A stretch of DNA of 33,105 bases from a virus. The stretch is from IMG/VR virus record IMGVR_UViG_3300040751_000754, positions 1-33,105 of that record; one strand, 5' to 3'. The position numbers and the translations under genes are program-made. The notes beneath the pieces are model-generated. The model worked only from the letters and a program-made list of their open reading frames with translations, did not search any database and was not told where the DNA came from. Of this stretch, positions 1-33,105 are shown piece by piece; position 1 is the stretch's first letter, and each line of letters begins with the position of its first letter.

Positions 1-157
1 CTTCTTCAGATGTAACTATTTCTTTAATGTAGGTATATCCATGTTTGTTTGCATATGCAATATGGTTTATAGATGCTAGATCTCCATAATCACATTTACC
101 ATAGTTATCCCATTTAATCTTATCTGTGTAAGCAGTAATGATAGCTATTCTCTTCAT
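1..157 (-). CDS. Probable glycosyltransferase, N-terminal fragment (runs off the window)
   Basis: Only the first 52 residues are in the window; the gene continues past base 1. The start is the ATG at 157-155, one base after the stop of the GT9-FkbM gene, so the two are co-transcribed. The fragment opens with a hydrophobic strand (MKRIAIITAYTD) and then has NHIAYANKHGYTYI. A segment of the form N-x-x-x-YA-x-x-HGY is typical of the start of galactosyltransferase GMA12/MNN10-like and related nucleotide-sugar transferases. Assignment rests on that short motif plus the neighbouring glycosyltransferase. The catalytic DxD motif would lie outside the window, so the call is tentative. Confidence 0.5.
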   Translation of the reverse strand, partial: MKRIAIITAYTDKIKWDNYGKCDYGDLASINHIAYANKHGYTYIKEIVTSEE

Positions 158-158
158 A

Positions 159-2093
159 TTAATCCAAATGTGCGTAAATTAAATTTTGAACAGTCTTTAT
201 TCTAAAACCAGCTGAATTTAGCCTGTTATAAACTACTGTATTGATTTCAGGACTATGTGTTTCACACACGATCTTTTTAATTTGTCCTAACCTATCGTCA
301 ATTGCATTAAATATTTCTAATTCTGAACCTTCACAATCAATCTTTAATAGATCAATGTGCCCTACGGCGTCTAATACCTGGTTAATACTTAAAGCATCCA
401 CCTGAACTGTATCACCACCTTCGTTAAATATATCCGCGTGCTTAACCACATGGTTTACAGCAGATGTAGTATCTGATATATTCATCGTTAAAACTCCAGG
501 CTCATCACTAACCGCTGAATTAAATGGCTTAATTTCAGTATATGTGGTTGCAAGACCTTTTAGATGTTCGTATGCTTTAGGAGAGGGTTCATATGCCCAA
601 ACCTTTTTTGCGCCTTTATTAATAGCATCAAGCGTAAAGAATCCATAGTTAGCTCCAATGTCTACGACAACATCACCACTTTCTACCATACAATTAGGTT
701 GATTATACTCTCCATGGATAAAGATCTCCCAGAAAGTAGAATAATTGTTATCATCCAACTGGTCATTATACAATACAGTGTCTTTAATATTTAATTCGGT
801 ACCTCCATCAAAATGTACATTTTCAACTTTCACCAAGTTGTGGTTTTTATCATACACTTCTATTGCAATAGGACCCAATCCTAAAGTTCTGCTCGGAGCT
901 GGAACCCACCAATAATTACCATCAATTTTAACCGCGCTATACGACTGTGCGTCTCTACGTAAACCTGTAGTAATGTCTCTTATTACAAGCCAGTATTTTT
1001 CATTGGTGGTTCTGGTAAAATTAAATAGAAGTTTATCACCATCTGTACCATTAAAGACAAATGGACATTTAGATTCTATTGTGTGATCTCTCTTTGGAAT
1101 ATTGTCTATATTTGTAATGATTGACATTAAAACTTGATCTGGACTAGGCTGACACTTAAACTCAGGGTAACCTTCGGCACATTCTGGTGCATAGTGCATT
1201 GCATTGATAGTATTCCATTCTTTAACTGAATACTTTGGATTAGAAGCACAGAAGAGCTTACATTCACCACCAATAAAATGGAACTTGTAATCTTGGCTAC
1301 TATGGCGCCATGGTGCGATCTTCTCCTTTCTGATTGAAGAACCGATCGTAAAGATCTCTGTATCTGTAGTTCCAGCCAGGTGCATTGGTCCAGAATCAAA
1401 TGTAACAAGACCGGACGCATTATTTATTATGTGCCAGAGTTCACTGATTGGACTATCCTTCAGATCACAGTAGTCTAGATCCACATTCTCAAGTTTAATA
1501 ACACCCTTATCTAGATGCATACCGTTATATGTGGGCTCTTTATGACTCATGCCTACCGTGACTATTTTAAAGCCGGTGTGGCTTTTAACTAGATCGACCA
1601 TTCTTTGCCATTTCTGCACACTCCAAGTTCTAGAAGGCCAGTTCTCAGTTACGTGGAAAACTAGATAATTTTTATCTACTTTGGCCGCACGCTCGCTCAT
1701 TGCGTCTGGAATAAAGTCGTAGTGTGATTCTTCTGGGTAGAGGTGCATACCAACGCCAAGTGCGTGTAGTTGGCGCGCTTCCATGTTGTGCAACTTAATC
1801 TCCATAGGCTTATCATGGAAGATGTCGCTGCGCATGCCTACGTTCAATTTGATCCACTGATTATATGTGTCAAAGACCTCGTTGTAGCCCTCTTCAGAAT
1901 CTGCATTAATATTGAGTACATTATCAACATAAGGGCTATTCTTAAAGATCTCGCTACGGTGTGTCATCACATCGATTTTATGACCATAAGAAAGTGCAAC
2001 CTTTCTGATCGCTGGTGTTGAACATAATGTATCGCCAAGTGCTGGACAAGAAACCTTGACCAGCACATTCTTATTGTTAGGTCCTAGTTCCAT
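159..2093 (-). CDS. Fused GT9 heptosyltransferase-like and FkbM methyltransferase enzyme
   Basis: This 644-residue protein has two enzyme modules. Residues about 9-330 look like glycosyltransferase family 9 (ADP-heptose:LPS heptosyltransferase type): an N-terminal strand followed by PALGDTLCSTPAIRK (17-31), and the acceptor-side motif FDSGPMHLAG (232-241), which matches the D-S/T-G-P-x-H-x-A signature. Residues about 470-640 are an FkbM-type SAM methyltransferase: VVVDIGANYGFF (475-486) is the SAM-binding loop, EP at 502-503 the acidic residue of motif II, and LLKIDCEGSE (582-591) the characteristic FkbM motif. A beta-rich linker of about 100 residues joins them. The start ATG overlaps the stop of the KTSC gene (TAATG), indicating translational coupling. 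A role in glycosylating and methylating a virion glycan or host surface sugar is inferred; the substrate is unknown. Confidence 0.88.
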   Translation of the reverse strand: MELGPNNKNVLVKVSCPALGDTLCSTPAIRKVALSYGHKIDVMTHRSEIFKNSPYVDNVLNINADSEEGYNEVFDTYNQWIKLNVGMRSDIFHDKPMEIKLHNMEARQLHALGVGMHLYPEESHYDFIPDAMSERAAKVDKNYLVFHVTENWPSRTWSVQKWQRMVDLVKSHTGFKIVTVGMSHKEPTYNGMHLDKGVIKLENVDLDYCDLKDSPISELWHIINNASGLVTFDSGPMHLAGTTDTEIFTIGSSIRKEKIAPWRHSSQDYKFHFIGGECKLFCASNPKYSVKEWNTINAMHYAPECAEGYPEFKCQPSPDQVLMSIITNIDNIPKRDHTIESKCPFVFNGTDGDKLLFNFTRTTNEKYWLVIRDITTGLRRDAQSYSAVKIDGNYWWVPAPSRTLGLGPIAIEVYDKNHNLVKVENVHFDGGTELNIKDTVLYNDQLDDNNYSTFWEIFIHGEYNQPNCMVESGDVVVDIGANYGFFTLDAINKGAKKVWAYEPSPKAYEHLKGLATTYTEIKPFNSAVSDEPGVLTMNISDTTSAVNHVVKHADIFNEGGDTVQVDALSINQVLDAVGHIDLLKIDCEGSELEIFNAIDDRLGQIKKIVCETHSPEINTVVYNRLNSAGFRIKTVQNLIYAHLD

Positions 2094-2320
2094 TATACAG
2101 TCTCGTGTATTTTCTCAAATTCATAATTAGGTTTGATGAACTCATTCAAGGCTCTGCCCTGTGAGTCTGCCATGTTGAAAAGATTCCAATCTGCTAGTTC
2201 AACATCTTTGTAAATATAGGATGCGTGATTAAAATGTACAGTTAGAGTCTTATGCTCAACATTGTAAGCGGCTGACTTGACCGTAGATGAATCGTAATGT
2301 GAATGAGTTGTAGTTATCAT
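2093..2320 (-). CDS. KTSC-domain small protein
   Basis: The 75-residue protein matches the KTSC domain pattern: SSTVKSAAYN near the start, a strand LTVHFNHASYIYKDV, then MADSQGRALNEFIKPNY. This corresponds to the family's V-x-S-x-x-Y, L-x-V-x-F, Y-x-Y-x-x-V, A-x-S-x-G and I-x-x-x-Y positions. KTSC domains occur alone in many bacteria and phages and fused to lysyl-tRNA synthetases; their molecular function is not established. The gene follows the tape measure after 52 bases and is coupled to the downstream GT9-FkbM gene through a TAATG overlap. Upstream, at about 2326-2337, lies CATATAAAATC on the minus strand, a weak relative of the late motif. Confidence 0.8.
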   Translation of the reverse strand: MITTTHSHYDSSTVKSAAYNVEHKTLTVHFNHASYIYKDVELADWNLFNMADSQGRALNEFIKPNYEFEKIHETV

Positions 2321-2372
2321 ATAAATGTTTAGATTTTATATGACACTGCTTAAGAATGTTTACGTTTATTGG

Positions 2373-5300
2373 TTATGTAGATGTAACTCTAATACCTCTT
2401 GCGGTAAGTGTACTCTCCAGGTCTTCGATTGCAGCAACGATAGAGCTCACGTCTACTTCTGGTGGAGCCTGTTGTTGTGTTGCTGGCTTAGCTGCTGCTG
2501 TGTTATCAGGCTTCTTAAATATATCTTTCATTGTAGATCCAAGCTCATTAGTACTTGCTGCACCTTGCTCTACGCTACCTTTAAATTCAGTTAACATGTC
2601 TGCTAGGTTTTGTAATGCATCTTCTAGAGAAGCTCCCATCTGTGCAAGAATGTCTGCTGGTTCACCACCGTGTGTTAATGCCGCAAGTGCCTCGAACATA
2701 GTCCTTGCTTCAACGATCTTTTCAAGATCCATATTGTTAATAGCCTCAGCAGTAACTTGCATACCATCTCCAACTTTTGGCATTGCATCACCAAGTCTAG
2801 TCCATGCATAACCCTGAGCTGCATAACCTGCTGCTGGATCTTTTGCATCAACTGCTCCCCAGAATGCATTTCTAAATGCCGTTGCGCCTTCCGGGTTAAC
2901 TGTATTTAATGCGTTAATAATTGATGGAATACTCTGACCCATCTTCTCGTAAGCTTCACCAGCTCTAACCCAAAGCCACTTTTTAGTGTTTAATAGTTTA
3001 GGATCTGCATCGTTACCTGATGTTAATGCACCGATCAATATTTTTATCTTGTTAGCTGCATCTGTTGCATCCCAGTTACCTTCCATCAATTTACTTGCTG
3101 CATCAGCAATATTCTTGATTGGTTCTGAGATCATTTTAGCGATTTCTGCACCCTTTTCAATTGTTGAAGATGAGAACCAACCGCTATCATCTTCAGCACC
3201 CAACTTCTTAAAGATACCTACCAGACCGCTATTACCGTCAGCACCTAATAGAATAAGTTTAACATTCTTCTCAACTTGCTTAAGCTTAGAAGGAATATCG
3301 CTAGCATCTGCAAAAGCAATCGCTTTACCATCTTTGTCGTATTTAGTCGGAAACTTAAGATTAGCCATCATCTGTACACCTTCCGCTAAGTTTAGCAGAG
3401 GAGTACCAACGTTCTGAATCATCTCTACACCCTTTTCGTAATCAGTGCTTGTGAACCAGCCTTTATCCGGACCGTTTGCCTGACCAACTTGTGTAAACAC
3501 AGAGACTAGACCCTGTGTAGTACCATCGCCAAGTAGAATAAGTTTAACGTTTTCATTTACCTTTCTAATTGCACTAGGTATATCGACGGTCTCAAATGCG
3601 ATTGGTTTACCTTCTTTATCCCATTTAGTCGGGAACTTAAGATCTGCCATCGCTTGAACACCAAGAGCAATACCTGTTAAGGCATCACCCATACCCATTA
3701 CAGATGATATACCGTCTGCAACTGGAGATTGTGTACCACCGCCGAATATGCTTGCAAATAGTCCCCTTTTACCACCTGGGTATTTAGTACCAATCTCACC
3801 GAATACAGTTGCCAACACAGATGTAATCATTGCAGCGTTAGTTGCAACTTTCATTGGTGCATCCGAGTTCATACTCTCGAACTTGATCGGATTGCCCTCT
3901 TTATCAAATTCAACTGGGAACTGTAAGTTAGCCATTGCCTGCATACCACGAGCGATACCGGTCAAGGCTCTACCCATGCCCAATGTTGCTGAGACACCTT
4001 GTGCCACTACCGAACCACCACTAAAGATACTTCCACCGCCACCTGGGTAGAGTGTACCAATTCTTGCAAATGAATCTGAAAGTGACGTAACTATCATGTT
4101 TACGTTATTGTTGAGTGACTTAAGATCTGTCTTCTCAGCAATCTTCTGGAATTCAGAAATGCCTTTACCGATTAGAATCAGAGCAGCTCCTGCCATAATA
4201 AATGCTGGCGCACCTGCGTAAAGTCCAATAAGTGAAAGTGGACCTAGACTCATTGAGTCTGCAATTGCCTCAAACATCACTTCCATGTTGCTCTTAGGTC
4301 GACCACCACCGATACCTAAGAAGCCTTTAGTTTTCTGACCAGAGTCAGCAAAAAGACCACCGCTTTTAAACATAGTACCAATGTCTAGTTTAGTGAAATA
4401 ACCTAGGCCAATACCAATTGGTATCAGTGCTAGACCTGCTACCATCATCGCAGCGGAACCAAGCATAATAAATGGTGCAAGAAGGCCAAAGGCTGCCATC
4501 TCAACACCTAACAGTGCAATCAGTGCACCATATTGTCCAATACGTTCAAAACCATTATCTCCTAAAGCTGCATCTAGTCCTTTTACACCAATACCAATTA
4601 CTAGCAGTGATATACCTGCTACCATCATCGCAGCGGAACCAGCTATAATATAAGGCGCAGCTAAACCTGCAAGTCCCATTGCAATTCCTAGACCTCCAAT
4701 CAAAGCTCCCATCATACCAATGCGCTCCCAGCCATTTTCTTCAGGGATCGCTGCGTTTAGTATAGAGACTCCAAATCCTATTACTATCAATGCCACACCT
4801 GCAACTAACATTGAAAGAGCACCTTTAATAATTTGAGCAGCACCTTTACCTGCTAGATAAAAACCTGCACCGATAGCACCGATTACAATGAATGCCTTTA
4901 AGGTTTCCATCGAAAGGATGTCACCGGGTACAAGCATGTCAAAGAAGTAGAGTGATAGTCCTAGAGCTAGAATAGAAAGTGCAGCAAAGCCCATAGCTCG
5001 AGCACCTTTAAGAATTGTTTTTCCTTTTATTCCAATTAGACCAAACGCTAGTGCAACTGCACCAATGATAATGCCTATTTTTAGTATGTCTTCAGGTGGC
5101 GGTGCTATAATATTAAATAGAGCTAGAGCAACACCAATTGCTAGAATAGATATGGCTGTTTTAAGCATTGCTTTCGCACCCATTTCAATCTTGTCTAAGA
5201 TCTTCATCTGATCTAGAAGCCAGAATGTACCACCGATAATCAAGAGTGCACCTGCTGTATAGAATGCTCCTTTGAGCATATAAGGTCCGATAAAGCTAAT

Positions 5301-6419
5301 CAGAGCTAGAGAAGCTCCGATTGCTAAAATACCTAAACCTAAATTCAACATATTCTTGCCAAAGTCATCGCCTGTATCAAGACCTCCTTCTATTAGACTT
5401 ATGCCAATAGTTAAGATCATCATTGTACCAACAAAAATAAGAGCTCCTTTCATAAGCTGAGCTCCCAAAACTGTAAATATATACAAGCCTGCTGCAACAG
5501 CTAATAAACCTAGGCCTAGAGCTGCAATACTTTTATTAAATTCTGAAACTTTTTCTAGAGGTATAAGTTCGTCGATCAACGCTAATACTCCACCTAGTAT
5601 TAAGATTGAGCCTGCTGCGAAGAATGCACCCTTTAGCATCTGAGGTCCAATTAGACTAATCAAGGCTAAGACGCCTCCTAAGACAGCTATCCCAATGCTT
5701 AGTTTAAGAAGAGCATCTGCCTGTTTCTTTGCGACCTTTGGATTTAACATAGTACTCATGATCTGAAGTACCTTAGTGATACCAATTAAAATAAGACCAG
5801 CATATAGAGCTCCTTCTATTGCCTGCATACCAATTAGACTAACAAGAGCTAGTGAACCAGCTAGTACTAGAATACTTAAGCCCACATCACCTAATAAAGA
5901 AATCTTCTTGAGCGTCTTTTTATCCAGTCCTTGTGCTGCAAACATTAAGCCATTTAATGTAAACATCAGACCCGGCACCCAGATGGGTGCTAACAGGGCA
6001 CTCACTAATAAAAGTGGTGTCGCTATTATCATACTGATAGCAAAGCTAACGATAGCATCCCCTATCTGGCCAAGCTTAACTAGGCCGCCGACTAGAGCAT
6101 CCATCTTCTTGGCAGCTTTTTTGCCATCGGGCAATTCATTCAATGCCTGTACTAATATCTGAAAACCTTTACCGAGAGGCTCCATTGAATTACCGACAAT
6201 GGCTAGAGCCTTAGCATCTTTGATGGCCTCCTTACCGGATGCTGCACCGTTGTTAGCAATTACGCGCAACAGTTTGACCATCTCATCCATCTTAGTGAAT
6301 AAGACACCACCAACAGTCACGGAAGCAGCGGTCAGTTCACTGGCCTCTGCTATCCGATTTAGTTGTTTTGATTGTTCGCCTATTCTATCAAAGGCGCTTT
6401 TTAAAAAGTTTAAATTCAC
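2373..6419 (-). CDS. Tape measure protein with repeated membrane-like segments
   Basis: At 1348 residues this is by far the longest gene and lies just after the gp26-like hub genes, where T4 has gene 29. Residues about 120-700 are a run of hydrophobic Gly/Ala/Leu/Ile segments, each about 20-25 residues, repeating with a period near 50-60 residues; two neighbouring units share a 20-base identity (4441-4460 and 4621-4640). Residues about 790-1080 hold three looser repeats of about 95 residues, each with FP, two or three residues, then DK(E/D)G and a following FE/FA. The C-terminus is a coiled-coil-like tail. The start is a GTG directly after an in-frame TAA; no upstream ATG is possible. At about 1.5 angstrom per residue the length would fit a tail of roughly 200 nm. 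The protein is inferred to set tail length and possibly to enter the host membrane on injection. Confidence 0.82.
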   Translation of the reverse strand: MNLNFLKSAFDRIGEQSKQLNRIAEASELTAASVTVGGVLFTKMDEMVKLLRVIANNGAASGKEAIKDAKALAIVGNSMEPLGKGFQILVQALNELPDGKKAAKKMDALVGGLVKLGQIGDAIVSFAISMIIATPLLLVSALLAPIWVPGLMFTLNGLMFAAQGLDKKTLKKISLLGDVGLSILVLAGSLALVSLIGMQAIEGALYAGLILIGITKVLQIMSTMLNPKVAKKQADALLKLSIGIAVLGGVLALISLIGPQMLKGAFFAAGSILILGGVLALIDELIPLEKVSEFNKSIAALGLGLLAVAAGLYIFTVLGAQLMKGALIFVGTMMILTIGISLIEGGLDTGDDFGKNMLNLGLGILAIGASLALISFIGPYMLKGAFYTAGALLIIGGTFWLLDQMKILDKIEMGAKAMLKTAISILAIGVALALFNIIAPPPEDILKIGIIIGAVALAFGLIGIKGKTILKGARAMGFAALSILALGLSLYFFDMLVPGDILSMETLKAFIVIGAIGAGFYLAGKGAAQIIKGALSMLVAGVALIVIGFGVSILNAAIPEENGWERIGMMGALIGGLGIAMGLAGLAAPYIIAGSAAMMVAGISLLVIGIGVKGLDAALGDNGFERIGQYGALIALLGVEMAAFGLLAPFIMLGSAAMMVAGLALIPIGIGLGYFTKLDIGTMFKSGGLFADSGQKTKGFLGIGGGRPKSNMEVMFEAIADSMSLGPLSLIGLYAGAPAFIMAGAALILIGKGISEFQKIAEKTDLKSLNNNVNMIVTSLSDSFARIGTLYPGGGGSIFSGGSVVAQGVSATLGMGRALTGIARGMQAMANLQFPVEFDKEGNPIKFESMNSDAPMKVATNAAMITSVLATVFGEIGTKYPGGKRGLFASIFGGGTQSPVADGISSVMGMGDALTGIALGVQAMADLKFPTKWDKEGKPIAFETVDIPSAIRKVNENVKLILLGDGTTQGLVSVFTQVGQANGPDKGWFTSTDYEKGVEMIQNVGTPLLNLAEGVQMMANLKFPTKYDKDGKAIAFADASDIPSKLKQVEKNVKLILLGADGNSGLVGIFKKLGAEDDSGWFSSSTIEKGAEIAKMISEPIKNIADAASKLMEGNWDATDAANKIKILIGALTSGNDADPKLLNTKKWLWVRAGEAYEKMGQSIPSIINALNTVNPEGATAFRNAFWGAVDAKDPAAGYAAQGYAWTRLGDAMPKVGDGMQVTAEAINNMDLEKIVEARTMFEALAALTHGGEPADILAQMGASLEDALQNLADMLTEFKGSVEQGAASTNELGSTMKDIFKKPDNTAAAKPATQQQAPPEVDVSSIVAAIEDLESTLTARGIRVTST
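4349..6060 (-). repeat. Hydrophobic repeat region within the tape measure gene
   Basis: The encoded segment consists of about ten related units of 50-60 residues, each with a strongly hydrophobic core of the type ILAIGVALALF, followed by IGPxxLKGA and AGxxLIIGG-like stretches. DNA identity between units is mostly eroded, but ACCATCATCGCAGCGGAACC (plus strand) occurs exactly at 4441 and 4621, 180 bases apart. Confidence 0.7.
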
Positions 6420-6440
6420 TTAGAGACTAAGTCTTTTTTT
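6419..6440 (-). promoter_or_regulatory. Small inverted repeat immediately before the tape measure GTG
   Basis: On the minus strand the leader reads ACTTAG-TCT-CTAAGT, a perfect 6-bp inverted repeat with a 3-base loop that ends in the GTG start codon. It could hide the start codon in RNA. Its stem is short and its effect is unknown. Confidence 0.3.
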
Positions 6441-6453
6441 ATTGATGCTCTAT

Positions 6454-6462
6454 CTATATATC
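6454..6462 (-). promoter_or_regulatory. Late promoter element (GATATATAG) upstream of the tape measure
   Basis: The element reads AAAGATATATAGATAG on the minus strand. It begins directly after the stop codon of the preceding reading frame and lies about 35 bases before the tape measure start. Confidence 0.55.
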
Positions 6463-6463
6463 T

Positions 6464-6700
6464 TTATAGCTTTGGCATCTTAAGACTAGGAGTCTTTAGA
6501 TTAGGGACCTTGGGCATCTTTGGCGTTTTAAAACTGTTTGTTCTTTCATTAGCCTGTTCTTGTTGGTCCTTGTTCTGTTTGTTTCGTTCCTTAAGATGTT
6601 CCTGCAGATTCTTAACATAGTACCAATATTCATAGTAGTACATGTTTTCAATCTCTGAAGGCTGCATCCTAAGATGTATACCCAGGTAGAACTTAGTCTT
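6464..6700 (-). CDS. Out-of-frame extension of the gp26-like gene (possible tape measure chaperone domain)
   Basis: This open frame lies in the +1 frame relative to the gp26-like gene and stays open upstream to about 6802, overlapping that gene by roughly 100 bases. It has no ATG near the overlap; the first is at 6667, and the only upstream candidates are GTG or TTG. From the proposed frameshift point it adds 78 residues: an aromatic helical part (KTKFYLGIHLRMQPSEIENM, then a Tyr-rich stretch), a charged KERNKQNKDQQEQ segment and a Pro/Lys-rich end with TPKMPKVPNLKTP. The frame just before the overlap end (FSLFQISLENYF) also looks protein-like. Overlapping frame-shifted gene pairs directly before the tape measure are known in lambda (G/GT), P2 and Mu. 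Alternatives are reinitiation at 6667 or a sequencing or natural frameshift in one gene. Confidence 0.6.
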   Translation of the reverse strand, partial: KTKFYLGIHLRMQPSEIENMYYYEYWYYVKNLQEHLKERNKQNKDQQEQANERTNSFKTPKMPKVPNLKTPSLKMPKL

Positions 6701-6704
6701 AAAG
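6698..6704 (-). other. Candidate +1 programmed frameshift site CTT-TAA-G
   Basis: At the end of the gp26-like frame the codons are GGA GAA CTA CTT TAA, followed by G. Slippage of the Leu tRNA from CTT to TTT would skip one base and continue as AAG ACT AAG in the extension frame. The arrangement mirrors the prfB (RF2) site CUU-UGA-C. A GGAG sequence lies 5 bases upstream of CTT; in prfB the spacing is 3. Slippage about eleven codons earlier at CTT TTC (around 6737) is also possible. Confidence 0.42.
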
Positions 6705-7700
6705 TAGTTCTCCAGCGAGATCTGAAATAATGAAAAGACTTTTGATGCCACCTGGGAAGTCAAGAGGGGCTTTCGCAACCTCCCCGTCGATTTCTTTTTC
6801 AAGTGTTGTTTCTACACCGATCTTCATGCGTTCTGCTAATCGGTAGATCACCATAAATTTCTTTTCATCCCAACCTTTATAGTCAATCTCTAGTTCAAAG
6901 ATTTTCTTCATGTTGATGTTTCTCCAGTCACTGGCAATATAAGGTAGGACTTGAATGAAAGCCTTATCAAAATCAATACCCTTCTCTTGACGATCTTTAA
7001 GGTATTTAGTGATTTCTTGCATAACACCAATTGTTGGTGGACGCATTCTCACTGTACCTGCAGATCTGGTTTTAATTACATAAGTACGTTCAGCTGCAGA
7101 ATAATATTTCTCAATTTCTTCTGGAACCTGATTAGGTACTAGGTAACGTGTTGATAATTCGATTTCAACTTGCTTGTTAGATTCTTCCATTTTACCTTTA
7201 AGAATAATCTTATTCTCTGGTTCTGGAAAGGTCAAGTCCCTTACTTTAAGAAGTAAAACAATTCTATCTTCTTCAAGAAGATCTTTGAATGAGAGTCTTC
7301 TAGTGCCAGCCTCAAGCTTACAGCAAGATTCAACAATTGAGTTTAACTTCTCTTCCATATCAAGGTAGTTAGCCTCGTCCATTGTTGAAAAATGTCTAAT
7401 CTCAGCTGCTTTGGCAGATCTAATCTGTAGTTTGAATTCAGCTGGATAGAATTTACCCATTGAAGGCAAATCTTCTAGATTAACAGTGTGCCAGCCTAAG
7501 ATGTTATCTGAGCTCTCAGGCGTTTCAGGTACAAAGTTACTCATGTCAACTCTACCTAGACCTTTTGAGTCAATTACATTCTCAATTGCATCTGCTTCAG
7601 CGTCTACATTTTGATGCGCGTTTGTGTTGATTCCTTGGTCTTTAGCATCAAGCTGTCTAGCTAGATCCTCTTGGTTCATGTTCTTGTTTTCGTTATCCAT
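6699..7700 (-). CDS. gp26-like baseplate hub assembly protein
   Basis: The 333-residue protein has a low-complexity polar N-terminus (about 1-65), then NLEDLPSMGKFYP (74-86). A segment LPSxGxFYP is a recognisable mark of the T4 gp26-type baseplate protein family. It is followed by an alpha/beta region with ...AEIRHFSTMDEAN and repeated charged helices. The family takes part in assembling the central baseplate hub, and in T4 these genes also lie close to the tape measure. Two bases separate it from the RHH gene, so the pair is likely one transcript. The end of the frame overlaps an open +1 frame; a shifted product would be about 411 residues. No catalytic function is seen. The family call comes from the motif plus position. 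Confidence 0.66.
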   Translation of the reverse strand: MDNENKNMNQEDLARQLDAKDQGINTNAHQNVDAEADAIENVIDSKGLGRVDMSNFVPETPESSDNILGWHTVNLEDLPSMGKFYPAEFKLQIRSAKAAEIRHFSTMDEANYLDMEEKLNSIVESCCKLEAGTRRLSFKDLLEEDRIVLLLKVRDLTFPEPENKIILKGKMEESNKQVEIELSTRYLVPNQVPEEIEKYYSAAERTYVIKTRSAGTVRMRPPTIGVMQEITKYLKDRQEKGIDFDKAFIQVLPYIASDWRNINMKKIFELEIDYKGWDEKKFMVIYRLAERMKIGVETTLEKEIDGEVAKAPLDFPGGIKSLFIISDLAGELL

Positions 7701-7702
7701 AT

Positions 7703-7924
7703 TTACTTGTCTTTTAAGTTTTTAAGATCTTTTTTTATTGTTTGTCTTTCTTCTTTAGTTCGCTTACTCAATTCATTTTGGATTAATATACGTATGAACG
7801 CACTAATAGAAACTGGTCTTTCCTCCTTTTCTAAAGCATCATTCAATATAATCCTATTGACCTGAGCAACTTCATCTTCTGTCAAAAGCACTTGCAATTT
7901 CTTTGTCAGTTTATGATTGTTCAT
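7703..7924 (-). CDS. Ribbon-helix-helix-type small DNA-binding protein
   Basis: The 73-residue protein reads as a single RHH domain: a beta strand KLQVLLTEDEV (residues 9-19), helix one VNRIILNDALEKE, a turn with PVSIS and helix two AFIRILIQNELSKR, followed by a basic tail (KKDLKNLKDK). The turn and the following SxFIRxLI stretch are typical of CopG/Arc-like repressors. It sits at the head of the hub and tape measure operon, two bases before the gp26-like gene. An inverted repeat just upstream of its start (7928-7950) could be its own operator. The fold is inferred from sequence pattern, and a regulatory role is likely but not shown. Confidence 0.6.
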   Translation of the reverse strand: MNNHKLTKKLQVLLTEDEVAQVNRIILNDALEKEERPVSISAFIRILIQNELSKRTKEERQTIKKDLKNLKDK

Positions 7925-7927
7925 AGT

Positions 7928-7950
7928 ATATTATGTTGGTATTGTAATAT
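7928..7950 (-). promoter_or_regulatory. Inverted repeat, candidate operator for the RHH protein
   Basis: The arms ATATTA and TAATAT are separated by 11 bases, about one helical turn between centres plus a half-site. The element lies 3 bases from the start codon of the RHH gene, where binding would block transcription or translation initiation. No clear GATATATAAA element is present here, unlike the structural genes. Confidence 0.35.
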
Positions 7951-7960
7951 GTTTCAAGTT

Positions 7961-7998
7961 CAAAAAAAGAGAGAGACTTTAAAAGGCCTCTCTCCTTA
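7961..7998 (-). terminator. Rho-independent terminator after the tail tube gene
   Basis: On the minus strand GGAGAGAG and CTCTCTC form the stem around an A/T-rich loop, followed by seven T residues. It lies 17 bases past the tube gene stop and ends the sheath-tube transcript. Confidence 0.8.
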
Positions 7999-8014
7999 AG
8001 TGATTTAATACTTA

Positions 8015-8572
8015 TTAGTTTAATTCTTCAGCGAATACGTCGCTTCTCCATGTAACTTCTAAAGTTTGTGGATCTGCTGATTCATAAGATAGTTCACCTG
8101 TGAAACCTAAACCTGATGTGATGAATGCATCATCAAGTGTTACTTTTCTGTAGATGTCACCCTCTCTGTTGAATTGTACAATTACGATCGTACCAACATA
8201 ATTCTTTTTCAAGCCCATTTCACCAGTTTCCGGGTTGTATGCGCTTCTGTACCATTGTCTCATAGTCTTGTACAGATATGCTTGATTTGAATCATTTAGG
8301 TTTAACGTAAAGTTAACTGTTACGTCAATTGCTGTTCCATCAGGCATACCAGCATAAGATCTAGTTGAGAACTTATACTTCTGCTCAACGGCTGCAACTT
8401 CTCTATGAAGAGCTTCCAAACCCGAGATTGAGTTTACATGTTGTAATAGTAGTTCTTGACCAGAAACTCCGGTTGGAGGTAGAATAGTTACCTCAAACAG
8501 GTTAGCCTGTACTGGTTCGAACTGCTTACCTTTCTTGCTGGTTTGGTCTTCTGAATAATGTGGTAAAGCCAT
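8015..8572 (-). CDS. 19: Tail tube protein gp19
   Basis: This 185-residue protein matches the T4 gp19 tail tube family in length and layout. The N-terminal part (FEPVQANLFEVTILPP) is followed by an LLLQHVNSISG segment. SYAGMPDGTAIDVTVNFTLN (residues 74-93) corresponds to the conserved strand pair, then a QAYLYKTMRQWYRSAYNP helix and a C-terminal beta segment ending TLEVTWRSDVF. Gp19 hexamers stack to form the inner tube through which DNA passes. The gene directly follows the sheath gene, as in T4, with its own late element 19 bases upstream and a terminator downstream. The ATGGC start with an A-rich leader is shared by several structural genes here. Confidence 0.93.
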   Translation of the reverse strand: MALPHYSEDQTSKKGKQFEPVQANLFEVTILPPTGVSGQELLLQHVNSISGLEALHREVAAVEQKYKFSTRSYAGMPDGTAIDVTVNFTLNLNDSNQAYLYKTMRQWYRSAYNPETGEMGLKKNYVGTIVIVQFNREGDIYRKVTLDDAFITSGLGFTGELSYESADPQTLEVTWRSDVFAEELN

Positions 8573-8590
8573 TTTTATCTTTCTTTTATT

Positions 8591-8599
8591 TTATATATC
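8591..8599 (-). promoter_or_regulatory. Late promoter element (GATATATAA) for gp19
   Basis: The minus strand reads AAAGATATATAAAATAAAAG, 19 bases before the ATG and between the sheath stop and the tube start. Confidence 0.65.
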
Positions 8600-8608
8600 T
8601 TTCGTTTC

Positions 8609-11530
8609 TTATGCAAAGTTTCCTGTTGCGATTTCACCAGTGTTCAAAATAGTAACACGTGATACAAGAATTTCAAGACCTTTAACCGGTTCAACGTATG
8701 TATCTAAGATACCCATGTTGTTATCGATTACTTCGTTAGTGTTATTTGTTGTGTCCATAATGTTTCTATAGTCATAAACACCACCGTCTTTCTTAACTGA
8801 CTCCATGAAGTTGTCAGCTAGAGTTTGGATCTCTAATCTTGTTTGTGCGTTGTTAAACTCGAACAAGTAGTTTTGTAAGATTGCTGCTAGACCGTCTTCG
8901 ATGTAGATCATTGCTTCTCTTACGTGAGCTGATGAAAGAGCTGACTGGATTGACTGTTGAGCAGTCTTGTTACCTTTAATTACAATACCAACTCCTCTTT
9001 CGAATACGATTGGGTTGTAACCAAATGGCTCAAGTACGTCTCTGTCATTCTTGTCGAACGCAAATTCAACACCTTGTACGCCAGTACCACCAACAACACC
9101 TCTTCTTGGACCTGCCACGATTGACCATGGTAGAGAGTCGAAGTATTTGTCGATGTAGTTGTTTGATACGTAAGCTGCTGGTGGAATCACCTTAGTTCTT
9201 CCATTCTCTAGTACATTCAGACCTGGACCGTAGTAGAACGCGTAGTTAGCGCCTTCATTCAGTGAAGGTAGTGTGTATAGAGCAGTTGGATTAAGGTTTA
9301 AGTTACCACCTGTTCCAACGTATCTTGTTTCAAATTCACCAGTGATCTCGTTCATGAACGATGGGTTTTCAGAGTTTTTAAGTTCTTTAACCATCGGTGC
9401 ATTCAAGATCGCACTTGCGTTTTGTCTATCTTTACAAAGTTGAGCAATTTCTTCTTTGTTCAAGATACCGCCGGCTTCTAATGAACCGAATGTATCAACA
9501 ACGTATCTGAAGTCGATTGCGTCTTTGTCGATAAGAGTATTAGAAAGACCGTTACCTGGCTTTAACATTGTTAAAAGCTCTGCAATTGTCTTATCAGTTT
9601 GAGTTGCACCTTCGATTGGGAACATCTTGTAAACCTCAGTTGCTTCGTCGTATGATTTAAGAGCATACTCTGGTTCAACTGCCATATTTCTGTGACATAC
9701 AAACTCGTAAGAGTAAGTTGTGTTACCGCTACCATCAACTGTTGCTGTTAACTTCTTAATCTGTAAGATTCTAGCTAGATCACCTTGGTTTACATTGGTA
9801 GGTAAGTACATGCCCACTTTAACGTCCATTCCATCTGCTGTAGGATCCAAGTTAAATGGAGGTTCTGTTGCACCTGGTGCAACTGTTTTAGACATTGTAA
9901 AGATACCTGCTCCTTTGTCAAAGAAATTCCATCCTGTTGGGAACATCACTGTTCTTGCATTCTCAGCAATTGTTACAACTACAAATGGATTGTTAAGTGT
10001 ATCACCGCTAATAGCTCTTACGTAAGGTGTTAGATTAGTTTGTGGGTGACCTCCTGTTGTTGTATCGTAGAAAGATGCATCAAAACCAACGTTTCCAGCT
10101 GGGCTAATAGTTATTAGATCATTTGCTACAGTGATGTTAGAAATTTGTACATACTCTCCGGTGTTTTCAGATTTAAGGAAAGTAGAAGTGTTTAGTGCAT
10201 TTGGCGTCCAAGATGCCATAACTCCACCTGCTGAAATTTCAATTGCACCATCTTGGTTAACAGAAATATTAGACGCGTCAAATACAGCTGCAGTTGCAGT
10301 ACCGAAGTCTTCATACTGTGCCTTGCTTGGAGCATCTGAACCTTTAAAGGTAATGGTTAAATCTGGACCATCCTCACTAATTGTATCGATTTGTACGTAT
10401 TCACCTGCGATTTCTGAGTATAGCCATTTATCTGTTTCTACACCGCTACCCTGTAGTTCTAATGCAGTAATACCATAGATTTTCATATCACCGCCTGCTG
10501 TGATTTCAACGATTTTACCAGTGTTACCGCCACCTGTTAATACAACACCGTTGCTTACGTCTTCTTGTACTACTAAGTGTGAAAGTAATTCATAGTCTTG
10601 GTAAATGTTAAAATCAACACCAACCATGTCAATTGCGCCAATTGCATCTTCGTTAACCGCACAGAAAAGACCAGTTCTTCTAGCCTCATTGTTGATTAGG
10701 GTCTCAATGTAAAGTTGACGACCTTCGTTGTCTAAGAATTCTGGAATTAATGAACCAGTATACTGAGCTAGTAACTCAACTTCTCTTAGTGCTGTAAAGT
10801 TAGCTAGTTGACTTTTAATAAGACCATCGCCTGTAAACATTGCACCGTAAGTTGGATCGTTGTTTAGATCAAATGAGTCAAATTTACCTTTGAATACAAG
10901 TACTTCAACCATATAGTCTGATACGTATTCTAGTGGATCTACACCTTCTGGTACTTCACCTTCTCCGTACCACTCTCTTGCTGTTACGTTAAAACCGTCT
11001 GTGTTTGCAGCTTGTCTAACGATGATTGTGATTGGAGTTTGCTTAATGTTTACGAAAGTAAGAGCGTTTGTTGAAGATGCTGTTGTGTTACCAGCTAGTG
11101 CTAGTACTTTTTCATCATTTGGTGCCCAGAACTTACCGGTATCGAAAGCCTTGCTAAACTCATCAGTTAGAGTTGCAGCAGTTAGACCTTGATCGCCACC
11201 TGCAGTTACTGGTGAAACGCCATTGATTAGATCGTTTTCGTCTTTTGCAGTTAGGTTCAACGCTAAGATCGGGCCTCTTGAAAGAGCTTCAAGTGCTGAT
11301 CTGTGGAAGAACATTCCTTTTCTTTCTAAAGACTTGTCAATACCGCCGAATACTTGAACGAACTGCTCAGTATCTTCGATTAAGACTGGTGTGTTGTAAG
11401 GTCCTTTTCTAGAGCGACCAACAACTAGTCTAATAGTCTCAACAGGGATATTAACCGTCTGTGATTTGTCGAACTCTAGACGATATACGCCTGAGCTCTT
11501 GAACTGTTGTAATTGAGGACTTAATGCCAT
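8609..11530 (-). CDS. 18: Tail sheath protein gp18, enlarged by an internal insertion
   Basis: The 973-residue protein is longer than T4 gp18 (659). The N-terminal part contains SSGVYRLEFDKS and VGRSRKGPYNTPVLIEDTEQ (38-57), typical of contractile sheaths. The C-terminal third (about 740-973) contains the conserved core: VSNNYIDKYFDSLPWSIVAG, EFAFDKNDRDVLEPFGYNPI, ERGVGIVIKGNKTAQ, and the final strand VSRVTILNTGE used in sheath interlacing. The middle contains an insertion with two related beta-rich units (about 341-411 and 430-492). The sheath contracts around the gp19 tube to drive injection. The gene lies between gp17 and gp19 exactly as in T4, with a late promoter element 31 bases upstream. 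Confidence 0.94.
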   Translation of the reverse strand: MALSPQLQQFKSSGVYRLEFDKSQTVNIPVETIRLVVGRSRKGPYNTPVLIEDTEQFVQVFGGIDKSLERKGMFFHRSALEALSRGPILALNLTAKDENDLINGVSPVTAGGDQGLTAATLTDEFSKAFDTGKFWAPNDEKVLALAGNTTASSTNALTFVNIKQTPITIIVRQAANTDGFNVTAREWYGEGEVPEGVDPLEYVSDYMVEVLVFKGKFDSFDLNNDPTYGAMFTGDGLIKSQLANFTALREVELLAQYTGSLIPEFLDNEGRQLYIETLINNEARRTGLFCAVNEDAIGAIDMVGVDFNIYQDYELLSHLVVQEDVSNGVVLTGGGNTGKIVEITAGGDMKIYGITALELQGSGVETDKWLYSEIAGEYVQIDTISEDGPDLTITFKGSDAPSKAQYEDFGTATAAVFDASNISVNQDGAIEISAGGVMASWTPNALNTSTFLKSENTGEYVQISNITVANDLITISPAGNVGFDASFYDTTTGGHPQTNLTPYVRAISGDTLNNPFVVVTIAENARTVMFPTGWNFFDKGAGIFTMSKTVAPGATEPPFNLDPTADGMDVKVGMYLPTNVNQGDLARILQIKKLTATVDGSGNTTYSYEFVCHRNMAVEPEYALKSYDEATEVYKMFPIEGATQTDKTIAELLTMLKPGNGLSNTLIDKDAIDFRYVVDTFGSLEAGGILNKEEIAQLCKDRQNASAILNAPMVKELKNSENPSFMNEITGEFETRYVGTGGNLNLNPTALYTLPSLNEGANYAFYYGPGLNVLENGRTKVIPPAAYVSNNYIDKYFDSLPWSIVAGPRRGVVGGTGVQGVEFAFDKNDRDVLEPFGYNPIVFERGVGIVIKGNKTAQQSIQSALSSAHVREAMIYIEDGLAAILQNYLFEFNNAQTRLEIQTLADNFMESVKKDGGVYDYRNIMDTTNNTNEVIDNNMGILDTYVEPVKGLEILVSRVTILNTGEIATGNFA
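10055..10510 (-). repeat. Duplicated beta domain inside the sheath gene
   Basis: The two encoded units share the order (V/I)EI(T/S)AGG, about 30 residues, then GEYVQI, a short acidic loop, and a (D)LxTI or LITI strand before F(D). Residues are about 341-411 and 430-492. This looks like tandem duplication of a surface-exposed domain, as DNA identity between copies is low. Confidence 0.6.
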
Positions 11531-11560
11531 TGTTATTTGTTCTTTTTTTTAGATTCTTTG

Positions 11561-11570
11561 TTTATATATC
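11561..11570 (-). promoter_or_regulatory. Late promoter element (GATATATAAA) for gp18
   Basis: The minus strand reads CACAGATATATAAACAAAG in the 57-base gap between gp17 and gp18, 31 bases before the gp18 ATG. The leader is A-rich with no clear Shine-Dalgarno sequence. Confidence 0.7.
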
Positions 11571-11587
11571 TGTGCTACTCACGTTTT

Positions 11588-13417
11588 TTACTTCAGTAGA
11601 TCGTAAATATCGAATTGTAAATCTCCTTGTGCGTCATTGTCTTTATAAAGTACTCTTTCCATTTCTGTATGTAGACTGTCATCAATCACGTCAAGTAGTT
11701 CTTCAATGTAGTCTGCGTAGTCAGTTGTATTTAAAAATTCAGTCGCTGTAATGGCAGTAATGATAATGTCATCATGGCCCATTTGAGCTGCATAACCACC
11801 ACTTCTACCTTTACCAAACAGACTAGCTTCTTGTACTGTTTCTTCGTCTGTTATATTTATTCTATTGTTCTTATATAATTTTGCAAAGTTCTGACAGAAA
11901 ATTGCTTTATTATCTGCTTTTAATTTAATACCTGGTTTAAGAGTTCTAGAATCATGTCTGTGTTTAAATCTTACAATCATCTCATCGTCAAAATCGTTTC
12001 TTTGTGGAAATACAGTTGATAGGTATTTGAATAAGACTGTACCATAAGTATTGTATTCCACAATCATCTTCACGTTTTCGTTGTAGAAGACGTCAACTGC
12101 TAAAGTATAAAGTATCTTTGCAAAGTCTTCAATCACATGTTCATTACTTCTAAAACGACCAACTTGCTCCAGTTTAAAGAAGTCATACATCGCACCTGGA
12201 TTATTCACCAGATTAATCTCTTTGGTGGTCATTGGTTGAATCTCAAAGATATTAATTACCGAGAAGTCACCACCGTTACCTTCAGCAATATCTACGGTAA
12301 AGAGCCAGTAACGATCTTCAGTTCTGCACTCTTCAACATCAAAATCTGGATGGAATTCTAAGAAGCCTTCCACGTCAATGCTAATATCTTCAAATTGATC
12401 TAGCTCTCGACTAGTGTATTTTGTCTTTGACTTACGCATTTTCTTCAGGTCAACTGGATCTAGAAGTAGATTGGACGAGCTCACAAACTCATTTCCATAC
12501 TGTCTGTTAAATGCCTCTATAGAACCTAAATTCGCAAGTTCTCTTTCATACCACGCTTCATCTCGATCTGGATGTTCCCACCAGTCAATTCGCATTGGGT
12601 GGTATTCATTCTCATTTCGTTCCGCAGCAGCATAAATCTGATAGAATTTATTAAAACCATTTGGCGTTGACGTAATCGTAATCCTTGATACCTTAGATGC
12701 TGAAAGCGTTGGATAAACATTTTCATAGAATGTATCAACAATCGCCGGGTGAATATGTGCGAACTCATCTAAGAACAGGTTATGAATGGTAAAACCAATA
12801 CCTGCTTTTGCTGTAGTTGACTGTCCTACTAAACGGCAACCATTATCACACCTTACGTTCAAGACATCATACTTGATAATACCTGGCTTCATAAAGAACG
12901 GTAAGTTCTCAATTACAACTTTAGTCTTATCAAGAATTTCTTTTGTCGTATCTGACTTGTTTGCTAGGATTAGCGTATTCTTGTCAGTGTTAAAGATTAA
13001 GTACCATGCGTTATAAATAGAAGCTGTAATCGTCTTACCCATCTGTCTAGAAGCAAGTACAATATTAAATCTTTCATGCTGGAAATTACGCAACATGCGC
13101 TTTTGATATTCACGTAGTTTAACGTTCTTAATTCCATCATCTGTCATTACAACAGCATACTTCTCTGCAAAGTAAACAATATCTGTGGCACATCTAGCAA
13201 GTTCTGTTACTTCAGCATCAGTATATTCAAAGACAACATTACCACGTCTTAGAAATTGTTTACCCTCATAGAAAGGCATCTTCACTTTAGGTCTATACCC
13301 TTGGTCAAGTGCCAATAAAAGGTCATTAATCTGCTTAGTAGACCAGACTATTCTGTCCGAGTCCACATCAGATTCACCTTTTGGAATCCACTTATTATCT
13401 CCTACGTAATCGCTCAT
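11588..13417 (-). CDS. 17: Large terminase subunit gp17
   Basis: The 609-residue protein is the DNA-packaging motor and headful nuclease. The ATPase domain shows the adenine-binding LREYQKRML (101-109), Walker A SRQMGKT (123-129), Walker B LFLDE (214-218) and coupling motif TSTPNG (249-254). The C-terminal RNase H-fold nuclease shows VDIAEGNGGDFSV (375-387, with D376 and D384), E454 in MIVEYNTYG, and a late GHDDIIITA segment providing the last acidic metal ligands. The length is the same as T4 gp17 (610). The gene follows gp16 by two bases. It acts at the portal vertex during packaging and cuts concatemers into headfuls. Confidence 0.97.
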   Translation of the reverse strand: MSDYVGDNKWIPKGESDVDSDRIVWSTKQINDLLLALDQGYRPKVKMPFYEGKQFLRRGNVVFEYTDAEVTELARCATDIVYFAEKYAVVMTDDGIKNVKLREYQKRMLRNFQHERFNIVLASRQMGKTITASIYNAWYLIFNTDKNTLILANKSDTTKEILDKTKVVIENLPFFMKPGIIKYDVLNVRCDNGCRLVGQSTTAKAGIGFTIHNLFLDEFAHIHPAIVDTFYENVYPTLSASKVSRITITSTPNGFNKFYQIYAAAERNENEYHPMRIDWWEHPDRDEAWYERELANLGSIEAFNRQYGNEFVSSSNLLLDPVDLKKMRKSKTKYTSRELDQFEDISIDVEGFLEFHPDFDVEECRTEDRYWLFTVDIAEGNGGDFSVINIFEIQPMTTKEINLVNNPGAMYDFFKLEQVGRFRSNEHVIEDFAKILYTLAVDVFYNENVKMIVEYNTYGTVLFKYLSTVFPQRNDFDDEMIVRFKHRHDSRTLKPGIKLKADNKAIFCQNFAKLYKNNRINITDEETVQEASLFGKGRSGGYAAQMGHDDIIITAITATEFLNTTDYADYIEELLDVIDDSLHTEMERVLYKDNDAQGDLQFDIYDLLK

Positions 13418-13419
13418 TC

Positions 13420-14076
13420 TTATTCTTCAGCTTCAACATCTTCAATATCTTCGATGTCTTGTTGGTTAATACCTTGTTGGATGGCCTGCATTAGATCCTT
13501 AGTTCCACGCTGTACGTTTCTGTTGCTACTGTCACCACCGGCTTCTTCAATCTCACGTTTGTCATCTCTCTTCTTATAGATCTCAATATCACGTGCTATT
13601 CTTTTAGTAGCCTCTTCAGCTGCCATCAGGTACATGGTTTGAGATTTGATGATGTCTAACATTGATTTCTGCAGAGTTGCAAGTACTTCAAACATTCTTG
13701 GTGCTAATTCACCATCGTCAATTGTTTGTAGTAATGTAGTCAGGGCTCTTTCACCAGCTTGGAGTTGATAGATTAATGATGACATTGTCATCTCATCCAT
13801 CTTCTTTTTGGCCTGGATATAATCATCTTTCTCGATAATATCTGCATCGAGATAGAATTTCATTAGACTTGTAATGGTCTTCTTGGCCTTCTTGGTTGAG
13901 CTTGCTTTCATCTCACCGTAGTTAGCCGGAGCCATTAGTTGTGTGTTTCTCTGAGTAGCTGGTAGGTCTTGAGGATCTGACTCAACGTTAATTGACTCCT
14001 CATCTCCAATTAGATCATCAAGTTCGCGTCTAATCTCATCAGCCTGCTCAGATATACTCTTTTTATCTTCGCTCAT
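13420..14076 (-). CDS. 16: Small terminase subunit gp16
   Basis: The 218-residue protein directly precedes gp17, as in T4, where gp16 is 164 residues. It has a polar acidic N-terminus, a central helical region (about 60-180) with SLMKFYLDADIIEKDDYIQA and a long helical hairpin including ERALTTLLQTIDDGELAPRM, and a very acidic C-terminal tail (DIEDIEDVEAEE). The central coiled-coil core is typical of T4-like small terminases, which form rings that regulate gp17 and recognise DNA for packaging initiation. A late element lies about 20 bases upstream. The assignment rests on the helical pattern and its place immediately before an unambiguous gp17. Confidence 0.85.
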   Translation of the reverse strand: MSEDKKSISEQADEIRRELDDLIGDEESINVESDPQDLPATQRNTQLMAPANYGEMKASSTKKAKKTITSLMKFYLDADIIEKDDYIQAKKKMDEMTMSSLIYQLQAGERALTTLLQTIDDGELAPRMFEVLATLQKSMLDIIKSQTMYLMAAEEATKRIARDIEIYKKRDDKREIEEAGGDSSNRNVQRGTKDLMQAIQQGINQQDIEDIEDVEAEE

Positions 14077-14094
14077 AAATTATACTTTTATATA

Positions 14095-14103
14095 GTATAT
14101 ATC
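14095..14103 (-). promoter_or_regulatory. Late promoter element (GATATATAC) for gp16-gp17
   Basis: The minus strand reads CTAGATATATACTATATAAAAG, with a second TATATAAA nine bases further on. It sits in the 31-base gap before gp16. Confidence 0.55.
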
Positions 14104-14107
14104 TAGC

Positions 14108-16048
14108 TTATCTAGACTGGCTGTACCTTCTTAACTGAACTGAAGGAATAGCATTATCGATCACGTGTGCTAGTTGAGAATCTCTAACAACATATTGTTG
14201 TAGCACGTTTGTGTGTTGGTCTTGTCCGATTGTCTTCTGGAAGATTCTGATGTTAGTCGCATCCATTTTAGAAGGCATAAGCATCCAGTTCTTAACTGCT
14301 GGCCAGACATATGGGCTCGTAAATGTTTTAGTCTCGTTGAGTCTAGAGACTAGTGTTTTAGTAGCATTGCTTGGCGCCTGTCGGTTACTATTCGGGTCTA
14401 ATCTATACAAGTTACATGAAGTCTGACTAAACGTATTGCTTAGGTTAAAGACTAGGCCATACCACACGTTATTTTCTAGGTTTAAGCCGCTACCAAAGAT
14501 CTGCGTGTCGTCATTAATATAAGCCTTTATGCTTGAACCGTTTGTTGTAATCTTAAGGCCTTTATTGTTGTTAAAACCGTCTATAATTACCTGCTCGGTT
14601 GTATCTACTAGTTTAGGTCTAAACCAGATCGTAATTGCTAAGTTTTGGTCTTCCGCTAAGCTTGATGTTTTATTGTATGCTACAAGCTCCATTGACTTGT
14701 CTACTGTAGAGTCTAGATCATAATTATTTTTAGAGACTACAGTCCATTGATTTCTTAACTCGGCATCCGAGATCGTTAGTTTTTTATGTAGTCTAGCTCT
14801 AACACCATCACCCACTTCAGCATAAACAGTCTTATACTGTGTTGGTTTGGTTATCTTCTCAAACTCTTCTTGGCGCTCTTCGCCAAAGACTTCTTCTACG
14901 CCAGTTGTTAGTGCATCAAGTTCTTGCTCTACTGTTTCATCTTCATGGATATTGCTCGTACGCTCTTCGTACTTGCGCAACATTAGTTTCCAGTAAGTTA
15001 GGTCCAGATTAAACTCATCAGCATATGCAACTGAGCTAACCTCGTACATGCGATTCATTTTTGGAAAGTAGAGATAGTCTCTGCTGCGTGGGCTTGGACC
15101 GATACCGAATGCGTTCTCAAATTGTGTCTTAGTCAGATGAATCTCAAACTCATCAAATCCCATGCCGAAGATGTCGTAGTTAAACTGTCTTGTTGGAAAC
15201 TCATTGCCTGGCACCATTATCTTAAGCTGTGCCTCTTCTTTAACATTATAGAGCGAGTACTCTTTTAAGATTACGTCTCTGCTACGGTCATCTGGTTCAA
15301 CTCTAAAATATTTAACCGGATGGCCCCACATTTCAGTTGAGATGTCGGTGATCTGTCTGTAGACTGAAGTTGGTTTAGTTAAGGCATAAGGATCCCACAT
15401 GTCATCGGTACACTCTGCAACAATGTTTGCGCAGCCCGTCATTGCATAAGGGTCTGTACATTCCGCACAGAATTCAGGACAGCTAATGATTGTACCAGAA
15501 CTTGTCTGAAGCTCATATGTCAATGAGAGTAGTGTTAACTTATTCGCATTGCTTAAACGGTCTACTTCTAGTCTAAGCTCTATCCAGAGCGGTTTTGTAG
15601 AGTCAAAGTTAAGTCCTAGTAGATCGTAAGGTCCGTTGTTGATTGTCAGTGGTAAGAGTTCACTCATCTCACCTGACTCTTCCGTTTGAGACCAACGATA
15701 CTGATATGTAAATAGATTGTTACTGTCTTCTGGTAAATAGAACGTAAGTCCGGTGCTTGTAAAGGTTGGTGCTGTGGTTACTGTAAACGTGTTTGCATCA
15801 ACAACCTGGTCCACGGTATAGTACTCATTTCCTACAATAAATTGATCACCAGATGTAAGATTAAGTTCTGTATTCGTGCCGGTAACTGTTGTCACTCCAG
15901 CAGAGAAGTTTAAAGTACCTCTAGTGTTTGGTGTTGTTACACCAACGATCGCAGTCCAGTTTAAAACGCGTTCAACGTTTTGATAAGCACTGCCTAGCTT
16001 TGCATATATGATGTCACCGATCTGATCCGCTGTAAAATTAGTTACCAT
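14108..16048 (-). CDS. Neck or tail-fibre-attachment structural protein (gp14-like core, LamG-like C-terminus)
   Basis: The 646-residue protein lies just before gp16, where T4 has genes 13-15. Residues about 44-105 form a beta domain common in phage fibres (TLNFSAGVTTVTGTNTELNL). A Cys cluster (C190, C194, C197, C206, C213) follows. Residues about 300-363 contain FEIHLTKTQFENAFGIGPSP, RDYLYFPKMNRMYEVSSV and LTYWKLMLRKYEERT, which resemble the DLIYFPMDNSLFEINWV region of T4 gp14. Residues about 470-590 look like a concanavalin A/LamG sandwich (NLAITIWFRPK, IIDGFNNNKGLKI, ENNVWYGLVFNLSN). Gp14 joins head to tail; a lectin-like fold could bind glycans or fibres. The gp14 relation is moderate; the structural role is more secure. 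A late element precedes it. Confidence 0.55.
   Translation of the reverse strand: MVTNFTADQIGDIIYAKLGSAYQNVERVLNWTAIVGVTTPNTRGTLNFSAGVTTVTGTNTELNLTSGDQFIVGNEYYTVDQVVDANTFTVTTAPTFTSTGLTFYLPEDSNNLFTYQYRWSQTEESGEMSELLPLTINNGPYDLLGLNFDSTKPLWIELRLEVDRLSNANKLTLLSLTYELQTSSGTIISCPEFCAECTDPYAMTGCANIVAECTDDMWDPYALTKPTSVYRQITDISTEMWGHPVKYFRVEPDDRSRDVILKEYSLYNVKEEAQLKIMVPGNEFPTRQFNYDIFGMGFDEFEIHLTKTQFENAFGIGPSPRSRDYLYFPKMNRMYEVSSVAYADEFNLDLTYWKLMLRKYEERTSNIHEDETVEQELDALTTGVEEVFGEERQEEFEKITKPTQYKTVYAEVGDGVRARLHKKLTISDAELRNQWTVVSKNNYDLDSTVDKSMELVAYNKTSSLAEDQNLAITIWFRPKLVDTTEQVIIDGFNNNKGLKITTNGSSIKAYINDDTQIFGSGLNLENNVWYGLVFNLSNTFSQTSCNLYRLDPNSNRQAPSNATKTLVSRLNETKTFTSPYVWPAVKNWMLMPSKMDATNIRIFQKTIGQDQHTNVLQQYVVRDSQLAHVIDNAIPSVQLRRYSQSR
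15383..15481 (-). other. Cysteine cluster in the neck protein
   Basis: Five cysteines occur in 24 residues (C190, C194, C197, C206, C213) with a repeated ECTDPYA / ECTDDMWDPYA unit. Spacing C-x3-C-x2-C-x8-C-x6-C could bind zinc or form disulfides. Few other proteins here have such a cluster. Confidence 0.55.
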
Positions 16049-16070
16049 TGAGACTTAAGTCTGTATTTTG

Positions 16071-16080
16071 TTTATATATC
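16071..16080 (-). promoter_or_regulatory. Late promoter element (GATATATAAA) overlapping the upstream stop codon
   Basis: The minus strand reads TCTGATATATAAACAAAATA. The TAA within it is the stop codon of the preceding gene (codons GAT ATA TAA), so coding and promoter sequence are merged. It lies 22 bases before the neck protein ATG; a GACTTAAGTC palindrome follows in the leader. Confidence 0.65.
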
Positions 16081-16722
16081 AGACTCAATATCTGTGATTA
16101 AGAGTATCTCAGGGTTATCAACCTCATATACTTCAAAATAGTGTATAATTGCGTTTAAGAGTGTGAAGATCTCGTTTGTATTGTTTTCGTTTAAGTAGTT
16201 GTCAATTCGGTTTAAAAGATCTTGGGTCTTAATCACTACAAAATGTTCACCTCGTTTAAAGACGCCCATTTTGATTAATATCTTATTTAAAATATAGATC
16301 TGATGTTCATTGAAGTGTTCAAATAGTCTAAAAGTACCTCTTAGTGTTTTAATGCTGAATTTAATAGTCTTCATCTGATCGATTTCAACAACACGCTTAT
16401 AGTTCATATTCTTGTTGAGAGTAATCTTTACCCAGCGTATGTTTTCCATGTTGTCGAAGATCTTCTTGATAAAATAGATTGAAGTGGCTTCTTTGTGTAT
16501 TAAAGAGTCACCGATAGAATCTATCCGATTTAGGTCATTATGGAAATAGCTATTGATTATTACGTTAAGGTCACTAAATGAGATTAAGACCGAATCGTCT
16601 GTTAGTTTCCTAGAATTATAATGGCGCGTGAGGATGCCCCAGATCTTTAGATCAATAGAGTTATACTTATAGAGTGTGATGTCTATTATCTCTGAAAACT
16701 TATCTTTACTTTTTGTATACAT
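16072..16722 (-). CDS. Hypothetical protein in the replication island
   Basis: I do not recognise this 216-residue protein. It is basic and rich in Ile, Lys and Asn, predicted mainly alpha-helical, with DLKIWGILTRHYNSRKL and a later LNKILIKMGVFKRGEHFVVI segment that could form winged-helix-like units. The start chosen is the ATG at 16722, overlapping the preceding gene by 17 bases; an in-frame TTG at 16737 is less likely. It is the last gene of the gp44-FEN group, and its stop lies inside the late promoter element of the neck gene. A role tied to DNA replication is possible only from position. Confidence 0.7.
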   Translation of the reverse strand: MYTKSKDKFSEIIDITLYKYNSIDLKIWGILTRHYNSRKLTDDSVLISFSDLNVIINSYFHNDLNRIDSIGDSLIHKEATSIYFIKKIFDNMENIRWVKITLNKNMNYKRVVEIDQMKTIKFSIKTLRGTFRLFEHFNEHQIYILNKILIKMGVFKRGEHFVVIKTQDLLNRIDNYLNENNTNEIFTLLNAIIHYFEVYEVDNPEILLITDIESDI

Positions 16723-17134
16723 CAACCTGCTCTTCAATCTTTTTTAAGTCGGCGTATAGACTTTCTTTGGCAAACTGCTCAAGTTCTTTAAACTCTCTGT
16801 TGCCAATTTCATTCTTCTCCATATAGATTCTAACGGCACCTTCGCTTGGAATATATTTATCCTTGGCTGTGGTCTTAGCCTTTTTAGTTTTAGTGTACCA
16901 CCAGCCGGGCACAGACTTAAATCGCATAGCGACCATGCTCCAAGATTCTACAACTGCAGCTCCGTTGATCCCGTTGTGATTAAAGAGATTAGCGTTACTT
17001 GGGAACTTAATAGCAAAGAAGCGATTAATCATAAAGTGATGGCGCTTCTTGTTGTGGTTCTTAATTTTATCAAATTGATCTCGCTTCGTAAACATGATCT
17101 TTACGAAGTCAAATAGTTTAGTTTCGTCTAACAT
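16706..17134 (-). CDS. Possible clamp-loader small subunit (gp62-like)
   Basis: The 142-residue basic protein contains HHFMINRFFAIKFPSNANLF (residues 32-51) followed by NHNGINGAAVVESWSMVAM and VPGWWYTKTKK. The F-M-(I/V)-N-x-x-x-(S/A)-x-FP pattern resembles the SKFMVENALSQFP segment of T4 gp62, the small clamp-loader subunit. In T4 gp62 directly follows gp44; here two genes (FEN and a 58-residue ORF) lie between. T4 gp62 is longer (187). If correct, it would form the gp44/gp62 complex that loads the sliding clamp. The similarity is short, so the call is tentative; the alternative is a conserved phage protein of unknown role. The start ATG lies one base after the stop of the upstream small gene. 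Confidence 0.72.
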   Translation of the reverse strand: MLDETKLFDFVKIMFTKRDQFDKIKNHNKKRHHFMINRFFAIKFPSNANLFNHNGINGAAVVESWSMVAMRFKSVPGWWYTKTKKAKTTAKDKYIPSEGAVRIYMEKNEIGNREFKELEQFAKESLYADLKKIEEQVDVYKK

Positions 17135-17135
17135 A

Positions 17136-17312
17136 TTATTTTATCCAGTCTAAAAATGCTAAATGGTAAGCATCCAGTAAAGTAAATTCTGAGTCGGATG
17201 AGCGTTCTTTCCATATTTTTTCAGCACTCTCTTTGACTTCTAGTCTTAAACCATGTGCATTAGCCTCAGCTAAAATCTCTTGTATCGTAATCTCTTCTTG
17301 TAAAGTATGCAT
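17136..17312 (-). CDS. Small hypothetical protein, 58 residues
   Basis: A short gene fits exactly between the FEN exonuclease and the gp62-like gene. Its ATG (17312-17310) overlaps the TAA of the exonuclease gene by one base (TAATG), and its TAA ends one base before the next ATG. The product starts MHTLQEEITIQEILAEANAH and ends LLDAYHLAFLDWIK, acidic and helical. The tight coupling on both sides supports a real gene. The terminal A-Y-x-x-A-F-x-D-W-I pattern is common in small phage proteins of unknown function. I cannot assign a role. Confidence 0.65.
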   Translation of the reverse strand: MHTLQEEITIQEILAEANAHGLRLEVKESAEKIWKERSSDSEFTLLDAYHLAFLDWIK

Positions 17313-18586
17313 TAGAATAAGTTGTTTAAGTTTTTAGTCTTAGGTGCTGCTTTTGTTTCTCTGTCTGTGCTCTTTTTACCAACCAGTTTCATCGGCTTTA
17401 CCGGCTCTTCTTCTGGAATATCCATACCTGCAAATGCATCTGGACCAGCGTTATGCTTCTTCTCTAGCCAATCGGTACCTGCTAGGATCTTGTCCATCTC
17501 AAGTAGGGTCTCAACGTTGTTTAAAGCACCTTCCCAGTCATTTTCAATGGCTGCAAAGATAGCTTTCTGAATAGCATCTGGAATAGTTCTAGTATGTAAC
17601 AACATCAATGCAATATTCTTAGTCAGGCCAGCCTTAATCAAGTTTGTATTACTGTGACCAACAACTCTATAGATAATGTCTGAGAGTGCGTCTTTATGTT
17701 CGGTAGAGAATAGATAGTCGATTGTAAAATCTGCATGTTCTTTTGTAAACTGATCGTAGATCTTATCAGCCATTTTATCAGTAATTGAGTAGGTTCTCAA
17801 CTTACCATTCTTCATCTCTTTCTGCCAAGTCACAACTGACTGGATGTTATCCGACTTGTCACCTACAAGCATCTTAGTAAAAATAAAACGATCACAGTCA
17901 ACTTCTTCAATTGTAACTTTATTTTCTTTTACCCAGTCTAAGATTCTAGTCTGATAGTCATCTCTAAGCATATGCTGGCCGCCCATGTTGAATAACATGT
18001 CGTCTCTGTCCATTTTCTGTGCTGCAGACTTTTCCATGTCTTCAACAAAACCAGGATATGCATACAGAGTTCTCTTAGTGTTATAGTACCAGATTGTATG
18101 TGCGTCGTTTGCAGTTGAATGATTAACTAATTGGATTAAGTCACGGTCACCAGTCCAAACGATACAGCTTTTGCCGCGATCGTTCAGCATTGTTGACCAA
18201 CCAAATAGAACATCATCAGCTTCAGCGCCGCTAATTTGGTGTACTGTTACACCATGCTCTTGCATGATCTTTTGGAATTCTTCATAAATTGAGTAAACTG
18301 CAGTCCAGTCTACATCACTCTTTTGTTTTCTAGTACCTTTGTATTCTGCTTCTGGGTATAGGTCTTTACGCCAAGACTTAGAGTCAACTGCAATGACAAC
18401 GTCATCCACAAAACATTTAAGCTTGCGCATCTCAGATGCAAAGTCAATTGACAATTTACGCATAAACTGTGCTTTTTGTTTATCGTCACCTAGAAGCATA
18501 CCGCTCTTAGGTTTAGGCAGAACAAAAAGGCGGCTGAAGACAAAGTAGTTGCCGTCTATTAATAGTGTATGTTTTCCCACCTTCAT
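17312..18586 (-). CDS. rnh: FEN-type 5'-3' exonuclease / RNase H (T4 rnh-like)
   Basis: The 424-residue protein shows the acidic metal-binding set of the FEN family: LLIDGNYFVF (D11), VVIAVDSK (D68), the arch segment YKGTRKQKSD (82-91), GAEADDVL (E122, D124, D125), WTGDRDLIQLV (D147, D149) and the H3TH-linked VGDKSDNI (241-248). T4 RNase H removes RNA primers from Okazaki fragments. This protein is about 120 residues longer than T4's (305), with a charged C-terminal tail ending NLNNLF, which could be a clamp-binding peptide. It follows gp44 after 74 bases, with a host-like promoter candidate in that gap, and is coupled to the 58-residue gene. The function is well supported by the motif set. 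Confidence 0.9.
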   Translation of the reverse strand: MKVGKHTLLIDGNYFVFSRLFVLPKPKSGMLLGDDKQKAQFMRKLSIDFASEMRKLKCFVDDVVIAVDSKSWRKDLYPEAEYKGTRKQKSDVDWTAVYSIYEEFQKIMQEHGVTVHQISGAEADDVLFGWSTMLNDRGKSCIVWTGDRDLIQLVNHSTANDAHTIWYYNTKRTLYAYPGFVEDMEKSAAQKMDRDDMLFNMGGQHMLRDDYQTRILDWVKENKVTIEEVDCDRFIFTKMLVGDKSDNIQSVVTWQKEMKNGKLRTYSITDKMADKIYDQFTKEHADFTIDYLFSTEHKDALSDIIYRVVGHSNTNLIKAGLTKNIALMLLHTRTIPDAIQKAIFAAIENDWEGALNNVETLLEMDKILAGTDWLEKKHNAGPDAFAGMDIPEEEPVKPMKLVGKKSTDRETKAAPKTKNLNNLF

Positions 18587-18609
18587 ATTGTTATCTTTTA
18601 CTTACAGTA

Positions 18610-18617
18610 CAAATATA
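18610..18617 (-). promoter_or_regulatory. Bacteroidota-type -7 promoter candidate before the exonuclease gene
   Basis: The minus strand reads TATATTTG, a perfect match to the Bacteroidota housekeeping -7 element TAnnTTTG, about 24 bases before the ATG. No well-spaced -33 TTG is evident. The GATATATAAA late element is absent, suggesting this group is transcribed earlier by host polymerase. Confidence 0.42.
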
Positions 18618-18660
18618 ATAAAAATATTTGACACTGAAAAATTATTTTACAAAAATCTTG

Positions 18661-19617
18661 TTATTCTCTTACAATAGTCTGGATCTCGTATACACAGCTT
18701 AACATGGTTACAACAGGATCGATTACATGAACTCTTTGTGCTTGGTGCTTAGCCACTGTAATAATAATCTGTGGTATATGTTTTACGCTTTGAGATCTTT
18801 CTTGTTTTATATATTCGACAAAGTCATCGCCTAGTGTCTGCAAGATGTCATCTGTCTTTGAAGCGTAATTGCTTACCAAGAGCTGATAGTTCTTAGCTGG
18901 ATCTGTCTCGTTAAAGATTAGATCAAAAACATCTTTATAGACTGAGTTGAAGCGTTTAACTTCTGCTTCAGTAATATGGTTTGTGCCTTGTGTTTTATAG
19001 CCCTGTAGCTTATTCAAGGTGCTTCTTAGATCTGGGAAGTTACGACGTACAAACTCAACTAATGCTGGTTTTTCAATTGTCATCTCTTCTTGGTTACAGA
19101 TGTTATAAACACGCTTGATATATTTCTTAGTCAATTCAGCCTCTTCTTCCTTGTCAAAGTCAAAGTTAATTACTTCAAATCTGCTTAAGATTGGATCTGG
19201 TAATTTGTTGATGTAGTTACACGTTGCAATGAAACGACTGTTGCTTGCAAAGGTCTCCATCGTTGCACGCAGTGCTTTAAAGAACTGATCCGATACACCA
19301 TCAACCTCATCCAGGATTACAACTTTAAAGCTGCCTGGTTTGTCCATAATTGAAACTGTTGAACAGAAGTCAGTGATTCTAGTTCTAATTACGTCAACCG
19401 AAGTATCTGTTGATGCGTTAATATAAAGATAAGGCAATTCAAACTGATTAACGATTGCTTTAGCTGCTGATGTTTTACCAGTTCCAGGACTACCTGCAAA
19501 CAGCATATTCTGAACTAGGCCATCTTTAAACTTATTCATTACACGATCTGGTAAGATCAACTCGCTTAAATCTTTTGGACGATACTTCTCTGTGAAGAGC
19601 TGGTTTATTGACTGCAT
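18661..19617 (-). CDS. 44: Clamp-loader ATPase subunit gp44
   Basis: The 318-residue AAA+ protein matches T4 gp44 (319) in length. It opens with LFTEKYRPKDLSELILP, the usual start of clamp-loader subunits. Walker A is AGSPGTGKTS (41-50), Walker B VVILDEVD (99-106), sensor 1 TCN (132-134) and SRF (145-147) stands at the arginine-finger SRC position. The lid domain (about 155-230) and the C-terminal collar follow. With gp62 it loads the gp45 sliding clamp for DNA polymerase and, in T4, for late transcription with gp55. It is the first gene of the replication island, divergent from the plus-strand gene across a 62-base gap. Confidence 0.95.
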   Translation of the reverse strand: MQSINQLFTEKYRPKDLSELILPDRVMNKFKDGLVQNMLFAGSPGTGKTSAAKAIVNQFELPYLYINASTDTSVDVIRTRITDFCSTVSIMDKPGSFKVVILDEVDGVSDQFFKALRATMETFASNSRFIATCNYINKLPDPILSRFEVINFDFDKEEEAELTKKYIKRVYNICNQEEMTIEKPALVEFVRRNFPDLRSTLNKLQGYKTQGTNHITEAEVKRFNSVYKDVFDLIFNETDPAKNYQLLVSNYASKTDDILQTLGDDFVEYIKQERSQSVKHIPQIIITVAKHQAQRVHVIDPVVTMLSCVYEIQTIVRE

Positions 19618-19623
19618 ATAAAT

Positions 19624-19631
19624 TACTTTTG
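19624..19631 (+). promoter_or_regulatory. Bacteroidota-type -7 promoter candidate for the plus-strand gene
   Basis: The sequence TACTTTTG fits TAnnTTTG and lies 48 bases before the ATG at 19680. No good -33 element is visible at the usual spacing, so confidence is low. The minus strand of the same gap carries CATATAAGATAC, which may serve gp44. Confidence 0.3.
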
Positions 19632-19679
19632 TATCTTATATGAAAGCTGGCCTCTTAGTTTCACTGATAGATAGTATAT

Positions 19680-20189
19680 ATGGCTAGATCTTACGCTGAC
19701 ATTAGAATAGAGAGGACTAAGGGTCCTTATCCGATGAACCGTTATGGTATTCATTTAAAACCATTGCAGAAAAAGCATCGTAGATTCTTGGTTGAAAACC
19801 GCCATATTAAGAAGTGGGCGGATGATGACCAGTTTATCCATTGCGTCCTTAGAATGCAGAAAGTCAGCACTAAGGATAGTACCGCTTACAAAACATACTT
19901 TGATTGGCATTCTAACGCGCCTGTTGACATTAATGGCTTAAAAGAGAGTGCTAATACAATCGACTGGCAATGTGCGCTCAGCGGCAAGCCAATCAAGTCT
20001 AAGTTTATGAATTTTGATCTTGAAAACTTTGTCCATCCAGAATACCTAGATATTTTAAAGGCTCCAATGGTCGACAGCAGGATTCTTAAGAGTTCAATTG
20101 AGTTTCGCCGTAAATGTAAAGAACTCCTGCTCAATGAGAGACAAGAGTTCCTAGATCTTGCAAAGAAGAACGCTAAGCGTCGTCTTTGA
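19680..20189 (+). CDS. Lone plus-strand hypothetical protein
   Basis: This is the only convincing rightward gene. The 169-residue product is strongly basic, with MARSYADIRIERTKGPYPMN at the start, KPLQKKHRRFLVENRHIKKW, a central FDWHSNAPVDI segment, CALSGKPIKSKFMNFDLENF, and a C-terminal basic helix ending KKNAKRRL. I do not recognise the family. The basic ends suggest nucleic acid or structural binding, which is speculative. It diverges from gp44 and converges on the coiled-coil gene, whose stop codon abuts its TGA with zero spacing and no terminator, so head-on interference is expected if both are active. Confidence 0.78.
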   Translation: MARSYADIRIERTKGPYPMNRYGIHLKPLQKKHRRFLVENRHIKKWADDDQFIHCVLRMQKVSTKDSTAYKTYFDWHSNAPVDINGLKESANTIDWQCALSGKPIKSKFMNFDLENFVHPEYLDILKAPMVDSRILKSSIEFRRKCKELLLNERQEFLDLAKKNAKRRL

Positions 20190-21995
20190 TTATATTAAAA
20201 CTCTGAATTTATCGGCAATGGATGCTGATTTGAATGCAGGTTTTTCTTTAACATCTAAAGATTCACCTAGAGCTTGTATCTTCTTCATCAGCTCACCAAT
20301 ATCATCCCCTAAGCCTTGGTAAAGTTCATCATTGCCTTTAAGTTTTGCTCTCTTCTGTTGAGCCTGTTTAACTTTAATTTCGGCCTGAAGCTTAGCTTTT
20401 TCATCATCACCATCTTTAACTTCATCATATGATGCTTTAGCATCTGAAACACCTTTGTCTGCTGCGTCAAGTTCTTCTTGGGTAGGTTCTTTTGATTCAC
20501 CCGAACCACCTTTAATATTATCTTCTAATTCTTTGATTTTAGCATCGAATTTAGAGACATCTTCACCACCAGCTTCAGCTTGAGCTTTTCTAGCTTTTTG
20601 TTCTGCTATTTGTGCAGTCCATAGTTTTTCTTGAGCTGCTTTAATATCTTCTTCACTACCGTTATCCTTAACTAGGTCTAGTTCATTTTTAGCATCATCC
20701 ACTGCAGTTTCTGCAGCTTCAATAGCTTCTTCAGATTTAGTCTTCTTAGAATCTGCAAGTGCCATTTTATCACTATATTCGTCTAGAGCACTTTCAATAC
20801 TACCAGTAATATCGTCTAAAATACCTTGTGCTTCTGTTTCTTCTTTAGCAACACCACCGTCAATGAATGTATTGGCTGAGATTGCACCTTTAGCGGCATT
20901 ATAGTCTTTCTTTGCTTTCTTAATAGCCCCTACTTGATCATCAGATGGATCTTCAGCATCAGCACCTTTAAGTGCGTTGATAAGAACGTTAGACGTAGAA
21001 TAGAGTGCTTTTAGCTTTGCATTAGCTTCCTTCTCTTTTTCTGAACCAGCCTCCGCTCTTTTTGCTGATTCCGCCTCTAATTCTTTAAGTTCTGCTTCTC
21101 TTTCTGCGTTCTTAGCTTGAGTCTTCTTATTCTCTTCTGCAGCTTCTTTAGCAGCTCTTTCTTTTAATTTTTTAGCATAGTCAGGATTATCTGAATCATT
21201 ATACATAAGCTCGACTTCAACTTTATCCATGATATGTTTTTGGTCCAGTTCGGCCTTTATATCGCCTTTAGTTGTAGTCCATCTTTTATTGATCAATTCT
21301 GCTTCAATTTTATTAGAGTTTTCAAAATCACTAAGTTTTGATTGAATGTCTTGTAATTTTTTAGCACCCTTTGCTTTAACCTGTTCAAGTTGAGCATCTA
21401 ACTTCTTAGATATTTTTGCTTTAATAGCGTCCTTCTGTTCTGAGAAAGCTGCATCAATTTGAGCTCTTTGCTCTCTTTTCTTTTCACCAGGAATATCTAA
21501 ATCTTTGACTTTAGCCTTCTTAGCGTCAAACTTAGCTTCAACTTTTTTAAGTAGCTGGTCAATCTTCTCATTTTTTTGTGCCCCAAATTGAGTTTCTGCT
21601 TCAAGATTAGCAAGTTCCTGTTTTAATTGAGACTTATATAGTTTTGGCCAAGCTGCATTTAGTTTTGCAAAGTTTTTCATAGACTTGAAAGTCTTCATCA
21701 TCTCTTCAAAAAACTTATTCTCGTAAATAGGTTGTGAAAGTGCTTCTTCAATAATAGCGTCAACTTCTATCATAAGCTCCTCTTCAATTCTATCTGAGAG
21801 CTTTGCTAGATTATCAATGATATTGTCTACATCTTGAATAATTTCAGATCTTGTAGTATCTGAATTACTTGGTTTAGCATCTACTGTAACTTCAGTAGTT
21901 TCTTTTTTTACTGTAGCATTAGTAGAAACACTTTGATCCACTTTAGTAGCCTCAAAGTCTTCAAACATTTTTATTCTAGTTTTAAATTTCATCAT
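20190..21995 (-). CDS. Long coiled-coil protein after the major capsid gene
   Basis: The 601-residue protein is almost wholly Ala/Glu/Lys/Asp-rich coiled coil from about residue 50 to 560, with a short Gly-rich break (KGGSGESKE, about 505) and a distinct end (KPAFKSASIADKFRVLI). The N-terminus contains MFEDFEATK from an internal ATG (21968); the first ATG at 21995 is chosen because its leader matches the late-gene spacing. It has its own late element and follows the capsid terminator, so it is made as a separate late mRNA. I do not recognise a T4 counterpart. An internal head or core protein, or a tail-associated fibre, is possible; both are inference. Confidence 0.8.
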   Translation of the reverse strand: MMKFKTRIKMFEDFEATKVDQSVSTNATVKKETTEVTVDAKPSNSDTTRSEIIQDVDNIIDNLAKLSDRIEEELMIEVDAIIEEALSQPIYENKFFEEMMKTFKSMKNFAKLNAAWPKLYKSQLKQELANLEAETQFGAQKNEKIDQLLKKVEAKFDAKKAKVKDLDIPGEKKREQRAQIDAAFSEQKDAIKAKISKKLDAQLEQVKAKGAKKLQDIQSKLSDFENSNKIEAELINKRWTTTKGDIKAELDQKHIMDKVEVELMYNDSDNPDYAKKLKERAAKEAAEENKKTQAKNAEREAELKELEAESAKRAEAGSEKEKEANAKLKALYSTSNVLINALKGADAEDPSDDQVGAIKKAKKDYNAAKGAISANTFIDGGVAKEETEAQGILDDITGSIESALDEYSDKMALADSKKTKSEEAIEAAETAVDDAKNELDLVKDNGSEEDIKAAQEKLWTAQIAEQKARKAQAEAGGEDVSKFDAKIKELEDNIKGGSGESKEPTQEELDAADKGVSDAKASYDEVKDGDDEKAKLQAEIKVKQAQQKRAKLKGNDELYQGLGDDIGELMKKIQALGESLDVKEKPAFKSASIADKFRVLI

Positions 21996-22022
21996 ACTTG
22001 TATTTTTTTAAGTAGCTATAGA

Positions 22023-22031
22023 CTATATATC
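22023..22031 (-). promoter_or_regulatory. Late promoter element (GATATATAG) for the coiled-coil gene
   Basis: The minus strand reads TCTGATATATAGTCTATAGC, 27 bases before the ATG and directly after the capsid terminator. Confidence 0.6.
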
Positions 22032-22044
22032 AGACTTCTATAAA

Positions 22045-22075
22045 CAAAAAAAGAGGCCCTCAAATGAGAGCCTCT
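22045..22075 (-). terminator. Rho-independent terminator after the major capsid gene
   Basis: On the minus strand AGAGGCTCTC-ATTT-GAGGGCCTCT forms a ten-bp stem with one mismatch, followed by seven T. It lies 30 bases past the gp23 stop. Confidence 0.9.
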
Positions 22076-22104
22076 CCTATATAAACGTTTTATCTAGTTA
22101 AAGA

Positions 22105-23589
22105 TTATAGTTCAACGTTTTCAACTTTGAACTCAACGTATTGAGTTTCTGGGTGGAATCCAGCTTCAACCAATGCGAATCTAGACTTAACAGCTACTTT
22201 AGGAGCCATAGTTCCTTCAGCAATTGTTTGTACTGATTCAGCCATTAGGTAAGGCATGAATACTAGACCAGCTGAGTTACCGTCACCTTTTCTACCTACT
22301 AGGATTCTGTGTGTACCAGCAGAATCACCTAGGTAACCTCCGTTGAAAGGAAGTCTAGGGTCAGTGTAAACGTTGATACCTGCTACAGAACCTACTGGGT
22401 AGATTGCACCTGCAACTTGGTTGAACGTGTTAGCCATTGGGTTAGGTACGAAACCTGCGATACCTTGTAGAGCTGAAGCGATTTTAGCATCAACTACTGC
22501 GAAGTTACCAGCACCTCTTCTACCTTTGTTAGCGATAAAGTTAGCTGCAGCAAGAACGTTAGTTAAGATTCTTCTGTGAGCTTCACCTCTAGTTTCACCA
22601 CCGTAGTTAGCAGCTGGAGATAGGTCGATAGCAGCTGAGAATGGGTTGTCAGTAGTGTTAGTAGCTGCAAGAGTTCTCATTGACTTCAAGATGTAGTCGT
22701 TGATAGACTGAGTCAATTCGTTAGTTAATACTGCTTCTACTTGAGCAACAGCGTCAACGCCGAATTGTTTTAGGTCTTGTACTTGCTCTCTAGTTACACC
22801 AGCAGCAACTTGGAAAGTTTCAGCAGCAACTGACTTGCTGAATAGGCTTAAGCCCATTAGCTTGTCTCTAGTTGACTCACCTTTTTCTCTTGAGAAAGGA
22901 AGAGCGTTACCGTCTGCATCAGCATCACCAGTAAATCCTGGGATGTGATCTTCCATAGCTTTTACTAGTTCAACTGAATTAGCATCAGCACCAGCATCTT
23001 CTAAATCAGCAGCTACAGTTGTGTTAGAGCCATCTATAGTACCTACTTTAAAGATTGACTTACCGTCAATTCTTGAAGTTCCTACGAATTCATAGTCACC
23101 GTTAGTACCACCTACAGCAGCGATGTCTGCAGTTCCAGCACCTGAAGCTTTTACGTAAGTTGGAGCTACAGTACCGTCAGCACCGTTTGCTACTGCGTTA
23201 GCAACACCACCTTCGTAAGTGTAGTCTAGGTAAGAAAGTAATCCCATTGGTCCTGCCATTGGTACTACTGGTACTAAGTCTAGACCGATAGTTTGAGCAG
23301 CAACCTGCATTGCTAAAGGAAGCAATGTTGGAGCTTTGTCACCTGAACCGTTTGCACCTGAACCACCTACGTTAGCTGTGCTACCGTTAGCTGGGAAAGA
23401 TACTGCGCCCATACCAGCTAAGTTCATACCTGGGTTAAGTGCCATAATGTTTGCGTCTTCGTACAGCTTGTGATTGTGGCAGTACTCAGACATCCATGCA
23501 AGCTTGTTAGATTCAGTAATACCTGTAGCTTCCTCAATGATAGGAGCCCAAGTGTTTCTGATCTCAGCTTCGTTAATTAAATTTGCCAT
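22105..23589 (-). CDS. 23: Major capsid protein gp23
   Basis: With the start at 23589 the protein has 494 residues (T4: 521). I prefer that ATG over the one at 23625 because its leader (CATTCAAAAATGGC) matches the other late genes and the product begins MANLINEAEIRNTWAPIIEE like capsid precursors. Conserved gp23 features include MAGPMGLLSYLDYTY, GRRGAGNFAVVDAKIASAL, VYTDPRLPFNGGYL, ILVGRKGDGNSAG, FMPYLMAESVQ and VKSRFALVEAG near the C-terminus. T4 gp23 loses an N-terminal propeptide at (L/I)-x-E; candidate sites here include INE, IEE and ITE within the first 30 residues. It forms the capsid hexamers. A strong late element, structured leader and terminator frame it as its own transcript. Confidence 0.95.
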   Translation of the reverse strand: MANLINEAEIRNTWAPIIEEATGITESNKLAWMSEYCHNHKLYEDANIMALNPGMNLAGMGAVSFPANGSTANVGGSGANGSGDKAPTLLPLAMQVAAQTIGLDLVPVVPMAGPMGLLSYLDYTYEGGVANAVANGADGTVAPTYVKASGAGTADIAAVGGTNGDYEFVGTSRIDGKSIFKVGTIDGSNTTVAADLEDAGADANSVELVKAMEDHIPGFTGDADADGNALPFSREKGESTRDKLMGLSLFSKSVAAETFQVAAGVTREQVQDLKQFGVDAVAQVEAVLTNELTQSINDYILKSMRTLAATNTTDNPFSAAIDLSPAANYGGETRGEAHRRILTNVLAAANFIANKGRRGAGNFAVVDAKIASALQGIAGFVPNPMANTFNQVAGAIYPVGSVAGINVYTDPRLPFNGGYLGDSAGTHRILVGRKGDGNSAGLVFMPYLMAESVQTIAEGTMAPKVAVKSRFALVEAGFHPETQYVEFKVENVEL

Positions 23590-23609
23590 TTTTGAATGAT
23601 CTTTTTTTG

Positions 23610-23665
23610 TTTGTTTATTCGACATTCGATGGGCTTTCTGCTTCTTTCGCCCTATTCGTCGATCA
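23610..23665 (-). promoter_or_regulatory. Structured 5' leader of the capsid mRNA
   Basis: Unlike the short A-rich leaders of other late genes, this one is about 75 bases long and holds paired segments TCGAC/GTCGA outside and GGGC/GCCC inside. It could stabilise the abundant capsid mRNA. Confidence 0.4.
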
Positions 23666-23666
23666 G

Positions 23667-23676
23667 TTTATATATC
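23667..23676 (-). promoter_or_regulatory. Late promoter element (GATATATAAA) for gp23
   Basis: The minus strand reads GAAGATATATAAACTGATCG between the scaffold terminator and the capsid gene, 77 bases before the chosen start. Confidence 0.72.
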
Positions 23677-23704
23677 TTCTTAATTTTTGCTTTTTTGCAA
23701 GAGT

Positions 23705-23735
23705 TAAAAAGGAGAGTGAATTAACACTCTCCCCC
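23705..23735 (-). terminator. Rho-independent terminator after the protease-scaffold gene
   Basis: On the minus strand GGAGAGTG-TTAATT-CACTCTCC is a perfect eight-bp stem followed by TTTTT. It lies 26 bases past the gene's stop. Confidence 0.9.
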
Positions 23736-23761
23736 TTAAATTTATAGAATGAACAGATAGA

Positions 23762-25825
23762 TTATTTGTTAAATCTCTTCTTGAATTGCTCAGCGTAACC
23801 AGTTACATCATATCCAAGACCTTTGTTCTCTTCAACTTCTTTAGCTTCTTTAATCATTTCGATCTTCTCCATTACCGGAGCAGCTTCTCTTAGATCTCTA
23901 GTTTGCCAGAAGTTTCTTACTTGATATTCTGTCTCTAGTTTGTGATACTTAGACTGTGCTAAGATTTGATTCTGCTTAGCTTCTGAAAGGTTTGACCATA
24001 CTTCAGCATATTCTGCTGGCATTGCCTCTAGTACGAATGGTTGTGCCTGTCTAGACTCAACGATCATGTTTGATTTTTCGATTAGAGAAACAATCTCAGA
24101 TTCTGTCATGAAACCTCTCTTAGAAACAATTTGTCTAACTTCAGTTTTTGCAGCTTCGTTAAGCTCGTTGTATTTAGACTGAGTTGTTGAAGATACTATT
24201 CTAAAGAATGATGGATTCTCATTCTCAGCTCTAGTTGCACTTTCAACTAAAGCATCAAGCTTAGAAGAAACTTCTTTCTTATATGCTTCTAGTGGGTCAG
24301 TAACACCTTCTTCGCCTTCATCTTCTGGCATCTCGCCATCAGCCTCTTCTTGAGTACCTTTATCATCTTCTGAGTGAGCTTCTTCTGGCTCGTCAACACC
24401 GTCGGCAGCACCTTCAGCACCTTCTTCAGCTTCTTGACCAGCTTCTTCACCATCGTCGCTTACATCACCTTCTTCTGAGTTGTCACCAACTTCTTCAAGG
24501 TCTTCTTCTTCAGCATCAATAACTTCTTCACCTTCGATTCCAGCTTCTTCACCATCATCGCTTACAGAACCTTCTTCTGAGTTGTCACCAACTTCTTCAA
24601 GTTCTTCTTCGTCTTTCTTAACAACATCTTCACCTTCGATTCCAGCTTCTTCACCTTCAACATCACCTTCTTCTTCAACTACTAAGTTTTCGTTGATAGA
24701 TTCAGCAATGTATTCAGCGTATTCTGAGATTGACTGCATGTTTTCTTTTAAGTAGTTAACGTATTCGATGATGCTCTCACCTGAGATAGTATTCTCATTG
24801 TGAGCTTCTGCAAGATAGTTAGCGAAGTCTTTTAGTTTTGAAACTCCTTCAGCAACATGCTCTGTATACTGAATACCCTCGTCTAATTTTTCTGCGATGT
24901 GCTCAGAGTACTGAATAGATTGATCTAACTTTTCAGCTAGAGCCTCAGAGTACTGAATACCTTGATCTGTTTTTTCTGCAACATGCTCGGTGTACTGAAT
25001 AGACTCATCTAGCCTTTCAGCCACATAGCTAACGTACTTTTCAAGTTTGTTAACGCTTTCTGCGATATGGTCGCTGTGACCAATCACTTTAGTAATTTTC
25101 TCATCAACGCCAGCTGCTTCTTCATCAGACTTTGCGTCGATAGCCTCCTTAATTGCCTTAATCTCTTTAGCAAGATAATGTGAGTACTTGTTAAAGTCTT
25201 CAGCTTTTACGAATTCTGCCATGTTTTGATTTTCTTTTATTTGTGTGTCTGTGTTTTCTATAATGTTGGACACTTCTCCCATCTCGTAGATGTATAGTCC
25301 TTCGTCGTTGCTAAAGCCGTAAGACTCATTTACTCTTTTTAGCTCAGCGTTCTCGAAACCGGGATCTGCTACTAGGTCATAAGTAAAAAGCTGCTTGATC
25401 TTAACTTTACCGTTAGATTCAACAGCACCTGCAGCTCTTGACGAGATTTGAAGTGGTACACCAGCGTCAACTAGTGCTTTGGCTTGACGACCAGCATCTG
25501 TATCTAGAAGTCTGATCTTACCACGAACTTCTTTAGTGTCTTTATCGTAGTAAAGTTCTTCTACCACGTGTGAAACGTTCTTTAAAGATGTATCGAATTG
25601 TGTTGGGTGATCTAATTCACCTAATAGTTTAGAGGACTTGATTTTAGCTTGTAGATTCTCAATCTGCGGAACATATTCATCTTCCGTATAAATACGATTG
25701 TTTCTATTTTTTTGATCTATTTGACCAAAAACGCCTTCAAGTACATAGTCCTTGTTTTCATTTTTGTCAACTGTAAGTGCCGATGAAGACATCTCAACAA
25801 TCAACAAATCTTTTCTATTTTTCAT
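23762..25825 (-). CDS. 21: Prohead protease gp21 fused to gp22-like scaffold
   Basis: The 687-residue protein combines functions that T4 splits between genes 21 and 22. Residues 1-165 are a T4 gp21-type serine protease: GVFGQIDQKNRNNRIY (31-46), LGELDHP (68-74, His73), QISSRAAGAV (126-135, Ser128/129) and DLVADPGFENA (150-160). Residues 202-390 are helical and contain 14-residue repeats (YTEHVAEKTDQGIQ type). Residues about 384-520 are extremely acidic with a 34-residue tandem repeat, and 520-687 form a helical end. The scaffold part would shape the prohead core and be degraded by the protease. An internal ATG at residue 202 has a typical late-gene leader and could give free scaffold. It lies between a core-like protein and the capsid, as in T4. 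Confidence 0.9.
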   Translation of the reverse strand: MKNRKDLLIVEMSSSALTVDKNENKDYVLEGVFGQIDQKNRNNRIYTEDEYVPQIENLQAKIKSSKLLGELDHPTQFDTSLKNVSHVVEELYYDKDTKEVRGKIRLLDTDAGRQAKALVDAGVPLQISSRAAGAVESNGKVKIKQLFTYDLVADPGFENAELKRVNESYGFSNDEGLYIYEMGEVSNIIENTDTQIKENQNMAEFVKAEDFNKYSHYLAKEIKAIKEAIDAKSDEEAAGVDEKITKVIGHSDHIAESVNKLEKYVSYVAERLDESIQYTEHVAEKTDQGIQYSEALAEKLDQSIQYSEHIAEKLDEGIQYTEHVAEGVSKLKDFANYLAEAHNENTISGESIIEYVNYLKENMQSISEYAEYIAESINENLVVEEEGDVEGEEAGIEGEDVVKKDEEELEEVGDNSEEGSVSDDGEEAGIEGEEVIDAEEEDLEEVGDNSEEGDVSDDGEEAGQEAEEGAEGAADGVDEPEEAHSEDDKGTQEEADGEMPEDEGEEGVTDPLEAYKKEVSSKLDALVESATRAENENPSFFRIVSSTTQSKYNELNEAAKTEVRQIVSKRGFMTESEIVSLIEKSNMIVESRQAQPFVLEAMPAEYAEVWSNLSEAKQNQILAQSKYHKLETEYQVRNFWQTRDLREAAPVMEKIEMIKEAKEVEENKGLGYDVTGYAEQFKKRFNK
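24449..24652 (-). repeat. Two 102-bp tandem repeats encoding an acidic 34-residue unit
   Basis: Each unit runs from EEAGIEGE through LEEVGDNSEEG to VSDDG (residues 392-425 and 426-459), followed by a third partial EEAG. DNA identity is high, pointing to recent duplication inside the scaffold part. Confidence 0.85.
24827..25036 (-). repeat. 42-bp repeats encoding 14-residue coiled-coil units
   Basis: Five consecutive units follow the pattern Y-(T/S)-x-x-(V/L/I)-AE-x-x-(D)-x-x-I-Q, starting near residue 264 of the protease-scaffold protein. The period of 14 equals two heptads, consistent with a rod built by duplication. Confidence 0.8.
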
Positions 25826-25847
25826 TCTATGCGTTTTTCTATTTTTA

Positions 25848-25856
25848 ATATATATC
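25848..25856 (-). promoter_or_regulatory. Late promoter element (GATATATAT) for the protease-scaffold gene
   Basis: The minus strand reads GCTGATATATATTAAAAATAG, 22 bases before the ATG, in the 55-base gap after the acidic core protein. Confidence 0.55.
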
Positions 25857-25880
25857 AGCTTTGATTATGTAAATATCTTA

Positions 25881-26264
25881 TTAGATGTCAATGTCTAGAT
25901 CATCAACACCTTCGTCACCACCTTCGTCACCACCTTCGTCACCACCTTCGTCACCTTTTTTCTCTTCTTTCTCAGAGTCTGTGTCCTCTTCTTTCTCTTC
26001 AGCTTTAACCTCATTAAAGAATTTTGTTAGCTTATCTAACTCTCCACTAGCAAAAGAACCCTCACCATACTCATCAAAAAAGTACTGTTGGAATTCCTTC
26101 TCAGTTTGATAAGCTTGGATAGCTCCAAGTATCTCTGCAGACTTAATAGTCTCACCAGAGTCTAGCGTGTAATCATCAATGTAAACGTCTGATTCTTCGC
26201 CTGCTTTAAGCGCATCTTCGTTTACTTTTTTAATGAATGATTCAAATGTTCTGTAAATTTCCAT
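25881..26264 (-). CDS. Acidic prohead core-like protein (gp67/gp68 position)
   Basis: The 127-residue protein has an N-terminal MEIYRTFESFIKKVNEDALK, a helical middle with AYQTEKEFQQYFFDEYGEG, and a highly acidic C-terminal third with EEDTDSEKEEKK and four GDEG units ending DDLDIDI. T4 has the small core proteins gp67 and gp68 between portal gp20 and protease gp21, and gp67 is also acidic; the same location and composition suggest a prohead core component, though I see no direct sequence match. The N-terminus resembles T4 capsid-targeting peptides (compare MKTYQEFIAEA of IPIII). A late element sits only two bases before the ATG, so any transcript from it would be nearly leaderless. Confidence 0.75.
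   Translation of the reverse strand: MEIYRTFESFIKKVNEDALKAGEESDVYIDDYTLDSGETIKSAEILGAIQAYQTEKEFQQYFFDEYGEGSFASGELDKLTKFFNEVKAEEKEEDTDSEKEEKKGDEGGDEGGDEGGDEGVDDLDIDI
25909..25955 (-). repeat. 12-bp tandem repeat, four copies
   Basis: The plus strand unit CCTTCGTCACCA is repeated about 3.9 times without change and encodes the GDEG units at the C-terminus of the acidic protein. Such a perfect short array is prone to slippage and length variation. Confidence 0.9.
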
Positions 26265-26266
26265 GA

Positions 26267-26276
26267 TTTATATATC
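26267..26276 (-). promoter_or_regulatory. Late promoter element (GATATATAAA) adjoining a start codon
   Basis: The minus strand reads AAAGATATATAAATCATGG: the element ends two bases before the ATG of the acidic core protein. It lies between the portal stop (26279) and that start. Confidence 0.55.
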
Positions 26277-26278
26277 TT

Positions 26279-27886
26279 TTAAAATCCCATACCTCCCATG
26301 TCGTCTTCTTCTCCACCACCTTCGCCAGCTTCTTCGTTGTCTAATTTAGCCTTGGCTGCCTCGTTGGCTTGAATCTCATCGTCGGTAAGTTTAAGGTACT
26401 TCTTCACAAGGTATTCCATGTCAAAGTAGTACTCTTCTTCCATTGTTTCTTGGTTAGTTGTCATCAGACTGTCTCTCATACTACCGATGAATTCTAGTCT
26501 ACGCTCCATGATTTCCATGTGCTTTAATTCAGCAAACATATTCTCTTCGTTGAATCTTAATGCAACTTGAGTTTTAAACTGTGGGTCTTCGCTAAATTCT
26601 GGGTATTTAAGACACATTTGAATAAAAAGTGGCTTAACTAGTATTTCTTGGAATGTAGATCTTAAACGCTTGATAAACTTGCTGAACTTGATCTCATCAC
26701 GAATCATACCATCAGCTGCAAGGTTAAAGTCTCCACCACCATCTTCATATAAGAATCTTGAGTAAGGAATTTTAGAGACGTGCTTTAATTTATCACTGAA
26801 GTATTTAAGTGCTTCAGTATCTGATAAATCTGGTCCATCACCGCCAAGAGTTTCAATCTCTGGGCTTTCACCCTCTTTACTTGGTAACCAGTATTCTTTG
26901 TTGAACTGGAGCATTGGTTGGCCATCTGTGTGTAACGTAGCACTTTCCCAATCAAAATCAACATTCTCTTTATAAGAGTTCATCAGTTGTGCCAAGGATT
27001 GCTTAGCACGAGTCTTAGACTTACCTCCAACTGGAATGATAAACTTCATACGGAATGAAGCGTTGGTCACAGCCCATACAACTCTAGTATGTTCCATGAT
27101 TCTTAATAAGTTAAATGCTCTGATAAGTCTTTCTAAGTAACTTACACGACTTGCTGTTGTAATCGAAGAGTAAGATATGTAAAGAACCTGCGAATCGTAA
27201 AGTTTACGTTCTTTTGTTGGATCATCTTTAAATTGTACCCAAACTTTTTTACCATCATCATGGTTGTAGCCTGGAATAAGTGTAATCGGGTCAATCTCTT
27301 TGAAACCAATAATCTCAGTTTGATCTGGATTGTATATAATCTCAAACGCTAGATAACCATCAACTAGAAACTTTCTAAAATAATACCAAGCTGATTGGTC
27401 TGTGTTAAAACCAAAATAGTGGTAGATCTGTCTAAAATATTTGTTAAGGTCTTTCTCAACCTTTTCAGAGACATCAAGTCCTAAGATTTCTGGTTGACAG
27501 AAAAAGTTTTTATCATCATAAACTACAGTCTCATCGCAAAGAATGTCTAGAATATCTTCAATCTCATCATTGATTGAAAAGTCTCTGAGTTCTTCTCTCT
27601 TCTGTTGATATTCTTGGTCAAAGAACGGAATGTTCTTCTTAAGGTTAATGTCGGTCATCGACAGCGCAGCAAATGCACCGTAGATGTCATCATTGTCAAT
27701 ACCCATTGGATTCATCTGACCGTAGCCAAACATATCCTCCATCGGGCCTATTGCCTGAGACTGGCGTAGAACCATGTCATCATAACGCATACCGAATGAT
27801 GAAAGCGACTTCAACGTACTCGATAAGTTAAACGGTTTGCTACCGTAACTTAAAGGTCCGTTTCTTTTATTTGTATAACCTGCCAT
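26279..27886 (-). CDS. 20: Portal protein gp20
   Basis: The 535-residue protein (T4: 524) forms the dodecameric portal through which DNA enters and to which terminase and neck bind. T4 gp20-type features include REELRDFSINDEIEDILDIL and CDETVVYDD early on, WYYFRKFLVDGYLAFEIIYN, the stem region SKIPYSRFLYEDGGGDFNLA, and RDEIKFSKFIKRLRSTFQEI with ILVKPLFIQMCLKYPEF. The C-terminus is acidic and Gly-rich (GEGGGEEDDMGGMGF). The gene begins the head block, with a late element 20 bases upstream, and is followed by the acidic core protein and gp21 as in T4. Confidence 0.95.
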   Translation of the reverse strand: MAGYTNKRNGPLSYGSKPFNLSSTLKSLSSFGMRYDDMVLRQSQAIGPMEDMFGYGQMNPMGIDNDDIYGAFAALSMTDINLKKNIPFFDQEYQQKREELRDFSINDEIEDILDILCDETVVYDDKNFFCQPEILGLDVSEKVEKDLNKYFRQIYHYFGFNTDQSAWYYFRKFLVDGYLAFEIIYNPDQTEIIGFKEIDPITLIPGYNHDDGKKVWVQFKDDPTKERKLYDSQVLYISYSSITTASRVSYLERLIRAFNLLRIMEHTRVVWAVTNASFRMKFIIPVGGKSKTRAKQSLAQLMNSYKENVDFDWESATLHTDGQPMLQFNKEYWLPSKEGESPEIETLGGDGPDLSDTEALKYFSDKLKHVSKIPYSRFLYEDGGGDFNLAADGMIRDEIKFSKFIKRLRSTFQEILVKPLFIQMCLKYPEFSEDPQFKTQVALRFNEENMFAELKHMEIMERRLEFIGSMRDSLMTTNQETMEEEYYFDMEYLVKKYLKLTDDEIQANEAAKAKLDNEEAGEGGGEEDDMGGMGF

Positions 27887-27906
27887 ATTATGATAGTATT
27901 TTCAAT

Positions 27907-27916
27907 TTTATATATC
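27907..27916 (-). promoter_or_regulatory. Late promoter element (GATATATAAA) for gp20
   Basis: The minus strand reads GAGATATATAAAATTG. It begins immediately after the TGA of the preceding gene and lies 20 bases before the portal ATG. Confidence 0.68.
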
Positions 27917-28516
27917 TCATTTCTTAAGGTAGTTTTTGAACTGTGCTCTAATTTTACCTACTGAAGCCCCGTTTAGTTCAATAAAGTCACAGAGCGCTAT
28001 TCTAGCCCAGTTTTCATAGTTAACAATTGCTTGATCAGATTTCAAGCTTGGAATATATTGTCTTACTGCAAAACCTAGGCCAAATTGATCTAAAAATGAT
28101 TTTGCACCAACATATGTTAGTGGGATCTGACCCTGTGCTGTTGCCTTACCACCCTTACCTAAGGTCTTTGATTTAATTTGCCCTGACATGCGTTCATAAA
28201 TCATATCAAGCATATCCTCTTTAAAGTTTACGGGTAGCAAATTAAGGTTTATACCAAAGTCATTACCTTCAGCTGGATCTAGTGCCAGTACTACTGGATT
28301 ACGATCCCACCACTCTAAAGTTTCTGCATGTTTAGGATTGTCATATCTAAAAACATGTATCATGCCGGTTCTAAATCTAGCACCTGTTTTCATAACCGCA
28401 CCTTCGCGGATATTTTTGCTGCTCTCTAAAAACCAGGCTTCAGCAGCCTTTTTGGCTGCGTTTTTACCACCAGCTTCTTTGCTTAATTTCCTTATATCTT
28501 TTTTAATCTGGCCCAT
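27917..28516 (-). CDS. Conserved phage protein next to gp4, unknown function
   Basis: The 199-residue protein has a basic helical N-terminus (IKKDIRKLSKEAGGKNAAKK), then a compact region MIHVFRYDNPKHAETLEWWD, RNPVVLALDPAEGNDFGINL and NLLPVNFKEDMLDMIYERM, and ends with QIPLTYVGAKSFLDQFG and IALCDFIELNGASVGKIRAQ. The F-x-Y-x-P...WWDxxPVVLxLxx...GINLxxLP layout is one I associate with conserved proteins of T4-like myoviruses, without a certain function. It follows gp4 by one base; T4 has gp53 after gp4 and gp2 before it, but I see no clear match to either. A head- or DNA-end-associated virion role is inference from position. Confidence 0.8.
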   Translation of the reverse strand: MGQIKKDIRKLSKEAGGKNAAKKAAEAWFLESSKNIREGAVMKTGARFRTGMIHVFRYDNPKHAETLEWWDRNPVVLALDPAEGNDFGINLNLLPVNFKEDMLDMIYERMSGQIKSKTLGKGGKATAQGQIPLTYVGAKSFLDQFGLGFAVRQYIPSLKSDQAIVNYENWARIALCDFIELNGASVGKIRAQFKNYLKK

Positions 28517-28517
28517 A

Positions 28518-28991
28518 TTAACCTAGAGTCTTTTCAGTAAGTACAATGAAACGCCAGCCGCGAGCTTCAGCCCACTGTTTAGCATATGCGTATTTGTCTC
28601 TATTTTTTATGTATTGCTCTGCCAAAAACTTATATGAGTTAAGAGCCTTCTTTGAATTCTTGGTTGGTGGCTTTGGCTTTTTGATCTGAGCTTCTGGTTT
28701 CACCTCAACTAAAAACTCTTTTTCACCTTCTTCTGTTTTGGTCTTCATGTAGAAGTCTGGATAATATTTATGTTCTTTATTATCTATAGATGACCAATAT
28801 TTAATTGTAACAGGTTCGCTAGACCATTTTAGGACATGGTCTCTAGTGTCACACATAATCATGAACTTGCGCTCCCATGAACTTCTGTAGATGATGGGAG
28901 TGGGGCCAATATATTTGTCTGGATTAGTAGGTTTAAAATAACCTTGAATGTGGCCTGAATTATTACTTGGCTTTAAGTTCTTTATCGACAT
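28518..28991 (-). CDS. 4: Head completion protein gp4 with nuclease-like core
   Basis: The 157-residue protein matches T4 gp4 (gp50/65, 150 residues). It begins with GYFKPTNPDKYIGPTPIIYR, then SSWERKFMIMCDTRDHVLKW, SEPVTIKYWS, KYYPDFYMK and FLVEVKPEAQ, ending with AKQWAEARGWRFIVLTEKTL. The PD (78-79) and ExK (E96, K98) residues plus E40 form a PD-(D/E)xK-like endonuclease set. In T4, gp4 is needed to finish DNA-filled heads before tail joining. The ATG overlaps the gp55 stop by one base (TAATG), so late sigma factor and gp4 are translationally coupled. Confidence 0.9.
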   Translation of the reverse strand: MSIKNLKPSNNSGHIQGYFKPTNPDKYIGPTPIIYRSSWERKFMIMCDTRDHVLKWSSEPVTIKYWSSIDNKEHKYYPDFYMKTKTEEGEKEFLVEVKPEAQIKKPKPPTKNSKKALNSYKFLAEQYIKNRDKYAYAKQWAEARGWRFIVLTEKTLG

Positions 28992-29377
28992 TAGATGTTA
29001 AACATGCCACCGTCGTGATCTGAGCCGTTTCCACTAATACGATCAATTGACAGTGTGTTCTTATACTTTGTTGGGTGGATTTTATTCCAACCTTTCGCGT
29101 AGCCTCTTTTTGCTATCTCTGTAAAGTATGCAAATGCATTAGTATACTTTGGGTTGAAATTACGCCAGTATTTTAGTAAGTCTAATAGAGCAAACTGTAG
29201 ACAGTCATTTCTATCATCTTCATTTACATATGTTAATTTTCTAATTGCACGTTCTGCTAGAAGTACTAGCATCTTCTCAGCATCTCTTGTCAGTTTACCT
29301 TCTTCCTTTGATTTTACAATCTCGTTGTAAAGGTCTTTATTATTGAGATAGTTCTTTTTCTTGGCCACCTGGATCAT
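28991..29377 (-). CDS. 55: Late-transcription sigma factor gp55
   Basis: With the start at 29377 the protein has 128 residues (T4: 185). I reject the in-frame ATG at 29416 because it lies within the terminator hairpin of the previous gene; the ATG at 29377 has an A-rich leader (AAATAAAAACAATG). KKKNYLNNKDLYNEIVKS resembles T4 gp55 YNYVNNKELLQAI, and DRNDCLQFALLDLLKYWRNF with AFAYFTEIAKRGYAKGWNKI corresponds to sigma region 2, the -10-binding part. The sequence ends GGMFNI, in the position of T4's hydrophobic clamp-binding tail. It would direct host RNA polymerase to the GATATATAAA elements found across this window. No late element precedes it. Confidence 0.85.
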   Translation of the reverse strand: MIQVAKKKNYLNNKDLYNEIVKSKEEGKLTRDAEKMLVLLAERAIRKLTYVNEDDRNDCLQFALLDLLKYWRNFNPKYTNAFAYFTEIAKRGYAKGWNKIHPTKYKNTLSIDRISGNGSDHDGGMFNI

Positions 29378-29402
29378 TGTTTTTATTTTCTGTATGTTAT
29401 AA

Positions 29403-29435
29403 CCAAAAAAGCCCATTTGTTTCCAAACGGGCTTC
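29403..29435 (-). terminator. Rho-independent terminator before gp55
   Basis: On the minus strand AAGCCCGTTTG-GAAA-CAAATGGGCTT pairs over eleven positions with one G-T pair, followed by a run of T. It ends the transcript of the upstream coiled-coil gene and insulates gp55. Confidence 0.9.
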
Positions 29436-29459
29436 TTGACTATTAAAAGTCTAATGGAT

Positions 29460-30632
29460 TTATGTCAATTCTGAACTAGGAAGTTCAATTGCTCTCTTCT
29501 CAATTCTCAATGGCTTGTCGTCTTTAAAAACAGTCAGAAGCTCTGTTTTTCCAGCTGAAGAATATTCCATTGCATCGATCAATACCGTAGTACCTTTAGT
29601 TAGACCGTCAAAATCAACTTTAAGAGTAGCTTCTAGATAGCCTTCGTCTCTGCCTAGTTTTTCTTCTTCTAAAGATTCGATCTCTTCACCAATTCTCTTA
29701 ATCTCAGAGCTTAAGAAATGATCTGCTTCTTTAATGGCTGGGATATTTCTATCTGCTTCTGCAAGTCTACCTTTTTGATCCTGTAAGAATGAGATCATCT
29801 CTCTTCTTAAAGCAACTGCATTCTCTCTGTCTTCAACTTGTTCTTTAATACCATCTAACAGATCTTGAACTGAAGCTGTAATATCTGCTCCTGTTTCTTC
29901 AGCAACGTAGTTGATTAATTCTTGTGGCTCCATTTGGATAAACTTGCCAATCTTAGTTGCCTCGTTAATTCTCCAAGCATATACTCTATTCTCAGTACGG
30001 ATTGTAGAAACTTTTACATCTCCAAGTTGAGACTCAGTTACGAATTCTAGGATGTTGTACATACCAAAGTTTTTAGCAGCCATTTCAAATAGATTCAGAA
30101 GACCTTTATCTTCATATCTAATTAATGCTGATGCAAAAGCCTGTTCTGTAACACCTTCTGTGATAACTTCACGGTTGCCAATAAAAGTCTTATTCTCATT
30201 AGCATCGTATTTAAAGGTTACTTGAATACCACTGTTAGTTAACGTTAAGATAGTTTCATTAACTTCTGCTAATTCTTTTTCTAATTCAGTAGTAGCAGCT
30301 TTCTTACCCGACAGCTTAGATTCTTTTAATTCAGCCTTAAGGAATTCAGCTTTATCTTGTAGACCAACTAATTCGTCGTAGTTTTTAGACTTCGCCTCGT
30401 TCAGATCAGTGATCTGTGACTTTTTGTTTAAGTCATAGTTAAACTGAATGCCAGATTCATCTACCTTGAAAGTTTTAAGAGCTTTTGATAGAGCATTAAA
30501 CTCTTCCGATGCTCCAGTCGCCTCTTCAATGACGTTACCAGTAACTTTAAATAGTTTACCAGCTGTCTCAAAAACGTAACCTGCGCCTTGTTTTTCTGTT
30601 GGCGAAATGATGCCTTTTCTTAATTTAGTCAT
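29460..30632 (-). CDS. Unknown structural-type protein with coiled coil
   Basis: I do not recognise this 390-residue acidic protein. The N-terminus (MTKLRKGIISPTEKQGAGYV) leads into alternating beta segments (FKVTGNVIEEATGASEEFN, IQVTFKYDANENKTFIGNRE), a middle helical part with ENRVYAWRINEATKIGKFIQ, and a clear coiled coil at about residues 255-325 (AVALRREMISFLQDQKGRLA and IKRIGEEIESLEEEKLGR). The end is a beta unit (ATLKVDFDGLTKGTTVLIDA). It has its own late promoter and a strong terminator, so it forms a single-gene late transcript, which favours a virion component. It could be a head decoration, internal or tail protein. Confidence 0.8.
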   Translation of the reverse strand: MTKLRKGIISPTEKQGAGYVFETAGKLFKVTGNVIEEATGASEEFNALSKALKTFKVDESGIQFNYDLNKKSQITDLNEAKSKNYDELVGLQDKAEFLKAELKESKLSGKKAATTELEKELAEVNETILTLTNSGIQVTFKYDANENKTFIGNREVITEGVTEQAFASALIRYEDKGLLNLFEMAAKNFGMYNILEFVTESQLGDVKVSTIRTENRVYAWRINEATKIGKFIQMEPQELINYVAEETGADITASVQDLLDGIKEQVEDRENAVALRREMISFLQDQKGRLAEADRNIPAIKEADHFLSSEIKRIGEEIESLEEEKLGRDEGYLEATLKVDFDGLTKGTTVLIDAMEYSSAGKTELLTVFKDDKPLRIEKRAIELPSSELT

Positions 30633-30656
30633 TTCGTATTTTGATTTTTTATTTAA

Positions 30657-30665
30657 TTATATATC
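30657..30665 (-). promoter_or_regulatory. Late promoter element (GATATATAA) for the 390-residue protein
   Basis: The minus strand reads ACAGATATATAATTAAATAA, 24 bases before the ATG, in the 41-base gap after the gp15-like gene. Confidence 0.62.
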
Positions 30666-30673
30666 TGTCTAAT

Positions 30674-31744
30674 TTACTCGTTAAATGGAAGGTCTCTACC
30701 AGTCACACTATAATCATCTCCCAGTGCTGATCGTCCATTCTCGTTATCGTTGATTGTGTTTAGGCTTGAATTACCAATAGTGAACATTCTGTTGGATGCT
30801 TTTCTACGCTTAGATATTCTACGTTCATATTCTATCGTGTCTACTGGTGTTTCAGTTAAAACTGTAGCAGTAGCCTCGTCAATAGCGTCTTGACCCTCAT
30901 GTGTAAGTGTCCATCCAGAACCTCCGTATTGCCATAATTTTAAATAGTCTTCACTGTAATATACAGAAGTGGTTTCACATGTTAATACTCCATTTGGATC
31001 TTCTATATTACCAATGTAGTTACCACCGTCAGTTGTTGTGAATGTCAGTGTTTGATAAGCATCTTCTTCAAAGTCGAATGAAGGCATGAATGAATTTATC
31101 TCTAGACTAAAAGTAACCTTATGGTTGCCTTTATCATCAAAGCCATATTCAATCGGCCTCTCCATTGTATAATCATCTGGCATTGCATACTCAGAACTAA
31201 TTCTATAAGTACCGTCCTCTAGATGGCCCGCGTCAACGTGATATGAATTGGCTTTATACATCTTCTTGATGATAGCCTCAGTTACTTTAAAAAGGTCTAG
31301 CTGGCTTGAAACTAAAATTTCAACATCAACACCTAATACAACCGGGATCATTTCAAATTCAGCAACATAAGACTCTAATATACCATCTTCTGGATTAAGT
31401 CTATTGTAATTGCCTAGATTACGTTTGTTAACTAGCTTTGAAGGATCTACTGCAAATGAGGTTAGATTAACAATACCTCTTGGTACGCGGTCATAGTTGC
31501 CATCTGCTTTTGTTGGATCTACGTCACAGTTCTCACCGTTTAAAGTACTGAAAAGAAAATTATCACGCATGAAATTCTCATCACCAGAAACTGCATAGTA
31601 AAAAGGCACATCTACTACAACTCTATTATCGTTAGTCAGCTGCCTTGAGATGCTTAGCTTATTGTTAAGATCTGCGAGTAGACCAATGATAATATGTCGG
31701 ATAACTGAGTCATCCTTGTTGTATTTTAGATTGTAACTTGCCAT
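30674..31744 (-). CDS. 15: Tail terminator / sheath stabiliser, gp15-like
   Basis: The 356-residue protein follows the layout of T4 gp15 (272): a helix then a basic strand LNNKLSISRQLTNDNRVVVD, VPFYYAVSGDENFMRDNFLF (compare T4 VPITYASKEHFMMKL), VPRGIVNLTSFAVDP, a central FEMIPVVLGVDVEILVSSQL then DLFKVTEAIIKKMYK (compare T4 MIYELSIFTRYEDDMFQIVEQILPYF), and KVTFSLEINSFMP near residue 225. The last 130 residues are an addition with a DLPF-type end. Gp15 caps the tail tube and sheath and joins tail to neck. Unlike T4, where 15 precedes 16, the gene here lies near gp55/gp4. It follows the AAA+ gene by three bases. Confidence 0.72.
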   Translation of the reverse strand: MASYNLKYNKDDSVIRHIIIGLLADLNNKLSISRQLTNDNRVVVDVPFYYAVSGDENFMRDNFLFSTLNGENCDVDPTKADGNYDRVPRGIVNLTSFAVDPSKLVNKRNLGNYNRLNPEDGILESYVAEFEMIPVVLGVDVEILVSSQLDLFKVTEAIIKKMYKANSYHVDAGHLEDGTYRISSEYAMPDDYTMERPIEYGFDDKGNHKVTFSLEINSFMPSFDFEEDAYQTLTFTTTDGGNYIGNIEDPNGVLTCETTSVYYSEDYLKLWQYGGSGWTLTHEGQDAIDEATATVLTETPVDTIEYERRISKRRKASNRMFTIGNSSLNTINDNENGRSALGDDYSVTGRDLPFNE

Positions 31745-31747
31745 TTA

Positions 31748-33100
31748 TTATAAGTATCTCTGTGCCATTCTTTGCCAGTCAGAAAGACCTGCTCTTTTAA
31801 AGCCTGCAGCTTTTACGAATGTTCTCATTGAAACATCACCTGCATTCTTCATGAACTCATAGATCTCCTCTTTCTCGTTCACTGGCATATCAGTTGGTTC
31901 TAGATGAGGAAGTAACTTCTTCATACGCTCCATTAATGTAGCATCATCTGGTGTCACATCAATTAAGATCGATCTAGAACGAATTGCTCCATCTGGATCT
32001 GCTTTATCTTTCTCTAAGTTAGAGATAAAAATCACACGACCTGCAAATTCAAATTTGTTTGGTACAAGACCTGCTTCTAGTGCGTTGAATTCTGCTTCTG
32101 GATTGTTTTCAAAATCTTTTGGGTCAAATACAATTGATGACTTCTTCATCCAGCTAATCTTTCTAACAGCTTTAGTATCGAGGGCTGCTTTAAGCATATT
32201 ACGACCATTTTCATCTCTAAATACAGAGTCACAATCGTCAAAGACTAGAGTCTTATTTCTAAATTGATAGAACTTCTTGAACATCATAATTGGTGATGCT
32301 GCACCTGAAACCAATATCCAGTCTTCACCTTCTTCAAGACCTTCATCTTGCATTGCTTTTTCAACGTTGTATGTTTTACCAGTACCTGCTCGGCCTGAAA
32401 TAAAGAGTGAGTTGAATGCACCTGCTGCAACTTTTCTTGAGATTTGGTAGATGTCTTCCATAGTCTCCTCTAAGAACTTAACCTTATCATCAAGAGTCTG
32501 TTCGTTTTTAACTTCCATGTTAGATTTAACTTCACCAGAAGAAATATTACGCTTTACCTTTAAGACTGATCTATATGGAATACCCATCTTCTTAGCAATC
32601 TTAGTTACTGGCATCTTCTTGTCTAGAAGCTTATTAATCTCATTGATTTCAGCCTGGCTAAATGCATAGTCTGAAGCAGCTTCGTTAAGAGCATCATATG
32701 ATTCTGCAATCTGCTTAACGTATTTAGCATCCATCAGTCTAACGAATTCATCAATTAACTTAACGATTGGAAACTGATCTGAAGTAACCATAAAGTCAGC
32801 AACTTCAGTATAGTGCTTTGAGTAAAAAGCAAGAGAACCTACAATACCAGGTCCTTTACTTTGACCACCGATTCTAACAGCCTTGTCAGACTTATTAGAG
32901 TAGAGCATAATACCTGGATCTTCAGCACCGTCAATTCTGTGTACTAAAATGTATGGGAATTTCTTGTAGTCATCACCAGTCTTCTTGTTCAAGTATGCCA
33001 TGATAACATCTGCAGCCTTGTCTAACTTAGCGTCAAACATGCCTGTAGTTTTCATTACTTGCGCTTCGTTAAGAAAGCTATTAAAATCTAAAAATTGCAT
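31748..33100 (-). CDS. AAA+ ATPase with helix-turn-helix and capsid-targeting-like N-terminus
   Basis: The 450-residue protein has three parts. Residues 1-135 begin MQFLDFNSFLNEAQ and form a domain of unknown role (YILVHRIDGAEDPGIMLYSN). Residues about 147-186 form a helix-turn-helix: QAEINEINKLLDKKMPVTKI then AKKMGIPYRSVLKVKR. Residues about 225-430 are an AAA+ module with Walker A GRAGTGKT (236-243), Walker B LVFDDCD (285-291), a sensor-like VIFISN and a likely arginine finger in IRSRSILIDV. The start at 33100 leaves five upstream bases in the window. The HTH suggests DNA binding; the role (packaging, transcription or virion remodelling) is unknown. It is three bases upstream of the gp15-like gene. 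Confidence 0.85.
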   Translation of the reverse strand: MQFLDFNSFLNEAQVMKTTGMFDAKLDKAADVIMAYLNKKTGDDYKKFPYILVHRIDGAEDPGIMLYSNKSDKAVRIGGQSKGPGIVGSLAFYSKHYTEVADFMVTSDQFPIVKLIDEFVRLMDAKYVKQIAESYDALNEAASDYAFSQAEINEINKLLDKKMPVTKIAKKMGIPYRSVLKVKRNISSGEVKSNMEVKNEQTLDDKVKFLEETMEDIYQISRKVAAGAFNSLFISGRAGTGKTYNVEKAMQDEGLEEGEDWILVSGAASPIMMFKKFYQFRNKTLVFDDCDSVFRDENGRNMLKAALDTKAVRKISWMKKSSIVFDPKDFENNPEAEFNALEAGLVPNKFEFAGRVIFISNLEKDKADPDGAIRSRSILIDVTPDDATLMERMKKLLPHLEPTDMPVNEKEEIYEFMKNAGDVSMRTFVKAAGFKRAGLSDWQRMAQRYL

Positions 33101-33105
33101 TGTAG

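Follow-up and report, generated by a model that had tools for sequence, protein, structure and literature searches.

The stretch analysed here, referred to as the window, comprises 33,105 nucleotides of viral DNA (IMG/VR record IMGVR_UViG_3300040751_000754), and its minus strand carries a T4-like structural cluster with a portal gene (PF07230), a small acidic open reading frame (ORF), a fused protease-scaffold ORF, the gene for the major capsid protein (MCP) gp23 (PF07068), a terminase gene, a sheath gene and others. The fused ORF runs as one uninterrupted frame of 687 codons, and its parts and immediate surroundings are collected in Table 1.

Table 1. Features of the fused ORF and its surroundings, in window positions
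Feature	Position	Strand	Remarks
Fused protease-scaffold ORF	23762..25825	-	687 aa, start ATG 25825; frame uninterrupted in every fused relative too
Prohead protease domain, residues 1-165 (Peptidase_S77)	25331..25825	-	Pfam, T4 gp21 5jbl fold match, invariant columns
Linker, residues 166-201	25223..25330	-	conserved NES at 166-168; length and sequence differ between relatives; model confidence low at 184-207
A-rich leader of internal start, ACACAAATAAAAGAAAATCAAAAC	25223..25246	-	inside the protease-scaffold coding frame
Predicted internal start codon ATG, residue 202 (ATGGCA)	25220..25222	-	Met 98% in 231 distinct relatives; alignment-free 220/221
Predicted scaffold-only product, 486 aa	23762..25222	-	would begin at the internal ATG
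Long helical region, residues 208-379	24689..25204	-	AlphaFold2 and alignment; ~14-residue repeats of type IQYxEHxAEKxD
Acidic region, residues 380-510	24296..24688	-	low model confidence; 46% D/E over most
C-terminal helical domain, residues 511-643	23897..24295	-	pLDDT about 75-85 (AlphaFold2)
Promoter-like motif GATATATATT upstream of ORF start	25848..25857	-	motif class in 124/125 relatives; no counterpart before internal ATG
Major capsid protein (gp23), next gene	22105..23589	-	PF07068, E 1e-45; start score 8.03

The N-terminal part belongs to the prohead proteases. Pfam assigns residues 20-138 to Peptidase_S77, the family of T4 gp21 (E 1.5e-11; 44.6 bits against a cut-off of 27), H73 and S128/S129 are invariant in the domain, and the top PDB matches of an AlphaFold2 model, computed from an alignment restricted to the window and IMG/VR loci, are T4 gp21 (5jbl; E 5.6e-10, target TM 0.71-0.73), with herpesvirus proteases following at weak scores as the second-best fold matches. 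The whole model is modest (mean pLDDT 59.6, pTM 0.29) and we thus use only its local features, among them a confident beta-rich domain up to about residue 156, a stretch of low confidence at 184-207 and a first scaffold helix that starts 6 residues past the internal Met. The C-terminal part lies between protease and MCP, the gp22 position, and we infer its scaffold role from this position, from its helical and acidic make-up and from its enrichment in protease-site motifs. A preliminary description of this DNA had placed a gp21-like protease (residues 1-165) and a gp22-like remainder in a single open frame. The frame, stop-free from 25825 to 23762, and the gp21-like assignment are borne out; kinship of the remainder to gp22 is not detectable, as there is no PHROGs match, hhalign gives a probability of 0.4% for phrog_237 and NCBIfam is also negative. 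Since the scaffold is not recognisably gp22, to speak of gp21 and gp22 as merged goes beyond the evidence.

The T4 protease cleaves at the motif (L/I)-x-E (PMC9026906). Motifs of the form (L/I)xE(A/S/G) number 12 in the scaffold part compared with 2.4 expected and 5 in the MCP compared with 1.0, three of the latter within its first 27 residues, where the expectation comes from a shuffling control that covers composition only, and an E-rich repetitive scaffold favours such motifs. The protease domain and linker of the fused ORF contain none. This distribution supports the view that the C-terminal part is a substrate of the protease, as expected of a core scaffold. Two further ORFs of the window, 29460-30632 and 31748-33100, are also rich in the motif (7 compared with 1.75 and 4 compared with 0.77 expected) and may encode head proteins cleaved by the prohead protease.

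We turn to the ATG at codon 202 (window position 25222). Directly before its ATGGCA lie 24 bases, ACACAAATAAAAGAAAATCAAAAC, 17 of them A. A start matrix drawn from 251 start contexts of the window and of clade-P loci, with the fused ORF excluded, is enriched in A at -16 to -13, -5, -3 and -1, and by this matrix the internal ATG scores 6.55 and ranks fourth of the 730 ATGs of the strand, behind those of the portal (9.78), MCP (8.03) and sheath (7.14) genes. The fused ORF's own start at 25825 scores only 0.93, far below the internal ATG. None of the other in-frame internal ATGs (n=246) reaches 6.55, and 121 of 126 clade-P genes have no rival internal Met that scores as high as the boundary ATG. 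The A-rich leader at ATG 202 is far beyond chance. For the MCP gene, the same scoring makes 23589 (8.03, ATGGCA) very probably the start, in place of the longest-ORF start at 23625.

In Bacteroidota, A-rich leaders replace the Shine-Dalgarno sequence in initiation, and in Flavobacterium johnsoniae A at -3, -6, -12 and -13 are positive determinants of initiation, with no Shine-Dalgarno sequence (PMC6847099). Bacteroidota are also the hosts of most of the named phages nearest by MCP and are probably the host group of these T4-related phages. A leader rich in A is thus the type to expect here.

Scans of IMG/VR and of GenBank phages gave about 340 loci, with 231 distinct fused and 34 distinct split forms. 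In the alignment of the distinct fused proteins Met 202 is 98% conserved, compared with at most about 60% in the linker columns before it (back to an IYE motif) and about 40% in the two columns after it; it is absent in four rows, namely Tenacibaculum phage PTm1 and two Lak types, which belong to other lineages, and locus L268, a true loss. An alignment-free count agrees: of 221 proteins that carry the scaffold N-terminal motif, 220 have a Met no more than 12 residues before it, and the frequency of Met in the 30 residues preceding the internal Met is 1.9%. The peptide before the Met differs among relatives (QIKENQN, EIKEKN, IETNNNKN, IIENQE, TIEENK), the DNA is A-rich throughout, and Met and leader persist where identity in the protease region is down to about 42%. 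The frame across the boundary is preserved too. Clade-P linkers have 15 different lengths, every one in frame and stop-free, and no stop separates the protease and scaffold parts in about 230 distinct fused relatives or in any near relative. With stops missing in near relatives and linker changes staying in frame, the full-length fusion is, to judge from these comparisons, also maintained. The exception at L268 (2501-3145) is a natural one, a fused relative without the internal Met and with no alternative ATG nearby.

Selection on the leader is visible below the level of the protein. When expected numbers of A are obtained by synonymous resampling, with the encoded residues kept fixed and codons drawn by the usage of each gene, the 24 nt before the ATG hold more A than expected in all three sub-clades: 16.2 compared with 14.4 in clade P, 14.8 compared with 13.1 in clade L021 and, with a less A-rich leader, 11.8-11.9 compared with 10.3 in clade L022, which consists of huge phages. 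The corresponding z-scores are about 13 (13.1 in clade P), 7 and 10, values that ignore shared ancestry and so overstate significance; more weight attaches to the recurrence of the excess in separate clades. Over the 8 codons preceding the Met in clade P, Lys is encoded by AAA in 100% of cases, compared with 71% elsewhere in the gene, Ile by ATA in 72% compared with 12%, and Thr by ACA in 69% compared with 33%. A sliding window places the maximum of the excess within codons -12 to -1, at 1.76 extra A in clade P and 1.77 in L021, and the best of 96 other windows per clade reaches 0.93 and 0.89, respectively; two conserved control Mets in clade P give z of 2.4 and 3.3, compared with 13.1 at the site. 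In L022 one C-terminal window is equally high (1.82), and L022 alone is thus no proof. The mRNA is predicted to be open at this point, with a folding energy of -3.4 kcal/mol compared with -8.0 elsewhere in clade P and similar values in all three clades, in each of which just 6-8% of the gene's windows have so little predicted structure. Taken at the nucleotide level, these patterns indicate that the leader of ATG 202 is under selection.

Our reading, to which we give a probability of roughly 85%, is that a single gene and mRNA would yield nested products of two kinds, the protease-scaffold chain in small numbers and the scaffold in large numbers. Initiation at 25825 would give the full chain and initiation at the internal ATG the 486-aa scaffold alone. 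As both would contain the same assembly parts, they could co-assemble into the prohead core; the fused chain would bring in a low dose of protease, and most of the core would consist of the shorter product. Once the prohead is assembled, the protease would cleave (L/I)-x-E sites in the scaffold and in the MCP propeptide, and the fragments would exit. We infer the production of both products, their ratio, their co-assembly and their cleavage; the separate expression of the scaffold from ATG 202 is argued for by the conserved Met, the synonymous excess of A, the weak predicted folding of the mRNA and a context like that of other starts. Both products are probably selected, since a need for the scaffold only would tolerate stops and frameshifts in the linker, and a need for the chain only would leave the leader unconstrained. 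The T4 prohead contains 576 gp22 and about 72 gp21 (PMC9026906), other papers giving 55 or 100 gp21; with such an excess of gp22 over gp21, a stronger inner start fits the stoichiometric need.

The preliminary description had seen at residue 202 an ATGGC with a leader like those of real genes, and the start scores agree with it. It had further suggested that the scaffold might still be expressed separately, in the manner of lambda C/Nu3, and had tied this to conservation of the internal ATG; the ATG is conserved, and such expression offers the best explanation of the four lines of evidence just listed. Of its two options for the site, active or fossil, the same evidence favours the active one, and the fossil is contradicted by selection on the leader in separate sub-clades. 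It had also proposed a merger by loss of a stop codon, to be checked by looking in relatives for a stop between the two parts. As a simple and recent event such a loss is not supported, since no near relative has a stop there.

Other explanations have to be weighed against internal initiation. Only the full-length chain might be made, the protease freeing the scaffold by cutting the linker and the Met being kept for a reason of the protein itself. Such a case is P2 gpO, a single self-cutting protein with a protease at 1-141 and a scaffold at 195-284 (PMC7552001), and C-terminal processing is expected for T4 gp21 (PMC9026906). In agreement with cutting, N-E-S is near-invariant at the start of the linker (92-99%), and of the 84 distinct clade-P linkers 65 contain [IL]xE, compared with 34.5 expected. 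However, the (L/I)xE(A/S/G) site is absent from the linker, the Met sits in the low-confidence stretch with no structural reason visible, and cutting accounts neither for the shifted synonymous codons nor for the weakly folded mRNA or the resemblance to a start context; we thus consider it improbable that cutting replaces the internal start. The two are compatible and may both occur, as in herpesvirus. The herpesvirus pair, on the other hand, consists of two genes, with the start of UL26.5 midway through UL26 (PMC12474303), and one could imagine here as well a separate scaffold mRNA whose promoter lies within the protease part. We consider this very improbable: a TATATA motif, the one motif type that this comparison concerns, precedes the ORF in 124 of 125 relatives but occurs in the 200 nt upstream of the internal ATG in only 7 of 126, which favours translational initiation from the same mRNA. 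Motifs of the GATATATA type, which are probably a late promoter element, stand at 25848-25857 and upstream of many ORFs.

Even less probable is that the internal start is the fossil of a separate scaffold gene left behind when a stop codon was lost. In distant T4-like phages gp21 and the scaffold do have separate genes, the scaffold start following shortly after the end of the protease, but a fossil would decay, whereas Met and leader survive deep divergence despite a changing linker peptide and length and the synonymous sites are constrained. Finally, the A-rich stretch might serve as a frameshift or slippage site rather than as a start, for which an in-frame A AAA AAC before the ATG in some relatives (those of the EIKEKNM type) could speak. 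Instead, CAA AAC or AAT AAA AAC, neither of which forms the heptamer, stands in the window and in most relatives, and the conserved element is the ATG; the heptamer, restricted as it is to some relatives, was rejected, and slippage is the least probable of these explanations, close to negligible.

A tree of the proteases unites those fused proteins that have the internal ATG in a single group (98/92), within which L268 is nested as a loss. PTm1, the Lak types and Chryseobacterium phage MA9V-1, which are fused without such an ATG, and Sphingomonas phage PAU, which is split, lie outside, adjoining the split gp21s. Split forms occur only among distant gp21s and in PAU, whose scaffold differs. Several of the branches there are long and the root is open, so that the tree does not fix how many fusions took place, nor does it place Flavobacterium phage MaF61 firmly. 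This phage, on a long branch, is the one cultured candidate found to have the boundary ATG, and a doubtful one. As L268 and the outer lineages PTm1, Lak and MA9V-1 are fused and have no boundary ATG, the nested start is not indispensable for a fused protein.

In lambda, the Nu3 scaffold is nested in frame as the 3' part of C and is translated from an internal start, and the C protease is of the S49 type, a family unrelated to Peptidase_S77. The locus described here resembles it in having the scaffold in frame, 3' within the protease gene and behind an internal start, and differs in its Peptidase_S77 protease and its A-rich, non-Shine-Dalgarno leader; the likeness is one of mechanism, and kinship is not claimed. 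The roles of C as protease and of Nu3 as scaffold are given in PMC3224144. Herpesvirus UL26/UL26.5 are likewise nested protease and scaffold, with proteases that are weak fold matches after gp21, but UL26.5 ranks as a separate gene, whereas here we find no promoter-like motif and propose internal translation. P2 gpO also joins protease and scaffold in one protein, and a nested scaffold start is not mentioned in the available part of its source (PMC7552001). T4 itself has the same protease family and fold and the same neighbours, gp20 and gp23, but gp21 and gp22 are two separate genes; the second start of T4 gp21 at Met45, which gives a short protease (PMC9026906), is a different thing, no Met lying near that position in the fused protein. 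PTm1 ORF-300 and MA9V-1 gene 151 are likewise annotated as one protease or protease-scaffold protein, and the fused architecture is thus already in databases, but both lack an A-rich ATG at the boundary. We found no report of an internal scaffold start in T4-like phages in the open-access literature, a weak absence. With the scaffold part in frame and 3' in the protease ORF, and with a conserved internal start that carries initiation signals, the sequence comparisons give good support to placing this gene among the nested protease/scaffold genes, as in lambda C/Nu3 and in herpesvirus UL26/UL26.5 (for the latter, PMC12474303), as a variant in which the protease is of the S77 family and the A-rich start of the Bacteroidota type.

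Protease and scaffold are needed in unequal amounts in the prohead, and a nested start would be a one-gene solution that lambda and herpesviruses reach with different parts. Its occurrence in a lineage of T4-type proteases, where an A-rich start stands in for Shine-Dalgarno, would make this dosage idea testable in Bacteroidota phages, and the conserved leader would represent a natural internal ribosome-entry sequence of the Bacteroidota type within a coding frame. Annotation shows one ORF, and the predicted second product is missed. More tentatively, and with the odds somewhat against it, the nested gene could be the old, standard arrangement of an entire branch of T4-related phages, including relatives with genomes of more than 600 kb, in which the strength of the internal start would set the scaffold/protease ratio and so be part of head assembly, a lambda- or herpes-like solution within the T4 lineage.

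By eye, records of more than 600 kb (L020, L022) appear richer in copies of the ~14-residue scaffold-helix repeats (24689-25204 in the window), and the copy number could relate to head size. Very long fused proteases with many NES motifs, of 1347 aa in MA9V-1 (L346:2502-6545) and 1404 aa in MaF61 (L027:893-5107), are perhaps polyproteins cut into many pieces, and that of MA9V-1 has an additional A-rich ATGGCA at residue 661.
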